This document shows positions 1-64,000 of a stretch of 64,000 bases of DNA, piece after piece. A model generated the notes under the pieces. It did not search any database. It was not told the origin of the DNA and saw nothing but the letters and a program-made list of their open reading frames with translations. The position numbers and the translations under genes were made by a program. Position 1 is the first letter of the stretch. Each line of letters begins with the position of its first letter. The DNA comes from Sphaerobacter thermophilus DSM 20745 (GTDB taxonomy: Bacteria > Chloroflexota > Chloroflexia > Thermomicrobiales > Thermomicrobiaceae), in NCBI RefSeq assembly GCF_000024985.1, contig NC_013523.1, forward strand, positions 1,550,001 through 1,614,000, in the 5' to 3' direction.

Positions 1-160
1 CCGCGGCGATGTGGGCGCCCGGCCGCTACTGGCGCAGAATCGTGATCGGATCGCCTTCGCCGATGTGAGCGACTTCTCCCGACCGGTCGATATCGACACT
101 CCCGCCGACTACGAGCGCGCCAAGGAACGCTTCACCGCACGGCAGGAGGAATCACGGTGA
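1..160 (+). CDS. Molybdenum cofactor nucleotidyltransferase (MocA/MobA-like), C-terminal fragment
   Basis: Only the last 52 codons are in the window, read from base 2 to the TGA at 158-160; the 5' part lies upstream. The fragment starts RGDVGARPLL and contains the segment DIDTPADYERA. A GD-x-GAR-x-LL motif followed later by DIDTP-x-D is typical of the C-terminus of the MobA-like NTP transferase fold, particularly the MocA/YgfJ type that transfers CMP or GMP to molybdopterin. A molybdopterin-binding dehydrogenase subunit lies two genes downstream, which supports a cofactor maturation role. The stop overlaps the GTG start of the next gene (GTGA), implying translational coupling. MobA and MocA cannot be told apart from this piece. 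Confidence 0.72.
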   Translation, partial: RGDVGARPLLAQNRDRIAFADVSDFSRPVDIDTPADYERAKERFTARQEESR

Positions 161-696
161 GCGTGAACATCGTGGGCGAGATCCGCTTCTGCCCCCACTG
201 CGGCCGCCCGGTCGAGCAGCGCGACGTTTCCGGCCGCGCCCGACCCTACTGCCCCGCCTGCGGCGTGACCTTCTTCGCCGACCCGAAGCTGGCGGTGGCT
301 GTCGTCATCGAGCAGGATGGCAAGGTCGTCCTCCAGCGACGCAGCATCGACCCGGGCCTCGGCGCCTGGACCTTCCCATCGGGTTATGTCGATCGCGGCG
401 AGCCGCCGGAGGTGGCGGCTGTGCGCGAGGTGCAGGAGGAGGTCGGACTGACCGTCCGCCTGACACGGCTGATCGGCCTCTACGCCGAGCCGGGCGACAT
501 CGTGGTGCTTGCGGTCTACGCCGGCGAGGTTGTCGACGGCGACCTTACCTGCGGCGAGGAGAGCGACGCCGTCGGGCTCTTTTCCCCAGACGACCTACCG
601 CCGCTCGCCTTCCCGCACGACGCTGAGATCATTGCCGCCTGGCGCGCCGGATCGTCCGCGCCGCCGTCCCCGGACCGCGCTCCCTCACGCCGGTAG
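157..696 (+). CDS. Nudix hydrolase with N-terminal zinc ribbon
   Basis: The 179-residue protein begins with a CxxC...CxxC zinc ribbon (Cys12, Cys15, Cys32, Cys35). A complete Nudix box, pattern Gx5Ex7REUxEExGU, follows at residues 76-98. Nudix enzymes hydrolyse nucleoside diphosphates linked to another moiety; zinc-ribbon members include NADH pyrophosphatase-like and ADP-ribose or dinucleotide pyrophosphatases, but the substrate cannot be read from the motif. The GTG start overlaps the stop of the upstream cofactor gene. The C-terminal tail after about residue 160 is Pro/Ser/Arg-rich and probably disordered. Location beside molybdenum-enzyme genes suggests one operon, but a role in that pathway is only inference. 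Confidence 0.88.
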   Translation: MSVNIVGEIRFCPHCGRPVEQRDVSGRARPYCPACGVTFFADPKLAVAVVIEQDGKVVLQRRSIDPGLGAWTFPSGYVDRGEPPEVAAVREVQEEVGLTVRLTRLIGLYAEPGDIVVLAVYAGEVVDGDLTCGEESDAVGLFSPDDLPPLAFPHDAEIIAAWRAGSSAPPSPDRAPSRR

Positions 697-922
697 CCAA
701 CACTCCGTCCCCCGGCCGATGGCCGCACCCCACGACCCGGCGCGGTCGGGCGCTCCGCAGGACTGGACGCGGTCAAGTCCCTGGCGGCCCCGGTGACAGC
801 GACCATCCTCGCCCCCGCGCGTGTTATGCTGCAGCCGTAAGACGAACAGAGCCGAAGGAAGACCCGGCCGGACGCCGCCACGGTGCCGCGCCGGGCTTGC
901 ATGAAGGGAGGGGCGACTGCTC

Positions 923-3241
923 ATGATTGCCGAGAATCAGGCAACGCGTCGCTATGTCGGCCAATCGGTTCGCCGCGTCGGCGATGGTCGCCTCCTGACC
1001 GGGGCGGGCACTTTCGTCGACGACGTCCGCCTTCCGGGTACGCTGCACGCGACCATCGTGCGCAGCCCACACGCCCATGCGCGGATCCGGGGTATCGACA
1101 TCGATGCGGCCGCGGCGGTTCCAGGGGTGGTCGCCATCCTCACCGGCCAGGACATCGCGGACATGATGCAGCCGATCGAGACCCGCCCGGACGCCCCACC
1201 GGGCCGTGTCCTGCGACGCTACCCGCTGGCGCTCGACCGCGTGCGGTTCGTCGGTGACGCCGTCGCGGTGGTCGTCGCTCACGACCCGTACACCGCGCGC
1301 GACGCCGCGGACCTCGTGACGGTCGACTACGAATCCCTCCCCGCGGTAGTCGATGCGGAGCAGGCGCTGAAACCGGATGCGCCGCTCCTCTACCCTGAGT
1401 GGGGCAGTAACGTCGCCTACGACTGGACGATCGACCACGGTGATGTCGAGGGAGCCTTCGCCCGCGCGGCGAGGGTCGTCTCCCTCCGGTTGGTCAACCA
1501 GCGCATCTATGCGGCGTTCGTCGAGCCGCGTGCGGCGCAGGCCCGGTTCGACCCGGCCACGGGAGAGATGACCGTCTGGGCATCGACCCAGGTTCCCCAC
1601 ACGCTGCGGGGCGGGATCGCCGCCGCGCTCGGGATGCACGAGCATGCTGTGCGCGTGATCGCACCCGACGTCGGCGGTGCGTTCGGGAGCAAGGGTGGCA
1701 TCTACCCGGAGTACGTCCTCACCGCCGCGTTGAGCTACCGGCTCGGCCGACCCGTCCGGTGGACGGAGACCCGCCGCGAGAGCTTCCTGGCCACCAACCA
1801 CGGACGCGATCAGATTCAGATCCTCCGGGCCGCCGTGACCGACGACGGCATCGTGCTCGGCCTCGACGTAGACCTGATCAGCAACCTCGGCGCGTACTCG
1901 GCTGCGACGGTGGCGACGCGCACGGCGCTGATGTCCGGTGGCCCCTACCGCATCCAGAACCTGCGAGTTCGGGTGCGCGGCGTCATGACCAACACCACCC
2001 CGACCGGCGCCTACCGCGGGGCAGGCCGCCCCGAGGCAGCCTACATGCTGGAACGGCTGATGGACGCCATCGCGCGCGAACTCGCGCTCGACCCAGCCGA
2101 CGTCCGGCGCCGCAACTTCATCCCCGCCGACGCCTTCCCGTACACCGGCGCCACCGGGGTGGTGTACGACAGCGGGAACTACGCCGGAGCACTCGACGAA
2201 GCCCTGCGCAGGATCGACTACGACCGGCTCCGCGAGGAGCAGCGCGCCGCCCGCGCGGCCGGTCGGCTCATGGGTGTCGGCCTCGCCGTCTACTGTGAGT
2301 TCGCCGGTCCCGGCTGGGACAGCGCCACCGTGCGCGTGCTCCCGAGCGGCGCCGTGGTCGTCACCACCGGCATCTCTCCGCACGGTCAGGGCGAGGAGAC
2401 CACCTTCGCGCAACTCGTCGCCGACGAACTCAGCGTCGCGCTGGACGCCGTCACCGTCCGCGCCTCAGACACCGCCATCACCCCGCAGGGTATCGGCACG
2501 TTCGGCAGCCGCGGCACCTCCATCGGCGGGTCGGCCGTGCTCCTCGCGACCCGCCAGGTGCGCGACAAGGCACGGCGGATTGCCGCCCACCTGCTGGAGG
2601 TTGCGGAGGAGGATGTCACCGCCGCGGACGGGGTCTTCAGCGTCCGTGGCGCCCCGGATCGCGCCGTGGACTTCGCAACCGTGGCCCGGGCCGCATACGC
2701 CTTCACCGGCGCTCCGGGCGGCCTCGAGCCGGGCCTGGAGGCGACCGCCTACTTCATGCCCCCGGGCCGTACCTTCCCCTTCGGCGCCCACGTCGCGGTG
2801 GTCGAGGTCGATCCCGAATCGGGCCGGATACAGCTCCAGCGCTACCTCGCGGTCGACGATTGCGGCCCGCTCATCAACCCGCAGCTCGTTGAGGGCCAGG
2901 TGATCGGGGGTCTGGCGCAGGGTCTCGGGCAGGCCTTGCAGGAAGCTATCGTCTACGACGACGCCGGGCAGCCTCTGACCGGCTCCTTCCTGGACTACGG
3001 GCCGCTTCGCGCCCCGCAGATTCCGCCGCTCGCCGCGGTGGAAACGGCGCACACCGTGACCCCCAGCCCGTTCAACCCGCTCGGGGTCAAGGGCGTCGGC
3101 GAGGCCGGCACGACCGGTGGACCGCCCGCGGTGGTGAACGCCGTGCTGGATGCCCTTGCCCCGCTGGGCATCACGCACCTTGACATGCCGCTCACGCCGC
3201 AGCGCATCTGGCAGGCCATCCAGGAGGCGAAGACGCGTTGA
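923..3241 (+). CDS. Molybdopterin-binding large subunit, xanthine dehydrogenase / form II CoxL family
   Basis: The 772-residue product has the length and layout of the large subunit of molybdenum hydroxylases. The active-site loop is AYRGAGR (residues 363-369), the form II signature; true CO dehydrogenase (form I) carries AYxCSFR, so CO oxidation is unlikely. The catalytic glutamate is present in GVGEAG (Glu727). ATG 923 is preceded by a GGGAGGGG-type ribosome binding site about 10 bases upstream. The FAD (medium) and 2Fe-2S (small) partner subunits are not in the window and would be expected upstream, next to the truncated cofactor gene. The natural substrate (purine, aldehyde or other heterocycle) cannot be assigned from sequence alone. 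Confidence 0.9.
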   Translation: MIAENQATRRYVGQSVRRVGDGRLLTGAGTFVDDVRLPGTLHATIVRSPHAHARIRGIDIDAAAAVPGVVAILTGQDIADMMQPIETRPDAPPGRVLRRYPLALDRVRFVGDAVAVVVAHDPYTARDAADLVTVDYESLPAVVDAEQALKPDAPLLYPEWGSNVAYDWTIDHGDVEGAFARAARVVSLRLVNQRIYAAFVEPRAAQARFDPATGEMTVWASTQVPHTLRGGIAAALGMHEHAVRVIAPDVGGAFGSKGGIYPEYVLTAALSYRLGRPVRWTETRRESFLATNHGRDQIQILRAAVTDDGIVLGLDVDLISNLGAYSAATVATRTALMSGGPYRIQNLRVRVRGVMTNTTPTGAYRGAGRPEAAYMLERLMDAIARELALDPADVRRRNFIPADAFPYTGATGVVYDSGNYAGALDEALRRIDYDRLREEQRAARAAGRLMGVGLAVYCEFAGPGWDSATVRVLPSGAVVVTTGISPHGQGEETTFAQLVADELSVALDAVTVRASDTAITPQGIGTFGSRGTSIGGSAVLLATRQVRDKARRIAAHLLEVAEEDVTAADGVFSVRGAPDRAVDFATVARAAYAFTGAPGGLEPGLEATAYFMPPGRTFPFGAHVAVVEVDPESGRIQLQRYLAVDDCGPLINPQLVEGQVIGGLAQGLGQALQEAIVYDDAGQPLTGSFLDYGPLRAPQIPPLAAVETAHTVTPSPFNPLGVKGVGEAGTTGGPPAVVNAVLDALAPLGITHLDMPLTPQRIWQAIQEAKTR

Positions 3242-3248
3242 GGGTTCT

Positions 3249-3280
3249 GGCGGGCTCGGCGGCGTACCGCCCGGCCCGCC
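3249..3280 (+). terminator. Hairpin after the molybdenum hydroxylase gene
   Basis: GGCGGGC (3249-3255) pairs with GCCCGCC (3274-3280), with a second short GGCGG/CCGCC pairing inside the loop. It starts 8 bases after the stop codon and is followed by a weak pyrimidine tract. Confidence 0.5.
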
Positions 3281-3512
3281 TGCCTTCCCTGCGCATGGCC
3301 GCGCCACCGCGCCTGTGCGGTGTGCACACGTCTCGCCTCCCAGATTGCTCCATGTTGCAGCCATCCTGGGCGCAACCGCGCGCGTTTGGTATCGTTACGT
3401 AATGAGAACAGGTACATAGGGCGGACCCCACGGACCGGCGCCACCCCGTCATCACTCCATGCGACGCATCCGGCCACCGGGCCGCTCCACTCCGACCCGA
3501 TGTGAGGCCGAG

Positions 3513-4553
3513 ATGTGGCGCCTACTTCTTCGTGCTCGACAGCGTGCAATCCCATTGATCGGCTCAGCGCCGGCCCTCGCGCTGGCGATCTACCTGCCGG
3601 TGGTGATGCTCCACACCGTGGCGAGCACCCAGATGCATCGCATCGACGAGCCACGCGTCGAGGTGCGCCAGATGGGTGATCCCCATCGCGCGCTGGAGCG
3701 CATCCTCAGCTCCGCCATCACCACCGTCGAGCACCTCAATGCCGTAGCCAACGACCCTGATACCAGCCCGCTCGACCGGTTGGTGTTCGCCAACTCGCCG
3801 CTGCTGCTGGAGACGCCGGGGATGTTTTCTGGGCACAACAACACGCCCCTGGGTCTCTACTACACCGCGTCGGTCAGCGAGGGTCCAGGGTCGCGTGTGG
3901 TCACGCTCCGCTATTTCCTCTACTTCACCGATGAGGATGGAGGAACGCCGATCCGCAGACGCATGGGCCGGTACGGCCACCCGTTCGATGGCGAACTGCT
4001 CTTCCAGGTCACGTTCATCGACGACCGCGTGCTCTCCGCTTACTATCAGGCGCCCGGGCACAAGTTAGTCTGGTTCCCCTACCAGGCGGGGGAGCGCCCG
4101 ACCTTCGCGATCGCCAGCCCGAACCACAACTTCCGTCGCGTGGTCCGCGACGAGGGTCCGGTCGTGGCCTTCCTCCCCCAGAACGAGTTGAGTGCCAACC
4201 CGTTCCACGACCCCGACTTCGTGGCGCTGGCCGCCCGCGAAGCTCGGCGGCAGTGGAACCTTGACATCAGCCACTACGTCTATGTCGCCTTCCAGAACCC
4301 CGTGGCCCGGGTGCCGGTCGACGTCTCGGTGCGAGTCCGGGGCCGGTGGTATCACCTCCACGAAGTCGTCCTCGACGGCATGCCGGGCGCCAGCCTCACG
4401 GTGCAGGGCTACCACCAGGTGGGTATCCGGCTTGGGTTCACCCCAAGACCCGAGGACATCGACGAGGTCCGTATCACCGCCCGCAGTCGCCAGCCGGTCT
4501 CAGTGGCGATCTTCGCGCTCTACGTCTATTCCGACCCGGTGGTCGCCGCGTAA
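3513..4553 (+). CDS. Unrecognised membrane-anchored protein
   Basis: I do not recognise a family. The protein is 346 residues from ATG 3513, chosen because GAGG at 3504-3507 gives a good ribosome binding site; an in-frame ATG at 3459 would add 18 basic residues without one. One hydrophobic segment lies at about residues 18-34, so an N-terminal anchor with the rest outside the membrane is likely. The remainder is rich in aromatic residues and beta-type stretches, with repeated short YY, YF and FY segments and no visible catalytic motif. It is an apparent single-gene unit followed by a strong hairpin and faces the ccm cluster convergently. Confidence 0.7.
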   Translation: MWRLLLRARQRAIPLIGSAPALALAIYLPVVMLHTVASTQMHRIDEPRVEVRQMGDPHRALERILSSAITTVEHLNAVANDPDTSPLDRLVFANSPLLLETPGMFSGHNNTPLGLYYTASVSEGPGSRVVTLRYFLYFTDEDGGTPIRRRMGRYGHPFDGELLFQVTFIDDRVLSAYYQAPGHKLVWFPYQAGERPTFAIASPNHNFRRVVRDEGPVVAFLPQNELSANPFHDPDFVALAAREARRQWNLDISHYVYVAFQNPVARVPVDVSVRVRGRWYHLHEVVLDGMPGASLTVQGYHQVGIRLGFTPRPEDIDEVRITARSRQPVSVAIFALYVYSDPVVAA

Positions 4554-4572
4554 GCGCGAGTAGAACAACGCG

Positions 4573-4607
4573 ACGGGCGGCATCCCCAGCAACGGGGAGC
4601 CGCCCGT
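4573..4607. terminator. Bidirectional terminator between convergent genes
   Basis: ACGGGCGGC (4573-4581) pairs perfectly with GCCGCCCGT (4599-4607). An inner TCCCC/GGGGA pairing continues the stem to a 6-base AGCAAC loop. It lies between the stop codons of the + strand unknown gene and the - strand ccmD, so it can serve both transcripts. Confidence 0.75.
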
Positions 4608-4653
4608 ATCCTCGTCATGCGCATCCGGTGGCCGCGAGGTCAGGGCCGGTCGC

Positions 4654-4851
4654 TCACGCCTGGCTCGACTCGACCTGCTCCTGCCGCCGTGGCGCGGGGG
4701 CCGCAGTCTCAGCGGGAAGTTCCGCGTTTTCCAACGCCTGGACCTCGTCCCGCAGGTTGCGCACCTGCCGGCCGATCGACCAGAGGTAGGCCGCCATGAT
4801 CAGCCAGGTGATGAGGAACGCGACGAAGAGGTAGATCAGGTTGTCGCCCAT
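4654..4851 (-). CDS. ccmD: CcmD-like small membrane protein of heme export
   Basis: The protein is 65 residues with a single transmembrane segment near the N-terminus, a YLW...R motif after it, and a charged then Pro/Ala/Gln-rich cytoplasmic tail. This is the shape of CcmD, which associates with CcmABC and helps release heme-loaded CcmE. Position decides the call: it directly follows ccmC, with the ATG overlapping the ccmC stop by one base (TGATG). CcmD sequences are poorly conserved, so assignment rests on size, topology and neighbours. It is the last gene of the ccm cluster and ends ahead of the shared hairpin at 4573-4607. Confidence 0.82.
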   Translation of the reverse strand: MGDNLIYLFVAFLITWLIMAAYLWSIGRQVRNLRDEVQALENAELPAETAAPAPRRQEQVESSQA

Positions 4852-5594
4852 CAGATCGTTGCTCCTTCGCGCATCTCGCGCTCTAGCTGCCGCTCGTACA
4901 TCCGGTACTGATAGTCGGCGATCTCATCCTTGGTCCGCTCGATCCAGTAGCGCTGGTACAGCAGGTAGGCGTAGATGAGGGTCGTGGCGGCGAGTGCGAC
5001 GAAGAGCGTGTACACCATGCTGTCCGGCATCGCCGCGCCGCTGGTGGACACCACCGGCCCAGGGTGCAACGTGCGCCACCAATCGACCGACTTGTAGATG
5101 ATCGGCACATCGATGAAGCCGAAGATGCCGAGCACCGCCGCGTAGCGCGCCGCACGCTCCGGGTCACTCACGTACGAGCGGAGCATGAAGTAGGCCAGAT
5201 AGATGAACCAGAGGAGCAGCGTCGTCGTGAGCCGCGCGTCCCAGGTCCACCACGTGCCCCAGATCGGCTTGCCCCACAGCGAGCCGCTGAGCAGCACGAC
5301 CGTCGTGAACACCAGCCCGATCTCCGCCGAGGCGCGCGCCAACTGGTCCCAGCCCCGGTGACGCTTCCAGAGGTAGCCGATTCCCCCGATGAAGGTCACG
5401 AAGAAGGCCAGGAAGGCCACCCACGCCATCGGCACGTGCAGGTAGAAGATGCGCTGCACATCGCCCTGCAAGGCGTCGGCCGGAGCATAGACGAACGCCA
5501 TGTAGAGGGCGATCGCCATGACCACCCCGGCCAGCACCCCGACGCCTTGGGCAAAACGCCAGCCGGGCAAGCCGCGCGTTGACCCTTGCTTCAC
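4851..5594 (-). CDS. ccmC: Heme exporter protein CcmC
   Basis: This 247-residue integral membrane protein has six predicted transmembrane segments and the tryptophan-rich WGTWWTWD motif of the heme-handling protein superfamily, with flanking conserved histidines (YLHVP and the late LHPG). CcmC presents heme at the outer face of the membrane and delivers it to CcmE in System I cytochrome c maturation. The start is GTG at 5592-5594, five bases downstream of the ccmB stop. Downstream ccmD overlaps by one base. Length is normal for the family. Confidence 0.94.
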   Translation of the reverse strand: MKQGSTRGLPGWRFAQGVGVLAGVVMAIALYMAFVYAPADALQGDVQRIFYLHVPMAWVAFLAFFVTFIGGIGYLWKRHRGWDQLARASAEIGLVFTTVVLLSGSLWGKPIWGTWWTWDARLTTTLLLWFIYLAYFMLRSYVSDPERAARYAAVLGIFGFIDVPIIYKSVDWWRTLHPGPVVSTSGAAMPDSMVYTLFVALAATTLIYAYLLYQRYWIERTKDEIADYQYRMYERQLEREMREGATI

Positions 5595-5598
5595 CTCG

Positions 5599-6270
5599 CT
5601 ACTCCTCTACGATACGATCAAAGACCAGGAACGCGATCGTCAGAAAGACTACGTCAAAGCCTACCAGCAAGTTGAGCCAGCGGCCTACATCTCCTGTATT
5701 ACCGGTCAGGGTCAGCGACGCGACGCGGACCGTGGCGATCACCACCGGAACCGCGACCGGGAACAGCAGCACCGGAAAGAGGATCTCCCGTGCGCGTGTC
5801 GTGGACGCCATCACCGCGAAGAGCGTGCCGATCCCGGCGAAGCCGATCGTGCCGAGCAGGAGCCCCAGGAGGAGCGTCGGGCGGTAGATCGGCAAATCGT
5901 AGAGCGCACCGAACACCGGAACGCTGATCGCCTCGACCAGCAGGATGAAGATCAGGTTGCTTAGCAGCTTGCCCAGATAGAGGACGCCTCGGTCAACCGG
6001 GCAAAGCAGCAGGCCGTCCAGTGATCCTCGGTCCCGCTCCACCGCGATTGAGCGACCGAGGCCCAGCATGGCCGCGAAGCTGACCGCCACCCAGAGCGCG
6101 CCCGCGCCGCTGGCAGCCCGGTCGACACCGGTGAGGTCGAAGGCGAAGTTGAAGGTGATGATGGTCAGCAGGGCGAAGACCGCCATGCCGCCGAACATCT
6201 CCTTTGTGCGGACCTCGCTGAGCAGGTCTTTCCACGCGACAGCGTAGATCCGGCCCAGTTCCCGCCTCAC
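5599..6270 (-). CDS. ccmB: Heme exporter protein CcmB (ABC permease)
   Basis: The 223-residue protein has six hydrophobic segments. The N-terminal part reads LLSEVRTKEMFGGM, the typical CcmB cytoplasmic start, followed by family-typical SVAVERDRGSLDGLLL-like residues around positions 70-90. It pairs with CcmA as the ABC transporter that powers release of holo-CcmE. The GTG start at 6268-6270 overlaps the end of ccmA by four bases, and ccmC starts five bases after its stop, so ccmA-B-C-D should be translated as a coupled set. Confidence 0.93.
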   Translation of the reverse strand: MRRELGRIYAVAWKDLLSEVRTKEMFGGMAVFALLTIITFNFAFDLTGVDRAASGAGALWVAVSFAAMLGLGRSIAVERDRGSLDGLLLCPVDRGVLYLGKLLSNLIFILLVEAISVPVFGALYDLPIYRPTLLLGLLLGTIGFAGIGTLFAVMASTTRAREILFPVLLFPVAVPVVIATVRVASLTLTGNTGDVGRWLNLLVGFDVVFLTIAFLVFDRIVEE

Positions 6271-7016
6271 CGGTAGCCTAGCCTCCGCTCGATCTCGGCC
6301 ACGCCGAGGTCCGCCGCGGGCGCGTCCAGCACCACCTGACCGTGCTGCAACAACACGACCCGATCGGCCACTTCCAACCCCAGGCCCAGATCGTGGGTGG
6401 TCATCACCACGGTGCCCCCCGCGGCCGCGTGCTCCTCGACCAGCCGCGCCAGGATGCGAACCCCGGCCCGGTCGAGCGCCGAGTCCGGCTCATCGAGCAG
6501 CAGGACGGACGGACGGTGCAGCGTCGCCCGCGCGAGAGCCAGCCGTTGCTGCATCCCGCGCGAGAACGTGCGCACGCGCTCATTCCGCCACCCGGTCAAT
6601 CCGACCCGGTCGAGAACCTCGTCGATGCGCGCCGCGGCATTCTCCACCGCATACATGCGCGCATAGAAGCGCAGGTTCTCCTCGGCCGTCAGATCGTCGT
6701 ACAGGTACGACTGATGCGCCACCACGCCGAGCCGGCTACGTACGGCCTGCGCGTCCCGGTCCGGCCGCATCCCCGCGATCTCGACCGTGCCGGTCGTTGG
6801 GCGGCTCAGCGTCGCCAGGATGCGCAGCAGCGTCGTCTTCCCCGCGCCGTTCGGCCCCAGCAGCGCCACCCGCTCACCCGGCTGGACCGTGAGCGTGATG
6901 CCGCGCAGCACCCCGCGTCGTCCGAAGCGCTTGGTGACGCCCACCACCCGCACGCTCGGCGGTGCCGAGCCAGACGCAATATCCGGTGGCGCGCCGCGCA
7001 GGCGGGTGTCGCTCAC
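6267..7016 (-). CDS. ccmA: Heme exporter ATP-binding protein CcmA
   Basis: The 249-residue ABC ATPase has Walker A GPNGAGKT, an ABC signature of the FSRGMQQR type, Walker B LLLDEPDSALD and a switch histidine in TTHD. It supplies energy to the CcmBCD complex. It carries an extra N-terminal stretch of about 22 residues before the usual start of the fold. The GTG start (7014-7016) overlaps the preceding ccmI-like gene by four bases. Family assignment rests on its direct coupling to ccmB, because ABC ATPases look alike. Confidence 0.93.
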   Translation of the reverse strand: MSDTRLRGAPPDIASGSAPPSVRVVGVTKRFGRRGVLRGITLTVQPGERVALLGPNGAGKTTLLRILATLSRPTTGTVEIAGMRPDRDAQAVRSRLGVVAHQSYLYDDLTAEENLRFYARMYAVENAAARIDEVLDRVGLTGWRNERVRTFSRGMQQRLALARATLHRPSVLLLDEPDSALDRAGVRILARLVEEHAAAGGTVVMTTHDLGLGLEVADRVVLLQHGQVVLDAPAADLGVAEIERRLGYR

Positions 7017-7399
7017 GAGACGTCCGCGGCCCCATCCCGCTCGGGTACCGGCCGGTCCGGCTCGCGGGCAAGCTCCTGCAGTCGTGCGATCTCGCGCTCG
7101 ATCTCGGCATCGACGGCGCTCGACTCGCGCTCCAGCTCGCGCAGGACCTCAGCCGCCTCGCGCAGATACCGCCCGCGTACCTCCTGGTACTCCGCCTCGG
7201 TCACCTTCCCCAGCGAATAGTCGAAGTCCACCTCGCGGATGGCGTCCATGAGGTACGCCCGGCGGGCCTGGAGGTCCGCCAGCCTCGCGGGCGGGATCGA
7301 CGCCGGTTGCCGCCGGGCCGACAGCAGCGGCTGCAGGACGAAGGCAAAGACGGCCACCGTCACGGCCAGCAGCACGATGTAACCAAGTATCGCGGTCAT
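7013..7399 (-). CDS. Short CcmI-like membrane protein
   Basis: The 128-residue protein has an N-terminal transmembrane segment (about residues 5-25). A segment of the type LQARRAYLMDAIREVDFDY, then GKVTEAEYQEVR, follows, which matches the conserved N-terminal region of CcmI/CycH. The rest is a charged coiled coil. Full CcmI proteins carry a TPR domain that chaperones apocytochrome c; this one lacks it. Starts and stops overlap with both neighbours (ATGA with ccmH, four bases with ccmA), so it belongs to the maturation operon. Role inferred as a membrane scaffold for heme ligation. Confidence 0.78.
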   Translation of the reverse strand: MTAILGYIVLLAVTVAVFAFVLQPLLSARRQPASIPPARLADLQARRAYLMDAIREVDFDYSLGKVTEAEYQEVRGRYLREAAEVLRELERESSAVDAEIEREIARLQELAREPDRPVPERDGAADVS

Positions 7400-7887
7400 G
7401 GGGCTGGCGCGTCCATTCTGTCAAGTTCGCGGCGAAGTCGCTCCTCGTAGGCCCGGAGATCGTCTGCGTCGTCCGATGCGCTGCTCTCACGATCCGGACG
7501 CTCTCGGCGCGCACGACGCTGCACCATGAAGGTCGCGAGCACGAGGACACCGACGGCAAGGCCGATGACGGGCCCCCACCACAGCGTAAGGACAAACCCT
7601 TCCTTCGGGGGCTCACGCAGGATCCCGATGCCGTAGCGCTCCACGAAGTAGTCGAGGACCTCCTGTCGCGTCTTTCCCTCGTCCAGCATACGCTGGATCT
7701 GCGCGCGCATGTCCTGCGAGAGCTGGGAGTTCGAGTCGCGCACGCTCAGGCCCTCGCAGACGGGACAGTTGAGCGAACCCGCGATCTCCAGCGCCTCCGG
7801 AGACAAGGTTTCCTCAGCCGCCGCGAGCGTCGGCATCAGCAGAAGCCCCAGAACAATCAGGATGGAAACGAGGATGCTACGCTTCAC
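7396..7887 (-). CDS. ccmH: Cytochrome c maturation protein CcmH
   Basis: The 163-residue protein has an N-terminal signal/anchor segment and the CcmH redox motif LNCPVCEGLSV (consensus LRCPVCQ). A typical three-helix region containing SQLSQDMR and VERYG follows, then a C-terminal transmembrane segment. CcmH reduces apocytochrome c thiols and works with CcmF in heme attachment. The GTG start (7885-7887) lies inside the 3' end of ccmF (11-base overlap), and the TGA overlaps the ATG of the next gene. Confidence 0.93.
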   Translation of the reverse strand: MKRSILVSILIVLGLLLMPTLAAAEETLSPEALEIAGSLNCPVCEGLSVRDSNSQLSQDMRAQIQRMLDEGKTRQEVLDYFVERYGIGILREPPKEGFVLTLWWGPVIGLAVGVLVLATFMVQRRARRERPDRESSASDDADDLRAYEERLRRELDRMDAPAP

Positions 7888-9865
7888 TGAGGGCAGCCTC
7901 CCGAACCGGTCGCGTGACCGGCCGCCGCGCCGGCTGCGGTGCCGGCCACAGCACCGTCACCATACCCAGCACGTAGACCGCACCACCGACCCAGATCCAG
8001 CTCACCATCGGGTTGATGTAGAAGCGCAGCGACGCGGTCCCGTTCTCGTCCCATTGGTCGAGCACGACGTAGACGTCGTCGATCCCGATGGTCTTAATCC
8101 CCATCTGGGCCGTGGGCTGGTCCTCGTAGTTGCGGTAGAAGAAGCGCTTGCTCTCAACCGTACCGCGCGGCTCGCCGTTCTTGGCGATGTCCACCACGGC
8201 CACCACCGCCTGACCCTGGGCGTTCACCCGGTTGTCAAGCCGCTGGTAGGTCAGCGTGTAGGGACCGATCGTGCCCGACTGGCCCGGCTGAAGGGTGTAC
8301 TGCCGCTCCACCTGGAAAAAGGTCGAGCCGATGATCCCGATGGCCATGATCGCCACCGCGAGGTGCACGATATAACCACCGTAGCGCCGGCCGTTCTTGC
8401 GCACCAGCATCGCGACCGCGAGCGGGTACGACTCCCGAGTGGTCCGGCGGCGCACGCGCGCCCCGCGGACATACTCCAGCACGATCGTGCCCACGGCGAA
8501 GACGGTCACGGCAACCGAAGCTGCAGCCAGGATGTGGCCCAGCACCACCGCCATCACGATCCCCGACGCGATGCCGGCCACGCCCGGCCAGAGCAGGTTG
8601 CGCAGCAACAGCCCTGTGTTTGAGCGCCGCCAGGCCAGCAACGGGCCGACCCCCATCAGCAGCATCATCGCGAAGAGCAACGGCCCGTTGACCTGTCGGT
8701 AGAACGGCGGCCCAACCGTCAGCTTCGTCTCCCGGATCAATTCGGTCACCAGCGGGAAGACCGTGCCCCAGAAGGTGGCGAAGGCCATCGCCGTGAACAA
8801 GAGATTGTTCAGCAGGAAGCCGGACTCCCGCGACACCACGGACTCGATGGCGCGGTCGCTCTGCAGGCCCGGCAGCCGGTAAATGAGCAGACCGACCGAG
8901 ACCAGCACGACGACCGCCAGATAACCAAGGAACCACGGCCCGATCGGCGAAATAGCAAAGGAATGGACCGACGAGATCAGCCCGCTCCGGACGGTGAACG
9001 TACCGAAGATGGAGAGCGCGAACGACGCGACGATCAAGGCCATGTTCCAGACCTTGAGCATGCCGCGCCGCTCCTGCACGATCACGGAGTGGATGAACGC
9101 CGTCGCCGTCAGCCACGGGAGCAAGGCAACGTTCTCAACCGGATCCCAGCCCCAGTAGCCACCCCAGCCGAGGACGTGGTAGGCCCACCAGGCGCCGAAC
9201 AGCAGCCCGACGCCCAGGATGCCCCACGCCACGAGTGACCACCGACGGATCGCGCGAATCCAGTCATCCCCCAGCCGACCGGTGATCATGGCCGCCATGG
9301 CGAAGCCGAACGGAACCGTGAAGCTGGCGTACCCGCCCAGCAGAAAAGGCGGATGGAGAATCATGCCCGGGTCACGCAGCAGCGGGTTCAGCCCCTGGCC
9401 GTCCGCCGGCCGCATCGGCAGCAGGGTGAACGGGCTGGCGATGAACGTCAGCATGAAGAGGAGAAACGTCTGGACCGAGAGAACGGTAGCCGCCACATAG
9501 GGGATGAGCGCGCGGTCGCGCTTCCGGTGGAGGTAGACCGCAAGCGACGACAGGACTCCCGCGATCATGGCCCAGTAGAGGAGGCTCCCCTCCTGGCCAC
9601 CGTAGAAGGCCGCCGCCACATAGTAGATCGGCATGTCGCGGCTGGACCGCCCGAAGACGTACTCCAGCCGGAAGTCGTGGGTCAGGAAGGCGGTCAGGAG
9701 CGTGACGACGGCCACCAGGATCAGGGCCGTCACGCCCCAGACCGCGCGGATGCTACTTTCAACCAGTTCGGGGATGCGCCGCCGGGCACCAAGCACCCCG
9801 GCCACGATGCCGTACACGGCAAGAGCCAGGGCGACGACGAGTGCACCGGAACCAAGCTGCGCCAC
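7877..9865 (-). CDS. ccmF: Heme lyase CcmF
   Basis: The 662-residue protein has about 14-15 hydrophobic segments. The WWD heme-handling motif reads WGGYWGWDPVENVALLPWL. A large periplasmic domain rich in beta strands lies before the last transmembrane helix. CcmF ligates heme from CcmE to apocytochrome CxxCH motifs. GTG 9863-9865 is preceded by a GGGGAG ribosome binding site and lies 12 bases after the ccmE stop. Size and motif are normal for the family. Confidence 0.95.
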   Translation of the reverse strand: MAQLGSGALVVALALAVYGIVAGVLGARRRIPELVESSIRAVWGVTALILVAVVTLLTAFLTHDFRLEYVFGRSSRDMPIYYVAAAFYGGQEGSLLYWAMIAGVLSSLAVYLHRKRDRALIPYVAATVLSVQTFLLFMLTFIASPFTLLPMRPADGQGLNPLLRDPGMILHPPFLLGGYASFTVPFGFAMAAMITGRLGDDWIRAIRRWSLVAWGILGVGLLFGAWWAYHVLGWGGYWGWDPVENVALLPWLTATAFIHSVIVQERRGMLKVWNMALIVASFALSIFGTFTVRSGLISSVHSFAISPIGPWFLGYLAVVVLVSVGLLIYRLPGLQSDRAIESVVSRESGFLLNNLLFTAMAFATFWGTVFPLVTELIRETKLTVGPPFYRQVNGPLLFAMMLLMGVGPLLAWRRSNTGLLLRNLLWPGVAGIASGIVMAVVLGHILAAASVAVTVFAVGTIVLEYVRGARVRRRTTRESYPLAVAMLVRKNGRRYGGYIVHLAVAIMAIGIIGSTFFQVERQYTLQPGQSGTIGPYTLTYQRLDNRVNAQGQAVVAVVDIAKNGEPRGTVESKRFFYRNYEDQPTAQMGIKTIGIDDVYVVLDQWDENGTASLRFYINPMVSWIWVGGAVYVLGMVTVLWPAPQPARRPVTRPVREAALSEA

Positions 9866-9877
9866 GGGTTCTCCCCT

Positions 9878-10330
9878 CTACGAGTCGGTCGGCTGCGCTG
9901 CCTCGAAGCGCGAGGGGCACTTGGTCAACAGCGTGTCGGCCTGGAACTCTTGGCCCTTGTGGAATGTACCTTCCACGATCACCTGGACGTGGTCGGAGAA
10001 GATGTCAGGCACGACCTCCCTGTAGACCACGTCCATCGTGTGCGTGCCATCCGTCACCTGGAAGCGGATCGGCTCCCCGGGCCCGCCCATCTGAATCGAG
10101 CCGGGAACCACGTCGCCCCCGACCCGCACGCGGGTCCCGTCGACCTTGTCCGCCTGGGCCTGCAGCTCGCCCACCGTCACGAAATAGGCAGCCGCGGTTC
10201 CCTGCATGCTGTTGTAAATCAGGAACCCGACGGCAAGGGCCAGGACGACACCGGCGACGAGGATCTTCGTGTTGAGCCACGGGGCGCGACGGCCCACCGC
10301 AGCCGGCTCGGCGGCCACTCCGCCAGTCAT
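9878..10330 (-). CDS. ccmE: Heme chaperone CcmE, Cys-type with CxxxF
   Basis: From ATG 10330, which has a GGAGGAGG ribosome binding site, the product is 150 residues; longer in-frame starts up to 10426 would run into the copD-like gene and lack a site. One transmembrane anchor (about 22-40) precedes the OB-fold domain. Classical CcmE binds heme covalently through His in HxxxY. Here the C-terminal motif is LTKCPSRFE, so the ligand residue is Cys138 (as in the Cys-type CcmE of archaea and Desulfovibrio) and the usual Tyr is Phe142. The codons TGC and TTC were checked on the DNA. Function as heme shuttle between CcmC and CcmF is expected. Confidence 0.9.
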   Translation of the reverse strand: MTGGVAAEPAAVGRRAPWLNTKILVAGVVLALAVGFLIYNSMQGTAAAYFVTVGELQAQADKVDGTRVRVGGDVVPGSIQMGGPGEPIRFQVTDGTHTMDVVYREVVPDIFSDHVQVIVEGTFHKGQEFQADTLLTKCPSRFEAAQPTDS

Positions 10331-10412
10331 CGCTCCTCCTCCCACACACCAGACCCGCTCGCCGCGGGTCGCTGGCGCTCCCGGCGCCCGGAAGCGCCGG
10401 AGGCGACGCATT

Positions 10413-10895
10413 TCATCGCTGTCCAATTCCGGTGGGGTACACGCTCGACAGGATCACGCCGAGCAGGAACGCCACGCTCCCGAGCATCAAGATGAGCCAG
10501 GCGCGATCGAACCGGGATGGCTGCCGGGGAACCTTCCGGCCGGGAAGCGGCACCGTACGCCGCGATCGGACGAACGACCCCGCCAACCAGAAGGCTACCG
10601 CAGCGGCGGCCACCTTGACCGCGAGCAGGACGACGTAGGCGATCGTCCCACGCCCGTCGGCGAGCCCGTCCCACATCATGACGACCCCGGAGCCGACCAT
10701 GAGGAAGGCGGCCATCGAGGACCAGCGGCCGAACTCGCGCTGCGCCGCGCGGGCCAGCGCCCGCGCCTCCTCGTCGGCCTGCCGCATCTGCGGCCGCAGT
10801 GCCAGGACGTAGTACACACCACCGCCAAGCCAGGCTGCCGCCGCCAGTGCATGCGTCAGCCGGAGCAACAGCCGCGTGATCGACGGGATGTCCAC
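10413..10895 (-). CDS. CopD-like integral membrane protein
   Basis: The 160-residue protein has four hydrophobic segments and an N-terminal RLTHALAAAAWLGGGVYY motif. The His and Trp in this first helix (LxHxxAxxxWLGG) resemble the CopD/PCuAC-associated and DUF2269-type membrane families linked to copper or heme handling. The start is GTG 10893-10895 with a weak ribosome binding site. It lies between the tlpA-like gene and ccmE on the same strand, so a role in copper or heme supply for respiratory cytochromes is plausible but inferred. The exact family is uncertain. Confidence 0.7.
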   Translation of the reverse strand: MDIPSITRLLLRLTHALAAAAWLGGGVYYVLALRPQMRQADEEARALARAAQREFGRWSSMAAFLMVGSGVVMMWDGLADGRGTIAYVVLLAVKVAAAAVAFWLAGSFVRSRRTVPLPGRKVPRQPSRFDRAWLILMLGSVAFLLGVILSSVYPTGIGQR

Positions 10896-10973
10896 GGTTC
10901 GCCTGTCTCACCTCACCGGCTCCTACGTCCCGCCGGAACTGTACCAGATTTCACAATCCCCAGACCGGCCGAT

Positions 10974-11600
10974 CTACCCGGCACCGGTCAACTCCTGGAT
11001 GAACCCGTGGAGTTGTTCCACCGACTTGACCGGACCGTTGTACTTCCCCAGCAAGGCACCGTCGGGCCCAATGAAGAATGTCTCAGGCACACCACTGACG
11101 CCGTAGTCGATCGTGGTCCGTCCGTTGTCATCGACGGCGTTGGGATAGGTCAGGTCGTGCTTCTCGAGGAAAGCTTGGGCCGCTTCCGGCTGGTCCCAGA
11201 TGTCGATCCCGACGATCACCGTGTTCTCGTCGAGGGTGGCGGCAAAATCACGCAGGACCGGCGCCTCGTCCTCGCAGGGCGGGCACCACGATCCCCAGAA
11301 GTTGAGGACCACCGTCTTACCCCGGAAATGCTCCAAGGAGATCTGCTGGCCATCGAGCGTCTGGAGCGAGAAGGATGGTGCGGTGCGGTTCTCGAACCGG
11401 ATGAGCCTGCCGACCGTGTTGATCCGGCCGCCGCTCGCCAGGCTGGTGGAGTCGCCGGAGAACCACATGGCGTAAGCGAAGAGGCCGAGAAGCGCGACGA
11501 CAATGAGTACGACCAGCGTCGGGATGATGCGGTTGCGCAACGAATCCTGTGACACGCGCTCCACGGTCCAGCCCTCACGTTCCACCGGACGGCCGTTCAC
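10974..11600 (-). CDS. TlpA/ResA-type membrane-anchored thioredoxin
   Basis: The product is up to 208 residues, with a transmembrane anchor (about 27-47) and a thioredoxin fold whose active site is WCPPC in FWGSWCPPCEDE. Such proteins (CcmG/ResA/TlpA) reduce the heme-binding cysteines of apocytochrome c outside the membrane. A GVSGVPETFFIG cis-proline segment is present. The GTG at 11598-11600 has no clear ribosome binding site; an in-frame GTG 12 codons later (11562-11564) follows a GAGGG and may be the real start. It is the first gene of the ccm cluster in transcription order. Confidence 0.9.
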   Translation of the reverse strand: MNGRPVEREGWTVERVSQDSLRNRIIPTLVVLIVVALLGLFAYAMWFSGDSTSLASGGRINTVGRLIRFENRTAPSFSLQTLDGQQISLEHFRGKTVVLNFWGSWCPPCEDEAPVLRDFAATLDENTVIVGIDIWDQPEAAQAFLEKHDLTYPNAVDDNGRTTIDYGVSGVPETFFIGPDGALLGKYNGPVKSVEQLHGFIQELTGAG

Positions 11601-11789
11601 CGGTCCGGCGGCGGATGCCCGCCCAATTATGCCTTACGGCCAGATGATTTCAAGGGCGCAGCCGGATCAGCGCAAACCGCCCGGCAAGTCGGGGGCCCAC
11701 CACACAGACTGCGGGGTCAGCCTGGACGGGTCGACCCCAACCGAGCACTCCGCAGGCCCTACATCCACGGCGGGAAAGCACCGTTGGAG

Positions 11790-11814
11790 TCATCCTTCGC
11801 TTCACTCAGGATGA
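11790..11814. repeat. REP-like intergenic hairpin
   Basis: TCATCCT (11790-11796) is the exact reverse complement of AGGATGA (11808-11814), separated by an 11-base TCGCTTCACTC spacer. It lies in the 245-base gap between the murA 3' end and the tlpA-like gene and could stabilise or end the murA transcript. The sequence resembles short dispersed hairpins seen between genes in other genomes; copy number cannot be judged here. Confidence 0.4.
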
Positions 11815-11845
11815 CACGCAGAGGAGCGATCTCACACGTTCGGCG

Positions 11846-13120
11846 CTAGAGATAGGAAATCTCCGCTCCCAGGGAGGCGAACTTCTCGACGATGTCCTCG
11901 TAGCCGCGGCGCAGGTGCTGGATCTGCCCGATCCGGGTCTCGCCCTCGGCCACCAGCCCCGCCAGCACCAGGCAGGCGCCGCTCCGGATGTCGAGCGCTT
12001 CCACGTCGGCACCCCGGAGCCGGGTTGGCCCGTTGATGATCGCCTGCTGCTTGTCGATCACCGTGATGTCGGCACCGAGCTTGGCCAGCTCCGCGGCATA
12101 GCGCAGCCGGTCGTTGAAGACCCGCTCGAAGATGCGGCTCTGTCCCTTGGCCTGGGTCATGAGCACCGCGAACGCCGCCTGCAGGTCCGTCGGGAACCCG
12201 GGGAATGGGAGCGCCTGGATCTCGGTGCTGTGCAGTTCCCCGCGCCCGCGGACGAGCATCGACGTCTGGTTCCACCATACCTCCGCCCCGGCTTCCCGGA
12301 GCTTGTAGGTGAGCGGGAGCATGTCCGGCTCGGACACGTTATCGAGGATGACCTCGCCGTCGGTGATCGCGGCGGCGATGGCGAATGTCCCGGCCTCGAT
12401 GCGGTCCGGGAGGATCGCGGCCCGGTATCCCCGCAGCCGGTCCACCCCGTGCACGCGGATGTGCGGGGTACCGACCCCGGTGATACGCGCACCCATATCG
12501 CGCAGAATCGAGCCCAGGAAGCTGATCTCCGGCTCACTGGAGGCGTTGACGATGGTGGTCGTGCCGCGTGCCAGAGTGGCCGCCATCAGCAGGTTCTCGG
12601 TGCCGGTGTGGCTGGGATAGTCCATGTACAGCTCGGCGCCGTAGAGGCGGCGGGCCCGCATCACGTACCCACCGTCGGTATGCGTCACCTCCGCTCCCAT
12701 GCGCCGGAAGCCGCGGAGATCCACGTCGACCGGACGGGTGCCGAGTCGGCAGCCGCCCGGCGGCGACGATGATGCCTCGCCGAAGCGCGACAGCAGCGGA
12801 CCAGAGACGAGGAACGACGCACGCATGCGCTCGACCAGTTCGGGCGGGGCGTCGAACCGGTTGATGTTCGCCGCGCAGATCCGGACCCGGCGGTTCTCCT
12901 GGTCAAACTCGACATCGGCGCCGAGCCAGCGCAGGAGTTCCACCATCACCAGCGTGTCTTCCAGCACTGGGACGTTGTCGAGCAGGCACTCCTCGTCCGT
13001 CAGCAGAGCCGCCGCCATCGCCGGCAGGGCGGCATTCTTCGCCCCGCCGATCGCGACGCGCCCATACAGCCGCGTGCCGCCTCGTACCCGGATCGTCTTC
13101 GCCTCCGTCGCCACCTGCAT
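11846..13120 (-). CDS. murA: UDP-N-acetylglucosamine 1-carboxyvinyltransferase MurA
   Basis: The 424-residue enzyme transfers enolpyruvate from PEP to UDP-GlcNAc, the first committed step of peptidoglycan synthesis. The substrate-binding GGAKNA is at residues 25-30 and the catalytic loop cysteine is Cys124 in PGGCRLGTRPVD, so this is the fosfomycin-sensitive Cys form. The fold repeats typical of EPSP synthase-like proteins are complete. ATG 13118-13120 begins MQVATEAKTIRVRGG. It follows the ATP synthase operon on the same strand, beyond a strong hairpin, so it is probably transcribed separately. Confidence 0.95.
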   Translation of the reverse strand: MQVATEAKTIRVRGGTRLYGRVAIGGAKNAALPAMAAALLTDEECLLDNVPVLEDTLVMVELLRWLGADVEFDQENRRVRICAANINRFDAPPELVERMRASFLVSGPLLSRFGEASSSPPGGCRLGTRPVDVDLRGFRRMGAEVTHTDGGYVMRARRLYGAELYMDYPSHTGTENLLMAATLARGTTTIVNASSEPEISFLGSILRDMGARITGVGTPHIRVHGVDRLRGYRAAILPDRIEAGTFAIAAAITDGEVILDNVSEPDMLPLTYKLREAGAEVWWNQTSMLVRGRGELHSTEIQALPFPGFPTDLQAAFAVLMTQAKGQSRIFERVFNDRLRYAAELAKLGADITVIDKQQAIINGPTRLRGADVEALDIRSGACLVLAGLVAEGETRIGQIQHLRRGYEDIVEKFASLGAEISYL

Positions 13121-13271
13121 TCCGCCGCTCCGAACTCTGGTCAGGGAGATGTAGGTCTCAGTTGCATCAATGTGGCCGCCCCGACGCCTCGGGCACGTTG
13201 GGCCACGTCGTCCCTATTCCAGCCCATCGCCCGCGCTTCGGCAACCCGCCGGACGCGTCCCCCGGAGACGT

Positions 13272-13301
13272 ACCGGTCCCGGGGCAATCCCCGGGACCGG
13301 T
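13272..13301 (-). terminator. Terminator of the ATP synthase operon
   Basis: A perfect 13-bp stem, ACCGGTCCCGGGG (13272-13284) with CCCCGGGACCGGT (13289-13301), closes a 4-base CAAT loop. It lies 12 bases after the atpC stop codon. There is no long U-tract in the reading direction, as is usual for the hairpins in this window. Confidence 0.75.
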
Positions 13302-13313
13302 CTGTGCCACTCG

Positions 13314-13763
13314 CTAGGAATCGCCGAGTTCTTGCCGCGGGCCGACCGGCTGCCGGCCACGGCTGCGGCGCCCGACCTTCAGGCGGATCATCGAGCGGCG
13401 CAGCGCCGCCTCGGCGCGGATCAGGTCGACGTCGGCTCGACTTCGCTCGAGTCGTGCCTCGGCTCGCTTCCGCGCCTCCTCAGCCCGCGCGAGATCGATC
13501 TCCTCAGCCCGCTCCGCTGTGTCGGCCAGAACCCGGACCCGGTTGTGCGCGACCTCGACGAAACCACCAAAGATCGCCAGCGACTGCTCCTGGCTGCCTT
13601 TGATGACGCGCATCTCACCAAACGACAGGAGTGAGATCAGCGGGGCGTGCCGCGGCAGGATGCCGAGCGTACCGTCGGCGCCGGGGACCACCACCATGTC
13701 CACGTCGTCCTCCTGGAAGACGACGCGCTCCCCGGTGACGACTTCCACACTCAGCTTGGCCAT
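13314..13763 (-). CDS. atpC: ATP synthase epsilon subunit
   Basis: The 149-residue protein begins MAKLSVEVVTGERVVF and has the N-terminal beta-sandwich with GTLGILPRHAPLIS, the signature of F-type epsilon. A C-terminal helical hairpin of charged residues follows. Epsilon is the central-stalk subunit that couples and regulates F1. ATG 13761-13763 has a GAGGAGA ribosome binding site. It is separated from atpD by 127 bases that hold a 7-bp-periodic inverted repeat, unusual for this normally tight junction. The C-terminal end is Arg-rich. Confidence 0.94.
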   Translation of the reverse strand: MAKLSVEVVTGERVVFQEDDVDMVVVPGADGTLGILPRHAPLISLLSFGEMRVIKGSQEQSLAIFGGFVEVAHNRVRVLADTAERAEEIDLARAEEARKRAEARLERSRADVDLIRAEAALRRSMIRLKVGRRSRGRQPVGPRQELGDS

Positions 13764-13783
13764 GCCTGTCTCCTCAAGCGTCT

Positions 13784-13880
13784 GTCGTCATACGTGCTGC
13801 GTCATACGCCATACGTCACACGTCCTGCCCGGGCGAGCCAGGCTCTCACGAATGACGTATGACGCATGACGATTGACGAC
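13784..13880. repeat. Heptad-repeat inverted element, copy A
   Basis: The left arm (13784-13816) is built of 7-bp units such as TGCGTCA, TACGCCA and TACGTCA. The right arm (13848-13880) is the inverse, with units ACGAATG, ACGTATG, ACGCATG. The two 33-base arms pair with few mismatches around a 31-base unique core. The element fills most of the gap between atpD and atpC. The same design occurs at 35754-35882 and 61733-61890. Confidence 0.75.
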
Positions 13881-13890
13881 CGCTCCGGTG

Positions 13891-15357
<1,467 letters not shown>

Positions 15358-16227
15358 CTAGCCCAACGCCGCTGCGCCGGCCGCAATTTCCGTCACCTCG
15401 CGGGTGATCTGGGCCTGGCGCGCCTTGTTGTAGGTGAGCGTCAACTCCGACACCAACTCGCGCGCGTTGTCGGTCGCATTGCGCATGGCCACCATGCGGG
15501 CACTCTGCTCGCTCGCGATCGACTCCAGCAGCGCCTGGTAGATCTGCACTTCGACGAAGCGCGGCAGCAGCGCTTCCAGCACGGCCTCCGGGCTGGGCTC
15601 GAAGATGTAGTCCGTCACCTCGTCCGTGCCGGGCGGTGCCTCGATCGGCAATACCTGCAGCACTTCCGGCACCTGGCGCAGCGTGTTGATGAAGCGCGTG
15701 TACACCACGTACACCGCATCGACCTTGCCCGCGACAAAGTCGTCGGTCGCGATCCGCACCACGGGCCGGATCGATTCCAGTGTCGGGTAGTCGCCGACAT
15801 CGGTGAAGGACGCGACCAGGGGCCGGCCGTACCGCGTCAGGAAGTCGCGCCCCTTCCGGCCGATGGTCACTACGTCGATGTTTTCCAGCGACTCCGGCCG
15901 CTCGTCGGTCATGAACTGAATGGCGCGGCGAATGACGTTCGTATTGAACGCACCGGCCAGCCCGCGGTCGGAGGTGATCAGGATGATCTGCGAGCGCTGA
16001 ATCGGCCGCTTGGCAAGGAGCGGGTAGCGCGCCTGCTCCTCCGCATCGCCCATTGCCGCCAGATCACCGATCATGGCGCGGATGCGCTCGGCGTAAGGCC
16101 GGGTGGCCAGCACGTGCTGCTGCGCCCGCCGCATCTTCGATGCGGCGACCATCTCCATCGCGCGGGTGATCTGCGCCGTGTTACGCACGCTGCGGATGCG
16201 GCGCCGGATCTCTCGCGGTGTGGGCAC
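15358..16227 (-). CDS. atpG: ATP synthase gamma subunit
   Basis: The 289-residue central-stalk rotor subunit has the conserved N-terminal helix REIRRRIRSVRNTAQITRAM and SDRGLAGAFN. The C-terminal helix ends in SELTLTYNKARQAQITREV. The start is GTG (16225-16227) with GAGGAGACGG upstream. It lies 29 bases after atpA and 57 bases before atpD. Length is typical. Confidence 0.96.
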   Translation of the reverse strand: MPTPREIRRRIRSVRNTAQITRAMEMVAASKMRRAQQHVLATRPYAERIRAMIGDLAAMGDAEEQARYPLLAKRPIQRSQIILITSDRGLAGAFNTNVIRRAIQFMTDERPESLENIDVVTIGRKGRDFLTRYGRPLVASFTDVGDYPTLESIRPVVRIATDDFVAGKVDAVYVVYTRFINTLRQVPEVLQVLPIEAPPGTDEVTDYIFEPSPEAVLEALLPRFVEVQIYQALLESIASEQSARMVAMRNATDNARELVSELTLTYNKARQAQITREVTEIAAGAAALG

Positions 16228-16256
16228 GGTCCGTCTCCTCCCTCAGATCCCCGCCG

Positions 16257-17792
<1,536 letters not shown>

Positions 17793-17863
17793 TTATCCGC
17801 TTGGGCCGCTCGTCTCTGTCACGTCAGGAGCCGGTTCGCTCGCCCGACTCGGGACGGCCCCGG

Positions 17864-18397
17864 CTAGCTCACCATCCGCTGTCGAAGCTGGTGGAGTTGC
17901 GTCCGCACGCTGCCGTCGATCAGGTTGTCCTCCACCCGCACGACGATACCGCCGATGATGTCGGGATCGACCCGCGGCCGCATCTCGACCTGTTTGCCGA
18001 TCAAGGCCGCCACGCGCTCGCGCACCTGCGCCTGCTCGTCCTCATCGAGCGGGACCGCGGTCGTCACCTCGGCAACGGCAATGCCGCGCTCCTCCATGAC
18101 GAGCTGCTGGAAGACCTCGGCCACCTGCGGGAGCTGTGGCAGCCGCCCGCGCTCCAGGAGCAGCAAGGTCAGATTACGCACGAGCTGCTGCGACTCATCC
18201 GGCAGGATCGCCTCGATCGCCTGCCGCTTGGCCGTCTCGGGCACTGCCGGGCTCTCGAAGAAATCCGACACGCTCGGGTTCGCCAGGACGCCCGCCAGTT
18301 GACGCAGATCCTGCTCCCACTGGTCGAGCTCGCCGCGCTCCCGAGCAATCTCAAACGCCGCTTGTGCGTACCGCTTGGCCGCGCCGGGCACTGGCAT
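17864..18397 (-). CDS. atpH: ATP synthase delta subunit
   Basis: The 177-residue peripheral-stalk protein connects the b dimer to the top of F1. It has the N-terminal helical domain starting AAKRYAQAAFEIARE and a C-terminal part with VDPDIIGGIVVRVEDNLIDGSVRTQL, which is the family signature. ATG 18395-18397 has GGGGGAG upstream. The gene is 24 bases after atpF and 83 before atpA. Confidence 0.95.
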   Translation of the reverse strand: MPVPGAAKRYAQAAFEIARERGELDQWEQDLRQLAGVLANPSVSDFFESPAVPETAKRQAIEAILPDESQQLVRNLTLLLLERGRLPQLPQVAEVFQQLVMEERGIAVAEVTTAVPLDEDEQAQVRERVAALIGKQVEMRPRVDPDIIGGIVVRVEDNLIDGSVRTQLHQLRQRMVS

Positions 18398-18421
18398 CGC
18401 ACTCTCCCCCTTGCATCCGCG

Positions 18422-18925
18422 TCACTCGCGGGCGCGGCCGTTGCCGGCCTCAGCCAGGGTCTCCTGGATCAGGCGCGCCTGATCGGCCCGATCCAGCTCC
18501 CGCCGCACAATCTTGGTGGCGGCGGCAATCGCCAGATCAGCGACATCCTGGCGGAGCTGCTGCCACGCCTGCTGCTGCTCGGCCTGGATCGTCGCGCGCG
18601 CCTTCTCGATCATCTGCTCAGCCTCGGCCCGGGCCTGCTCCTGCGCACGGGCGAGCATCTGCTCGCTGTTCTCCCGTGCCTGCGCCAGAATCTGCTGGGC
18701 CTCGCGGCGCGCCTGGTTGAGCACCTCTTCATTCTGGGCGCGCGTAGCCTCCAGCTCACGCTGCATGCGCTCCGCCGCCTCCATACCCTCCTGGATGCGC
18801 CGGCGCCGCTCGTCGAGCATGTTGGTGATCGGGCCCAGCGCCAACTTCCAGAAGATCGCGACGAACGCGACGAACGCGATCAACTGGATGATGAGGTTGG
18901 CGGGATTGATGCCGAGATCTTCCAT
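18422..18925 (-). CDS. atpF: ATP synthase b subunit
   Basis: From ATG 18923-18925 (GAGGAAG ribosome binding site) the product is 167 residues. It has an N-terminal transmembrane helix (about 8-28) and then a long charged, Ala/Gln/Glu/Arg-rich helix forming the right-handed coiled coil of the stator. In-frame starts further upstream (to 18991) would overlap the hairpin-containing intergenic region and add residues not found in this family. A single b gene is present, so the stalk is a homodimer. Confidence 0.94.
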   Translation of the reverse strand: MEDLGINPANLIIQLIAFVAFVAIFWKLALGPITNMLDERRRRIQEGMEAAERMQRELEATRAQNEEVLNQARREAQQILAQARENSEQMLARAQEQARAEAEQMIEKARATIQAEQQQAWQQLRQDVADLAIAAATKIVRRELDRADQARLIQETLAEAGNGRARE

Positions 18926-19032
18926 CAGCGCTTCCTCATGGTCTTGATCGCTCCCCGGTTGCGCGATCAGCCGGTCAGACGGTCTCCACACCCATCAGTC
19001 GGAGCGGGGCCTCCGTGTCCCGAGTGAGATGT

Positions 19033-19066
19033 GCCGGTGGCGCCCCGCAACCGGAGCGCCACCGGC
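19033..19066 (-). promoter_or_regulatory. Intercistronic hairpin between atpE and atpF
   Basis: A perfect 11-bp inverted repeat, GCCGGTGGCGC (19033-19043) with GCGCCACCGGC (19056-19066), starts 9 bases after the atpE stop. Placed inside the operon, it is likely to be a partial terminator or a 3' RNA shield that leaves more atpE message than downstream message; the c subunit is needed in many copies. The mechanism is inferred. Confidence 0.55.
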
Positions 19067-19074
19067 GGCACGCA

Positions 19075-19368
<294 letters not shown>

Positions 19369-19423
19369 CTAACACCCAGACCCTCGCCCCTTCGGGCGAC
19401 CGTCCACAAATTCCGGATGCACG

Positions 19424-20263
19424 CTAGTCGCCACCGCTCGTCGCCGGTGTGACCGCGTGCTGAGAACCCTCCGCTTCGTGCACCGCTTCCTCGGCATGAT
19501 CGTCATGCCCATCCGCGGTGGCCAAGACGATGTAGATCAACGTCAGCAGTGCAAAGACCAGTGCCTGGATGAACCCGAACAGAACCTCCAGGTACAGGAA
19601 GATCACCGGGACCAGGAGCCCCACCACGGTGATCTTGATGGCGTTCGCCATCGCGTACATCACCGTGAGCAGAACCTCACCGGCAAAGATGTTGCCGAAG
19701 AGTCGGAAGGCCAGCGAAATGATGCGGGAGAACTCACCGATGACTTCGATCGGGAACAAGAACGGCGGGTTGGCCATGTGCTTGATCCGGCCACCCACTC
19801 CATGGGCGCGGATACCGGCCACCTGGACCACCAGGAACGTGACGACCGCCATCGCCAGCGTCATGTTGAGGTCTGCGCTCGGCGGGCGGAACAACGGTGT
19901 CTCGAGGTGCCCGTGGTCATCCACCAACCCGATCGTGCCGATCCCGGGCAGGAGCCCGGAGTAGTTCGAGACGATGATGAAGATGAACAGCCCACCGACC
20001 AGGGGGAAGATGGTCCGACCAGCCCGCTTCCCCGCGGCACCCTCAACCATCCCGAGCATAAACTCGGTGGCCAACTCGAACACCGACTGCGCAAAGCCGG
20101 GGACAAGCGTGGCGCGACGGGCGATGACGGTGCCGACGATGATCAGCGCGGCCATGACGATGAGCATCGTGAGGAAGGAGTTGGTGATGTTGAGCGTCAG
20201 CCCCGTCCCGGGGATCGGGACGGACCAGAGCGTCTCCGCTGCTACCGCAACGTGAACTTCCAT
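19424..20263 (-). CDS. atpB: ATP synthase a subunit
   Basis: The 279-residue membrane subunit forms the proton half-channels. The essential arginine is in SLAFRLFGNIFAGE, and the family motif continues with an acidic residue. The N-terminus lies outside the core fold and is variable. The ATG at 20261-20263 overlaps the stop of the atpZ/I-like gene by one base (TGATG) and has GAGGAG seven bases upstream. The C-terminal end carries an unusual His/Asp/Glu-rich tail (GHDDHAEEAVHEAEG), which may be soluble. Confidence 0.95.
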   Translation of the reverse strand: MEVHVAVAAETLWSVPIPGTGLTLNITNSFLTMLIVMAALIIVGTVIARRATLVPGFAQSVFELATEFMLGMVEGAAGKRAGRTIFPLVGGLFIFIIVSNYSGLLPGIGTIGLVDDHGHLETPLFRPPSADLNMTLAMAVVTFLVVQVAGIRAHGVGGRIKHMANPPFLFPIEVIGEFSRIISLAFRLFGNIFAGEVLLTVMYAMANAIKITVVGLLVPVIFLYLEVLFGFIQALVFALLTLIYIVLATADGHDDHAEEAVHEAEGSQHAVTPATSGGD

Positions 20264-20571
20264 CAAGGCTCCTCTTCGTTCGGCTCCGTCTTCGCCGACC
20301 GCTCGATTGCATCACGTTTGCGCACACGAATCAACCCCTTGTCCGAGCGACTGATCATTGCTAGCTCGTACAAGAGGTAACCCGCTGCCGCGATGCCGAG
20401 CCCCACCCCCACCAGGGTGAAAATGGGCGCTGTGCCCAGCCAGCGGTCCAGGAACAGCCCGCCCAGGATGCACAGCATCAAACTGCTGACAGTCGAGCAC
20501 CCTAAACCGGTGGCCGTGCCTATGGCACGCCAATCGCGCTCGCTGCCGAGTTTGCTGAGCGGGTCCGCCAT
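20263..20571 (-). CDS. AtpZ/AtpI-like membrane protein
   Basis: From ATG 20569-20571 the product is 102 residues with two transmembrane segments (about 22-42 and 50-72). The motif GLFLDRWLGTAPIFTLVGVGLGI is typical of the AtpZ/AtpI family that precedes atpB. These proteins assist c-ring assembly and may form a Mg/Ca channel. A Lys/Arg/Glu-rich tail follows. The upstream in-frame extension to 20736 is Arg/Cys-rich, overlaps the pyrG end and is rejected. Translational coupling to atpB is clear. Confidence 0.85.
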   Translation of the reverse strand: MADPLSKLGSERDWRAIGTATGLGCSTVSSLMLCILGGLFLDRWLGTAPIFTLVGVGLGIAAAGYLLYELAMISRSDKGLIRVRKRDAIERSAKTEPNEEEP

Positions 20572-20641
20572 CAGCACCCCGCCAACTTTGAGAATGCTAT
20601 CACAATCTCCCCGGACCGCGCAATCAACCGAGTCCGGTTCG

Positions 20642-22345
<1,704 letters not shown>

Positions 22346-22406
22346 TCATTGAAACCGCCGCGTCGTCCGCTCGCGTCCCGCCATTCCACGAGCGAATCGC
22401 GTGCCC

Positions 22407-23042
22407 TCATGGCTGCAGCAGCACCACCTCCACCGTCTCACCCAGGTCCGACTTCCGGATCGACACCCGGTCGCGCGGCTCAACCGCCGCGGCGCCCATC
22501 GCCTTCAGGAAGCGATCGACCGGGTCACGATCGTGATCCCCCTCTGGAGTCCGGAACTGCATGGGGATGACCACCGAGGGCTCAATCTGGCCGATCACCT
22601 CGGCCGCGCCTGATGCATCGAGCGTCGGCCCGCCGCCGACCGGCACCAACAGGACGTCGACGCCGTTCAGCGCCGCTGCCTCGCTTTCGCTCAAGGTATG
22701 CCCCAGGTCCCCCAGATGGCAGATGACCAGATCGTCGATCTCCACCGTGTAAACAGTGTTCTTTCCCAGGCGTTTCCCGCCCTCGGAGTCATGGTAGGTC
22801 CGCACGCCCTGGATGAAGACCTCGCGGATCTCGTACTCTCCCGGACCCGTGATAAGGCGGTAGCCTGGGCGGACCCGATCGACCGCGTTGTGACCCGGAT
22901 GATCGTGGCTCACCGTGACGATGTCTGCCTGCTGCAGTGGGAGGCGGTAGCCCGTCTCCGGCCCGACCGGGTCCATCAAGACCACGGCGTCACGGCCCCG
23001 GATCCGAAAACATGCATGGCCCAACCACTTGATCTCAGGCAT
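22407..23042 (-). CDS. Metallo-beta-lactamase-fold hydrolase (COG2220 type)
   Basis: The 211-residue protein starts MPEIKWLGHACFRIRG and has the layout of single-domain COG2220 (UlaG/YtkL-like) metal-dependent hydrolases, with a late conserved CHLGDLGH. The usual HxHxDH metal motif is SHDHPGH here, so the Asp that normally binds the second metal is Gly; the codon GGT was checked. The other histidines are kept. Substrate unknown. ATG 23040-23042 has only a weak ribosome binding site. A TATACT box with extended TG lies about 70 bases upstream. Confidence 0.85.
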   Translation of the reverse strand: MPEIKWLGHACFRIRGRDAVVLMDPVGPETGYRLPLQQADIVTVSHDHPGHNAVDRVRPGYRLITGPGEYEIREVFIQGVRTYHDSEGGKRLGKNTVYTVEIDDLVICHLGDLGHTLSESEAAALNGVDVLLVPVGGGPTLDASGAAEVIGQIEPSVVIPMQFRTPEGDHDRDPVDRFLKAMGAAAVEPRDRVSIRKSDLGETVEVVLLQP

Positions 23043-23117
23043 CTATCGGCTACCCGTTCGAACGCTATTCGTCTGTCGAGTGGGCTTATCTGGGAGATGA
23101 ATCCCGCGGCCTAGGAG

Positions 23118-23123
23118 AGTATA
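23118..23123 (-). promoter_or_regulatory. -10 element for the metallo-hydrolase gene
   Basis: On the - strand the sequence reads TTGG then TATACT, giving an extended -10 box about 70 bases upstream of the start codon. The -35 region is weak. Confidence 0.45.
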
Positions 23124-23190
23124 CCAACGCCGTCTCAGGGCAACCAGTAGCCCAGCTCACGACTCCCAGAGCCGCGCCCTCGGCTACCTG

Positions 23191-23631
23191 TCACACCGCG
23201 ACCGCATCGAAGTCCGCCACCGCGCGGCGGATCGGCTCGGGGATCGGTTTGGAACGACCCGCATGCCGCACGTGGTTCACCAGCACGAGCCGCCCCTGAG
23301 CCAGCACGGCGCCGTCGCGCTCTCGTACCGCCACGGTCGCAAACTCGAGGCTGCTGTTCCCGATCCGCACGCATCGCACCCCGATGCGGACCGTGTCGTC
23401 CAGCCGCGCCGACCCGAGGTAGTCGATCTCCACCCGGCGGAAGACGGTGTCAAACTCGCCGCTGGGCTCCGTCTCGGAGAGCGGGATGCCCAGCGCCGCG
23501 AAGTACTCGTAGATCCCCTGGCTGAAGTATTCGAGGTAGACGCCGAAATAGACGATGTCCTGCCGGTCGACGTCGCGGTAGCGCACCCGGATCGGGTGCC
23601 AGAATCGGAACTGTTCCAGATCCTCGGCCAC
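23191..23631 (-). CDS. Acyl-CoA thioesterase, hotdog fold (YbgC/4HBT-like)
   Basis: The 146-residue protein has the 4-hydroxybenzoyl-CoA thioesterase core: VRYRDVDRQDIVYFGVYLEYF near residues 17-37, containing the conserved catalytic-type Asp, and later TVFRRVEIDYLGSARLDD. Such enzymes hydrolyse acyl-CoA or acyl-ACP thioesters; the acyl group is not readable. The start is GTG (23629-23631) with GGAGG six bases upstream. It has its own promoter about 54 bases upstream and a 3' end about 150 bases from the metallo-hydrolase gene. Confidence 0.87.
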   Translation of the reverse strand: MAEDLEQFRFWHPIRVRYRDVDRQDIVYFGVYLEYFSQGIYEYFAALGIPLSETEPSGEFDTVFRRVEIDYLGSARLDDTVRIGVRCVRIGNSSLEFATVAVRERDGAVLAQGRLVLVNHVRHAGRSKPIPEPIRRAVADFDAVAV

Positions 23632-23684
23632 CGCTGTCCTCCCCTCGACCCCGATCGAAGCGCCACGCCGGGTGAGTTAGCCGG

Positions 23685-23713
23685 ACTATAACAGTGTCCG
23701 GACAGTGCGGCAA
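23685..23713 (-). promoter_or_regulatory. Sigma-70-type promoter for the thioesterase gene
   Basis: On the - strand TTGCCG (23713-23708) is followed after 17 bases by TATAGT (23690-23685), preceded by TGT as in extended -10 promoters. The predicted transcript would have a leader of about 45 bases. Confidence 0.6.
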
Positions 23714-23746
23714 CGGCTGAGCCCGGGTCGGCGAGTCCAGTCTGCC

Positions 23747-24415
23747 CTAGTCCACCTCTGCGGCGTCCTCGTTCTCGCCGAGCACCGCGTCCAACACCGA
23801 GCGGACAATGTCCCAGTCGTAGCCACGGCGCTGCAGGAAGCCGGCGAGCCGCCGCCGCTGCACTAGCGGGTCGAGCCCGCGGAGCGAGGTCACCCGCTTC
23901 CGCGCCAGGGCCAGCGCCGCGGGGAACTCGTCCCCACCCGCCTCGTCGATCGCCTGATCGACCAGATCGGCGTCGACCCCTTTCGCGCGCAGCTCCGCGC
24001 GCAGGCGCCGCCGGCCGCGGGGCTGGTGTTCGGTCCGGTTCTCGACCCAGAAGCGGGCGAATTCCGCGTCATCCAGGTAGCGCCAATCCAGGAGCCGGGC
24101 GACGGCCGCCTCGATTGCCTCGTCGCTGAATCCCCGGCGACGCAACCGATCCCGCACCTCCCGCTCCGAGCGGGGTCGGTAGCCCAGGAAGTGCAGTGCC
24201 GCGTTGGTGGCACGCGCCGCTTCATCCGCGCGCAGCAGGTCTGCCACCTCTGCCGCGCTCAGCGACCGCCCGACGAAGAGCCCCTCGCGCGCCGCGATCT
24301 CTCGCGCGACGCCGAAGGCGAACTGGCCGTCGAGAAAGACGCTGACGCGCTCCGGGTCACGGGCCTGGTCGGCGATCTCGGTGATCGTGCCGGAACGGAT
24401 GTTCTCCTCAGCCAT
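23747..24415 (-). CDS. recX: Regulatory protein RecX
   Basis: The 222-residue protein shows repeated three-helix RecX units, including ALHFLGYRPRSEREVRDRL, then RGFSDEAIEAAVARLLDWRYLDDAEFARFWVENR, then a Pro-Arg-Gly-rich joint (these are family motifs, quoted in parts). RecX modulates RecA filament growth. No recA gene is adjacent. The ATG (24413-24415) lacks a visible ribosome binding site; a CATACT box ends only 7 bases before it, so a leaderless transcript is possible. It diverges from the YdcF-like gene. Confidence 0.9.
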   Translation of the reverse strand: MAEENIRSGTITEIADQARDPERVSVFLDGQFAFGVAREIAAREGLFVGRSLSAAEVADLLRADEAARATNAALHFLGYRPRSEREVRDRLRRRGFSDEAIEAAVARLLDWRYLDDAEFARFWVENRTEHQPRGRRRLRAELRAKGVDADLVDQAIDEAGGDEFPAALALARKRVTSLRGLDPLVQRRRLAGFLQRRGYDWDIVRSVLDAVLGENEDAAEVD

Positions 24416-24514
24416 GCACCCAGTATGCCAGATCGTGCGTTCTACGGATACCTGGTCAGGGATGGTAGGATTCGGCCGGAAGGTGACGGGACATCACCTG
24501 GTTAGGTCCGCAGC

Positions 24515-25165
24515 GTGATCGTAACCCCCAGCCGTCAAACAAGCAGCGTTCGGCAGCGCTCCCGGCGACGGGCAGTGTTGCGCGCCATCGTTCTCGTGTT
24601 CGTCGCGGCCATCATGCTCGGCACGTTGGCCGCCGGTCTGCTTGCCCTGGCGATCTACCACCAGGCGCGCCAGGACGAAACCGCGGAGGCCGACGCCATC
24701 GTGGTGTTGGGGACGGCCCAGTTCGACGGCCGCCCCTCGCCGACCTTCCAGGCGCGACTGGACCACGCGCGGGCGTTGTTCGAAGCCGGCTACGCCCCGC
24801 TGATCGTCCTCACGGGCGGAGCAGCCGAGGGGGATTGGACCTCCGAGGCAGAAGCCGGGCGGAACTACCTTATCGAGCAGGGCGTGCCCAGCGGTGTCTT
24901 GTTGAGCGTGCCCGCTGGACGCACCTCGAGTGAGAGCCTGCGCGAGGCTGAGCCGGAGCTGCGCGAGCGTGGCATATCACGGATTCTGCTGGTCAGCGAC
25001 CCGTTCCACATGTTCCGCGTCAAGCGGATCGCCAGGGACCTCGGCTTCTCACCGCTGGCCTCGCCGACGCGCTCCAGTCCGATCCGCGAGGACAGCAGCC
25101 TCGAATACCGCTACATGGCCCGAGAGATTGGCGCATACCTCGCCTATGTCTTCATCAAGGAGTAA
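24515..25165 (+). CDS. YdcF/SanA-type DUF218 membrane-anchored protein
   Basis: The 216-residue protein has one N-terminal transmembrane segment (about 25-45) and a DUF218 domain. The motifs are AIVVLGTAQFDGRPSP, RLDHARALFEAGYAPLIVLTGG, a SSESLREAE segment and LLVSDPFHMFR. In E. coli, members such as SanA and ElyC affect envelope integrity and lipid carrier use; biochemistry is uncertain. The start is GTG 24515 with a poor ribosome binding site. It converges with the M50 protease gene 13 bases downstream. Confidence 0.85.
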   Translation: MIVTPSRQTSSVRQRSRRRAVLRAIVLVFVAAIMLGTLAAGLLALAIYHQARQDETAEADAIVVLGTAQFDGRPSPTFQARLDHARALFEAGYAPLIVLTGGAAEGDWTSEAEAGRNYLIEQGVPSGVLLSVPAGRTSSESLREAEPELRERGISRILLVSDPFHMFRVKRIARDLGFSPLASPTRSSPIREDSSLEYRYMAREIGAYLAYVFIKE

Positions 25166-25177
25166 CGCCGCGTGTCC

Positions 25178-26035
25178 CTACAGCGGCCGCGCGGCGTACA
25201 TCAGTGGAGTGAGGTGCACCATCGCCGCCCCGAGAGCTACGGCCAGCCCGAAATACACCGCAGACACCGCCACGCGCTGCGCGAGGGGCACCCGGTAGTA
25301 CGCCGGGTCGGCTTGGGTGCGCCGCCACATGTTGATCAGTTCGCCGGCCGCGAACACGCCGATGAGGATGAAAATCGGGCTGGGCATCCGGAACATGAGC
25401 ACCCCGAGCCCGAGCAAGCCGAGCACCCACAACCAGCGCGAGATCGCCGCCACAGCCCGGCCGCCGTCGAGCGGCGGGATCGGCAACAGGTTGAAGAGGT
25501 TGAGGACCACGCCGAGATAGGTCAGCACCAGCCACAGCCCGTGCCCGGTGACGACGTACATGCCCCACGCCGCCAGCGCGCCGAGCGACCCGAGCACCGG
25601 CCCGCCCAGTCCGACCTTCGCCTCCATGACGGCGTCGCGCGGCAACTGGCGCATCCCGATGAAGGCCCCCAGGAAGGGGATGAAGATCGGCGCGGTGGCC
25701 CTCACGCCGAAGCGGCGCAGCACCACAACATGGCCCATCTCATGGACGAAGAGCAGGGCCACCAGACCGACGGCGAACTGCCAGCCGAAGGCGAGGGCAT
25801 AGGCCGCGACACTGACAAACGCACTGGCCACCGGACCCAGCACTGGTCCCTTCAGTAGCAGCTTCAGTGGAGCCAGGAGCGCCTTCGCCTTGGAGAGGAC
25901 GCCGATGACCAACACCAGCGGCGCCAGCCAGCGGCGAAGCTGGCGCGATCGACGCCGCGGCGCCTGCTCCAGGACGCCCGTCTCAGGGTTCACTCGATAA
26001 TCGGCTTCGATGACCTGATCGGGGTCGAGCCGCAT
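25178..26035 (-). CDS. Site-2-type membrane metalloprotease (M50 family)
   Basis: The 285-residue protein has about six hydrophobic segments. The zinc motif HEMGH is at residues 98-102 inside a transmembrane helix. The second ligand region reads NLFNLLPIPPLDGGRA, the LDG motif of intramembrane proteases. It lacks a PDZ domain, so it belongs to the short SpoIVFB/Rip-like group. The likely role is regulated intramembrane proteolysis; the substrate is unknown. ATG 26033-26035 has a GAGGTG site. Confidence 0.9.
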   Translation of the reverse strand: MRLDPDQVIEADYRVNPETGVLEQAPRRRSRQLRRWLAPLVLVIGVLSKAKALLAPLKLLLKGPVLGPVASAFVSVAAYALAFGWQFAVGLVALLFVHEMGHVVVLRRFGVRATAPIFIPFLGAFIGMRQLPRDAVMEAKVGLGGPVLGSLGALAAWGMYVVTGHGLWLVLTYLGVVLNLFNLLPIPPLDGGRAVAAISRWLWVLGLLGLGVLMFRMPSPIFILIGVFAAGELINMWRRTQADPAYYRVPLAQRVAVSAVYFGLAVALGAAMVHLTPLMYAARPL

Positions 26036-26356
26036 CCAACACCTCGTTCAACCTTGCGCGGGGATCCGGCGACGTCCGGCCCGCGCGAACCTTGAGTCAC
26101 ATCAACTCAAGCATACACCATCCCACCAAGGATCGGCCATCGGATCCCAGGCATCGACCGCGGCAGTCACGACCCGCCCACCCAAAACACGACGGTGTGC
26201 TGTCGACCTTGAGCACAGCCGATGCCGGGGATACGGCCGCAATTGGGCCGGGACGTACCGTGCGCCCACCCATCGCGCACCGGCGGCCACGCGGCACAGC
26301 CGCTGCGTCCGCCTCAAAGCTCGACGGTTGCGGAGCCCACACGGCATCCGGTTCTG
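26036..26356. other. Intergenic region with one small inverted repeat
   Basis: This 321-base gap upstream of the M50 gene holds CTTGAGT (26091-26097) facing ACTCAAG (26105-26111) across a 7-base spacer. It could be an operator or a small hairpin about 60-75 bases before the start codon. Nothing else is supported. Confidence 0.4.
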
Positions 26357-27325
26357 TTACGTCGTGGGTGGTCCAATGGGGATGCGGACCGGTACGTTCC
26401 AGGCGCGATAGGCGATGGTCCAGGTGACGCCGTCCGGCATGATTCGTCGCAACTCCTGCGGGATCCCGGTCGCCGAATCCACGCGGAGTGTCGCCTCAGC
26501 GTCTCCGGCCCGGCTACGCCAGCGGAGGGTGACGGCGGGCTCCCCATCGACGATCACCGGGTCGGCTGCGAGAGCCGCGGCCGGGAGGAACGCTTGTATG
26601 CGCCCCCACGCGCCTTCTTCCTCCGATACTGGACTCCACACTCCGTCGCGGCCCTCCCATGAACGGGCGCCGTTGGTGATGAGCTCACGCGTCTCGCTCC
26701 CGCTCGGATTGGTGTAGGTGGTTGTGCTCACGAGCCGGTCCTGCTTGAGATCGAAGGTCATGATCGTCTCTGCCCGGTTCCCGTTGCCGTAGTCGATCTG
26801 TGCAACGATCTCGCCCGTCTCGAGCCCGGCTTCGACCTCAGACACCCGCTGGACCCACTCGGCGGCCGTCATCGGCGGCGGCGCGCGCGGCGGGACCCCG
26901 GGCTGGTTCGGGACGGCGACTACCCCACCCGCTGCCTGCGGCTGCGCCACCCGGACCTGGTCGACCCCCGCCACGGGCGTGAAGGACACACCCGGCCCCG
27001 GCGGGCGGATCGAGCGCGTAACCATGTAACCGTCGAGCGAACTGATGGCGAAGAGAACCCCGAGGAGCATGACCGCACCGACGGCCAAGGAGAGCGCCGC
27101 AAGTAGCAGCGGGTTCCGCCTGGCGAACCACGTAACCGCCCGGGCCGGACTTGACCCCGGGCCGGCGGGTACCGATGCGTCGCCGGCGCTCCCGGGCGCG
27201 GGGAGGCACCGGAAAGGATGGGACTGCAGCCCGCTCACGCAGGTGAGCACCTCTTCGATCTGGCGCTCCGCCGATCCGGCCGCGCGCGCCGCCCCGGACT
27301 CACTCCCCGAACCGGAATCAGTCAT
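26357..27325 (-). CDS. Unrecognised membrane-anchored protein with C-terminal beta domain
   Basis: I do not recognise a named family. From ATG 27323-27325 the product is 322 residues: a hydrophilic cytoplasmic N-terminus of about 75 residues, a single transmembrane helix, a Pro/Gln/Val-rich linker, and a C-terminal domain of alternating strands (IDYGNGNRAETIMTFDL, then TTTYTNPSGSE, then TLRVDSATGIPQELR). The last part recalls LolA/LppX-like lipid-binding or anti-sigma-type extracellular sensor domains, which is only a structural impression. The longer frame to 27844 has noncoding-like composition and is rejected. Confidence 0.65.
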   Translation of the reverse strand: MTDSGSGSESGAARAAGSAERQIEEVLTCVSGLQSHPFRCLPAPGSAGDASVPAGPGSSPARAVTWFARRNPLLLAALSLAVGAVMLLGVLFAISSLDGYMVTRSIRPPGPGVSFTPVAGVDQVRVAQPQAAGGVVAVPNQPGVPPRAPPPMTAAEWVQRVSEVEAGLETGEIVAQIDYGNGNRAETIMTFDLKQDRLVSTTTYTNPSGSETRELITNGARSWEGRDGVWSPVSEEEGAWGRIQAFLPAAALAADPVIVDGEPAVTLRWRSRAGDAEATLRVDSATGIPQELRRIMPDGVTWTIAYRAWNVPVRIPIGPPTT

Positions 27326-28176
27326 GCTGTCTGCTGGATCCCGCCCGTTCCCGTTCACCGCACGCTGCCCGACACGTCCACGCTCGGGACAAACCTCAGG
27401 ATCACCACGCAATGCACCCGTTCCGCTCCGATCACCCGGAGGGACGTCAAGGCGAGGCTGATCGCCTCCTCCAACACGCTCACTCCCTGACCCAGGGCCT
27501 ATGGCCATGCCCGACCGCAGCGAGCCACCACCGCCAGCGCGCCCACCCGTCGGCGTCTGCCAGCCCGATCCTCCAGCGACAATCTGATGAACTCGCTGCC
27601 GAGAGAGCAGAACCGCCACGCTCCGCATGCCGATCGGCCAGTGCCATGCTGGGCGCATAGGCCGATCCCCGCCTGGATATGCGCTCGGAGCGGCAGCGAT
27701 GGCGGGGCGTCCGGGGCATGCCGGCTTGCCGTGGCGGTCCTCCCCCTCATGCCACATGTGACGCCACCCGACCGGGCGGGTATCGACGTCGGAGACCACA
27801 ACCTCCCGCGCCGGTCGGGCGCACGGCACATCGGTCGCTTCCACCCGAGCCCCGCAGGGCAGCGACGCCCATTGCCACCGCCGCGCTGCGGTGGCGAGGC
27901 TTGGCAGGTGCGGGTACCCCGGGCTGCTCGCTCAAACCGCGAGCAGCGACCCGCTCGTCGTACGACGCACCCCGATCGTAACGTTGCGGCCTAACTACTC
28001 TGTGACACCGAAGGAGATCGGACCTGACAGATTCGACGCACAGGAAGCCCGACCGCCCGGCAGACGGTCGAGTCGTTACGCAGAGGATTGTGACACTGGC
28101 CGGACACGCCGGTTGTTCACCGGAACGGCGACTCTGGCGTGTGCAGCGATATGCTCCGTGCGCGAGGGCGACGTTG
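27326..28176. other. Gene-poor region
   Basis: About 850 bases lie between the membrane-anchored protein and the terminator of the response regulator. Open frames exist in several registers, but their translations are Arg/Pro/Gly-rich with no conserved pattern. The only candidate worth keeping is the 42-codon frame at 27355-27483. Confidence 0.4.
27355..27483 (-). CDS. Possible 42-residue ORF upstream of the membrane-anchored protein
   Basis: GTG 27483 to TGA 27355 encodes a short protein beginning VSVLEEAISLALTSLRV and ending in VPSVDVSGSVR. The composition is protein-like (amphipathic, high GC at third positions), in contrast to neighbouring frames. It ends 30 bases before the start of the next gene. 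There is no convincing ribosome binding site, and it could equally be the remnant of a longer broken gene, since a TAG closes the frame just upstream. Confidence 0.2.
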   Translation of the reverse strand: MSVLEEAISLALTSLRVIGAERVHCVVILRFVPSVDVSGSVR

Positions 28177-28201
28177 AAGGGGCGGCCGCCGGCCGCCCCT
28201 T
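28177..28201 (-). terminator. Terminator of the response regulator gene
   Basis: A perfect 11-bp stem AAGGGGCGGCC (28177-28187) with GGCCGCCCCTT (28191-28201) closes a 3-base loop. It begins 12 bases beyond the stop codon. Confidence 0.7.
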
Positions 28202-28212
28202 ACCCAACTTGC

Positions 28213-28977
28213 TTATCCAGCCGAAATGGCCGACGCGTGGTGATCGCGCGCTGCTAACACGGAGTCGAGGTCCGTGACGTTCGCCCGCGGCGCGGGGCGG
28301 AAGACGTAGCCCACGCCCCGCACCGTGTGCAGGTACTCCGGCGCCGCCGGGTCCCGCTCCAGCTTCTTGCGCAACCGGCTGATGTACACATCCACCCGGT
28401 TGCTCTCCCCCACAAAGTCGTACCCCCACGTCCGCTCGATCAACGTCTCCCGGCTGATGGTGATCTGACTGTTGCGCATCAGACACTCCAACAGCCGCAT
28501 CTCCGTCGGCGTCAGCAGCACCGGCTCCCGCCCGGCCACCCGCACCGTCAACTCCCCAATCGCCAGCTCGACGTCCCCCACCTTCAGCACCGTGCCCATC
28601 GCCTGGTAGTCCGCCCGCTGGCAGCGGCGCGCCACCGCCCCCACCCGCGCCACCAGCTCGGCCGGGTCGTAGGGCTCGACGATGAAGTCATCGGCGCCGT
28701 GCTCGAAGGCGCGCACCTTGGCCCGGGTGCTGCCCTGCTCGCTGACGAAGATCAGCGGCCCGGTGTAGCGCCGCCCGCGCAGCTCCTTGCACAGCTCCCA
28801 GCCGTCCAGGTCCGGCAGCTCCGCCTCCAGCAGCACCGCGTCGACGCCACCCTCTACGACCGCCCGGATCGCGGCAGCGGCAGAACGGACGAGGATCACC
28901 TCATTGCCGGCCTCTGCCAGCACGTAGCGTAAGACCTCTCCCGTGATCGGTCTGGGGTCGACGATCACCACCCGCAT
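28213..28977 (-). CDS. OmpR-family response regulator with atypical receiver
   Basis: From ATG 28975-28977 (GGGAGGGAGGG ribosome binding site) the product is 254 residues: a receiver domain (1-115) and a winged-helix DNA-binding domain (about 140-235) ending in the typical RTWGYDF...VDVYISRLRKKL...TVRGVGYVF pattern. Key receiver residues are replaced. The phospho-acceptor Asp is Glu51 (LLEAELPDLDG), the acidic pair at the N-terminus is Asp7-Pro8, and the conserved Lys is Glu101 (IVEPYDP). The Ser79 switch position is kept. No histidine kinase is adjacent. It is therefore probably a phosphorylation-independent, perhaps constitutively active, regulator. Its promoter lies about 300 bases upstream. 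Confidence 0.92.
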   Translation of the reverse strand: MRVVIVDPRPITGEVLRYVLAEAGNEVILVRSAAAAIRAVVEGGVDAVLLEAELPDLDGWELCKELRGRRYTGPLIFVSEQGSTRAKVRAFEHGADDFIVEPYDPAELVARVGAVARRCQRADYQAMGTVLKVGDVELAIGELTVRVAGREPVLLTPTEMRLLECLMRNSQITISRETLIERTWGYDFVGESNRVDVYISRLRKKLERDPAAPEYLHTVRGVGYVFRPAPRANVTDLDSVLAARDHHASAISAG

Positions 28978-29282
28978 GAGAGTCCCTCCCTCCCGCACGC
29001 GTCTGCCGGCGTGTCGCGGCCGGTGCCCGCCCGGGGGTTATCCCAGGGATGTCCCCCAACCACCGGGTTGCTGGCTCCACACCACGAACCAGCCCGTCGT
29101 CGTGCATTACCGCAACGGGCTGATACCGGCAGAACCGCTCGCGCGTCGTTGTGGCGGCGATATCGAAACCTCGATCGAAACGCGCATCCCGTACGCGTGC
29201 GACGGGAATCGCCGCTACTCGTTGCGTCCTACCAGGCCCCACCGTCACTGTACAACGGTGTCGTTAGGAGCGATCTGGATAC

Positions 29283-29311
29283 AGAATACGACCTGATTAC
29301 CCAAATGTCAA
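29283..29311 (-). promoter_or_regulatory. Sigma-70-type promoter for the response regulator
   Basis: On the - strand TTGACA (29311-29306), 17 bases, then TATTCT (29288-29283). The -35 is perfect and the -10 has 4-5 matches. The predicted start near 29276 gives a leader of about 300 bases, long enough to hold post-transcriptional control. Confidence 0.65.
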
Positions 29312-29476
29312 TGATTGCGCAAGACATGCTGCGTGAAGAGATATTAAGGTTGTCACGTATGGGTCGCGTGGCACAAAACCACGCGTGCGTTCGCGTTCAA
29401 GCGTCAGTGCAGACGCACGACGTGGTCCTGGCCAATGGTCGCTCGAGTGCCGTACGAGTCCGGCGCTCAAGAGACA

Positions 29477-29504
29477 CGGCCGCCGCGGAAACCCGCGGCG
29501 GCCG
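29477..29504 (-). terminator. Terminator of leuS
   Basis: CGGCCGCCGCGG (29477-29488) pairs perfectly with CCGCGGCGGCCG (29493-29504) around AAAC. It lies 27 bases beyond the leuS stop codon. Confidence 0.72.
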
Positions 29505-29530
29505 CTTCACCCATCCCAGCGAGAACGGTC

Positions 29531-32005
29531 CTAGCCGGCAACGATGTTCACCAGACGTCCCGGAACGTAGATCGTGCGCCGGACCGTGCGGCCCTGCAGG
29601 TGCTCGCGAACACGGTTACTCGCCGTAGCCAGCTCGATCGCGCGCTCCTCGGTGATGTCCGCCGGAACCTCCAGCCGATCCCGAACCTTGCCGTTGACCT
29701 GCACCACCAGCTCGATCATCTCGGCGGCTGCCAGCTCCGGGTCGTACTGGGGCCAGGACTGCTGGTGCACGCTGTACGGCTGTCCCAGCCGCTCCCACAG
29801 CTCTTCGGCCAGGTAGGGCGTCGATGGCGCCAGCAACAGCACCAGCGTCCGCATCGCTTCCCGCCACGCCTCCGTGCGCACCACCTCGGTGTCGCGCAGC
29901 GACGACAGCTCGTTCACGAACTCCATCAGCCGCGCGACCATCGTGTTGAACTGGAACGTCGAGATGTCCTCAGTCACCGCTTTGATGGTGCGGTGCGTGA
30001 TCTTGCGCAGCTTGTGCGCGGCCTCCCCGTCCGGCCCGTCGGCCGGCGTATCAGCCGTCTCGGTCACGATCGTCCAGACGCGCCGGACGAATCGCTCCAC
30101 GCCCGCAATGCCGCGCGACGACCACGGCCCTCCCTGCTCCCACGGCGCGATGAACATTAGGTACAGCCGCACGGTGTCGGCGCCCAACTGCGCGACCAGA
30201 TCGTCCGGATCGACGACGTTCCCGCGGCTCTTGGACATCTTTTCGTTGTCCTCACCCAGGATGATCCCCTGGTTGAACAACCGCAGGAACGGCTCGTCGA
30301 AGGGCAGCAGGCCCAGGTCCCGCAGCGCCTTGGTGAAGAACCGCGCGTACATCAGGTGCATCGTCGCGTGCTCGATGCCACCCGTGTACTGGTCCACCGG
30401 CGTCCAGTACGCGATCGCGTCCGGGTCGAACGGCCGGTCGGCTTCGTGCGGGCTGACGTAGCGGTACTGGTACCAGGACGAGTCGACGAAGGTGTCCATG
30501 GTGTCGGTCTCACGCCGCGCCGGGCCACCACACTCGGGGCACGTCGTGTTGACGAAGCGCTCGTCGGTCTTCAGCGGCGACACCCCGGTGGGCGTGAATT
30601 CGGCGTCCTCCGGCAGCAGCACCGGCAACTGATCCTCCGGGACCGGCACCGTGCCACACTTGTCGCAGTACACGATCGGGATCGGCGTCCCCCAGTAGCG
30701 CTGGCGCGAGATCAGCCAGTCCCGCAGGCGGTACGTGACCGCATGGGAGCCCAGCCCCTGCTCCTCCAGCCACTCGGTGACGCGCCGCACGGCCTCGCCG
30801 CCGGCCGTCGGGGTCCCGTCGAAGGGCCCGGAGTTGACCATCACTCCGTCGCCCGGGTACGCCTCGGTCATCGTCGCCGGGTCCAGCGGCTCCCCTTCGG
30901 GCTGGATCACCACCTGGATTGGCAGGTCATACTTGCGGGCGAACTCGAAGTCGCGCTGGTCGTGCGCGGGTACCGCCATGATCGCCCCGGTGCCGTAGCT
31001 CATCAGCACGTAGTCGGCGATCCAGACCGGAATCTGAGCGCCGTTCACCGGGTTGATGGCGTACCCGCCGGTGAAGACGCCGGTCTTCTCCCGGTCGGTC
31101 GCCGTCCGCTCGATGTCGGTCTCCCGCCGCGTCTGATCCACGTACGCCTCGACGGCGGCCCGCTGCTCGGGGCTCGTCAGCCGCTCAACCAGCGGATGCT
31201 CGGGCGCCAGCACCATGAAGGTCGCACCCCACAACGTGTCCGGCCGTGTGGTGAAGATCTCGATCGCATCCCCCACCGCCGTCTGGAAGCGCACACGCGC
31301 GCCTTCAGAGCGGCCGATCCAGTTGCGCTGCATCGTCATGACCCGCTCGGGCCACTCGATGCCGTCGAAGTTCAGCAGCTCCTCGGCGTACTTGGTGATG
31401 CGGAAGAACCACTGTTCCAGGTCGCGCCGGTAGACCTCGGTCCCGCAGCGCTCGCAGCGGCCGTCGATGACCTGCTCGTTCGCCAGCACCGTCTGGTCTT
31501 TCGGGCACCACCAGACCGGTGCGCTGGCGCGGTAGGCCAGGCCATTCTTGTAGAACTGCAGGAAGAACCACTGGTTCCAGCGGTAGTAGTCCGGCAGACA
31601 GGTGACGACCTCGCGCGACCAATCAAACATCGCGCCCATCGAGCGCAACTGCCGGCGCATGCGCTCGATGTTGTCCATGGTCCACTTGAACGGATGGATG
31701 CCCCGCGTGATCGCAGCGTTCTCCGCCGGCAAGCCGAAGGCATCGAACCCCATCGGGAACAGCACGTTGTAACCCGACATGCGCTTGAAGCGCGCGGCTG
31801 CATCGGACGGCGCCATCGCGTACCAGTGTCCGATGTGCAGGTCGCCCGACGGGTATGGGTACATCGTCAGGTGGTACCACTTGGGGCGATTCGGGTCCTC
31901 GACGACGCGGTAGATCCCGGTCTCGTCCCAAATCTTGCGCCATTTCTCTTCGATCGCGTGCGGCTCATACGCCTCGCGCCGCACCACCTGCTTCGCGGTC
32001 GTCAT
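29531..32005 (-). CDS. leuS: Leucyl-tRNA synthetase
   Basis: From the third of three tandem ATG codons (32003-32005), six bases after AGGAGG, the product is 824 residues. The class I signatures are HIGH at residues 57-60 (GDLHIGH) and KMSKS (EKMSKSRG). The CP1 editing domain (TTRPDTLWGATF) and the C-terminal anticodon-binding region are present, so it is the bacterial single-chain form. It charges tRNA-Leu. Expression is controlled by the T-box leader at 32253-32565, about 250 bases upstream; this long spacing between terminator and start codon is unusual. The in-frame extension to 32149 has no site and is rejected. Confidence 0.96.
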   Translation of the reverse strand: MTTAKQVVRREAYEPHAIEEKWRKIWDETGIYRVVEDPNRPKWYHLTMYPYPSGDLHIGHWYAMAPSDAAARFKRMSGYNVLFPMGFDAFGLPAENAAITRGIHPFKWTMDNIERMRRQLRSMGAMFDWSREVVTCLPDYYRWNQWFFLQFYKNGLAYRASAPVWWCPKDQTVLANEQVIDGRCERCGTEVYRRDLEQWFFRITKYAEELLNFDGIEWPERVMTMQRNWIGRSEGARVRFQTAVGDAIEIFTTRPDTLWGATFMVLAPEHPLVERLTSPEQRAAVEAYVDQTRRETDIERTATDREKTGVFTGGYAINPVNGAQIPVWIADYVLMSYGTGAIMAVPAHDQRDFEFARKYDLPIQVVIQPEGEPLDPATMTEAYPGDGVMVNSGPFDGTPTAGGEAVRRVTEWLEEQGLGSHAVTYRLRDWLISRQRYWGTPIPIVYCDKCGTVPVPEDQLPVLLPEDAEFTPTGVSPLKTDERFVNTTCPECGGPARRETDTMDTFVDSSWYQYRYVSPHEADRPFDPDAIAYWTPVDQYTGGIEHATMHLMYARFFTKALRDLGLLPFDEPFLRLFNQGIILGEDNEKMSKSRGNVVDPDDLVAQLGADTVRLYLMFIAPWEQGGPWSSRGIAGVERFVRRVWTIVTETADTPADGPDGEAAHKLRKITHRTIKAVTEDISTFQFNTMVARLMEFVNELSSLRDTEVVRTEAWREAMRTLVLLLAPSTPYLAEELWERLGQPYSVHQQSWPQYDPELAAAEMIELVVQVNGKVRDRLEVPADITEERAIELATASNRVREHLQGRTVRRTIYVPGRLVNIVAG

Positions 32006-32252
32006 CATCATCCTCCTGTTACGCACCGTTGCGTAGGGGCAAGCGTCGTCATCGTCGCGGGCGGCGATGGGGACTACGCCGCCGAGACAGGGGACGGGCC
32101 CGCGGCAAGCGCCGGCGCGCCGCCGACCGTGCCGTACCGCCCCGGGCACCCCCGGTGTCCGGCTAGGTACGAACGAGATCGGCGCCTCGGGACGATCGCC
32201 ATGGTCACGCCCCTTCCGGTCACGCGGGCCTCCAGTGACGTGGCCTTAAACG

Positions 32253-32565
32253 AGACGAGCCTTTCTCCCATTCAGGGACGAAAGGCTCGTCTTCCGCGGT
32301 ACCACCCTGGTTGATAGGCGGTCTGTGGTGGAGCTGAGGGGACTCGAACCCCTGACTTCAACACTGCCAGTGTTGCGCTCTCCCAGCTGAGCTACAGCCC
32401 CGCGCCTATCCGCTCTCAACCCGATAACGGAGGTTACCCGGTGACGACTACCGGCGGTCGCCCTCACCGTCACAGCTCCCGGGCGAGTTCGGCCTCTGCG
32501 CTGCCTCGCACCTCCCGGCAGCTCGCTGTCGATACGGCCTACTACTCCCGTTCGACGCCTTTACC
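32253..32565 (-). promoter_or_regulatory. Leucine-specific T-box leader of leuS, interrupted by a tRNA gene
   Basis: Read on the - strand. Stem I features: GGAGTAGTA near the 5' end, CAGCGAGC (the AGAGAG-type motif), a distal GGTGCGAGGC loop, and a specifier loop GAA-CTC-GCC followed by CGGGAGC. The specifier CTC (32487-32485) encodes leucine. The T-box sequence proper, AGGGTGGTACCGCGG (32308-32294), is canonical. It runs into a terminator with a 13-bp perfect stem, AGACGAGCCTTTC with GAAAGGCTCGTCT (32292-32253). The helix before the T-box (GATAGGCG with CGCCTATC, extended by GGTT with AACC) encloses the complete tRNA-Ala gene at 32326-32401 in place of a short loop. Uncharged tRNA-Leu(GAG) is the expected ligand. 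Confidence 0.9.
32326..32401 (-). tRNA. tRNA-Ala(GGC), nested in the leuS leader
   Basis: A complete cloverleaf: acceptor GGGGCTG with CAGCTCC (one G-U pair), D-arm AGCTCAGCTGGGAGAGC, an anticodon stem of five pairs with loop CTGGCAG (anticodon GGC), T-arm with GGTTCGAGTCC, discriminator A, and an encoded CCA at 32328-32326. All standard invariant positions are present, so a functional tRNA is likely. It is on the same strand as leuS and lies downstream of the predicted leader promoter. Confidence 0.96.
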
Positions 32566-32606
32566 ACTGTGAAGGATGCGGAGGGACGCGCCCTCCGCCG
32601 ACCGAA

Positions 32607-32636
32607 ATGGTAGCACAGCCCTGCTCTCAGTGTCAA
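32607..32636 (-). promoter_or_regulatory. Promoter of the T-box / tRNA-Ala / leuS transcript
   Basis: On the - strand TTGACA (32636-32631), 18 bases, then TACCAT (32612-32607). The -35 is perfect and the -10 matches four of six. The predicted start is near 32600, about 35 bases before stem I, so leader, tRNA and leuS should share one transcript. Confidence 0.6.
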
Positions 32637-32743
32637 ACGACTCTCGGTCCTGGCTCGGCCGGGGCAGACATGCGCCTCAGGCTCCGCGACGACCCCGGCA
32701 CGCCACCGCCACGTGTTGTGCCGCTCGCGTCGCCGCATCCCCG

Positions 32744-33610
32744 TCAGTCGCCCCGCGGTCCCCGCTCCCGCCGCCTCGGTGCCTGCGGCTGGTACGGGAT
32801 CGGTACGTACTCCACACTGGGCCGCCGCTGCACCGACTGCGGGTAGAGATCCATCAGTGCATAGATCTCCCGCGGCATCTTGTCGCTCACCGGGAGGCCG
32901 AGCCCGCGCGCCTGCTCCACGTCGATCGGGTAGTCGTGGGTCCACTGTCCGCCGCTCAGGGCGCGTGCAGCGCGGTCCGCCTCCTCCGGCGGGAGATGCT
33001 TCACCAGCAGGTTGTATGTTGTCGCGTAGACCTGCTCGAGCGCCTTGCGTGCCATGTCACCCAGGATCAATGTCTGGTCGTCGCGATTCGGGTTCGGCTC
33101 CTCAAGCGCCTTCAGGATCGAGGCCGCGGGGTAGGAGCCGCCCTGTGGGCTGCCGAGCTGCGGGTCCACCGGGCCGAGCACGGCGTCGGGGTCCATTACG
33201 ATCTCGTCGGCACCGAGCGCGATGAGAGTCCCACCAGACATGGCGTAGTGCGGGACGAAGACCGTTACCCGCCCCTTGTGACGCCGCAGCGCCTCAGCGA
33301 TCTGCTCGGCTGCCAGTACCAACCCACCCGGCGTGTGGAGCACCACGTCGACCGGCATGTCCTCCGGCGTCAGCCGGATGGCACGCAGTACCTGTTCCGA
33401 GTCTTCGATGTCGATGTAGCGGGCGATCGGGAAGCCGAGCAGGCTCATCGTTTCCTGGCGGTGGATGATCGTGATGACGCGCGAGCCGCGCATCCGCTCG
33501 ATCTGTCGAATCATCGACCGGCGCCGCGCTGTCTGGATCTGTCGCTGCAGCACGGGGACGAATAACTGGAGCAGGATGATGAGCCAGACAACGTTCAGAA
33601 TATCGCCCAT
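32744..33610 (-). CDS. SDH-type (ClpP-class) membrane serine protease
   Basis: From ATG 33608-33610 (GAGGG ribosome binding site) the product is 288 residues with an N-terminal transmembrane segment (about 5-22). The body matches the serine dehydrogenase proteinase family PF01972: VVLHTPGGLVLAAEQIA forms the oxyanion region, and the nucleophile serine is in HYAMSGGTLIALGADEIVMD. The C-terminus is Arg/Pro-rich. These proteases resemble SppA and probably act on membrane or exported peptides. It is divergent from an NfeD-type protease 153 bases away. Confidence 0.88.
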   Translation of the reverse strand: MGDILNVVWLIILLQLFVPVLQRQIQTARRRSMIRQIERMRGSRVITIIHRQETMSLLGFPIARYIDIEDSEQVLRAIRLTPEDMPVDVVLHTPGGLVLAAEQIAEALRRHKGRVTVFVPHYAMSGGTLIALGADEIVMDPDAVLGPVDPQLGSPQGGSYPAASILKALEEPNPNRDDQTLILGDMARKALEQVYATTYNLLVKHLPPEEADRAARALSGGQWTHDYPIDVEQARGLGLPVSDKMPREIYALMDLYPQSVQRRPSVEYVPIPYQPQAPRRRERGPRGD

Positions 33611-33763
33611 TGCCCGTTTTCCCTCGAATCCAACAGCACCCCGCACCGGGATGCGAGCATCGGCCGCACCCCGTGCGCCCTCCACCACCATGCTACGATT
33701 ACCACGATTCCCTGCGGCCGAGCGCGGTGCGGATGTACCGCAGGGGTTGCGGAGAGGCCGAGG

Positions 33764-35188
33764 ATGCGTCAGCAACTCCGGCAGCAGCGCCGTCGTGTGG
33801 GGAACCGACCGGTCCAGCAGCTTACGCTACTCGGGGCCCTGCTGTGCTTCCTCGTGGCTGCTTTACTCGCCTCGCCTGCCCCGGCGCGTGCCGCACCAAA
33901 CCGTGTGTATGGCCTCACCATTGACGGCGTCATCAACCAGTTGACCGCCGACCATGTCGTCCGCGTCTTGGACGAGGCCGAGCGCGAGCACGGTGCAGTC
34001 CTGCTCGTCACCATCGACTCGCCCGGCGGCGTCGACAGCGCGATCCGCCGGATCACGCAGGCATTCCTTGCCGCCCGCATCCCGGTCGTCGTCTACGTCG
34101 GACCGGAGCCACAGGCCGAGGCCCTCTCCGGGGCGATGTTCATCACCCTCGCTGGTCACGTGGCCGCCATGGCCCCAGACGCAGTCATCGGCGCCGCCCT
34201 CCCGGCCGGGCTTGCCGAGCGCGCCAGTCCTGAAGAGCGCGAGGAGCGCATGGCCAATGCGCTCCAGGTCGCCGCGACCACAGCCGAGGCACGCGGGCGG
34301 AACGTTCAGGCCACCGTCGACGCCGTTCGCGCCGAAGAGATACTGTCCGCCGACGTCGCCGCGGCTGACGGCATTATCGACCAGGTCGCGCCGAGCGTAC
34401 CACTCCTGCTGGAGCAGATCGACGGACTTGAGGTTCGCACAGCCTCGGGCACGGTGACGCTGGCCACGCGCGAGGCGCCCATTCGTTGGATGACGCTGAC
34501 CCCACGCGAGCGGGTCGTCCAGGAGATCACCAACCCGAACGTCGCGTACCTCCTCTTCAGCGCCGGCGTGCTCCTCCTGATCGTCGCGGTCTACGCCTCC
34601 GCGCACCTGCTGGCTGGCATCCCTGCGATTGTGGCGTTGGCGACTGCAATCATCGCCTTCGGCAACCTGCCCACCTCGTGGGTGGGCCTCGGGCTATTGA
34701 CCGCCGGCGCACTGCTGTTCATTGTCGAGTTGTACACGCCAAAGGTGGGCCTGCCGGGCGCCGCGGGCGTCATCTGCTACTTGATCGGATCCTTCACGCT
34801 CTACCAGCCGGTGCGCCAGGAATCGCCGTTCGCTCCCGTTGTGCGCGTCAACCCCTGGCTCGCCGTCGGCACGGTCTCCTTCTTCGTCGTGGCGCTCCTG
34901 CTGATCCTGCGCTTCCTCTTCCGCGCCCGGCGCACCGCGCTGGCCTCAACGGCCGCCGCGCTGATCGGGCGCACCGGCGTGGTTGTCCGACCATTGGACC
35001 CGGTCGGCACCGTACTGGTGGCGGACCAGGAATGGGCTGCCACCTCCCCCGATGCGCCGCTGAGCGAGGGATCGCCGGTGCGCGTGACCGGCAGCGAGGA
35101 CGGTCTCCTCAGGGTCATGCCACTCCCGCCGGACGTCGCGCAGTCCGACTCGCGCGAGGGAGCGCACCGCGGCTGGCGCGCCCCATGA
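33764..35188 (+). CDS. NfeD-type membrane-bound ClpP-class protease
   Basis: The 474-residue protein has a signal peptide (about 22-44). An N-terminal ClpP-like domain contains [12 protein letters not shown] and a serine in [14 protein letters not shown]. Four transmembrane segments (about 265-385) follow, then a C-terminal OB-fold NfeD domain with [16 protein letters not shown]. Long NfeD proteins partner with stomatin-like proteins, but none is seen here. The region where these proteases carry the catalytic Lys reads [12 protein letters not shown], and a Lys is not obvious, so activity is uncertain. ATG 33764 follows GGAG. Confidence 0.88.
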
Positions 35189-35253
35189 CGCCCGCCTTGC
35201 TCCCGGTGCACCCGGTTCGCCATACTAGTCGCTGGTCAAGGAGAGGGGGGACC

Positions 35254-35745
35254 GTGGCTGCCACGTACTCGTTTGATATCGTGTCCGACTTCGACGCGCA
35301 GGAACTCCGCAACGCCGTCGACCAGGCGATGCGCGAGATCAACACGCGCTACGATCTGAAAGACACTCGCACCGAGATCGCGATCGAGAAGGACCGCCTG
35401 GTGATCAACACCGCTAGCGAATTCACGCTCAGCGCGGTCCGCGACCTGCTTGAAACGCGTGTGGTGCGCCGTGGGCTGTCCCTGAAGATCCTCGACTACC
35501 AGGAGCCAGAGAACGCCAGCGGCGGGCGCGTCCGGCAGGTCGTCCTGCTCCGGCGCGGGATCCCGGAGGATCTCGGCCGCCAGCTCGTCAAGCAGATCCG
35601 TGCCGAGTTCAAAAAGGTGACACCCCAGATCCAGGGCGACGCCATCCGCGTCTCCAGCAAGAGTAAGGACGACCTCCAAGCCGTGATCCAGCACCTGCGC
35701 GGCCAGGATTTCCCGGTCGCCCTCCAGTTCGTCAACTACCGGTGA
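35254..35745 (+). CDS. YajQ-family nucleotide-binding protein
   Basis: The 163-residue protein has the YajQ signature: [21 protein letters not shown] at the start, [11 protein letters not shown], and [20 protein letters not shown] (all family motifs). Homologues bind RNA or cyclic di-GMP and act as regulators or tmRNA-linked factors. The start is GTG 35254 after AAGGAGAGGGG; the longer open frame to 34486 is antisense-like noise inside the NfeD gene. It follows the NfeD gene by 65 bases on the same strand. Confidence 0.93.
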
Positions 35746-35753
35746 GCGAGGGT

Positions 35754-35882
35754 ACTGCGTATTGCGTGATGCGTGTTCCGTGTTCCGTGCTCCGTTGTCC
35801 GTAAACGTTCATCAATGACTGCTCGGTGAGGTCTGGAACGATCAATTCGCGACACGCATCACGGGACACGCATCACGCAATA
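35754..35882. repeat. Heptad-repeat inverted element, copy B
   Basis: The left array reads in 7-bp units GCGTATT, GCGTGAT, GCGTGTT, CCGTGTT, CCGTGCT. The right array (about 35849-35882) is inverted: CGCGACA, CGCATCA, CGGGACA, CGCATCA, CGCAATA. Bases 35760-35782 match the reverse complement of 35860-35882 with a single mismatch. It fills the gap between yajQ and rimO and ends 9 bases before the rimO ribosome binding site. Confidence 0.75.
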
Positions 35883-35902
35883 CCCCCAGTCAGGAGCCAA
35901 CG

Positions 35903-37303
35903 GTGAACGAGTCCTTCCACATCGTCACGCTCGGGTGCTCCAAGAACCAGGTCGACTCCGAGGGCATAGCCCGGGTCTTGAGCCAGCAGGGAATGACTCC
36001 CGTCGCGCGCCCGGAGGACGCACGGGTGCTGGTCGTCAACACCTGCGGATTCCTGGCCGCCTCACGACAGGAGTCCGTCGGCGTCATCAACGAGTTACTT
36101 GAGACACGTCGCCCGGATCAGGTCGTCATCGCGGCCGGTTGCATGGCGTCGCTCGACCAGCACCGCCAGGAGATCCCTGAAGGCGTCGACGCCATCCTTT
36201 CCACACGGGAGTGGGCAAACATCGGCCATGTCGTCGGACGTCTCCTCGGCTACGAGGACATTCCGCCGCAGCCACCCTTCGATCCGGCGGGGATGCTCAC
36301 GAGCTTCACCCGCCGCGATGCCGGCCCGAGCGCGTACGTGAAGATCGCCGACGGCTGCGATCACGGCTGCCATTTCTGCGTCATCCCGCTCATCAAGGGC
36401 CGGCAGGTCTCCAAGCGCCCATCAGACGTGATCCGAGAGATCCGCGAGCTGGTCGACGGCGGGACCAAGGAAGTCATCCTGGTCGCGCAGGACACGATCC
36501 GCTATGGGGCGGACCTCGGGATCAAGAACGGCTTGCCAGGGCTCCTGCGCATGATCGCCGAGGAGGTGCCCGACCTGCCCTGGCTCCGGATGCTCTACAT
36601 CTACCCCAGCCCGCTCACGCTGCGGCTGGTGGACGCCATGACCGAGCATCCGATGTTCGTCCCCTACCTCGACATGCCCATTCAGCACGCCGACCCGACC
36701 GTGCTGCGTCGCATGGGCCGGCCGAGCAGCATCGACATGACGCGGCGGCTGATCGACCACGCCCGCAATCGGCTGCCCGACGTGACCATGCGCACCACCC
36801 TGATCGTCGGCTACCCCGGGGAGACGGAAGAGCAGTTCCAGCGGCTGTACGACTTCGTGGCCGAGATGGAGTTCGACCACGTCGGCGTCTTCACCTACTC
36901 GTACGAGCCGAACACGAAGAGCGCGCTATTGGACAACCCGGTCCCTCCCGAGGAAGCCGAGGCGCGGCGCGCCGCGATCATGGAGTTGCAGCAGGGAATC
37001 TCGCTCAAGAAGAACCAGGCCCTGGTCGGGCGGACGCTGGAGGTGCTCGTCGAAGCCGTCGGCGAGATGGAAGACGAGCGCGGGCGCACCGAGCCGATCT
37101 CGGTTGGCCGGGCGCGCCGGCACGCACCCGAAGTCGACGGCCTGGTGTTCATTCCCGGCGCGTTGCCGGTCGGGGAACTGATTCAGGCACGGGTGACGGC
37201 GGCGAGCCCGTATGATCTGTGGGCGACTCCGGCGGCGCCGTCAGCGGACGGGCGACGTCGGCGCCGCGGCCGAGCAATTCCCCTTCGAGTGGAGAGCCGA
37301 TAG
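35903..37303 (+). CDS. rimO: Ribosomal protein S12 methylthiotransferase RimO
   Basis: The 466-residue radical SAM enzyme methylthiolates Asp in ribosomal protein S12. The N-terminal cluster cysteines are Cys12, Cys48 and Cys80; the SAM cluster is Cys152, Cys156 and Cys159 in DGCDHGCHFC. A C-terminal TRAM domain ends with SPYDLW. The GTG start follows CAGGAG. The protein runs about 28 residues past the usual end, and that tail overlaps the 3' end of the convergent acyltransferase gene by 155 bases. Confidence 0.95.
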   Translation: MNESFHIVTLGCSKNQVDSEGIARVLSQQGMTPVARPEDARVLVVNTCGFLAASRQESVGVINELLETRRPDQVVIAAGCMASLDQHRQEIPEGVDAILSTREWANIGHVVGRLLGYEDIPPQPPFDPAGMLTSFTRRDAGPSAYVKIADGCDHGCHFCVIPLIKGRQVSKRPSDVIREIRELVDGGTKEVILVAQDTIRYGADLGIKNGLPGLLRMIAEEVPDLPWLRMLYIYPSPLTLRLVDAMTEHPMFVPYLDMPIQHADPTVLRRMGRPSSIDMTRRLIDHARNRLPDVTMRTTLIVGYPGETEEQFQRLYDFVAEMEFDHVGVFTYSYEPNTKSALLDNPVPPEEAEARRAAIMELQQGISLKKNQALVGRTLEVLVEAVGEMEDERGRTEPISVGRARRHAPEVDGLVFIPGALPVGELIQARVTAASPYDLWATPAAPSADGRRRRRGRAIPLRVESR

Positions 37304-38240
37304 GGAAGACGCGCAGGGCGCTCCCAACCCGGGCCGGCCACACCCGCTGGAACATCACCCACTGCTCCGGCACCCGCCGGATATGCCGCTCGAAGGCTGC
37401 GATAAGGCGCTCCAGGCCCACGCGGAGGTCGGCCTCGGCATCATTGGTGCGCGGCACCACGAACGGCTGCTCGATGATCAGCTCGTAACCACCGTCCACG
37501 CGCGGTGCGAAGGCCGGGACGATCATCGCGCCGGTCTGCCGCGCGATCCGGATCGGTCCCGGCGGCAGGGTCGTTTCGTGACCGAAAAAGACGGCGGGCA
37601 CACCGCTCTGGAAGAAATCGCGGTCCGCCACGATGCCCACCACCGCGCCATCCTTCAGCGCCCGCACGACCCGTCGCACCCCACCAGGCGTGGCATGCTC
37701 CAGCTTCAGACCACGGCTCCCACGCAGGTAGTCTACCGCGGCGTGAATGAATTCAGGCACCGTACGCGTCGTGAGCACCGTGACGTCAAACCCGCGGAGC
37801 GCCAAGATCTGGGCCACAAAGTCGAACGCTCCAAGGTGGGCGGTAGCCATGATCACGCCCCGCCCCTGCGCGAGCGCATTCTCGACCACTTCCCACGCCC
37901 CTGGGGCGGTGCGCACCATCTTGCTCAGCCTGTCGGCCGGCATGTAAGGCACCCGCAGCATGTCGGTGAAGTTCCGCGCGCTGGTCTGGAAGACGCGCCG
38001 CACCACCCGGTCTACCTCCGCGGGCGGGGTATCCGGCCCCAACACCCGCGTGATGTTGTCACGCACGTTGCGGCGGTAGGTCGGGAAGAGGTGGTAGATA
38101 ATGATGCCCGCCCGGTCGGCGAGCCAGTAGACCCACGCCTGCGGCAACCGATAGAGGATATGCCCCAGGAGCCATGCGAGCCCGACGCTCACGCGGTTCT
38201 TGAGCGAGGTCTGGACGCGTTGACGGGTATTGCCGGACAA
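37149..38240 (-). CDS. Lysophospholipid acyltransferase, LpxL/HtrB family
   Basis: The product is 363 residues with one N-terminal hydrophobic region and the HX4D acyltransferase motif in TAHLGAFDFV. The family signature VGIVADRDFFQSGVPAVFFGHETTLPPGP is present in parts. In organisms without lipid A, such proteins acylate glycolipids such as phosphatidylinositol mannosides; its neighbours, a HAD phosphatase and a CDP-alcohol phosphatidyltransferase, fit phospholipid or glycolipid synthesis. The start is TTG (38238-38240) with GGGGG upstream. The last 50 residues are Pro/Ser-rich, unconserved-looking, and overlap rimO. Confidence 0.85.
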   Translation of the reverse strand: MSGNTRQRVQTSLKNRVSVGLAWLLGHILYRLPQAWVYWLADRAGIIIYHLFPTYRRNVRDNITRVLGPDTPPAEVDRVVRRVFQTSARNFTDMLRVPYMPADRLSKMVRTAPGAWEVVENALAQGRGVIMATAHLGAFDFVAQILALRGFDVTVLTTRTVPEFIHAAVDYLRGSRGLKLEHATPGGVRRVVRALKDGAVVGIVADRDFFQSGVPAVFFGHETTLPPGPIRIARQTGAMIVPAFAPRVDGGYELIIEQPFVVPRTNDAEADLRVGLERLIAAFERHIRRVPEQWVMFQRVWPARVGSALRVFPIGSPLEGELLGRGADVARPLTAPPESPTDHTGSPPSPVPESVPRPATRRE

Positions 38241-38273
38241 TCGCGTACCCCCAAATTCGCGTCCGGTGTGCAG

Positions 38274-38927
38274 CTAGCGGAACTCTTCGACCGGCCAACC
38301 AAGTCGTTGCGCGATGCTGTACAGCCGGTCATTGGGGTTGATGCAAACCGGATGCCCAAACAGCCGCAGCACCACCTCGTCGGTGTGGTGATCCGCATAG
38401 CAGAACGACTGCTTGAGGTCGATCTGCGCAGCCTCTGCGAACCGGCGGATCAGGAGCGCCTTGGCGGCGCCGTACGGGTGCAATCCGGCGAGCCGGCCGG
38501 TCAGGCGCGCGTTGCGCGTGGCAGGTTGGCTGCAGATCACATGCCGGACGCCCAGCATCCGCGCCATCGGCTGCAGCACGTATGGCAGCGATCCGGAGAG
38601 GAGCACCGTCTGGTGCCCTTCCTGGATGTGGTCGCGTACGCGCTCGATCCCGCGCTTCGCCAGGCGAGGGCCGATCATCTCCTCGAAGCAACGTGCGCCC
38701 AGGGCAACCATCGTTGCTTCCTGCTGGCCACGCAGCCAGGGCCGGTGCGCTCGCAGGTCCCGCACCGGGTGACGCCACCCGCTTACCGCGAGGAATCGCA
38801 GCGTCTCCGCCGCCACTCGCGCACCCAGCACCCGCTCCCGCAGGAGGAAGCGGAGGAACAGCCGCTCCGCCGTAGTGTCCGGCAGCAGCGTGCGATCGAC
38901 ATCGAAGACCGCTGCGATCACTGACAT
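38274..38927 (-). CDS. HAD-IB family phosphatase
   Basis: The 217-residue protein has the HAD motifs FDVDRTL (nucleophile Asp and acid/base Asp, residues 8-14), VLLSGS (motif II Ser) and a C-terminal CYADHHTDE (motif IV, usually DSxxD). The subfamily includes phosphoserine phosphatase-like and SerB/CicA-type enzymes; CDP-alcohol neighbours suggest a lipid-phosphate phosphatase. The ATG lies inside the end of the CDP-alcohol phosphatidyltransferase gene (10-base overlap), so the two are coupled. In motif IV the usual first Asp-Ser pair appears as Ala-Asp. Confidence 0.87.
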   Translation of the reverse strand: MSVIAAVFDVDRTLLPDTTAERLFLRFLLRERVLGARVAAETLRFLAVSGWRHPVRDLRAHRPWLRGQQEATMVALGARCFEEMIGPRLAKRGIERVRDHIQEGHQTVLLSGSLPYVLQPMARMLGVRHVICSQPATRNARLTGRLAGLHPYGAAKALLIRRFAEAAQIDLKQSFCYADHHTDEVVLRLFGHPVCINPNDRLYSIAQRLGWPVEEFR

Positions 38928-39556
38928 TGCTTATCGTAGCCTCGCACGTAGTACATCGCGTCGAACAATACGGGCACCCCACGCACGATGGTGAGGGCGA
39001 GGGCGGCGTACACCATGAACCATCCGGCAATCCGGACCCACTGCTGGTCGTAAAGCGCTGCGAAGCTGGTACCAACCGCGTCCGGCAGCCCTGCGGCAAA
39101 AAGCCCCGTCAGAAACACAAACCCCAGGCCCTTGGCCGCCCCATAGAACGCGCGCATGAAGCGCGATGCGGTGAGGAACCGGCTCAGCGGCGTCAGCATC
39201 ATCGTGTTCGCACCGAAGGCGGACTTCCCCTGCGAGTAGCCGACACTCCGCATCGCATCCACCAGGAAGCCGCGGGTCATCACCACCAGCGGCGCCCACA
39301 CGCCGATCAGTCCCAGCTCAGCGAAGACGATCCAGAGCGCGTTCTCCACGACCCGGTCGCCCGCGATGTCCAGGACCGCTCCAAACTCGCTGGTCGAGTT
39401 CCGCCGCCGGGCCACGAAGCCGTCGAGCCCGTCGCTTAGGAACACCACCACGATGAGGCCGATCGAGAGGAGCGCCAGCGGGTAGGAATGTGTGTAGATC
39501 AGAGCGATGGTCACAAACAGGAGGACTAAACGACCGATCGTGATGAGATTGGCCAT
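38918..39556 (-). CDS. CDP-alcohol phosphatidyltransferase
   Basis: From ATG 39554-39556 (GGAGG) the product is 212 residues with about five hydrophobic segments. The full CDP-alcohol motif DGx2ARx8Gx3Dx3D is present (DGLDGFVARR...GAVLDIAGD). It transfers a phosphatidyl group from CDP-diacylglycerol to an alcohol such as glycerol phosphate or inositol phosphate; the acceptor is not determined. It is the first gene of a three-gene lipid operon with its own promoter just upstream. Confidence 0.9.
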   Translation of the reverse strand: MANLITIGRLVLLFVTIALIYTHSYPLALLSIGLIVVVFLSDGLDGFVARRRNSTSEFGAVLDIAGDRVVENALWIVFAELGLIGVWAPLVVMTRGFLVDAMRSVGYSQGKSAFGANTMMLTPLSRFLTASRFMRAFYGAAKGLGFVFLTGLFAAGLPDAVGTSFAALYDQQWVRIAGWFMVYAALALTIVRGVPVLFDAMYYVRGYDKQCQ

Positions 39557-39645
39557 CGTCCTCCGCCCGGCATTGTACCCGCGCCTGCCACAACCGGCTG
39601 GGCGACCCACACGTACACGGCGCTCATGCGATACACACCCGGCTC

Positions 39646-39654
39646 ATTATAACA
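39646..39654 (-). promoter_or_regulatory. Extended -10 promoter of the lipid operon
   Basis: On the - strand the sequence reads TG-T-TATAAT, a perfect extended -10 box about 90 bases upstream of the phosphatidyltransferase start and directly after the 3' end of the DUF3048 gene. A -35 match is poor, which is usual for extended -10 promoters. Confidence 0.6.
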
Positions 39655-39662
39655 GAGCCATC

Positions 39663-40757
39663 TCACGGATTCGGCGTCGCGCTGAGCCACTGGGGCACCA
39701 GAGCAATCCAGGTTTGCCCCTCGCCCAGCGGAACCTCCTGCTCCGTCGCCGGGTCGATGAAGCGGAATGTGGCATCGGGCCCGGAGCGCTCCCAGCGGGC
39801 GCCGTAGCGCTGCCCGTCTCGGAAGATCCAGGCGTCGCCACCGCTGTGCAGGTCGACATCGAGCGAATAGGCGCCAAGCACGTCTTCCACAATGCCGGTT
39901 GTCGTGAATGTAGTGAAGATGACGACGACGTTCCGCGGCGCGATCTGCTCGCCCGTCTGGGCGTCGCTGTGCGGGACTCCACCCATGAAGCGGAGGTAGC
40001 GGTTCGTCCCCGGGTCGTACTGGAACGACACCTCGCCGGTGGCGTACGGGATGTACACCCCGGCGGACGGCAGGCCGCCGGGCGGCGGCGGGCCGAAGGT
40101 GAAGGACTGCCCGGTCGTCGGCCGCGACCAACCGAACCGGTCGGCCACCGCGCGCAGCGACGGGATCGAGGTGTAGAGGTTGTGCGGAGCAGGGCGCGAC
40201 CAGTCGCGCCAACCGGCCTCCGCCGCGTTCCCCTCAACGATCAGCAAGTTGATCCCCGACTGCCACAGCAGGTCCTGCACGCCGATCGACGCGCCCGAGT
40301 AGGCCAGCATGGCGTCGTGCGCCGGCGCCACCTCCAGGTTGACCAGCCGGGCACTCCGGACCGGACCAACCACGTCCGGGGCCTTGGTCTGATACAGCGC
40401 AGTGAACCGGGTGAGTTGCGCCTCGGTCGGCGTCTCGTAGACCACGTCCGCCTGGGTCAGGCCCGTGTGCGGCCGCGCCAATGGCGCGTTGTCGATCTGC
40501 ACCGCGATCGGCCGCGGCGGCTCGGTCTCCATCGGCTCACCGGTTAGGGGCGACCGGTGCGCCACCGGTGTCGGCGTGGGCTCCGGCGTCGGTGTTGGGG
40601 TCGGCGAAGGGGTCGGGGTGGGAGTCGGTGTCGCCGTCGCGGTCGGCTCCGGCGTAGCCGTTGGAGGAACCGGTGTGGGCGTCGGAGACGACCCGAGCGT
40701 ACACGCCGTCGCCAGGAGCGCGAGGGCGCACAGAACGATCGCAAGCCGCCGCCTCAT
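39663..40757 (-). CDS. DUF3048 (YerB-like) lipoprotein
   Basis: From ATG 40755-40757 (AAGGA ribosome binding site) the product is 364 residues. A signal peptide ends in LLATAC, a lipobox, so the protein is probably lipid-anchored outside the membrane. A low-complexity stretch of alternating Thr-Pro (about residues 24-66) acts as linker. Two DUF3048 parts follow, with RPIAVQIDNAPLARPHTGL, DVVYETPTEAQLTRF and VGPVRSARLVN as family motifs. Function of the family is not established. The start upstream at 40868 is rejected because it precedes the signal peptide and has no site. Confidence 0.88.
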   Translation of the reverse strand: MRRRLAIVLCALALLATACTLGSSPTPTPVPPTATPEPTATATPTPTPTPSPTPTPTPEPTPTPVAHRSPLTGEPMETEPPRPIAVQIDNAPLARPHTGLTQADVVYETPTEAQLTRFTALYQTKAPDVVGPVRSARLVNLEVAPAHDAMLAYSGASIGVQDLLWQSGINLLIVEGNAAEAGWRDWSRPAPHNLYTSIPSLRAVADRFGWSRPTTGQSFTFGPPPPGGLPSAGVYIPYATGEVSFQYDPGTNRYLRFMGGVPHSDAQTGEQIAPRNVVVIFTTFTTTGIVEDVLGAYSLDVDLHSGGDAWIFRDGQRYGARWERSGPDATFRFIDPATEQEVPLGEGQTWIALVPQWLSATPNP

Positions 40758-40939
40758 TTGGTTTCCTTCCCACACTCTCGACCGCAGCGAGCCCGGGGGT
40801 GTCTCCCACCCGCGAACCCGGGACGTTGCCAACTGGCTCGGGCTTCCCTCAGTGGAGTACGTACGCACGAACCAGGTGACCCCACCAAGTCAAACGCGCC
40901 GGGGCGCAGATAGTTTCACCGAACCTTCCAATCCTGGGG

Positions 40940-42013
40940 TCAACTGATCAACGTGATCAGCGCGACCCAGGCGCCGAGCTGGACCAGGCAGGTCCCGCCG
41001 AGGAGGAACCGCGCCGCAAACCGGTCGAAGGTCACGATGCTCCACGCCAGCCCGAAGTTTGCCAACGTCACCAGCCCGGTGATCAGGGGCAGCGTCCAGA
41101 TCTCGCGCGGTGAACCGATCCGGTCGGGTAGTCCATTCACGTTCCAGTGGAGGGTGATCGACTGGGGGATGCTGTCGTACTTGAGCAGAATGTACCCGAC
41201 CATCAGCAGGTTGAGGAGGATGGCCATCGCCAGGAAGAGCCGAGCCACCCGATCAGCCAGCAGAACCGGCCGCAGCAGCGGGCTCACCCCGCGACCGGGC
41301 GCGGCAATCTGGTACGAGCCCGTCGCCGAGGCCGCCTCCGGCTGCTCCCCGCGTGGGCCGCGACCGGGCGCGATCACCGGGTACTGCATTGTCCACCCGG
41401 CCTCGGCGAGACGCTGTGCTCCCTGGCCGGGAGCCACGGTCGGGAAGCCGTCGGTACGCTGTGCATCCAGAGCACGACGCAACCGCCCGTATTCCTCGAC
41501 GAAGAGGACCGGGCGCTCGGGCGAGATGGCGAAATGCTCCGTATCGGTGGAGATGAGCAACTGGCGGCGCAGCGGGAGGGTCGCCACCACCCGGACAGGG
41601 CCGACCTTCTCCTGCCGGACTCCGACATAGTAGCCCGGCCAGAAGCGCTGCCAGCGGCCCGGTCGCTCCTCCAGCACCTCAATCGCCGGGCCGATGTACG
41701 TGACCGACGCCAGGTCGATCGGGTAGCGGCGACCTGCCCACCGGATCTCGAGGACGTCGTCGCCGAACGCGTAGCCGATCGTGGTGTACCCGTACACCAG
41801 GTACGCCGCACCCACTGCTACGACGGTGAAGAGCACCGCCGCCACCCCAATGACCGGAGTGGGAAGAGGCACACTGGCGACCCCCGCCAGCACCAGGATC
41901 GCACCCCCGGCGCCCAGCACGCTGAGGATGATGATCAGGATGCCGATCAGGCCGCCGGGGGATGCGGCGGCCCTCCAGCGGCCCAGGGTGGCGTCCACAG
42001 GTGTCCTGGACAT
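40940..42013 (-). CDS. Membrane protein with bacterial PH-like and DUF1648-like parts
   Basis: The 357-residue protein has two N-terminal transmembrane segments (about 22-75) followed by a domain with GYTTIGYAFGDDVLEIRWAG, typical of bacterial PH domains (bPH). A linker and two or three more hydrophobic segments follow. The last region contains DSIPQSITLHWNVNGLPDR, the DUF1648 signature. Proteins of this build are predicted membrane-stress or transport-linked proteins without known activity. ATG 42011-42013. It precedes the DUF3048 lipoprotein on the same strand by 182 bases. Confidence 0.78.
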   Translation of the reverse strand: MSRTPVDATLGRWRAAASPGGLIGILIIILSVLGAGGAILVLAGVASVPLPTPVIGVAAVLFTVVAVGAAYLVYGYTTIGYAFGDDVLEIRWAGRRYPIDLASVTYIGPAIEVLEERPGRWQRFWPGYYVGVRQEKVGPVRVVATLPLRRQLLISTDTEHFAISPERPVLFVEEYGRLRRALDAQRTDGFPTVAPGQGAQRLAEAGWTMQYPVIAPGRGPRGEQPEAASATGSYQIAAPGRGVSPLLRPVLLADRVARLFLAMAILLNLLMVGYILLKYDSIPQSITLHWNVNGLPDRIGSPREIWTLPLITGLVTLANFGLAWSIVTFDRFAARFLLGGTCLVQLGAWVALITLIS

Positions 42014-42204
42014 CGTCCCCTACCGCCCTACCGTCTTACACCCGTCGCCCGGCTGGCGCCGAGCAACGGGTGCGGCGGCGACGTTGGCCCTCGCCGGGAC
42101 GGCCGGGATCACGAAACCGGGCCAGAGTTCGTGCAGCAGCGGCGGTCACGCTCGTCCCCCTCTCGCTCCGGGCCGCGCCCGCCGCCGTCCCGGCGCTGGC
42201 GCGA

Positions 42205-43695
42205 TTAGGGTGCCTCCGTCGGCTCCGGCGTGGCCTCGTCCGTGCCTGGCGTCGCCGATGGCGGGAGTGTCGGCGTGGGCGAGGGCGTCGGCGTCGGCGT
42301 CGGTGGCGCATCCGGCGGCGGCACGAACTCTGACGGCTCAGGCGTCGGCGCCGGGGCCGGAATCTCCCAGCGGATCGTCACCGCCGCGCGCTGCTCCTCC
42401 AGCCACTTGGAGAACTGCTGGTTACGCAGCGTCTGAAGCGTCTCCACGTCCACTGGGCGGTCGGCTTCCTTTTCGAACACCGTGATGATGTGCCAGCCGA
42501 ACTGGGTCTGCACCGGCGCGCTGATCTCGCCCGGCTCCAGGCTGAAGGCAACTTCCTCGAAAGGCTCAACCATCAGCCCGCGCGGGAACCAGCCCAGATC
42601 GCCCCCGTTCACTGCGGTGGCAGAGTCCGCGCTCTGCTCCTTGGCCAGCTCGGCGAAGTCGGCTCCCTGCCGCAGTTGTTCCTCGATCGCCTTGGCAGCG
42701 TCCTCGGTGGCCACCAGGATGTGCGCCGCGTGCACCTGCTCGGCACGGGTGGGGATCTTCTCCTGGAGCGCGTACACCACCTTCTGGCGCGCCGCCTCGG
42801 GCAGGACGACGAGACGCCGGAAATCCTCTTCGCTCATCCCGGCCTCGTCCAGCACATTCCGCTTGTACTGCTGGAACGTCGCCGTCGCGGTCGCCTGCAC
42901 CTGGTCCGGGCTCAGCGTCGGGGTCGGCTCCGGAGTACCCTCGGGCGTCGCCTCCGGAGTGGCGTCCTCCGCTGCCTCAGGAGAAGCGGCGCTGCTCTCC
43001 TCGTCCTCACCGTCCGCAGTCGGGCTCGCTGCCGGGGTGGCGCTTTCCGCCTCCTCCGTCGCTTCCGGGGTAGCCTCCGGTGTCGACTCCGGCGTCGGCG
43101 TCACCTGTGCCTCGGCGGTGGCCGTAGCCCACGCCGCAGCCGTGGGATCCACGCCCAGCGTCGGAGTCGGGCTTGCAGAAGGCTCGGGGGAGAAGAACTG
43201 CTCCATCGTCTGCTCGACGTCGGCGTCGGTGACGCTGAGGCCGAGGGTTTCGAGCCGCTGCAGCACCACCTGGTCGTCCACCATCTGGCTAACAGTGGTG
43301 CTCTCAACCGGGTCGCTCTCGACGGTCCGCAACCGTGCCTGCGCCTGTTCGGCGAGCTGCTGGTACTGAACGGCCTGCTCGCCCTGGCTGAACTGCGCGA
43401 TCTGGACGTACTGCTGGATCTGGTTCAACAGCTCCAGCTTGCGCATCTTCCAGTAGTCGGCGCGCTTGATCTCCACGCCGTTGACGCTCGCCAGCGTTTG
43501 GTTCGGGAGATAGAGGTACTGGTAGATCGCACCGGCCGCCAGGATGCCGACAAGCAGGACACCCGCCACCACGACGCCGAGGATCACCATGCGCTGGCGG
43601 TACGCTTCGCGCTCACGGCGCGACACCCACCGCTGCTCGGAGGTGGCGGATCGTGAGCGGCCGAACCCAATCCACTGTCGCAACTGATCTCTCAT
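42205..43695 (-). CDS. Membrane-anchored PpiC-type peptidyl-prolyl isomerase (SurA/PrsA-like)
   Basis: From ATG 43693-43695 the product is 496 residues. A cytoplasmic N-terminus leads to a transmembrane anchor (about 38-60), then a SurA_N-like helical domain starting with VNGVEIKRADYW. A parvulin domain follows, with HAAHILVATEDAAKAI, GGDLGWFPRG and QFGWHIITV. The SurA_N domain is split by a roughly 100-residue insert of Thr-Pro, Glu and Ala repeats (about 165-265). The C-terminus is another Pro/Thr-rich tail. It probably folds exported proteins. The upstream extension to 43815 is not supported. Confidence 0.88.
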   Translation of the reverse strand: MRDQLRQWIGFGRSRSATSEQRWVSRREREAYRQRMVILGVVVAGVLLVGILAAGAIYQYLYLPNQTLASVNGVEIKRADYWKMRKLELLNQIQQYVQIAQFSQGEQAVQYQQLAEQAQARLRTVESDPVESTTVSQMVDDQVVLQRLETLGLSVTDADVEQTMEQFFSPEPSASPTPTLGVDPTAAAWATATAEAQVTPTPESTPEATPEATEEAESATPAASPTADGEDEESSAASPEAAEDATPEATPEGTPEPTPTLSPDQVQATATATFQQYKRNVLDEAGMSEEDFRRLVVLPEAARQKVVYALQEKIPTRAEQVHAAHILVATEDAAKAIEEQLRQGADFAELAKEQSADSATAVNGGDLGWFPRGLMVEPFEEVAFSLEPGEISAPVQTQFGWHIITVFEKEADRPVDVETLQTLRNQQFSKWLEEQRAAVTIRWEIPAPAPTPEPSEFVPPPDAPPTPTPTPSPTPTLPPSATPGTDEATPEPTEAP

Positions 43696-43817
43696 GAGGC
43701 TGCTTTCGTCTCCGACACCCGGCGAATCTCCCGCGACACCAGCGTCCCCGGCCGCACGCGACCCCGGACGCCGGGATACGGGCCGGACGCACCCGGCGTG
43801 GATGCGGCGCGGCAATC

Positions 43818-43845
43818 AGCCGCGCGGGAACTCTCCCGCGCGGCT
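43818..43845 (-). terminator. Terminator of the rpsF-ssb-rpsR operon
   Basis: A perfect 12-bp stem AGCCGCGCGGGA (43818-43829) with TCCCGCGCGGCT (43834-43845) around ACTC. It lies 13 bases beyond the rpsR stop codon. Confidence 0.78.
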
Positions 43846-43858
43846 GGCCCGCTCGGAG

Positions 43859-44245
43859 CTACTGCGTGAACGGAAGCAACGCGACGTGACGCGCCCGCTT
43901 GATCGCCACCGCGAGCGAGCGCTGGTGCTTGGCGCAGGTCCCCGTCTGGCGCCGGGGCTCAATCTTGCCGCGTTCGGAGATGTAGCGCCGCAGGCGGCCG
44001 ATATCCTTGTAGTCCACCTCGCCGATACCATCCATGCAGAAGCCGCACACCTTGCGGCGCGGGTAGTAGCGTCCGCCGCCGCCGAAGCGTCGGCGCCGCG
44101 CCGTCTCAGTCCGTGCCTCCTGGCGCGCCGCCGTCTGACCACCCGCCTGCTCCTCAGTCTGCTGCGCGGCGGCCTGGACGCTCGGCTGCTCCTCTGTCTG
44201 CTGCGCCGTCTGCTGTTCCTGCTGCTCCTGCTGCTCCTCAGCCAT
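43859..44245 (-). CDS. rpsR: Ribosomal protein S18 with long N-terminal extension
   Basis: The 128-residue protein has an S18 core at about residues 52-128: zinc-type Cys67-x2-Cys70 (VCGFC) and Cys104-x2-His107 (TGTCAKHQR), then the conserved [10 protein letters not shown] end. The first 50 residues are Gln/Glu/Ala-rich and of low complexity; most bacterial S18 proteins are 70-80 residues and lack this. The ATG has AAGGA six bases upstream, so the extension is probably translated. It follows ssb. Confidence 0.93.
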
Positions 44246-44319
44246 TCTTGTCCTTCCTCGATCGATCGTGGTTCATGTCGTGCATCTGATCCGACGTACC
44301 GGGAGTGCCGTCGAGGTGC

Positions 44320-44766
44320 CTAGAAAGGTACGTCGTCGAAATCGTCCTCGGGCGGGCCGAAGTCGGGCCCGCCGGCCTGCTCAGCCGGGATGCCCCGCTC
44401 AACGGGCATCCCCTCTCCGCGGCTGGAGAGGATCAGGATCCGGTTGGCAACGATCTCAACCGCCGTGCGCTCCATGCCGTCGTTGCCGGTGTAGCGGCGG
44501 ACCTGCAGGCGACCCTCGACGTAGACCTTGGTCCCCTTGGTAAGGAACCCCCTGGTCGCCATATTGTCGACCTGCTCTGCCAGTCGCTCCCAGCAGACCA
44601 CGGTGAACCAGTCGGTCTCGTCCACCCACTGGTCGTCCTGCCCCCGCCGGCGTCGGTTAACTGCCACGGAGAAGTTCGTGACCGGTGACCCACCCGGGGT
44701 GTAGCGCATCTCCGGGTCGCGGCCGAGGTTCCCGATGATCTGAATCCGGTTGAGTCCCTGGAACAT
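44320..44766 (-). CDS. ssb: Single-stranded DNA-binding protein
   Basis: The 148-residue protein has one OB-fold (about 5-105) starting LNRIQIIGNLGRDPEMRYTP, the SSB signature. A short linker and the acidic tip DDFDDVPF end it; the tip binds partner repair proteins. ATG 44764-44766 has AAGGAG seven bases upstream. The linker is short compared with E. coli SSB. It lies between rpsF and rpsR in the classical order. Confidence 0.95.
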   Translation of the reverse strand: MFQGLNRIQIIGNLGRDPEMRYTPGGSPVTNFSVAVNRRRRGQDDQWVDETDWFTVVCWERLAEQVDNMATRGFLTKGTKVYVEGRLQVRRYTGNDGMERTAVEIVANRILILSSRGEGMPVERGIPAEQAGGPDFGPPEDDFDDVPF

Positions 44767-44793
44767 GCCGCTGCTCCTTCAGCTAGGAGCCGG

Positions 44794-45165
44794 TCACTCC
44801 GCTGCTTCGACAGCTTCCGACTCCGCGGGAGCCTCCGGCGCGGCGGGAGCCCCCTCCTGGCGGATCAGAAGATACCGGATGACCCGCTCGTTCAACTTCA
44901 GGTCGCGCTCGATCTCGATGATCCGCGACGGGGCACAGTTGAAGTGATACAGCACGTAGGTCGCATCCCGGAACTTGTTGATCGGGTATGCGAGCCGTCG
45001 GCGCCCCCACGGCGTATCCCGCTTGACGTGGGTCACCTCACCGCCGTGCTGTGCGATCAACGCGCTGATTCCGTCCACCTCCGCGGTGAGCGCCTCATCG
45101 GTCACCTCGGGGCTGATCAGCACCATCAACTCGTATGGTCGCGGAAGTGGTTCAAACGTGGGCAA
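44794..45165 (-). CDS. rpsF: Ribosomal protein S6
   Basis: The 123-residue protein has the S6 fold with PYELMVLISPEVTDEAL at the start and KRDTPWGRRRLAYPINKFRDATYVLYHF in the middle (family motifs). The C-terminus is Ala/Glu/Pro-rich. The start appears to be TTG (45163-45165), with AAGGGGG upstream and no better in-frame start before the fold begins. It forms a complex with S18, encoded two genes downstream, and opens the operon. Confidence 0.93.
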   Translation of the reverse strand: MPTFEPLPRPYELMVLISPEVTDEALTAEVDGISALIAQHGGEVTHVKRDTPWGRRRLAYPINKFRDATYVLYHFNCAPSRIIEIERDLKLNERVIRYLLIRQEGAPAAPEAPAESEAVEAAE

Positions 45166-45201
45166 CGAGACCCCCTTTCTCCGGGCTTACGCTGGCCGAG
45201 C

Positions 45202-45224
45202 CACCGGACCGTTGCCATCCGGTG
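45202..45224 (-). promoter_or_regulatory. Leader hairpin of rpsF, candidate S6:S18 autoregulatory site
   Basis: CACCGGA (45202-45208) and TCCGGTG (45218-45224) form a 7-bp stem 37-59 bases upstream of rpsF. Known S6:S18 leader motifs are small hairpins in this position containing CCG and CACCGG elements. The match in place and partial sequence is suggestive only. Confidence 0.35.
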
Positions 45225-45309
45225 CAGGCAACAGCGCAGAAAGGCTGCTACAAACGTTCACGGCACACATCAGCCGTGACCCCGCGAGCATTCACGGGGA
45301 ATCGGGTGG

Positions 45310-45315
45310 ATTATA
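45310..45315 (-). promoter_or_regulatory. -10 box of the rpsF operon
   Basis: On the - strand a perfect TATAAT lies about 145 bases upstream of rpsF. The best -35, TTGCTG at 16 bases spacing, is modest. Confidence 0.5.
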
Positions 45316-45465
45316 CCGACCCGGCAGCCCCCAGCAAAGGAGCGACGTACAGCCCCACCGCCGGTGATGGTGCCGTCACTGTAGCGCATCCGGGTGACCA
45401 GTGGCATACAGTATGGGACCATTCCCCGCGGCAGGCGCGGCTCGATCGACGAGAGGAGAAGGACC

Positions 45466-46974
45466 GTGCGGATGGGCAACGACGTGGTCGATGTGGTGGT
45501 CGTGGGCACCGGCAACGCCGCCTTCTGCGCCGCCCACGCGGCGCGCGATCACGGCGCCCGCGTGCTCATGCTCGAGAAGGGGCCCGAGGACTGGGTCGGT
45601 GGGAACAGCTACTTCACGGCCGGGGCCTTCCGCATCGCTTTCGACAGCCAGGATGACCTCGTCGCCCTCCTCGCCGATCCGTCGGACGAGCGGCTGCCGC
45701 GCACAGATGTGCCCCCCTACCCTGCTTCGGCGTTCCTGGCGGACCTGGAGCGCCTCACCCTCGGACGCACCGACCCGGTACTGGCGAAGATCCTCGTCGA
45801 GGACTCGCTCGATACCGCCCGCTGGCTGCGCGACCACGGGATTCGATTCCACCTCCAGTACCACCGGCAGGCGTACGAGGTGAACGGCCGATTCCGGTTC
45901 TGGGGCGACCTCCCGCTGGGGACGGTCGGTGGCGGCGAAGGTCTCATCGAGCAGCACCGTGCGACCGCAGAGGCACGGGGCGTCAGGATCCGCTTCGAGT
46001 CGCCGGTCGTCGGGCTCCTACGCGATGCCTCCGGAGCAGTCACCGGTGTCGTGGTCGACGGGCCGAACGGCCGTGAGGAGATTCGCGCCGCCGCGGTGGT
46101 CCTGGCCTGCGGCGGCTTCGAGGCAGACCCGCGCCTTCGCGCGACCTACCTCGGCCCGGGCTGGGACCTGGCGAAGGTTCGCGGGACTCCCCACAACACC
46201 GGCGAGGGCTTGATGGCAGCGCTGGACGTCGGCGCCGAGCCGTACGGCCACTGGAGCGGATGCCACAGTATCCAGTGGGACGCCGGAGCGCCGCCGGCCG
46301 GCGACCGGATCATCACTAACCGCTTCTCGAAGCAGTCCTACCCGATCGGTATCGTCGTCAACGTGCACGGCCGGCGCTTCCTCGACGAGGGCGCCGACTT
46401 CCGCAACTACACGTACGCCCGCTACGGCGCGGAGGTCCTCAAGCAGCCCGGTGCCCTCGCCTGGCAGATCTTTGACGCCAAGACGACGCCGCTGCTGCGC
46501 GACTACGAGTATGCGATCCCCGGTGTCTCCCGAGTCGAAGCTGACACGATCCACGATCTCGCCGTCGCAGCGGGGATCGATCCTGCCGGCCTGGAGCAGA
46601 CCGTGGCCGAGTTCAACCGGGCGGTGCAGCCGGGTGAATTCAACCCCGCGATCAAGGATGGGAAGCGCACCGAGGGGATCACCCCGCCCAAGAGCAACTG
46701 GGCGCTGCCGATCGACACCCCGCCGTTCGTAGCCTTTGCCGTCACCTGCGGCATCACCTTCACCTTCGGCGGCCTGCGGATCGACCCCCAGGCACGCGTC
46801 CTCGGGCGGAACGGGCAGCCGATCCCCGGGCTCCACGCCGCGGGCGAGCTGGTTGGCGGCATCTTCTACCACAACTATCCAGGCGGTTCCGGGCTCACCA
46901 GCGGGGCGGTATTCGGGCGGCGGGCCGGCGTCTCGGCCGCCGCGCATGCGGCTGCCGTCGGTACTCGGGGATAG
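45466..46974 (+). CDS. FAD-dependent dehydrogenase, TcuA / fumarate reductase flavoprotein family
   Basis: The 502-residue protein has an N-terminal Rossmann FAD motif VVVGTGNAAFCAAHAAR and an early LEKGPEDWVGGNSYFT segment typical of TcuA (tricarballylate dehydrogenase). The C-terminal FAD part GLHAAGELVGGIFYHNYPGGSGLTSG belongs to the fumarate reductase/succinate dehydrogenase flavoprotein family. No TcuB electron-transfer partner or transporter is adjacent, so substrate assignment is tentative. GTG 45466 is seven bases after AGGAG; an ATG six bases later is possible. Confidence 0.85.
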   Translation: MRMGNDVVDVVVVGTGNAAFCAAHAARDHGARVLMLEKGPEDWVGGNSYFTAGAFRIAFDSQDDLVALLADPSDERLPRTDVPPYPASAFLADLERLTLGRTDPVLAKILVEDSLDTARWLRDHGIRFHLQYHRQAYEVNGRFRFWGDLPLGTVGGGEGLIEQHRATAEARGVRIRFESPVVGLLRDASGAVTGVVVDGPNGREEIRAAAVVLACGGFEADPRLRATYLGPGWDLAKVRGTPHNTGEGLMAALDVGAEPYGHWSGCHSIQWDAGAPPAGDRIITNRFSKQSYPIGIVVNVHGRRFLDEGADFRNYTYARYGAEVLKQPGALAWQIFDAKTTPLLRDYEYAIPGVSRVEADTIHDLAVAAGIDPAGLEQTVAEFNRAVQPGEFNPAIKDGKRTEGITPPKSNWALPIDTPPFVAFAVTCGITFTFGGLRIDPQARVLGRNGQPIPGLHAAGELVGGIFYHNYPGGSGLTSGAVFGRRAGVSAAAHAAAVGTRG

Positions 46975-47104
46975 TGGCGCGGGCGTGTCGCTGGGTGACC
47001 CAACCCGCCGGGTGGCAGGGATGACGGGTTCTGGACCATGGTCACCATGTTCCCGGTGGCGCTGGCCTTTCTTTATTGAAGCGCGCCCTCAACGGCGGCT
47101 CCCC

Positions 47105-47132
47105 TTGACCACGCCCCACACTGCGCTATACT
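47105..47132 (+). promoter_or_regulatory. Promoter of the FMN riboswitch transcript
   Basis: TTGACC (47105-47110), 16 bases, TATACT (47127-47132). The predicted start is about 6 bases before the riboswitch P1 helix. Confidence 0.72.
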
Positions 47133-47144
47133 GAAGCCAGCAAG

Positions 47145-47269
47145 ACCTTCGGGGCAGGGTGCGGCGCGCAGCGCCAATTCCCGACCGGCGGTGATAGCCC
47201 GCGAGCGGCGCAAGCCGCAGGATCCGGTGGAATTCCGGAGCCGACGGTATAGTCCGGATGGGAGAAGGT
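47145..47269 (+). promoter_or_regulatory. FMN riboswitch (RFN element)
   Basis: The aptamer is closed by ACCTTC (47145-47150) with GAAGGT (47264-47269). Conserved RFN blocks are all present in order: TTCGGGGCAGGGTG, AATTCCCGACCGGCGGT, AGCCCGCGAGC, GATCCGGTGGAATTCCGG, AGCCGACGGTATAGTCCGGATGG (quoted in parts). It binds FMN and normally switches off riboflavin synthesis or uptake genes. A factor-independent terminator follows directly, so control is by attenuation of the downstream ABC transporter genes. Confidence 0.95.
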
Positions 47270-47291
47270 TGCCACCTATCCCGCATGGCGC

Positions 47292-47313
47292 ACCCGAGGA
47301 GTCTTCCTCGGGT
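47292..47313 (+). terminator. Riboswitch-controlled attenuator
   Basis: ACCCGAGGA (47292-47300) pairs with TCCTCGGGT (47305-47313) around GTCT and is followed by TTTCTTG. It lies 23 bases after the FMN aptamer. Confidence 0.8.
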
Positions 47314-47441
47314 TTCTTGCTGTCCTACGAGCGCGACGCGGGTCCCCGAGGCTTGACAGAGATGGATCGGCCGCTGGCGCGGCCGCGCACGAGGTGCCCA
47401 TCAGCGGGGCGTTTCGTGGTGCCCTATCCGGAGCGAGGATC

Positions 47442-48329
47442 ATGGCTCGGACGGCCCGCACCGCTTGTGTCGAAGAAGCACCTGCATCCCCGATCCTGCG
47501 CGACGATCCCCAGGTCGCGCCGATCCGCGTGCCCGTGGAACGCGAGCGCAAGCGATCGTCGCCCGCGCGTGGAATCCCGCAGCGGGCAGCGCGGTGGCTG
47601 CCCGCGTTGGTACTGGGCCTGCTGGCGTTGGTGCTCTGGGAGGCGCTCAGCCGCTCTGGAACTGTCTCCTCCTTTCTCCTCCCGGCACCGGGTGACGTTG
47701 CCGAGACGTTCGCCCGCGCGCTGCGCAGCGGCCTGCTCTGGCGCTATGCGCGCGTGACGCTGGTTGAGAGCCTGGCAGGGTTTGCGCTGGGCACCGCCGT
47801 GGCCCTCCCGACCGGCTACGCCATCGCCCGGAGCCGGCTGCTGTCACGCGCACTGGAGCCCTACCTCGCCGCCAGCCAGGCGCTGCCCGCAATCGCACTG
47901 GCGCCACTGCTCGTCATCTGGCTCGGCTACGGCCTGCGCGCCGTGGCGGTTCTCTGCGCCCTCATCGTCTTCTTCCCGATGGTGGTCAACACCGCGCTCG
48001 GCCTGCGCACGCTCGACCCGGAGCCCGTCGACGCCGCGCGGGTAGACGGCGCGGACCGATGGAGCCTGCTATGGCACATCGAGCTGCCTCTGGCGTTGCC
48101 TAGCATCTTGGCCGGGATGCGCACCGGCCTCACCCTCTCGATCACCGGAGCGGTCGTCGGTGAGTTCGTCCTGGGCGACCGGGGGCTGGGCGGGCTGCTC
48201 ATCATAGCCCGCGGCAACTTCGACACGCCGCTCGTCTTCGCGACGCTGCTGATGCTGGTGATGCTCGCGGCGGCGATGTACGGCATCGCGCGCCTGGTCG
48301 AGCGTTGGTTGTCATACGTGGAGGAGTGA
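47442..48329 (+). CDS. ribX: ABC permease of riboflavin uptake, RibX-like
   Basis: From ATG 47442 (AGGA four bases upstream) the product is 295 residues with about six transmembrane segments. The EAA loop typical of ABC permeases reads EPVDAARVDGADRWSLLWHIELP. It belongs to the SsuC/ThiX-like group. The FMN riboswitch just upstream and the NMT1-type binding protein just downstream identify it as RibX of the RibXY riboflavin transporter reported from Chloroflexi genomes. No ATPase gene is linked, so an ATPase encoded elsewhere would be needed. An in-frame ATG at 47394 is the alternative start. Confidence 0.82.
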   Translation: MARTARTACVEEAPASPILRDDPQVAPIRVPVERERKRSSPARGIPQRAARWLPALVLGLLALVLWEALSRSGTVSSFLLPAPGDVAETFARALRSGLLWRYARVTLVESLAGFALGTAVALPTGYAIARSRLLSRALEPYLAASQALPAIALAPLLVIWLGYGLRAVAVLCALIVFFPMVVNTALGLRTLDPEPVDAARVDGADRWSLLWHIELPLALPSILAGMRTGLTLSITGAVVGEFVLGDRGLGGLLIIARGNFDTPLVFATLLMLVMLAAAMYGIARLVERWLSYVEE

Positions 48330-48330
48330 G

Positions 48331-49350
48331 ATGGAACCGCGGGGGAGAGGGCGTGCACGGCTTGCAGGACGGTCTCGGCTACTGACGCTGCTGCTCGTCG
48401 CGGCGCTGATAATCGCCGCCTGCGGCAGCGATGCCGAGGCACAGCCTGAACGTGACGTCACCATCGGGCTCGGCTACGTGCCCAACATCCAGTTCGCCCC
48501 GTTCTACGTCGCCGACGCGCTGGGCTACTACAAGGATGAAGGCTTGAACGTGACCTTCCGCCACCACACGGTCGGCGAGGACCTCTTCGGCGCCATCGTC
48601 GCCGGGCAGGAGGACATCATCTTCGCCGCGGGCGACGAGGTGCTGCAGGCCCGTAGCCGCGGCCTCGACCTCGTCTACGTGGCGCAGGTCTGGAACCGCT
48701 ACCCCGTCGGGCTGATCGTCCCGGCCGACTCGGATATCCAGAGCGTCGCGGATCTCCCCGGCCATACGGTCGGGATCCCCGGCAAGTTCGGCGCAACCTA
48801 CATCGGCCTGCTCGCCATGCTGAAGGCCGCCGGGTTGGCCGAGGAGGACGTTGATATCCAGAGCATTGGCTTCACCCAGGTCCCGGCGCTGCTGGAAAAC
48901 CAGGTCGATGCCGTCATGGGCTACCTCAACAACGAGCCGCTCCAGCTCGAGAAGGCAGGGCTGCCGGTTCGCACGATGGCAGCCGCGGACGCGCAACCGC
49001 TCATCTCGAACGGGCTGGTCGTCCTGCGTGAGTATCTCGATTCCAACCCAGACGACGTCCGCGCGGTGATCGCCGCGACGCTCAAGGGGGTACAGTACAC
49101 CCTTGACAACCCCGAAGAGGCCGTCGACCTGAGCAAGGACTACGTGCCCGGCCTCGACAGCGAAGCGAACGCCGCGGACGCTCTGGCCGTGCTCCAGGCC
49201 ACCCTCCCGCTCTGGCAGACCAGCGGCACGATGGGCGAGACCGACCCGGCCGCCTGGGAGTCGATGGCGCAGTTCCTCGACGAGATCGGGCAGCTCGGCG
49301 GCCCCGTGGACGTGACGGAGGCGTTCACCAACGAGTACCTGCCCGAGTAA
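48331..49350 (+). CDS. ribY: Solute-binding lipoprotein of riboflavin uptake, RibY-like
   Basis: The 339-residue protein has a signal peptide ending in LIIAAC (lipobox). An NMT1/THI5-like domain begins LGYVPNIQFAPFYVADALGYYKDEGL in parts. The ATG is one base after the permease stop and GGAGGAG lies just upstream. In this family flavin or pyrimidine-like compounds are bound; control by an FMN riboswitch argues for riboflavin. A 12-bp perfect hairpin 51 bases past the stop ends the transcript. Confidence 0.85.
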   Translation: MEPRGRGRARLAGRSRLLTLLLVAALIIAACGSDAEAQPERDVTIGLGYVPNIQFAPFYVADALGYYKDEGLNVTFRHHTVGEDLFGAIVAGQEDIIFAAGDEVLQARSRGLDLVYVAQVWNRYPVGLIVPADSDIQSVADLPGHTVGIPGKFGATYIGLLAMLKAAGLAEEDVDIQSIGFTQVPALLENQVDAVMGYLNNEPLQLEKAGLPVRTMAAADAQPLISNGLVVLREYLDSNPDDVRAVIAATLKGVQYTLDNPEEAVDLSKDYVPGLDSEANAADALAVLQATLPLWQTSGTMGETDPAAWESMAQFLDEIGQLGGPVDVTEAFTNEYLPE

Positions 49351-49400
49351 CGGGCCGTCCGGTCACTCCGGGGAACACAGCCGCCCCCGGCACAACGTCT

Positions 49401-49442
49401 GCGCGGGCAACGGCGTGCGCGAGCGCGCATCGTTGCCCGCGC
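49401..49442 (+). terminator. Terminator of the rib operon
   Basis: GCGCGGGCAACG (49401-49412) pairs perfectly with CGTTGCCCGCGC (49431-49442). A second TGCGCG/CGCGCA stem sits inside the loop. Confidence 0.7.
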
Positions 49443-49462
49443 ACTCGTATGGGGCGGCCACG

Positions 49463-49963
49463 ATGAACACTGATCGGCTGTTCGAACCGCTGACCGAGTC
49501 CGACTTGCAACCCCTGCGAGAGATCGCGCTGGCGGAGCATTCCGCGTTCTTCGCGCGGAATCCGTACCTGGAAGCGGCTTATGCCGGTCACCTGATCGGG
49601 ATCTGCCTCTGCCAGGGCGCCGCGTCACACTATCTTGACCCGAGGATCGGTGTGAAGGACTTCGATATCTGGTTCTTCTACCGGGAGGACCCACGCGCTC
49701 GTATTCCCCACCGCGCCCGGAAGCGCGTCCCCGACGGCCCGAAGGGCCGCCCGATCGATTTCCTCCGGAGAGCGATCCCGGCGCCCGAGGCTGAACGCTA
49801 TGCTGATGACCCTGCGGGGGCGATCATGGCGTACCTGCTCCAGCGGGATACGGCGACTAAACGCGCCCTCCTGCAGAAGGCTGTCGTCGGCCTCGCCCCC
49901 GACGCCCTCTTCGGGCGAATCCTCTGGCGCGGCACCGAGGATCACGCGGCTTCCGGCGGGTGA
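49463..49963 (+). CDS. Unrecognised protein with a nucleotidyltransferase-like segment
   Basis: From ATG 49463 the product is 166 residues. I cannot name a family. The segment CQGAASHYLDPRIGVKDFDIW in the first third has a small-residue helix followed by DxD-type acids (KDFDIW), reminiscent of the active site of MNT/aminoglycoside-type nucleotidyltransferases. The rest is basic then helical and Ala-rich. The ribosome binding site is weak. It overlaps at its 3' end with a small antisense membrane ORF by 22 bases. Confidence 0.65.
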   Translation: MNTDRLFEPLTESDLQPLREIALAEHSAFFARNPYLEAAYAGHLIGICLCQGAASHYLDPRIGVKDFDIWFFYREDPRARIPHRARKRVPDGPKGRPIDFLRRAIPAPEAERYADDPAGAIMAYLLQRDTATKRALLQKAVVGLAPDALFGRILWRGTEDHAASGG

Positions 49964-50127
49964 ACCTTGGCGACGGGAAACAACGTGCGCGGCCGCTCAC
50001 CGGGCTGCGCTCCCGGCGTCCCCGGATCCCGATGACCGGGATCAGCCTCCACGACAGGCAGCACGGCCATCGGCCCCACCAAGACCAGCCACAACGCCAC
50101 CAGTATTACGATTGCAACCATCACCAT
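49942..50127 (-). CDS. Small single-pass membrane protein
   Basis: ATG 50127, six bases after GGAGGG, opens a 61-residue frame. It has an N-terminal transmembrane helix (about 3-25, MVMVAIVILVALWLVLVG) followed by a Pro/Gly/Glu-rich soluble tail. A good ribosome binding site plus a clear hydrophobic helix make it more than a chance frame. Function unknown. It converges with the unrecognised + strand gene, sharing 22 bases. Confidence 0.5.
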   Translation of the reverse strand: MVMVAIVILVALWLVLVGPMAVLPVVEADPGHRDPGTPGAQPGERPRTLFPVAKVHPPEAA

Positions 50128-50266
50128 AGCGGGCCCTCCATGCGCCGTCGTCCTGCTCTGCCGGCCGCCCCACTGCGTCCGACACTTCTAGCCTAGGCCC
50201 GGCGAATGACAACCGATTGACACGTCTGTCACGAAACGGTGAACTACCGCTCTATTTCGCCGCCCG

Positions 50267-50295
50267 TTGACGGGTCTACCTGACCCTTCTATAAT
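50267..50295 (+). promoter_or_regulatory. Sigma-70-type promoter for the solute-binding protein gene
   Basis: TTGACG (50267-50272), 17 bases, TATAAT (50290-50295). Near-consensus. The leader to GTG 50382 is about 80 bases. Confidence 0.72.
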
Positions 50296-50381
50296 CCTGA
50301 CGTCATACCGCGCCGCATTGGTTCTTGTGCTCCCATCCCCGCACGCGCGCTGCGGTGGCGTCCGCTTGCAAGGAGCACCGC

Positions 50382-52160
50382 GTGGTCGCTTCCCGCTGCT
50401 GGACGCGGGTTATTCTCCCGCTGCTCTGTCTCACGCTGATCCTGCCGGGGTGCACGGTCCGTGGTGGCACCGCCACCGCTCCGCCAGAGGCAACGGCGAC
50501 GATCAATGCGCTCCCCACTACTGACCCGACTGCGGCGACGCCGGAATCCGGCGGCTCGCTCATCATCGCCATCCCGGAAGAGCCGGACACCCTCAATGTC
50601 AGTCTCACCACCCAGCGCGCCGCACGCTGGGTTATTAGCAGTCTCAACGCGCGCCTCATCCGCGTGCGCAGCGACGGCACACTCGAACCTCAGCTCTTGC
50701 GTGAGGTCCCGACTCCCGAGAACGGCGGCATCACCGAAGACGGCCGCGTCTACACCCTGCGCTTCCGCGAGGAATTGCGCTGGTCCGACGGAGAACCGCT
50801 CGACGCCCGCGACTTCCAGTTCACCTGGCAGGCCCTCACTCACCCGTCATACCCCGCCACCGACCGGAGCGGCTGGGAGCAGATCGAGTCAGTCGAGATC
50901 AGCGCCGACTACCTGACCGCCACGGTGCGCCTGCGCGAGCCCTCGGCGTCGTTCCTCGAGACGGTCCTGGCCGGATCCAGTGACAGCAGCGCTGGGCTCC
51001 TCCTGCCCGCGCACGCACTGGAAGAGACGTCGCCCCAGGACATCCCCACCTCCGGCTTCGGCCAGGAGACCTACGTCGGGAGCGGCCCCTTCCGCCTCGA
51101 ACGCTGGACCGAGGGCGAGCAACTGGTGGTGGAGAGGAACGAGCACTTCGTCGGACCAGAGCCGCGCCTGGAGCGCATCGTCTTCCGGTTCGTCCCCGAC
51201 CCACGCCAGGCGATCAACTATCTGACCACCGGCGAGGTGGACTTGGCGGTCGATCTCCCCGAGACGGCCCTCCCCGACCTGGCGCAGGCACCGAATGCGT
51301 CCTACCTGCTGACACCCCGCGGGGGCGCCGTCGCGTCGTACGCCTTCAACCTCAACGACCCCGACGCACTCGACGAGCCTCACCCGCTCTTCAGCGACCC
51401 GGCGGTACGACTGGCCATCGCGCTGGGATTCGACCGGCTCACGGTAGTGAAGGAGTTACTGTTTGATCAGACGACCGTCGGGATCACGCCCCTCGATCAC
51501 ACGCCCTGGCAGGATCCTACCCTCGCCGCCTACCCCTTTGATCCGGTACAGGCGGCGCGTGTGCTGGACGCGGCTGGGTGGACCGTACAGCCCGACGGTA
51601 TCCGCGCCCGCGACGGCGTCCGACTCAGCTTCACCCACACGACCACCCTCGGGGAGGACCCAGATTCCGTGCTGCGCCGCCAGATCCAGGAGGCGTTCAT
51701 CGAGGACATGCGCGCCATCGGGATTGAGGTGCGGCCCCACAACTACCCGCTGGTGCAGATCGAAGGGCCGCGGGGCGTGCGCGCCACCCGCCGCTTTGAC
51801 ATGATCGACCTCATCGACGAGCGGCGCGGCGGACCCGAGAAGCTCGTCCGGTTGTTCGCCAGCGACGCGATCCCGACAGCGGCCGACCCCACCGGCGGCA
51901 ATGCCATGGGTTACGTCAACTCCGACGTCGATCAACTTCTCGAAGCCCAGGCCCGGGAGCTGGATCACACTGAGCGCAGCCGCAAGATCGACCGCATCCA
52001 GCGGCAGATCCACGAGGATGTGCCGCTCATCCCGATTTACGCCCACCTGGAGATCGATGTCAGCCGCCGTTACGTGCAGGGACTCGACCCCGGCCCAGTC
52101 TCCGGTCTCTGGTGGAACCCTGAGGAGTGGTGGGTCAACCGCAGCGAGGCCATCGACTAG
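50382..52160 (+). CDS. Extracellular solute-binding lipoprotein, family 5 (peptide/nickel type)
   Basis: From GTG 50382 (AAGGAG seven bases upstream) the product is 592 residues. The signal peptide ends in LILPGC, a lipobox. The family 5 SBP fold is shown by SLIIAIPEEPDTLN at the start, LRFREELRWSDGEPLDARDFQFTWQ in parts, and a C-terminal RSRKIDRIQRQIHEDVPLIPIY. No permease or ATPase lies beside it on this strand, so it is an orphan binding protein or serves a transporter encoded elsewhere. Ligand unknown. Confidence 0.9.
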   Translation: MVASRCWTRVILPLLCLTLILPGCTVRGGTATAPPEATATINALPTTDPTAATPESGGSLIIAIPEEPDTLNVSLTTQRAARWVISSLNARLIRVRSDGTLEPQLLREVPTPENGGITEDGRVYTLRFREELRWSDGEPLDARDFQFTWQALTHPSYPATDRSGWEQIESVEISADYLTATVRLREPSASFLETVLAGSSDSSAGLLLPAHALEETSPQDIPTSGFGQETYVGSGPFRLERWTEGEQLVVERNEHFVGPEPRLERIVFRFVPDPRQAINYLTTGEVDLAVDLPETALPDLAQAPNASYLLTPRGGAVASYAFNLNDPDALDEPHPLFSDPAVRLAIALGFDRLTVVKELLFDQTTVGITPLDHTPWQDPTLAAYPFDPVQAARVLDAAGWTVQPDGIRARDGVRLSFTHTTTLGEDPDSVLRRQIQEAFIEDMRAIGIEVRPHNYPLVQIEGPRGVRATRRFDMIDLIDERRGGPEKLVRLFASDAIPTAADPTGGNAMGYVNSDVDQLLEAQARELDHTERSRKIDRIQRQIHEDVPLIPIYAHLEIDVSRRYVQGLDPGPVSGLWWNPEEWWVNRSEAID

Positions 52161-52252
52161 CGCGCCGGCGAAGACGACCGGGTCGTCCCCGGCTGGAGTA
52201 CCCGGCGTGCGAGGACGCACCCGTGGTGCCGCCCGTGCCCGTGGGATCGCCT

Positions 52253-53152
52253 CTATTGACGCGTTGCGGTCAACACTCGTGCCCCGTCTGCCTCGACTGG
52301 GAGGTCGAGCGCGGTCCCGGCCACTCCGTGTTCGGAGGCGGCGTTCTGGAGAGCGATCCGCACCGCCTCGGCGGCAGCCGGCTCGGCCAGGGCCAGCACG
52401 GACGGTCCGGCGCCGCTGAGGCACGCGCCGTAGGCCCCTGCCTCACGGGCAGCCGCGATGAGGTGCGGAAGGTAGGGGAAGATCCGCGCACGGTACGGTT
52501 GGTGCAGGCGGTCGTCCATCGCCTCGGCAAGGTGCTCGAAGTGCCCCTCCACCAGCGCCAGGACCAGCAGCGCGCAGCGCGCGGCGTTGGCAACCGCATC
52601 AGCGCGAGGCACAGACTCGGGCACCACCGCGCGCGCCTCCCGCGTGAGCGCCGTTTGCTCCGGTACGAAGACGACCGCACGCAGCGGCCGCGCCAGCTTC
52701 AGCGGACGGTAGAGCCAGCCTGTCGCCGTCGGGACCGCCAGCGCCACGCCCCCGTAGAGCGCCGCGGCGACATTGTCCCCGTGGCCCTCCGCCTCGCAGG
52801 CAAGCCGCAGCAGCGCCGCTCGATCCAGGGGATCGCCCAGCAGTCGGTTGCCGACCAGCATCCCGGCCACGAGCGCGGCAGCCGAACTGCCCAAGCCACG
52901 CGCCACCGGGATGTCGCTCCGCACCCGGAGCCGACAGCCCGGGCACGGCCGCCCCACCGCCGACGCGACGCGTCGCAGGCCGTCGAGGACGAGGTCACCG
53001 CCGCCGCGCAGATCGGGGCCCTCCAGTACGACCGGCTCCCCTTCGGCCGGCTCGGCGTCGACCTCCAGATAGAGCCCGACCGCGATCGCCAGAATGTCGA
53101 AACCAGGGCCGAGGTTGGCCGACGAGGCCGGGACGCGGACACTAAAGGACAT
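52253..53152 (-). CDS. thrB: Homoserine kinase
   Basis: The 299-residue GHMP kinase phosphorylates homoserine in threonine synthesis. It has an N-terminal VRVPASSANLGPGFD segment and the ATP-binding motif PVARGLGSSAAA (about 83-94). The C-terminal GAYGACLSGAGPSVLAL is the third GHMP motif. The ATG lies inside the end of thrC (11-base overlap) with GGGAG upstream. It converges with the solute-binding protein gene. Confidence 0.95.
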   Translation of the reverse strand: MSFSVRVPASSANLGPGFDILAIAVGLYLEVDAEPAEGEPVVLEGPDLRGGGDLVLDGLRRVASAVGRPCPGCRLRVRSDIPVARGLGSSAAALVAGMLVGNRLLGDPLDRAALLRLACEAEGHGDNVAAALYGGVALAVPTATGWLYRPLKLARPLRAVVFVPEQTALTREARAVVPESVPRADAVANAARCALLVLALVEGHFEHLAEAMDDRLHQPYRARIFPYLPHLIAAAREAGAYGACLSGAGPSVLALAEPAAAEAVRIALQNAASEHGVAGTALDLPVEADGARVLTATRQ

Positions 53153-54404
53153 CTCCCAGGATCTCCTCCAGCGCAGCCGGCGTTGGGTCGATCACCTGCG
53201 GCGGGTTGGCCAGCGGGTGGTTCGCCGCGTCCGGTCCGAGGTGATAGTCCATGACCGCATCGGTGTCTTTCATAAGGTGGCCGGTCAGGATTCCGGCAAC
53301 GCTCGCGCCGACCGGGATCACCCCGTCCGAAACGAGCTGGCGCAGTCCCGCCAGTGTCGCCGCGGAGGCCGGCTCGCAGCCGATGCCTGCGCGGTCGATC
53401 CGGGCCTTCGCCTCCATGATCGCCTCGTCGGACACGGCCGCGACGACCCCATTCGTAAGGTCGATGGTGCGCCGTGCCTTCGAGTAGCTGACCGGATCGC
53501 CGATGCGGATGGCCGTCGCCACCGTCTCTGGCGTCACCGGATGGTACTCACGGAATCCCGCGCGGTACGCCTCGTAGAACGGCGCGGCGCCGGCTGCCTG
53601 AATCACCGCGACCCGCGGCAGCCGTCCGATTACCCCGGCCTCGTGCAGCTCGGTGAGCGCCTTGCCGACCGCGGACGTATTCCCCAGGTTTCCACCTGGG
53701 AGGACGATCCAGTCGGGCGGCTCCCAGCCCATCTGGTGCAGCAGCTCGAAGACGATCGTCTTCTGTCCCTCCAGCCGGAACGGGTTGATCGAGTTGAGGA
53801 GGTAGATGCCGTAGCGTCGCGCCGCGTCCTGCACCAGCGCCATGGCTGCGTCGAAATTGCCCCGGATCTGCACGATGCGGGCGCCGTAGGCGATCGTCTG
53901 GCCGAGCTTCGCCGCGGAGATCTTCCCCTCAGGGATGAAGACGATCGCAGGCAATCCCGCCGTAGCGGCGTACGCCGCCACCGAGGCCGAGGTATTCCCG
54001 GTCGAGGCACAGGCCACGATCTGCGCCCCCACCCACAGCGCGTGGCTGGTGGCGACGGTCATGCCCCGGTCCTTGAACGAGCCGGTCGGGTTCTCGCCCT
54101 CGTGTTTCAGCACCAGGCGCGCGACGCCCGCCCAGGCCGCCAGGCCGGGAACCTCGTAGAGATTGGTGTTCCCTTCGGGCTTCGTGACGATCGTCGCGTC
54201 GGGAAGGGGCGGCAGGAGCTCGCGGTAGCGCCAGACGCCGCTCCGCTCGATTCCAGTGAGCGCCGTCAGGCGGCGATCGAAGCCCGAACGGTCCAGCGCT
54301 CCGGTGCGCTCGATGACGACGTCGAGCAGACCACCGCACTGGCAGCGCGTGACCAGCCGGTCAGCCGGGTACGTCTCCCCGCAGTCTACGCAGCGCAGGT
54401 GCAC
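53142..54404 (-). CDS. thrC: Threonine synthase
   Basis: Starting at GTG 54402-54404 (GAGGGG upstream) the product is 420 residues; an in-frame ATG at 54449 would add 15 unlikely residues. An N-terminal zinc-ribbon-like CVDCGETYP...CQCGG is followed by the PLP fold. The cofactor lysine is in GSFKDRGM, and the glycine-rich phosphate loop is GGNLGN. It converts O-phosphohomoserine to threonine. The order thrC-thrB with an 11-base overlap indicates one operon; no aspartate kinase or hom gene is in the window. Confidence 0.95.
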   Translation of the reverse strand: MHLRCVDCGETYPADRLVTRCQCGGLLDVVIERTGALDRSGFDRRLTALTGIERSGVWRYRELLPPLPDATIVTKPEGNTNLYEVPGLAAWAGVARLVLKHEGENPTGSFKDRGMTVATSHALWVGAQIVACASTGNTSASVAAYAATAGLPAIVFIPEGKISAAKLGQTIAYGARIVQIRGNFDAAMALVQDAARRYGIYLLNSINPFRLEGQKTIVFELLHQMGWEPPDWIVLPGGNLGNTSAVGKALTELHEAGVIGRLPRVAVIQAAGAAPFYEAYRAGFREYHPVTPETVATAIRIGDPVSYSKARRTIDLTNGVVAAVSDEAIMEAKARIDRAGIGCEPASAATLAGLRQLVSDGVIPVGASVAGILTGHLMKDTDAVMDYHLGPDAANHPLANPPQVIDPTPAALEEILGDVL

Positions 54405-54444
54405 CTCGAAGTCCCCTCTCGCTCCCCCGTGCTTACATAGCGAC

Positions 54445-54467
54445 GGCACAGGCGGAACGCCTGTGCC
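54445..54467 (-). terminator. Terminator of the dipeptide-type ABC operon
   Basis: GGCACAGGCG (54445-54454) pairs perfectly with CGCCTGTGCC (54458-54467) around GAA. It lies between the last ABC permease gene and thrC, both on the - strand. Confidence 0.6.
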
Positions 54468-54500
54468 GCGCTGGATACCATTGTACCGCGTTCCGTGCGG

Positions 54501-55460
54501 CTAAAGCGTGTGCTGGGGATCGATCGCGTCCCGCAGCCCGTCCCCGATGTAGTTGATGCTCAACACCGACAGGAAGATTACCAGCCCGGGGAAGAGCACG
54601 AGGTGGGGCGCGATCTCGATGTACTCCTGCCCCTCATAGAGCAGCCGGCCCCACGTCGGCGTGTCCGGCGGGAAGCCCAGGCCGAGGAAGGAGAGGGTCG
54701 ACTCGGTGATGATCGCCGAGCCGACGCCGAGCGTCGCGGCCACGATCACCGGGCTGAGTGCGTTGGGCAGGATGTGCCGGAAAATGATGCTCGCGGTCCC
54801 CGCGCCCATGCAGCGCGCCGCCTCGATGAATTCCTTCTCCTTGAGAGACAGGAACTCCGCGCGCACCAACCGCGCGACCGGCATCCACGACAGGACCCCG
54901 ATGACACCCACGATCAGGATGAACATCCCGATCAGCACGCCGAATGTCTTCTGCATCGGGTCCCGGAAGAGATAAATCACCAACAACAGGAGCGGCAGGG
55001 TCGGCAGCGCCAGGAAGAGGTCCGTCAGGCGCATCAGCGACGAGTCGATGAAACGCCCGAAGTAGCCGGAGATCGCCCCGATGAGCGTGCCGAGAAAAAT
55101 CGACACGAGCATGGCGACGACCCCAACCGAGATGGACACCCGGCCACCCCACAGGATGCGCGCGAAGACGTCATGGCCCAGGATGTCGGTCCCCATAGGG
55201 TGCTTGCTCGACGGTCCCTGCAATGCAGCCGCCACGTCGATGCTGGTCGCGCTCTGATCCCACAGGAACGGCCCCACGATGGTTGCCACGATGAAGAACA
55301 AGAGGACGAACGTGCCGGCGAGCGCCAGCTTGTGGCGACGGTACTGTCGCCAGGCGTTACTCCAGAGTGAACGCGGCTTTTTCGCCGTCAGCGCGCCCAC
55401 CTCGGCGAGTGTGTCGGCCCTCGATGCCGACTGAACCCTGGACTCCGTCACCTCAGACAT
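54501..55460 (-). CDS. ABC permease, DppC/OppC type
   Basis: The 319-residue protein has six hydrophobic segments: an N-terminal one (about 45-67) followed by the permease core with the EAA loop EFIEAARCMGAGTASIIFRHILPN. The motif HPMGTDILGHDVFARILWGGRVS is diagnostic for the DppC/OppC group. It is the last gene of the operon SBP-DppB-DppC. ATP-binding DppD/DppF partners are absent. ATG 55458-55460. Confidence 0.92.
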   Translation of the reverse strand: MSEVTESRVQSASRADTLAEVGALTAKKPRSLWSNAWRQYRRHKLALAGTFVLLFFIVATIVGPFLWDQSATSIDVAAALQGPSSKHPMGTDILGHDVFARILWGGRVSISVGVVAMLVSIFLGTLIGAISGYFGRFIDSSLMRLTDLFLALPTLPLLLLVIYLFRDPMQKTFGVLIGMFILIVGVIGVLSWMPVARLVRAEFLSLKEKEFIEAARCMGAGTASIIFRHILPNALSPVIVAATLGVGSAIITESTLSFLGLGFPPDTPTWGRLLYEGQEYIEIAPHLVLFPGLVIFLSVLSINYIGDGLRDAIDPQHTL

Positions 55461-55495
55461 TGCTCTCTGCCTCCTCGGAGCGGCGAACCGCGCGG

Positions 55496-56455
55496 CTACG
55501 AGTACTTAATCCGTGGGTCGAGGACCCCGTAGATGACGTCCGCGATCAGATTGAATACGACGATGAGCACGGCGAAGATGAATGTGATCGCCATGACCAC
55601 CGGCGTGTCACTGTCATAAATCGCGGTGATCAGCAACGACCCGATCCCCGGCACCCGGAAGATCTGCTCGGTCACGACCGCGCCGGTGAACACCGCCGGC
55701 ACACCCAGCGCGATGATGGTCACCACCGGGATCAGGGCGTTCCGCATCGCGTGTCGCGTGATGACCGCCCGCCCCGGCAGCCCCTTCGCCCGCGCTGTCC
55801 GCACGTAGTCCAGGTGGATCGTCTCCAGCATCGAGGCGCGCACGTAGCGCATCAGCGACGCCGACTGGAAGAGCGCCAGCACGGCGATCGGCATGATGGC
55901 CTGTTCAACGCGCTCCCATACCCCGAGAAGGCCCGGTGTGTTGATTGTTGATCGATAAATGGAAGGTAACCATCCGAGTTTCACGCTGAAGACGATGATC
56001 AGCAGCAGACCGGTGAAGAACGTGGGAAGTGAGAAGCCGATGAAGGCGATGGTCGTCGCCACGTTGTCGAACACCGAGTACTGCTTCACCGCCGAAAGCA
56101 CGCCGATCGGGATCGCGATGAGGATCGAAATCAGGTAGGCCGTCCCGATGACGTAAAGGGTCGTCGGCAGCCGCATCTTGATCAGGTCGAGCACCGGCGA
56201 GCGGCTGCGGAAGGAGTAGCCGAAATCACCCTGTACGACCTGACGGAACCATTTTGCGTAGCGCACCGGGATGGGATCGTCGAGCCCCAGGTTCTTCCGG
56301 ATGTTCTGCCTCACTTGTGGAGGCACAGCGGGGTTGTTGGCAAACTCCGACAGGGGGTCACCCGGCGCCAATGCCAGGATCGTGAACACCACCATACTGA
56401 TCGCGATCAACGTCGGGACCGCGATAATGACCCGGCGTACGATATACCTCGTCAT
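55496..56455 (-). CDS. ABC permease, DppB/OppB type
   Basis: The 319-residue protein has six transmembrane segments and the DppB start MTRYIVRRVIIAVPTLI. The EAA loop reads DYVRTARAKGLPGRAVITRHAMRNA (in parts). It forms the channel with the DppC-type permease 35 bases downstream. ATG 56453-56455. The gap of about 330 bases to the binding protein gene upstream is larger than usual within such an operon. Confidence 0.93.
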   Translation of the reverse strand: MTRYIVRRVIIAVPTLIAISMVVFTILALAPGDPLSEFANNPAVPPQVRQNIRKNLGLDDPIPVRYAKWFRQVVQGDFGYSFRSRSPVLDLIKMRLPTTLYVIGTAYLISILIAIPIGVLSAVKQYSVFDNVATTIAFIGFSLPTFFTGLLLIIVFSVKLGWLPSIYRSTINTPGLLGVWERVEQAIMPIAVLALFQSASLMRYVRASMLETIHLDYVRTARAKGLPGRAVITRHAMRNALIPVVTIIALGVPAVFTGAVVTEQIFRVPGIGSLLITAIYDSDTPVVMAITFIFAVLIVVFNLIADVIYGVLDPRIKYS

Positions 56456-56786
56456 CGAGCTCGCTTCTCCTGCTCTGCCCTTTGGCCACTGGAACCGCCG
56501 CTCGGCGGCTCGACCAAGCTCGAAACGCCGACGCCCAGGACACCGCTTTAATCGTCAATTTCTACGCGGCCGGGCCGAGTCGGCACCAAGCACAGACCGT
56601 AGAACAGGTTCCACTGAAAACGTCGCTGTTCAGGATAGCGGATAACGGGCTTCTCGTCTACTCACATGCCGGTAGAGTTTCGTGGGACGCGCTCGAACGG
56701 GCAGACCAGGGTGCGCCGGTCCGCGCATGACACGGTGAATGAGTGACCGGCCTGGCGAGCCAGCGCCTGCACCCGGAACCGCGCGC
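56456..56786. other. Gap inside the dipeptide-type ABC operon
   Basis: 331 bases separate the solute-binding protein gene from the first permease gene. No gene, strong hairpin or clear promoter was seen. A stretch at 56545-56575 is richer in A and T. Confidence 0.3.
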
Positions 56787-58643
56787 TCACCCCTCGGTGC
56801 GCACCCAGTTCGCGATGTTCCAAAGGTCCGAGGTCCAGGGCGACAACTCCAGGCCGGACAGATTCTTGGCCTGGCCCTGAACATTGTTGCGCTGGATCTG
56901 AGGGATGACCGCAACGTTGTTGACCACGAGATCGTTCATGCGGGTCATCAGCTCGATCTGGCGCTGCTCATCGAGCTCAGTGCTGGCCTGCTGGTAGAGC
57001 TCGTCGTACTCCTCGTTCTGCCAGCGCTCGTAGTTATTGCCGGACCAGTTGTTGTCCTTCTGGGCGATGTTGCTGGGGTCGCCCCACCACGACACCATGT
57101 AGTCGAGGGGATACGGAGAACTGGGGTTGTTGGTGAACATCTCCAGGTCGGCGTAGAAGTGCGCCGCGGTATCCGGATTGCCGGCTTCGGACGAGAAGAA
57201 GACGCCCGCCTCGATCGACTTGAGCTGCACGCTGATGCCGAGCTCCTCAAAGGCGGCCTTGACGATCTCCTGCGTCTGCTGGCGCACCGGGTTGACCGTC
57301 GTCTGGTAGACGATCTCCATCCGGACGCCGTCCCGGGCACGGATGCCGTCCGGTCCCCGGACCCACCCGGCGTCGTCGAGCAGACGGCCGGCCTCCTCCA
57401 GGTCAAATCGCCACGATGTGTTCTGCGAGACGAACTTGGGCGGGGCGACGAGGATGTTGGAGGTCGCTTCGCCGCCGCGGCCGTAGAGCTGGGTGGCGAT
57501 CAGGTCGCGCTGCACTGCCAGCGCATACGCCTGGCGCACTGCCAGATCAGCCTGCCACGGATGCGGCGTCCCCAGGTGAGAGCGCTCACCGTTGACCTCG
57601 GTCCGCGGGTCGGACTGGTTCACCAGGATCCGCTCCACGCTGACGCCGGGCGTTACCGATGCGATGCCCTGGCCTCCCTCCTCCAGCGACGCCAGCACCT
57701 GCTCCTGTACCTGCAGGTTCCAGGCATAGTCGACCTCGCCCGTCTGGATCGCGGCGCGGGCCGCACTGCTGGCATCGCCGCCGCCCTTCAACTCCACCTG
57801 CGCGAAGAACGGCTTTCCCTCATCGCGGTAGGACTCGTTCACCGAGTAGAGGACGACATCGCCCGGGCGGAAGTCGTCGACCTTGAATGGACCGGTGCCG
57901 ACCGGCTTCAGGTTGAAGGGCGCATTGCGCGCCTGGTCCCCGACGAAGTCGCGCAGGACATGCTCCGGTAGGATCATCCCGTAGGGTCCCACGAAGACGT
58001 TGAACCAGCCCGGCGTCGGGTTGTTGAAATGGATCACCACCGTGTGCTCGTCGGGCGTCTCGATCGACTCAATGATCCGGTAGTTGCCCACAGTGGTGGC
58101 AGTCGTCTGCTCATTGATGACGTAGTCGTAGGTGAACTTGACATCGGCAGAGGTGAAGGGCTCTCCGTCCGACCAGACGACCCCTTCCTTCAGCCGCCAG
58201 GTGACGCTTCGCCCGTCCTCAGCGACACCGCCGTTCTCGAGGCTGGGGATTTCAGCGGCCAGCTTGGGCACCAACTGGGCGTTGATATCGACGTCAGCCA
58301 GCGGCTCGAGCACCACTGCGGCCGCATCGAAGTCCTTCGTGCCCTGCGCCAGGTGCGGGTTCAGGATCGTCGGGGCTTGCCACCAGAGCAGCTTCAGCGT
58401 GCCTCCCTGCCCACGCTGACCGGTCTGAGCGGTACCGGGGCTCCCGCTCGGAGTCTGGGCCGCACCTCCGTCGGTCGGGGGAGCCGGAGTCTCGCCGGCG
58501 CTTCCACCGCCGCAGGCGGCAAGGAGCGCCGCGATTACCGGCGCGCTGAGGCCGAGTGCGGCGCCACGCCGGAGCACGTCACGGCGGCTGAGTCGACCGG
58601 ACCGAATCTCCGCAAACAGCAGATCGATGTCATGACTGCGCAT
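56787..58643 (-). CDS. Solute-binding lipoprotein, family 5, with twin-arginine signal
   Basis: The 618-residue protein starts with a twin-arginine signal, LSRRDVLRRGAALGLSAP, ending in the lipobox LLAAC, so it is probably Tat-exported and lipid-anchored. A Gly/Pro/Thr-rich linker precedes the family 5 SBP domain (GGTLKLLWWQAPTILNPHL; TWRLKEGVVWSDGEPFTSADVKFTYD in parts). It feeds the two permeases downstream. Ligand (peptide, sugar or other) cannot be assigned. ATG 58641-58643. Its promoter lies about 235 bases upstream. Confidence 0.92.
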   Translation of the reverse strand: MRSHDIDLLFAEIRSGRLSRRDVLRRGAALGLSAPVIAALLAACGGGSAGETPAPPTDGGAAQTPSGSPGTAQTGQRGQGGTLKLLWWQAPTILNPHLAQGTKDFDAAAVVLEPLADVDINAQLVPKLAAEIPSLENGGVAEDGRSVTWRLKEGVVWSDGEPFTSADVKFTYDYVINEQTTATTVGNYRIIESIETPDEHTVVIHFNNPTPGWFNVFVGPYGMILPEHVLRDFVGDQARNAPFNLKPVGTGPFKVDDFRPGDVVLYSVNESYRDEGKPFFAQVELKGGGDASSAARAAIQTGEVDYAWNLQVQEQVLASLEEGGQGIASVTPGVSVERILVNQSDPRTEVNGERSHLGTPHPWQADLAVRQAYALAVQRDLIATQLYGRGGEATSNILVAPPKFVSQNTSWRFDLEEAGRLLDDAGWVRGPDGIRARDGVRMEIVYQTTVNPVRQQTQEIVKAAFEELGISVQLKSIEAGVFFSSEAGNPDTAAHFYADLEMFTNNPSSPYPLDYMVSWWGDPSNIAQKDNNWSGNNYERWQNEEYDELYQQASTELDEQRQIELMTRMNDLVVNNVAVIPQIQRNNVQGQAKNLSGLELSPWTSDLWNIANWVRTEG

Positions 58644-59019
58644 GGGACGCTCTCCTCCTCGGCTAGATCGACGCTACGACGCTCGCAGGAGGCGCACCCG
58701 ACACCCGCGCCCGGGCGGAACAAGCAGCGGCTCGGTCGGTTCGAGTGAGCTTCTCCCTCCTCGACGAGCCCGCCCACTTCAGCCGCGACGCACGAGCCGC
58801 GCTCCGCCAGCCCACCAGCTCACTTTGACGATTTCTGCGGACTCGGAAAATCAGACTGCGCATTCGGCGAATAGTGCCCATTCTAGTGGCGCCAGAGAGC
58901 AGGTGTCAAGTGACCAGGGTGCGGAACAGAACTCGCAGGGACTGCATCGCGACCCACGCTGGAAAGGACGGCTGCGGGCGGGTAAACTTACAATGTATTC
59001 CGCGTCGCGGCGTAGCCGT
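58644..59019. other. Divergent control region between the ABC operon and tRNA-Arg
   Basis: 376 bases without a gene. They hold the - strand promoter at 58880-58909 and, on the + strand, a TACAAT box (58990-58995) suitably placed for the tRNA-Arg transcript, though its -35 is poor. Confidence 0.5.
58880..58909 (-). promoter_or_regulatory. Sigma-70-type promoter for the ABC operon
   Basis: On the - strand TTGACA (58909-58904), 18 bases, TAGAAT (58885-58880). The -35 is perfect. Confidence 0.65.
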
Positions 59020-59093
59020 GCCCGCGTAGCTCAGCGGATAGAGCCGGGGCGTCCTAAGCCCTGTGGTCGGGGGTTCGAGTCCCTCCGCGGGCG
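59020..59093 (+). tRNA. tRNA-Arg(CCT)
   Basis: The cloverleaf is complete: acceptor GCCCGCG with CGCGGGC, D-arm AGCTCAGCGGATAGAGC, anticodon loop GTCCTAA with anticodon CCT, T-arm with GGTTCGAGTCC and discriminator G. The 3' CCA is not encoded (CCG follows). It reads the AGG codon. Confidence 0.94.
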
Positions 59094-59167
59094 CCGTGCA
59101 TCAGGCCGGTGGAGCAGGACCTGCTGCACCGGCCACCGGCTCGAGCGGAAACGCGAAGGAGGCCGCC

Positions 59168-59752
59168 GTGGACGTCCAGATCAAGGCCCGGAACCTACGC
59201 CTCACCGACGCCCTCCAGGAGTACATCGAATCCCGCCTGCAACGCCTCGACAAGATCGACCAGAAGGTAACCGACGCCAAGTTCGAGATCCGCTCGGAAC
59301 GGAACCGCACCGGCGGCGAGCAGATGGTGGCCCAGTTCACCATCGCCACCAAGGACGCCATCCTCCGCACCGAGGAGAAGAACCGCGACATCCACGTCGC
59401 GATTGACCTCGCGATCGAGCGCATGGAGCGCCAGATCCGCCGCTTCCGTGACAAGCGAGTCTTCTACCGCCGCCGCCAGCGCCAGATGGCTGCCGAAGCC
59501 GGTGAGCCGCTCCCGGTCAGCACACTCGACGGTCTCGACGTCGCGGAGGAGGAAGAAGAGACCCCGAGCGAGTTGCTGGTCCGGCGCAAGCGCTTCAAGA
59601 TCCAGCCGATGAGCGAGGAAGAGGCCATCGAACAGATGGAGCTCCTCGGCCACGACTTCTTCGTCTTCTTCAACCCCGACCTGGCTGAGATCAACGTCCT
59701 CTACCGTCGCCGCGACGGTCTCTACGGGGTCATTCAACCCGAACTCGCCTGA
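59168..59752 (+). CDS. hpf: Long-form ribosome hibernation-promoting factor
   Basis: From GTG 59168 (AAGGAGG seven bases upstream) the product is 194 residues. The N-terminal domain (1-100) has the HPF/YfiA fold with a basic helix ERMERQIRRFRDKR. An acidic linker of Glu residues (about 124-130) leads to the C-terminal dimerisation domain (about 130-192) with EEAIEQMELLGHDFFVFFNPD and NVLYRRRDGLYGVIQP in parts. Long HPF forms 100S ribosome dimers alone. The gene begins 75 bases after tRNA-Arg, so co-transcription is possible. Confidence 0.93.
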   Translation: MDVQIKARNLRLTDALQEYIESRLQRLDKIDQKVTDAKFEIRSERNRTGGEQMVAQFTIATKDAILRTEEKNRDIHVAIDLAIERMERQIRRFRDKRVFYRRRQRQMAAEAGEPLPVSTLDGLDVAEEEEETPSELLVRRKRFKIQPMSEEEAIEQMELLGHDFFVFFNPDLAEINVLYRRRDGLYGVIQPELA

Positions 59753-60425
59753 CATTCGCGGCGCGGCCCGCCGGGAGCCGGAGCGCTCGGGTGCTCCGCT
59801 GGCGTGCTCGCCATCCGGTTCCCGGCGGGTGACAGCCGATTCAGGTATCACTCACTGCTGCATCTACCGCACAGCCAATGTGGTGGTACACGGGTAGGTC
59901 CTGGCCGGGTGGTGTGAAGGTTCCCGCGCCATGGTAAGGGCCCGGGGCCAAAGCCGCCGGGCTGACAACGATAGCTGGCTAAAGCCGGCTGGGGACATCG
60001 GACTCAGGACCAGGTGGTATGGTGTCCTGCAACAGGTACGTGCCCGGGATTTTTCCCGGACACGTGCCACGCGCGGGGACCATTCGGACGCGGTGTGCAT
60101 CAGAACGGCGGAGATCTCCCCTCGGACGGCGCCGCCGAGCGCTCGCTCAGCCCTCCGCTCACCCGCACGGGCCGCGTGTTGAGCGCTCTACCGATCCACA
60201 AACCGCCCCCGCCCTGGCGCGGGAATGCGCCGACTTGTCATGACGTTGTATGCTATCAGTGCCGACTTATGGGGCTCGGGTCGCTGTGCGGTGATTACAA
60301 GCCGCTATGCGGGAGCGCGCGAGGACGGCACAGCGAGGCCGTCAAGGCCGTATGACGTGGGCTCGGGCAGTCAGGTCGGCCAGAACCATGGGTCAGGTGG
60401 GGCCGGGGGAAGGTAGTACACGCGG
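59753..60425. other. Gene-free 0.67-kb gap with several hairpins
   Basis: No convincing protein frame exists. The first part holds the hpf terminator. Beyond it lie a short stem AGCTGGCT/AGCCGGCT (59973-59990) and a strong two-part hairpin at 60035-60068, GGTACGTG...CACGTGCC outside and CCGGGA-TTTT-TCCCGG inside. The region could be a long leader of the glycosyltransferase or hold a small RNA. Confidence 0.45.
59765..59827 (+). terminator. Terminator-like hairpin after hpf
   Basis: A 16-bp stem with one G-U pair (59765-59780 with 59812-59827) encloses a 31-base loop that can itself fold. It lies 13 bases after the hpf stop codon. Confidence 0.5.
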
Positions 60426-61736
60426 GTGCAGAGCACGCAGCAGATTACACCACGGCTTTTTGTGCCTCCGCGCGTTGAGCGGGTCGCGATGATCTCCGTT
60501 CACACGTCACCCTTCGCCATGCTCGGCGGGCGAGACGCGGGCGGCATGAATGTCTATGTGCGGGAGCTGAGCCGGCACCTGGTCGAGCGCGGTGTTGCCG
60601 TCGACATCTACACGCGGCGCACGGATCGCCTCTCGCCGCACATCACCCCAATCACCGACGGCATGCGCCTGATTCAGGTGGAGGCCGGCCCACCCCACCC
60701 AATCGACAAGGACTCGCTGTTCTGCTACCTCCCGGAGTTCGCCAGCGACGTGGCGTACCTCGCCATCAGCGAGGGGCTCCGCTACGACGCCATCCACGCC
60801 CACTACTGGCTGTCAGGATGGGCCGGACACCTGCTCGGTCGCTACATCGACGCGCCGCTGGTCTTGATGTTCCACACGCTGGCCCACCTGAAGAACGCCG
60901 TGGCCCAGGATGAGCACCGCGAGACCACCCTCCGCCTTCAGGTCGAGCGCCGTCTTGTAGATCTAGCCGATGCCATCATCTCGGCCAACCCCGACGAGCG
61001 CGAGGAGATGATCCGCCGGCTCGGTGCTGACCCGGCGCGCATCCACACCGTGCCGCCCGGCGTCGACCTGGAGCGTTTCCGCCCGGCGGACGGTCACGCC
61101 GCGCGCCACCGGCTCGGCCTGCCGGAGGGTCCCCTCGTCCTCTTCGTCGGCCGCATCGACCCGGTCAAGGGGATCGACACCCTGTTCGATGCCTTCCGGC
61201 GCCTCGTCCACGACCATGAGTGGGATGGACCGGCCCCGCGGCTCGTGTTCGTCGGCGGGTTGATTCAGATAGACGACCACGGTTCAACGATGGACGCCGA
61301 CCTGCAGCGACTCGCCGCGCGGGCCGAAGCGCTTGGGCTCTCGGACTACGTCCTCTTCCACGGCGCCCAGCCCCGCGAGCGGTTGCCGCTTTACTACAAC
61401 GCGGTGGACGTCTGCGCCGTACCGTCGCGCTACGAGTCGTTCGGGTTGGTGGCCGTCGAGGCGATGGCCTGCGGTACCCCGATCGTGGCCTCACGCGTCG
61501 GCGGGCTGCGATTCACCATCGAGGACGACGTTTCCGGCCTCCTCGTTCCGCACTCCGACCCCGCCGCGCTGGCCGCGGCCCTGCGCCGGGTGCTGACCGA
61601 CCACGATCTGCGATCCCGCATGCAGGTCGGTGCCCGCCAGGCGGCAGTCAACTACTCGTGGCAGACGATCACCTCGGCAGTGCTCGGTGTCTACGAGCAC
61701 CTCGCCGCAGCAAACCCGGTCATCGCGTCAGCGTGA
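60426..61736 (+). CDS. GT4-family glycosyltransferase (MshA / sucrose-phosphate synthase-like)
   Basis: The 436-residue GT-B enzyme has the donor-binding E-x7-E motif in YESFGLVAVEAMACGTPIVAS. The N-terminal part ISVHTSPFAMLGGRDAGGMNVYVREL is closest in style to D-inositol 3-phosphate glycosyltransferase (MshA) and sucrose-phosphate synthases. Nearby genes do not decide the acceptor. The start is GTG 60426; an ATG at 60489, where the fold begins, is an alternative and neither has a strong site. The stop is followed by a heptad-repeat element. Confidence 0.88.
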   Translation: MQSTQQITPRLFVPPRVERVAMISVHTSPFAMLGGRDAGGMNVYVRELSRHLVERGVAVDIYTRRTDRLSPHITPITDGMRLIQVEAGPPHPIDKDSLFCYLPEFASDVAYLAISEGLRYDAIHAHYWLSGWAGHLLGRYIDAPLVLMFHTLAHLKNAVAQDEHRETTLRLQVERRLVDLADAIISANPDEREEMIRRLGADPARIHTVPPGVDLERFRPADGHAARHRLGLPEGPLVLFVGRIDPVKGIDTLFDAFRRLVHDHEWDGPAPRLVFVGGLIQIDDHGSTMDADLQRLAARAEALGLSDYVLFHGAQPRERLPLYYNAVDVCAVPSRYESFGLVAVEAMACGTPIVASRVGGLRFTIEDDVSGLLVPHSDPAALAAALRRVLTDHDLRSRMQVGARQAAVNYSWQTITSAVLGVYEHLAAANPVIASA

Positions 61737-61890
61737 TGCGTAACACGTCATGCGTCATGCGTCATGCGTCATACGTCATGCGTCCCCCTCATTCCCGACC
61801 CCTCTCCCCCCGGGTAGGAGAGGGGGGAAACGGAATACGCAGTACTCAGAACCCATCACGTATGACGCATGACGCATCACGCATCACGCA
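61733..61890. repeat. Heptad-repeat inverted element, copy C
   Basis: The left array is nearly perfect 7-bp tandem repeats: CACGTCA (61744), then TGCGTCA three times, TACGTCA, TGCGTCC. The right array (about 61856-61890) is inverted: TGACGCA twice (61863, 61870) then TCACGCA twice. The core of about 70 bases contains a CCCCTCTCC/GGAGAGGGG hairpin. The element fills the gap between the glycosyltransferase and the ferredoxin-thioredoxin gene. Confidence 0.8.
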
Positions 61891-61920
61891 GCTTGGGTGA
61901 CGAAAGGAGCTGACTTCTCG

Positions 61921-62634
61921 ATGCCTGCTGTGATCGATCCCAATGTCTGTGATCGAAACTTCGCGGGATGCTTCCCGGCGCGCCGCTGCCCGGAGCAGGC
62001 GTTCTTCGTCGATACCGCTACCGAGCAGGTGATGATCGACAGCACGCTCTGCGGCACCTGCCCCGGCCCCTGCGTGAACTTCTGCGACCGCTACGCGATC
62101 CGCTACACCCCGGACCCGGATGAGTTCGAGGTCCTCAAGGCGCGTACCCTCGGCGAGATGACCGAGGCCGAAGCGGCAGAGGCACTGGCCAGGCGCAAGG
62201 AGGAGCGCGCCGCGGCGAAAGCGGCGGAGGAAGCCGCGAAGAAGGCGGTCATCGAGGCCACGACCGCTACCTTCGACGACCAGGTCCTGAAGGCGGACCT
62301 CCCGGTGGTCGTCGACTTCTGGGCACCGTGGTGCGGTCCCTGCAAGATGATGGCGCCGGTTTTCGAGCGGCTTGCCGAGCAGTACCGCGGTCTGGTGCGG
62401 TTCGTCAAGGTGAACGTCGACCAGGAGCCGTCACTGGCGATGCGGTACCGTGTGCAGGGGATCCCGACCCTGGCCTTCTTCTGGCAGGGCAAGCTCGTCA
62501 ACATCCACGTGGGCGCACTGCCGGAGTCCGCGTTGCAGACGGCCGTCTACCAGTTCCTCAGCGCGGTCCGTGCCCAGCAGCAACAGCAACAGGAGCAGCC
62601 GGCTTCAACGGCGGAAACCGTCCAGGAGGGCTGA
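61921..62634 (+). CDS. Ferredoxin-like cysteine domain fused to thioredoxin
   Basis: From ATG 61921 (AAGGAG 11 bases upstream) the product is 237 residues. Residues 1-60 hold seven cysteines (10, 17, 23, 44, 47, 51, 55) in two groups, C-x6-C-x5-CP and C-x2-C-x3-C-x3-C, each followed by QAF or YAI as in bacterial ferredoxins, but spaced irregularly. A charged Ala/Glu/Lys helix (about 75-112) links to a full thioredoxin domain with active site WCGPC (137-141) and cis-Pro GIPTLAFF. The C-terminus has a Gln run. It may pass electrons from an iron-sulphur cluster to the thioredoxin site, which is inference. An alternative GTG start at 61897 exists. Confidence 0.85.
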   Translation: MPAVIDPNVCDRNFAGCFPARRCPEQAFFVDTATEQVMIDSTLCGTCPGPCVNFCDRYAIRYTPDPDEFEVLKARTLGEMTEAEAAEALARRKEERAAAKAAEEAAKKAVIEATTATFDDQVLKADLPVVVDFWAPWCGPCKMMAPVFERLAEQYRGLVRFVKVNVDQEPSLAMRYRVQGIPTLAFFWQGKLVNIHVGALPESALQTAVYQFLSAVRAQQQQQQEQPASTAETVQEG

Positions 62635-62635
62635 C

Positions 62636-63346
62636 GTGGCCGCGCCGGTGTTTCGCATCGCTCCCGAGGTGTTCGACCTCGTCCCCACGGCCCGGTTCTA
62701 CGCCGTGGTCGTGCGTGGGATCGACAACACCCGCGGCGTCGCCGAAGCAGCCACGCGGCTGGCGGAAGCGACGGCCGCGGGCCGCGAGGCCTTCGTCGGC
62801 CGTGACCCGAAGGCGGTCCCTGAGATCGCGGTCTGGCGCGACGCCTTCGGCGCCCGTGGCTGGACACCGAGCAAGTACCTGAGCTCCATCGAAGCCCTGG
62901 TGCGACGCGCCGTTAAGACCGGGAGCATCCCCAGCATCAACCCGGCCGTCGACCTGGGCAACGCCGCATCCCTCACGTACCTCGTCCCCATCGGCGCGCA
63001 CGACCTCGGCTCCGCCCCCGACGGGCTCTCCGTCCGGCTCGCCGAACCGGACGACGTTTTCCGCCCGATGGGGGACGCGCCAGACGAAACCCCCGACCCG
63101 GGCGAGATCGTCTACGCCCACGGCAATGACATCCGGACGCGCCGCTGGGTCTGGCGCCAGAGCCGTACCGGCCTGGTGAACCCGGAGACGACCGACTTGC
63201 TCTACCCGATCGACGCCTTCGCCGGGACCACCGACACCGCCGCCCGACAGGCGGCGGAGATGCTCTGCGAGATGGTGCCGGCGATCCTGGGCGGGCACGC
63301 GACGCTGGCATCCCTCGACGCTTTTCACCCTGAACTCACGGAATGA
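62636..63346 (+). CDS. B3/B4 tRNA-binding-domain protein
   Basis: The 236-residue protein matches the free-standing B3/B4 domain of phenylalanyl-tRNA synthetase beta: TPSKYLSSIEALVRRAVKTGSIPSINPAVDLGNAASLTYLVPIGAHDLG in parts, then a RRWVWRQSRTGLVNPET segment. Such proteins are proposed amino-acyl-tRNA editing or amino-acid-binding enzymes. The GTG start is one base after the stop of the ferredoxin-thioredoxin gene, with AGGAGG before it, so the two are coupled. Substrate unknown. Confidence 0.88.
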   Translation: MAAPVFRIAPEVFDLVPTARFYAVVVRGIDNTRGVAEAATRLAEATAAGREAFVGRDPKAVPEIAVWRDAFGARGWTPSKYLSSIEALVRRAVKTGSIPSINPAVDLGNAASLTYLVPIGAHDLGSAPDGLSVRLAEPDDVFRPMGDAPDETPDPGEIVYAHGNDIRTRRWVWRQSRTGLVNPETTDLLYPIDAFAGTTDTAARQAAEMLCEMVPAILGGHATLASLDAFHPELTE

Positions 63347-63399
63347 CCCGTCTGCGGCGGCGCGTCGACCACCCACTCCTCGTGCCATGAGACACGAGA

Positions 63400-63446
63400 A
63401 CGCCCCGGCACGTCGTTGGAGCATCACCGACGGCACGCCGGGGCGT
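63400..63446. terminator. Bidirectional terminator between convergent genes
   Basis: ACGCCCCGGC (63400-63409) pairs with GCCGGGGCGT (63437-63446), with an inner CGTCG/CGACG pairing. It lies between the B3/B4 gene (+) and metQ (-). Confidence 0.65.
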
Positions 63447-63462
63447 CGTGCTTCCAACCAAT

Positions 63463-64000
63463 CTAGAAGGCAGCCACCACCGAGCCCTCGTACTTCTCGT
63501 TGATGAAGTCCCGCACCTCGTCCCGGTTCAGGAGTTCAGCAAGAACCTTCACCGCCGGGTCGTTCTCATGGCCACGGAGGACCGCCAGCACGTTGGCATA
63601 GGGGTTGTCGATCGCGGACTCGCGGATGATGGCATCGTCCTTCGGCTTGAACCCGGCCGTCATCGCGTAGTTCCCGTTGATCACCGCCAGATCAACATCG
63701 TCGAGCGCGCGCGGGATCTGTGCCGCCTCCAACTCGCGTATGGTGAGGTTCTTCGGGTTGTCGACGATGTCCCGGACAGTCGGCGTCAGGCCGACGCCTT
63801 CTTTCAGCGTGATCAGCCCCTCGGACTGGAGCAGCAGCAGCGCCCGCCCACCGTTCGTGGCGTCGTTGGGAATTGCGATCTCGGCACCATCCGGCAGCTC
63901 GTCGATGCTCTTGATCTTCTTAGAGTACGCACCGATCGGGTTGATGTGGACCGGCACGACCGCCACGAGATCGATGCCATGCTGCTTCGCGAAGTCCTCC
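63463..64000 (-). CDS. metQ: Methionine ABC transporter substrate-binding lipoprotein MetQ, 5'-truncated
   Basis: The window ends inside this gene; 178 C-terminal codons are present. The frame enters as EDFAKQHGIDLVAVVPVHINPIGAYSKK (in parts), the NlpA/MetQ signature, and continues with AIPNDATNGGRALLLLQSEGLI and a C-terminal DEVRDFINEKYEGSVVAAF. MetQ delivers methionine to the MetNI transporter. metN and metI would be expected on this strand but cannot follow within the window, since the + strand B3/B4 gene lies there; they may be upstream. Confidence 0.92.
   Translation of the reverse strand, partial: EDFAKQHGIDLVAVVPVHINPIGAYSKKIKSIDELPDGAEIAIPNDATNGGRALLLLQSEGLITLKEGVGLTPTVRDIVDNPKNLTIRELEAAQIPRALDDVDLAVINGNYAMTAGFKPKDDAIIRESAIDNPYANVLAVLRGHENDPAVKVLAELLNRDEVRDFINEKYEGSVVAAF

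Follow-up and report, generated by a model that had tools for sequence, protein, structure and literature searches.

A tRNA-Ala(GGC) gene nested in stem III of the leucine T-box leader of leuS in Sphaerobacter thermophilus and other bacteria

The leader of leuS in the stretch of the Sphaerobacter thermophilus genome analysed here (64,000 nucleotides, hereafter the window, to which all coordinates refer) is probably a transcriptional T-box for leucine in which an intact and seemingly essential tRNA-Ala(GGC) gene caps stem III, a single transcript serving both, a reading to which we assign a probability of about three in four. The nesting, its conservation, the intactness of the parts, the positions of the promoter-like site and the terminator, and the single copy of the tRNA gene are properties of the sequence, from which co-transcription, processing and T-box switching are inferred.

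The leuS leader of S. thermophilus

The leader and leuS lie on the minus strand. The Rfam scan of the window aligned the T-box model RF00230 end to end (model positions 1-219) with 32564-32271 at 94.5 bits, where the gathering score is 93 bits, and the alignment, interrupted by the tRNA, leaves 76 nt over in the stem III loop. This leader is one of 11 T-box matches in the S. thermophilus genome. The specifier codon CTC (Leu; 32487-32485) lies in GCCGAACTCGCC of stem I, ahead of leuS, and the cognate tRNA-Leu(GAG) is present in the genome as a single copy. Stem III is formed by the 5' arm GATAGGCG (32410-32403), identified from the sequence and from covariation in relatives, and the 3' arm CGCCTATC (32320-32313), with GAGCG before the former and AA directly after the latter (32312-32311), so that the motif RRRNG-stem III-AA is present. 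The T-box motif AGGGTGGTACCGCG (32308-32295; sequence and RF00230) follows as the 5' strand of the antiterminator with its UGGU bulge, and a hairpin of 13 + 4 bp (32292-32253), located 3' of the tRNA, competes with the antiterminator as the terminator. The fold of 32310-32252, which spans this hairpin, has an energy of -34.4 kcal/mol (z -6.0), while the T run after it is weak (CGTTT) and a rule-based terminator search gave no call there. Downstream, leuS is an open reading frame (29531 to about 32011) encoding a leucyl-tRNA synthetase of 826 amino acids when read from the first ATG of MMMTTAKQ.

The tRNA-Ala(GGC) gene occupies the terminal loop of stem III (32401-32326; tRNA model 66 bits), and RF00230, the tRNA model and ARAGORN agree in placing it, complete, inside the leucine T-box of leuS, as a preliminary description of this DNA had done. 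It contains the features of a functional tRNA-Ala gene, namely a cloverleaf, the GGC anticodon, G3:U70 and discriminator A, and it encodes CCA (32328-32326). The linkers between the tRNA and stem III are 1 nt on the 5' side and 5 nt on the 3' side (32325-32321, after the CCA). As the sole Ala(GGC) gene among the 49 tRNA genes of the genome (3,993,764 bases in two contigs), where Ala(TGC) and Ala(CGC) are sited elsewhere, it is presumably used by the cell. The minimum free energy fold of 32601-32309 has the cloverleaf capping stem III with an ordinary total energy (z -0.9), while a longer fold including the antiterminator prefers pairings other than stem III, folds of long T-box leaders being unreliable.

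A promoter-like site, TTGACA-18-TACCAT with TG before the second hexamer (32636-32607; 10 of 12 matches to the consensus), is the sole one within 32230-32800 (shuffle mean 0.0), and the consensus scan of this region gave none between stem I and the tRNA. The site lies ahead of both the leader and the tRNA, where the preliminary description had placed its predicted promoter.

Distribution and conservation of nested leaders

Genomes were searched with a pattern consisting of any tRNA T-loop followed 22-52 nt on by the T-box motif, which is blind to the isotype of the tRNA and gave one match in the window and none in 100 shuffles of it. The pattern occurs in 31 of 158 genomes of the host's class and, in a collection of genomes at species level, in at least 120 stretches. 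In its relaxed form it matches 33 of 350 Chloroflexota genomes, 67 of 299 in the sample of the Desulfofundulus phylum (Bacillota) and 16 of 43 Armatimonadota genomes, while in the Syntrophomonas class 39 of 63 genomes match the strict form. A raw match is not equivalent to a nest, as 7 of the 78 loci retrieved from the class and phylum searches contain no recognisable tRNA (two of these being masked or cut); the other 71 have a nested Ala(GGC), and no other isotype occurs among them. ARAGORN applied to the tRNA-bearing matches listed called Ala(GGC) for all save one, a tRNA-Asp(GTC) at locus L110, which was rejected as a T-box nest and regarded as a chance match, as it has neither leuS nor stem III arms. 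Six members of the Syntrophomonas class missed by the pattern were checked: five contain a nested Ala(GGC), that of L244 is interrupted, and the T-box motif is slightly different in all six. The reversed control pattern gave no match in the class and phylum searches, and 151 genomes of Bacilli contain no true case of a nested tRNA, their two pattern matches both being without a tRNA.

Nesting in related genomes, for which the preliminary description had suggested a search, was found at no fewer than 182 distinct loci in Chloroflexota, Bacillota, Armatimonadota and several lineages represented only by metagenome-assembled genomes (MAGs); every one of them has Ala(GGC) as the nested tRNA, and nearly all have CTC as the specifier codon. 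Isolates with the nesting include Syntrophomonas wolfei, S. palmitatica, Desulfofundulus thermosubterraneus, D. thermobenzoicus, Desulfovirgula thermocuniculi and Orenia metallireducens, and the closest named relatives among the matches listed belong to Sphaerobacter sp. (LeuS identity 95.5%). Nests assigned to Coprothermobacterota, Caldisericota and Actinomycetota take these phylum names from the titles of single or few MAGs. In a Symbiobacterium-labelled MAG (L077, positions 200-313), the nested tRNA is without its 5' half, owing either to faulty assembly or to decay of the gene.

leuS lies behind essentially every nested locus having enough sequence, and is not always the first gene: other sequence may intervene, among it ilvE in Armatimonadota (L099) and a gene for an AMP-forming acyl-CoA synthetase in the Desulfofundulus and Pelotomaculum group, both names being readings of the translations made independently of a family search; at one locus (G752), leuS starts about 2.8 kb from the nested element. 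In Desulfofundulus/Pelotomaculum-like Bacillota (L040, L059, L086, L103, L113, L135 and L316), the gene read as AMP-forming acyl-CoA synthetase follows the leucine T-box directly, a position in which it would be under leucine control, and it precedes leuS at those loci whose sequence extends that far. Copies of the tRNA were counted with a pattern specific for Ala(GGC), a tRNA pattern with two mismatches being too loose for counting; of 65 nested genomes that match it, 57 have no match besides the nested copy.

Selection was assessed on 123 distinct nested loci. Discriminator A is present in all 123 tRNAs and G3:U70 in 122, all seven acceptor pairs are intact in 121, U stands at position -1 in 81, and CCA is encoded in 85 and not in the remaining 38. 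Judged by the discriminator, G3:U70 and the acceptor pairs, the nested gene is under selection as an alanine tRNA. The arms of stem III pair at 5.14 of 6 positions, as compared with 3.88 when the partners are shuffled among loci (at most 4.09 in 500 permutations), where the anchoring step was identical for observed and permuted arms and the relatedness of the loci means that the permutation does not give a strict probability. A-T, G-C, C-G and T-A swaps were each seen at several stem III positions, and the linkers between tRNA and stem III in relatives have a median of 6 nt (0-45) on the 5' side and 7 nt (0-29) on the 3' side. By the kept CTC and the covariation of the stem III arms across the tRNA, the nested T-box is likewise under selection. 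The T-box motif and RRRNG-stem III-AA are also retained, and both parts, tRNA and T-box, look functional.

Alanine tRNAs upstream of leuS and the history of the nesting

Alanine tRNAs also occur in front of leuS outside stem III. In five Thermomicrobium-like relatives (L229-L233), a tRNA-Ala(GGC) is followed by a T-box with a short stem III and then by leuS; a -10-like sequence stands just before the tRNA (with a clear -35 in L232), and about 50-60 nt separate the tRNA from stem I, where no promoter is apparent by eye. In such sister genera, with the tRNA upstream of stem I, co-transcription with leuS would be kept although no cut could fall between sensor and switch. Ktedonobacteria and some Anaerolineae contain a tRNA-Ala(CGC) upstream of stem I in addition to the nested Ala(GGC), and in two genomes (f14) Ala(CGC) alone stands ahead of leuS. 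The sensing domain lies between two alanine tRNAs at L264-L278 and at several loci from Anaerolineae (L060, L099, L100, L109, L114, L127, L129, L136 and L150). Chloroflexus-type genomes (G006 and G014) have an Ala(CGC)-Ala(GGC) tandem away from leuS, and the Ala(GGC) tRNA of another genome (G114) is located elsewhere than in the leuS leader.

In a quick LeuS tree (FastTree), nested loci fall on the side of Chloroflexota and Armatimonadota as well as on that of Bacillota; its support is rough, and it mislabels as nests L253, which is without the T-box motif, and L077 with its incomplete tRNA. This distribution is consistent with an old nesting with losses and some transfer. At L001 (G029:C275), a near-tandem of Ala(CGC) and Ala(GGC) is followed by a T-box motif and a terminator, and the T-box looks like a decayed one, as the gap separating the tRNAs is too small for stem I. 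Elsewhere in the S. thermophilus genome, a tRNA-Val(GAC) precedes the thrS T-box by about 70 nt (L327; G000:C1:513258-512871, minus strand), where, in contrast to the leuS case, a hairpin resembling a terminator, T run included, separates the tRNA from the T-box.

Proposed shared transcript, alternative explanations and related systems

One promoter would give rise to a transcript containing stems I and II, the tRNA, the antiterminator/terminator and leuS. As the tRNA sits before the T-box terminator, it would be made in both states of the switch, so that every initiated transcript would yield tRNA-Ala(GGC), with leuS on or off, while transcription would continue into leuS only if the antiterminator is stabilised by uncharged tRNA-Leu(GAG). 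Passages found in one T-box study describe stem III and its flanking purines as indispensable for the T-box discriminator, with stem and loop varying (PMC7583486); the tRNA thus occupies exactly the part that is free to vary, while the helix beneath is kept. Since the tRNA sits in this variable loop, the helix and the flanking purines, which the aminoacylation sensor needs, should still be able to form, and the T-box would still switch with the tRNA in its stem III.

RNase P would trim the 5' end of the tRNA. Its binding is reportedly inhibited when the 5' leader pairs with the 3' RCCA, according to the portion of the study consulted (PMC9433436); as the pairing of the leader here lies in stem III, beyond short linkers, cutting is plausible though possibly slowed. 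The 3' end would probably come from nucleases other than RNase Z, to which the preliminary description had given a share in the processing: the encoded CCA sets the tRNA apart from RNase Z substrates and makes this enzyme a poor candidate here, the 3' CCA being described, in the part of the source consulted, as its primary antideterminant (PMC4919913). The preliminary description had also expected processing to cut the sensor from the switch, with a possible link between leuS control and maturation of the tRNA. The halves left after tRNA excision could, however, be joined by the stem III helix, so that the cut need not disable the switch.

Why the tRNA has been retained in this place may be explained differently. 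It is possible, though not the favoured view, that the tRNA was inserted once in a tolerant loop and kept there as the sole essential copy with no benefit from sharing the transcript, an explanation which is compatible with the shared-transcript mechanism and differs from it in the reason for retention. An essential single-copy tRNA is undeletable, so its long retention alone could be an accident, and the single copy in most nested genomes as well as the tRNA sited elsewhere in some relatives (the Chloroflexus-type genomes and G114) fit such an origin; against it, non-nested members of the family often still have the tRNA in front of leuS, and Ktedonobacteria and Anaerolineae have a second alanine tRNA in the same leader. 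These last two observations suggest that the shared leader is itself useful. It is unlikely, in our judgement, that the sharing goes as far as regulation, where an RNase P cut in the nascent stem III would separate stem I from the antiterminator and the speed of processing would limit how long leuS stays inducible (with the nicked halves perhaps held together by the helix of stem III). Across phyla the tRNA keeps its place between sensor and switch, the pairing of stem III is maintained across the insertion, the linkers are mostly short and the frequent U at -1 suits RNase P; yet the linkers also vary widely in length, and the sister genera that link tRNA and leuS without nesting indicate that the coupling is not essential. 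Equally doubtful is the idea of a composite device, in which alanine tRNA maturation and leucine tRNA sensing would be mechanically coupled: RNase P would excise the tRNA from stem III, the helix would keep the halves together or release them, and production of the alanine tRNA and induction of leuS would tune each other.

Two further explanations have far lower probabilities. As a decoy in cis, the nested tRNA might pair through its free ACCA end with the UGGU bulge of the antiterminator just downstream and compete with tRNA-Leu, and the invariant discriminator A fits UGGU; this is very improbable and was rejected, as nearly a third of the nested tRNAs (38/123) encode no CCA, and the match is unspecific, since tRNA-Leu generally has A73. 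That the tRNA stands beside an unrelated leader by chance or by an assembly artefact can be given practically no weight, being refuted by the large number of distinct loci, from isolates as well as MAGs, always with one isoacceptor and leuS, by the reversed control and by the absence of a real case in Bacilli.

The nested leaders share with the leuS T-boxes of Bacilli the leucine specifier in stem I, the RRRNG/AA-flanked stem III, the T-box motif, the terminator and leuS, whereas the Bacilli leaders examined (L248-L250) have no tRNA nearby and the nested loci have a complete tRNA capping stem III. The thrU-tyrU-glyT-thrT-tufB operon of Escherichia coli gives a mixed tRNA-mRNA transcript, from which tRNAs lying side by side with the gene are cut out. 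As in that operon, a tRNA and a protein gene appear to share a promoter and a transcript here, whereas the tRNA is nested in a folded regulatory RNA whose ligand is a different tRNA. Extra sequence in stem III is likewise tolerated by those T-boxes, mostly translational ones, that have insertions there (PMC7583486); the inserts are not described as genes in the passages found, while those of the nested leaders are a conserved tRNA in seemingly transcriptional T-boxes. The full-text literature searched, for the most part open papers, does not describe any T-box that contains a tRNA gene, and the passages found in Wels 2008 and in the TBDB paper do not mention a tRNA gene inside the leader, in line with the view of the preliminary description that the arrangement is undescribed. 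A whole class of T-boxes may thus have been annotated with its nested gene unnoticed, and an exception has to be made in T-box models where stem III is a short hairpin. The nested leaders provide a natural test system for the folding, switching and cutting of a riboswitch when an essential tRNA must leave its sensing domain, and allow one to ask whether a T-box discriminator split into two strands is functional, and by what means a tRNA and a synthetase can be expressed from a single promoter with regulation of just one of the two.

Apart from the leuS leader, the window contains on the plus strand an FMN riboswitch (47141-47273; 96.8 bits) and a tRNA-Arg(CCT) gene (59020-59095), which is present as a single copy in the genome.

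What the first reader, a model, noticed from the sequence alone, without database searches (positions are those of the whole stretch)
47105..49442. FMN riboswitch controlling a two-gene riboflavin uptake system without ATPase
Promoter, RFN aptamer, attenuator, permease, binding lipoprotein and terminator make a tidy unit. The absence of an ATPase means the pair must borrow one or be energised differently. It is a clean prediction of vitamin uptake in this organism.
Basis: partly seen in the sequence, partly recalled or inferred. Interest (0 to 1): 0.5.

Follow-up and report, generated by a model that had tools for sequence, protein, structure and literature searches.

The report
Riboflavin importer that borrows its motor
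An FMN-sensing RNA switch sits in front of two genes for taking up vitamin B2, a known system called RibXY; the docking loop of its channel protein looks as if it had been remade to use a shared energy-supplying protein encoded elsewhere in the genome.

Summary
A consensus-like promoter, an FMN riboswitch (RF00050, 96.8 bits, 47141-47273), an intrinsic terminator, a permease (47442-48329) and a lipoprotein of the NMT1/THI5 family (48331-49350) form one unit with no ATPase gene beside it. The hairpin after the unit is strong but lacks a T-run. This is RibXY, predicted for Chloroflexi in 2013 as lacking an ATPase and shown in 2015 to support riboflavin uptake (C. aurantiacus pair in E. coli). 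The genome, probably a Sphaerobacter, has one other FMN switch, in front of ribD-ribE-ribB-ribH, so no ATPase under FMN control was found.

New here: the EAAxxxG coupling loop is present in 104 of 106 readable RibX without a neighbouring ATPase gene (ribZ) and in 1 of 45 with it; '[DE]G' in 80 versus 0. The ribZ-less rows are nearly one clade, so this is about one evolutionary event. '-DGA-' is the loop of E. coli MalF, MalG, UgpA and UgpE, not of SsuC or TauC. The likeliest motor is the genome's one UgpC/MsmX-type ATPase, unlinked (about 0.45); ThiZ is the rival. Ligand and partner are inferred, not shown.

Aside: a tRNA-Ala(GGC) gene lies inside the leuS T-box leader.

The parts
47105..47132 (+). 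sigma-70-like promoter, TTGACC - 16 nt - TATACT
   Evidence: 10 of 12 consensus bases; 1 found, 0.2 expected; spacing also
47141..47273 (+). FMN riboswitch aptamer (RFN element)
   Evidence: RF00050, 96.8 bits, model positions 1-138 of 138;
47292..47313 (+). intrinsic terminator (attenuator) of the riboswitch; its 5' arm can instead pair with the 5' strand of aptamer helix P1
47442..48329 (+). ribX: ABC importer permease, 295 aa (SsuC/ThiX type)
   Evidence: PF00528 117.4 bits; best NCBIfam matches SaoP, SsuC and TauC permeases, all below their cut-offs
48030..48089 (+). coupling (EAA) loop of RibX, DAARVDGADRWSLLWHIELP
   Evidence: coordinates counted on the sequence
48331..49350 (+). ribY: substrate-binding lipoprotein, 339 aa, NMT1/THI5-like
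   Evidence: PF09084 167.5 bits; best PDB match 3ix1, a formyl-aminopyrimidine-binding protein, E 5.9e-21; lipobox IAAC by eye
49400..49443 (+). strong hairpin after ribY, without a T-run; possible transcript end
   Evidence: not listed by the terminator scan

Best explanation
The locus is a RibXY riboflavin importer under FMN feedback (the confidence given is for this). When FMN is scarce, the 5' strand of aptamer helix P1 can pair with the terminator's 5' arm and transcription continues; FMN binding fixes P1, the terminator forms, and uptake is shut off. RibY, a lipoprotein, binds riboflavin outside the membrane and delivers it to a RibX homodimer. RibX has an intact EAA coupling loop, so it needs an ATPase, and none is encoded beside it (borrowing: about 0.85). 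In this lineage the dedicated ATPase, ribZ, was probably lost about once, and near the same branch the loop changed from a ThiX-like form to EAA..GA, often DGA. The motor is most likely the genome's one UgpC/MsmX-type ATPase (C1:2290882-2292042), unlinked to any permease gene and a plausible motor for the ATPase-less sugar permeases too (this step about 0.45). Shown: the RNA, the genes, the lack of a neighbouring ATPase, the loop contrast. Inferred: ligand, switch direction, direction of the evolutionary change, partner.
For: FMN switch at the genes in 57 of 60 relatives. Known system (passages of PMC3766115 and PMC4418817, section 14 of the latter). Two FMN switches in the genome, the other before rib biosynthesis. 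In 38 ribZ-less relatives, all 20 FMN loci away from ribXY carry rib biosynthesis genes and 0 of 20 an ATPase match (L215 and L229 are short stretches, cut at contig ends). Of the 80 best RibXY relatives, an ATPase was seen beside the genes in 36 and not in 44 (some of the 44 lie near contig ends). With the loop columns left out, 42 of 43 ribZ-less rows lie on one side of a branch (SH-aLRT 93; L093 is outside). EAAxxxG-type loop (A, G or C third, G seventh): 104 of 106 ribZ-less rows, the window included, 1 of 45 with ribZ; '[DE]G': 80 and 0 (two sets that share some genomes). E. coli MalF, MalG, UgpA and UgpE have DGA, SsuC and TauC do not. In this genome 0 of 19 readable permease loops within 5 kb of an ATPase match have DGA; the 4 that do (RibX, a MalF/MalG-type pair, a ModB-type permease) have none that near. 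One ATPase passes the UgpC cut-off (484.8 bits against 432); no ABC permease match lies within 160 kb of it.
Against: The loop contrast rests on about one evolutionary event, so it is one observation and not many. Eight of the 45 ribZ-bearing rows also have G at the seventh place, one of them with the full EAAxxxG pattern. L093 and L335 lack a neighbouring ribZ but keep the old loop. One of the three other DGA permeases is ModB-type, not sugar-type, so DGA does not point to MalK/UgpC partners alone. The Chloroflexales pairs, with the probable C. aurantiacus one, have 'SGA' rather than 'DGA'. UgpC-like ATPases occur in 43 of 44 ribZ-less and 34 of 36 ribZ-bearing genomes and ThiZ-like ones in 37 of 38 ribZ-less genomes, so co-occurrence does not decide. 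Multitask ATPases are reported only for CUT1 sugar importers (PMC7658222, passages). The pairing proposed for antitermination is only mildly better than shuffles.
Confidence: 0.9

Rival explanations
1. RibXY is energised by ThiZ, the ATPase of the genome's homologous Z-X-Y operon beside the thiamine genes.
For: This ATPase (C1:1641381-1642166) is the genome's best match to a nitrate-type ATPase model (223.9 bits, cut-off 291.8 not reached); the neighbouring permease is 34% identical to RibX; ThiZ-like ATPases are in 37 of 38 ribZ-less genomes. Precedent: P5PAB worked with AfuC, the ATPase of its homologue AfuABC (PMC8427247, passages).
Against: The ThiX-like permease has the loop DLLRSVNASEWQ, like most RibX proteins that travel with ribZ, while RibX has DAARVDGADRW: the surface that would meet ThiZ has changed. 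One ribZ-less genome (G142) has no ThiZ-like match, but its pair has no FMN switch in front and may not be RibXY.
Confidence: 0.25
2. The pair works without ATP hydrolysis, as a facilitator or a binding-protein-dependent secondary carrier.
For: The C. aurantiacus pair alone rescued an E. coli ribB deletion at 2.5 uM riboflavin; the clone held the ribXY operon and no ATPase gene is named (PMC4418817 section 14).
Against: The EAA coupling loop, known as the ATPase docking site, is kept in 104 of 106 ribZ-less RibX. E. coli has its own MalK, UgpC, SsuB and TauB that could serve.
Confidence: 0.1
3. The binding protein carries a thiamine precursor or another heterocycle, and the FMN switch is incidental.
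For: Best PDB matches are a formyl-aminopyrimidine-binding protein, an unnamed solute-binding protein and THI5.
Against: FMN switch at the genes in 57 of 60 relatives; RibXY of C. aurantiacus shown to take up riboflavin and its RibY reported to bind flavins (passages of PMC4418817; the binding paper itself was not held); a separate thiamine-linked Z-X-Y operon exists.
Confidence: 0.05

Closest known systems
RibXY riboflavin transporter (Chloroflexi; C. aurantiacus Caur_0816-0817; S. davaonensis rosB cluster)
   Same: FMN riboswitch (in Chloroflexi), SsuC/ThiX-type permease, NMT1/THI5-like lipoprotein, no ATPase in the operon
   Different: No functional difference is known
RibXYZ (RibXY with an adjacent ATPase; Anaerolineae and others here). 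The same name RibZ is used in print for an unrelated Clostridium transporter
   Same: FMN switch, permease, binding protein
   Different: Has the ATPase; coupling loop mostly of ThiX type (such as LMRSLRA) instead of EAA..GA
ThiXYZ (HMP/thiamine-precursor ABC importer)
   Same: Homologous permease and binding protein
   Different: Own ATPase, thiamine gene context; here a separate operon at C1:1639-1642 kb
CUT1 sugar importers that share MsmX/MsmK/MsiK/UgpC ATPases
   Same: ATPase-less operon; EAA..DGA coupling loop; an unlinked UgpC-type ATPase in the genome
   Different: Sugar substrates, two different permease subunits; PMC7658222 (passages) reports sharing for CUT1 sugar importers exclusively
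P5PAB vitamin B6 importer of Actinobacillus
   Same: Two-gene vitamin importer without ATPase that works with a borrowed one (AfuC)
   Different: Different binding protein (AfuA-like); the partner is the homologous system's own ATPase

Membership tests
RF00050 FMN riboswitch | covariance-model score above the curated gathering score, full length | tested here: met
   96.8 bits against 66.2, positions 1-138 of 138
RF00050 FMN riboswitch | binds FMN and switches transcription | not testable with these tools
   terminator and a candidate antiterminator pairing are present; no assay possible
RibXY | FMN riboswitch directly upstream | tested here: met
RibXY | PF00528 permease plus PF09084-type binding protein in one operon | tested here: met
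   one base between the genes
RibXY | no ATPase in the operon, none under another FMN switch | tested here: met
RibXY | orthology to the experimentally tested C. aurantiacus pair | tested here: inconclusive
   same ribZ-less clade; by BLASTP to L108 from G118, RibX 44% and RibY 41% identical.
RibXY | riboflavin binding and uptake | not testable with these tools
   uptake shown in print for C. aurantiacus (PMC4418817) and stated for Streptomyces (PMC11039241, passages)
ThiXYZ | ATPase in the operon | tested here: not met
ThiXYZ | thiamine gene or TPP-riboswitch context | tested here: not met
   FMN switch instead, no TPP match in the window; the thiamine-linked operon is elsewhere
client of a UgpC/MsmX-type shared ATPase | coupling loop of the MalF/MalG/UgpA/UgpE type (EAA..DGA) | tested here: met
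   caveat: a ModB-type permease shares it
client of a UgpC/MsmX-type shared ATPase | an unlinked ATPase of that type in the genome | tested here: met
   C1:2290897-2291988, 484.8 bits against 432; no ABC permease match within 160 kb
client of a UgpC/MsmX-type shared ATPase | functional or physical partnership | not testable with these tools
   needs gene removal and uptake assay

The most novel reading that the evidence does not exclude
RibXY without ribZ is a vitamin importer that changed motors: it lost its dedicated ThiZ-type ATPase and remodelled its coupling loop to plug into the multitask UgpC/MsmX/MsiK-type ATPase of the sugar importers, a non-sugar client of that hub, conserved across Ktedonobacteria, Sphaerobacter and Actinobacteria. 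Riboflavin uptake would then compete with sugar uptake for one ATPase.
Probability: 0.42. Interest if true: 0.55.

Novelty: new member of a known kind. Interest (0 to 1): 0.33.

Why it matters
RibXY has been known since 2013 to lack an ATPase, and the passages I read name no partner. The loop contrast gives a concrete, cheap test of which ATPase it borrows, and a case in which loss of a motor and change of its docking site fall on nearly the same part of the tree. If right, the multitask ATPase hub described for sugar importers also serves vitamin uptake.

Tried and rejected
Orphan ATPase under another FMN riboswitch: not found, the genome has two FMN switches. In 38 relatives without a neighbouring ribZ, all 20 FMN loci away from ribXY were fetched and 0 of 20 hold an ATPase match (L215 and L229 are short because their contigs end there).

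Co-occurrence as a way to name the partner: uninformative. UgpC-like ATPases in 43 of 44 ribZ-less and 34 of 36 ribZ-bearing genomes; ThiZ-like in 37 of 38 ribZ-less (ribZ-bearing genomes were not searched for ThiZ).

'DGA means a sugar-type permease': rejected as stated, since one of the four DGA permeases in this genome is ModB-type. The weaker statement kept: no DGA among 19 readable loops with an ATPase match within 5 kb.

Led nowhere: a search of 13 genomes with the SsuC model; plasmids, whose best place is 47% identical (Streptomyces camelliae) and whose other nine listed are about 30% or less; paper searches, seen as listings only, apart from PMC7658222.

Not run: structure prediction of RibY, which would confirm the fold but not tell flavin from pyrimidine. 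The paper reporting flavin binding by RibY (PubMed 25345570) was not held. GTP cyclohydrolase II (ribA) was not looked for outside the rib operon.

Organism: relatives named (RibY 90% identical to Sphaerobacter sp. HOG56) suggest genus Sphaerobacter.

Mistakes made and repeated correctly: one search used a wrong frame for ribX and a wrong ORF for one ATPase; a loop pattern failed in 36 and partly in 40 (redone by alignment in 41, 48, 81); the EAA test was looser than that of 81 and gave 7 ribZ-bearing rows as EAA; misread minus-strand loci; searches failed on stop codons for the same reason; one search asked beyond a locus end.

Full report
What is there. The window is C1:1550001-1614000 of a 3,993,764-base genome in two contigs. 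RibY's closest named relatives are from two Sphaerobacter MAGs, 90% and 80% identical. At 47105-47132 there is a promoter-like pair of hexamers, followed at 47141-47273 by an FMN riboswitch aptamer of 96.8 bits and at 47292-47313 by a GC-rich hairpin with a short T-rich tail. The 5' strand of the aptamer's closing helix can pair with the 5' arm of that hairpin (-16.0 kcal/mol, against -9.5 for P1 as computed alone and -16.4 for the terminator). That is the usual layout of FMN-dependent termination; 72 of 2000 shuffles pair as well, so this part is weak by itself. RibX (47442-48329) is a one-domain ABC permease, and RibY (48331-49350) a lipoprotein of the NMT1/THI5 family. After RibY a strong hairpin (49400-49443) stands without a T-run.

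What it is. Sun et al. 2013 (PMC3766115, passages read) named RibXY in Chloroflexi, said that it is homologous to ThiXYZ but lacks an ATPase component, and found it behind FMN riboswitches in all the Chloroflexi genomes they analysed. The 2015 PLoS One paper (PMC4418817, passages and section 14) showed that the C. aurantiacus pair lets an E. coli riboflavin auxotroph grow at 2.5 uM riboflavin. It also reports that others found flavin binding by RibY and, in a few Chloroflexi, an associated ATPase gene, ribZ. [quoted passage not shown] The finding is therefore a member of a known kind; this species may already be listed in the 2014 Chloroflexi survey, which I could not read.

Conservation. RibY was searched in 201 genomes of the phylum; 106 match at 1e-20 or better, with paralogues among the matches. 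I took the neighbourhoods of the 60 best-scoring matches other than the window (35-59% identical). An FMN switch stands in the same direction at the genes in 57 of 60: 52 by a sequence pattern and 5 more by Rfam; L094, L106 and L111 have none. In L115 and L124 the switch stands directly before ribY. The next 20 matches were added, making 80. The four genomes of a sister genus in the same family that this draw included have no close RibY (best matches between 2e-22 and 6e-21, or none). In the RibX tree the window groups with families that contig lengths link to Ktedonobacterales, rather than with its own class. Transfer or patchy loss is likely.

Where is the ATPase? Not under FMN control as far as seen: the only other FMN switch of the genome at E 0.001 precedes ribD, ribE, ribB and ribH. 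In the 38 ribZ-less relatives among the first 60, FMN switches were searched; all 20 loci away from ribXY were fetched, all 20 carry rib biosynthesis genes and none an ATPase match. Among the 80 relatives an ATPase was seen beside ribXY in 36 and not in 44. Some of the 44 stretches end early at contig ends (for example L105, L163, L179), so the 44 is an upper bound. Two of the 80 (L094, L115) have no RibX beside RibY.

The coupling loop. ABC permeases dock their ATPase with the EAA loop. RibX proteins that travel with ribZ mostly have a loop like that of the genome's ThiX-like permease (for example DLMRSLRATRLQ..LEIPAALP), while ribZ-less ones have EAA..GA, in the window DAARVDGADRWSLLWHIELP. 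Counted on an alignment of 152 RibX rows, 151 readable, with the test 'A, G or C third and G seventh': 104 of 106 ribZ-less and 1 of 45 ribZ-bearing. Eight of the 45 have the seventh-place G, so the main difference is in the 'AA' and in the residue before the G. Aspartate or glutamate there: 80 ribZ-less and 0 ribZ-bearing. The rows come from two collections that share some genomes, so they are not all independent. In a tree built without the loop columns, 42 of 43 ribZ-less rows lie on one side of a branch (SH-aLRT 93, quick method), and the 43rd, L093, keeps the old loop. The change thus happened about once; L335 is a second ribZ-less row with the ThiX-type loop. The tree alone does not tell loss from gain of ribZ; the ThiX-like loop of ribZ systems makes loss more likely.

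Which partner? E. coli MalF, MalG, UgpA and UgpE, whose ATPases are MalK and UgpC, all have DGA in this loop; SsuC and TauC do not. In the window's genome 71 permease matches were found, 70 read, and 43 gave a loop that passed my scoring; the ThiX-like permease itself fell below the score. Of the 19 within 5 kb of an ATPase match none has DGA; of the 24 further away four have it: RibX, a MalF/MalG-type pair and a ModB-type permease. The ATPase list used for distances came from one nitrate-type model and may miss some, and most of the 24 look like peptide permeases by their loops. One ATPase passes the UgpC cut-off (484.8 bits); it resembles MalK, SugC and MsmX structures and stands beside a SIS-domain gene (by eye), not a permease. 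The next seven matches score 340.3 or less. I therefore favour that ATPase as RibX's motor, at roughly 0.45, over ThiZ at 0.25. Reported sharing of such ATPases is limited to CUT1 sugar importers (PMC7658222, passages); a borrowed ATPase for a two-gene vitamin importer has a precedent in P5PAB (PMC8427247, passages). Paper searches around RibXY (capped listings) and the passages I read showed no paper naming the partner; subscription journals are mostly not held.

Confidence. That this is an FMN-regulated RibXY pair: 0.9. That it needs a borrowed ATPase: about 0.85. That the partner is the UgpC/MsmX-type ATPase: about 0.45.

Noticed in passing
window 32271-32564 (-), tRNA at 32326-32401 (-): A complete tRNA-Ala(GGC) gene lies, in the same direction, inside the T-box leader (RF00230, 94.5 bits) of leuS (29531-32149, named by eye), in the loop of the hairpin between stem III and the T-box sequence (arms GATAGGCG/CGCCTATC). 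A similarity search of the genome found two other tRNA-Ala genes, with TGC and CGC anticodons, so it may be the only Ala(GGC) gene. The T-box was searched in 21 genomes of the family, and 20 long T-box loci of these were fetched. Six hold a tRNA-Ala(GGC) within the T-box match: both other genomes of the window's genus, and 4 of the 5 of a second genus, the fifth (G202) not fetched. The loci fetched from three further genera hold none, but I did not check that these are leuS leaders, nor the downstream gene in relatives. Making the tRNA would seem to cut the riboswitch. Nothing on it was evident in the listings of paper searches.
   Followed up: partly
window 45394-46974 (+): The gene upstream of the riboswitch is a strong match to FAD-dependent tricarballylate dehydrogenase TcuA (NF006130, 612.1 bits against cut-off 369): a flavoenzyme next to a flavin importer, perhaps without meaning.
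   Followed up: no
window 49415-49963 (+): Open frame after the unit, start perhaps ATG 49463, with no Pfam or NCBIfam match at E 0.001.
   Followed up: no
G000 C2:728712-729281 (locus L233): ModB-type molybdate permease with an IDGA loop and no ATPase match within 5 kb; it may share the same unlinked ATPase as RibX.
   Followed up: partly
loci, such as L268-L312: RibXY pairs with a DGA or DGV loop are also in Streptomyces, Georgenia, Actinomycetaceae and other actinobacteria, many behind FMN switches. Five Streptomyces/Kitasatospora/Saccharothrix loci (L268, L277, L293, L294, L295) show no FMN match and L275 one on the other strand, perhaps roseoflavin-type clusters. Three Ktedonobacter/Ktedonospora loci (L281, L284, L285) hold a RibY without RibX or FMN match.
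   Followed up: no
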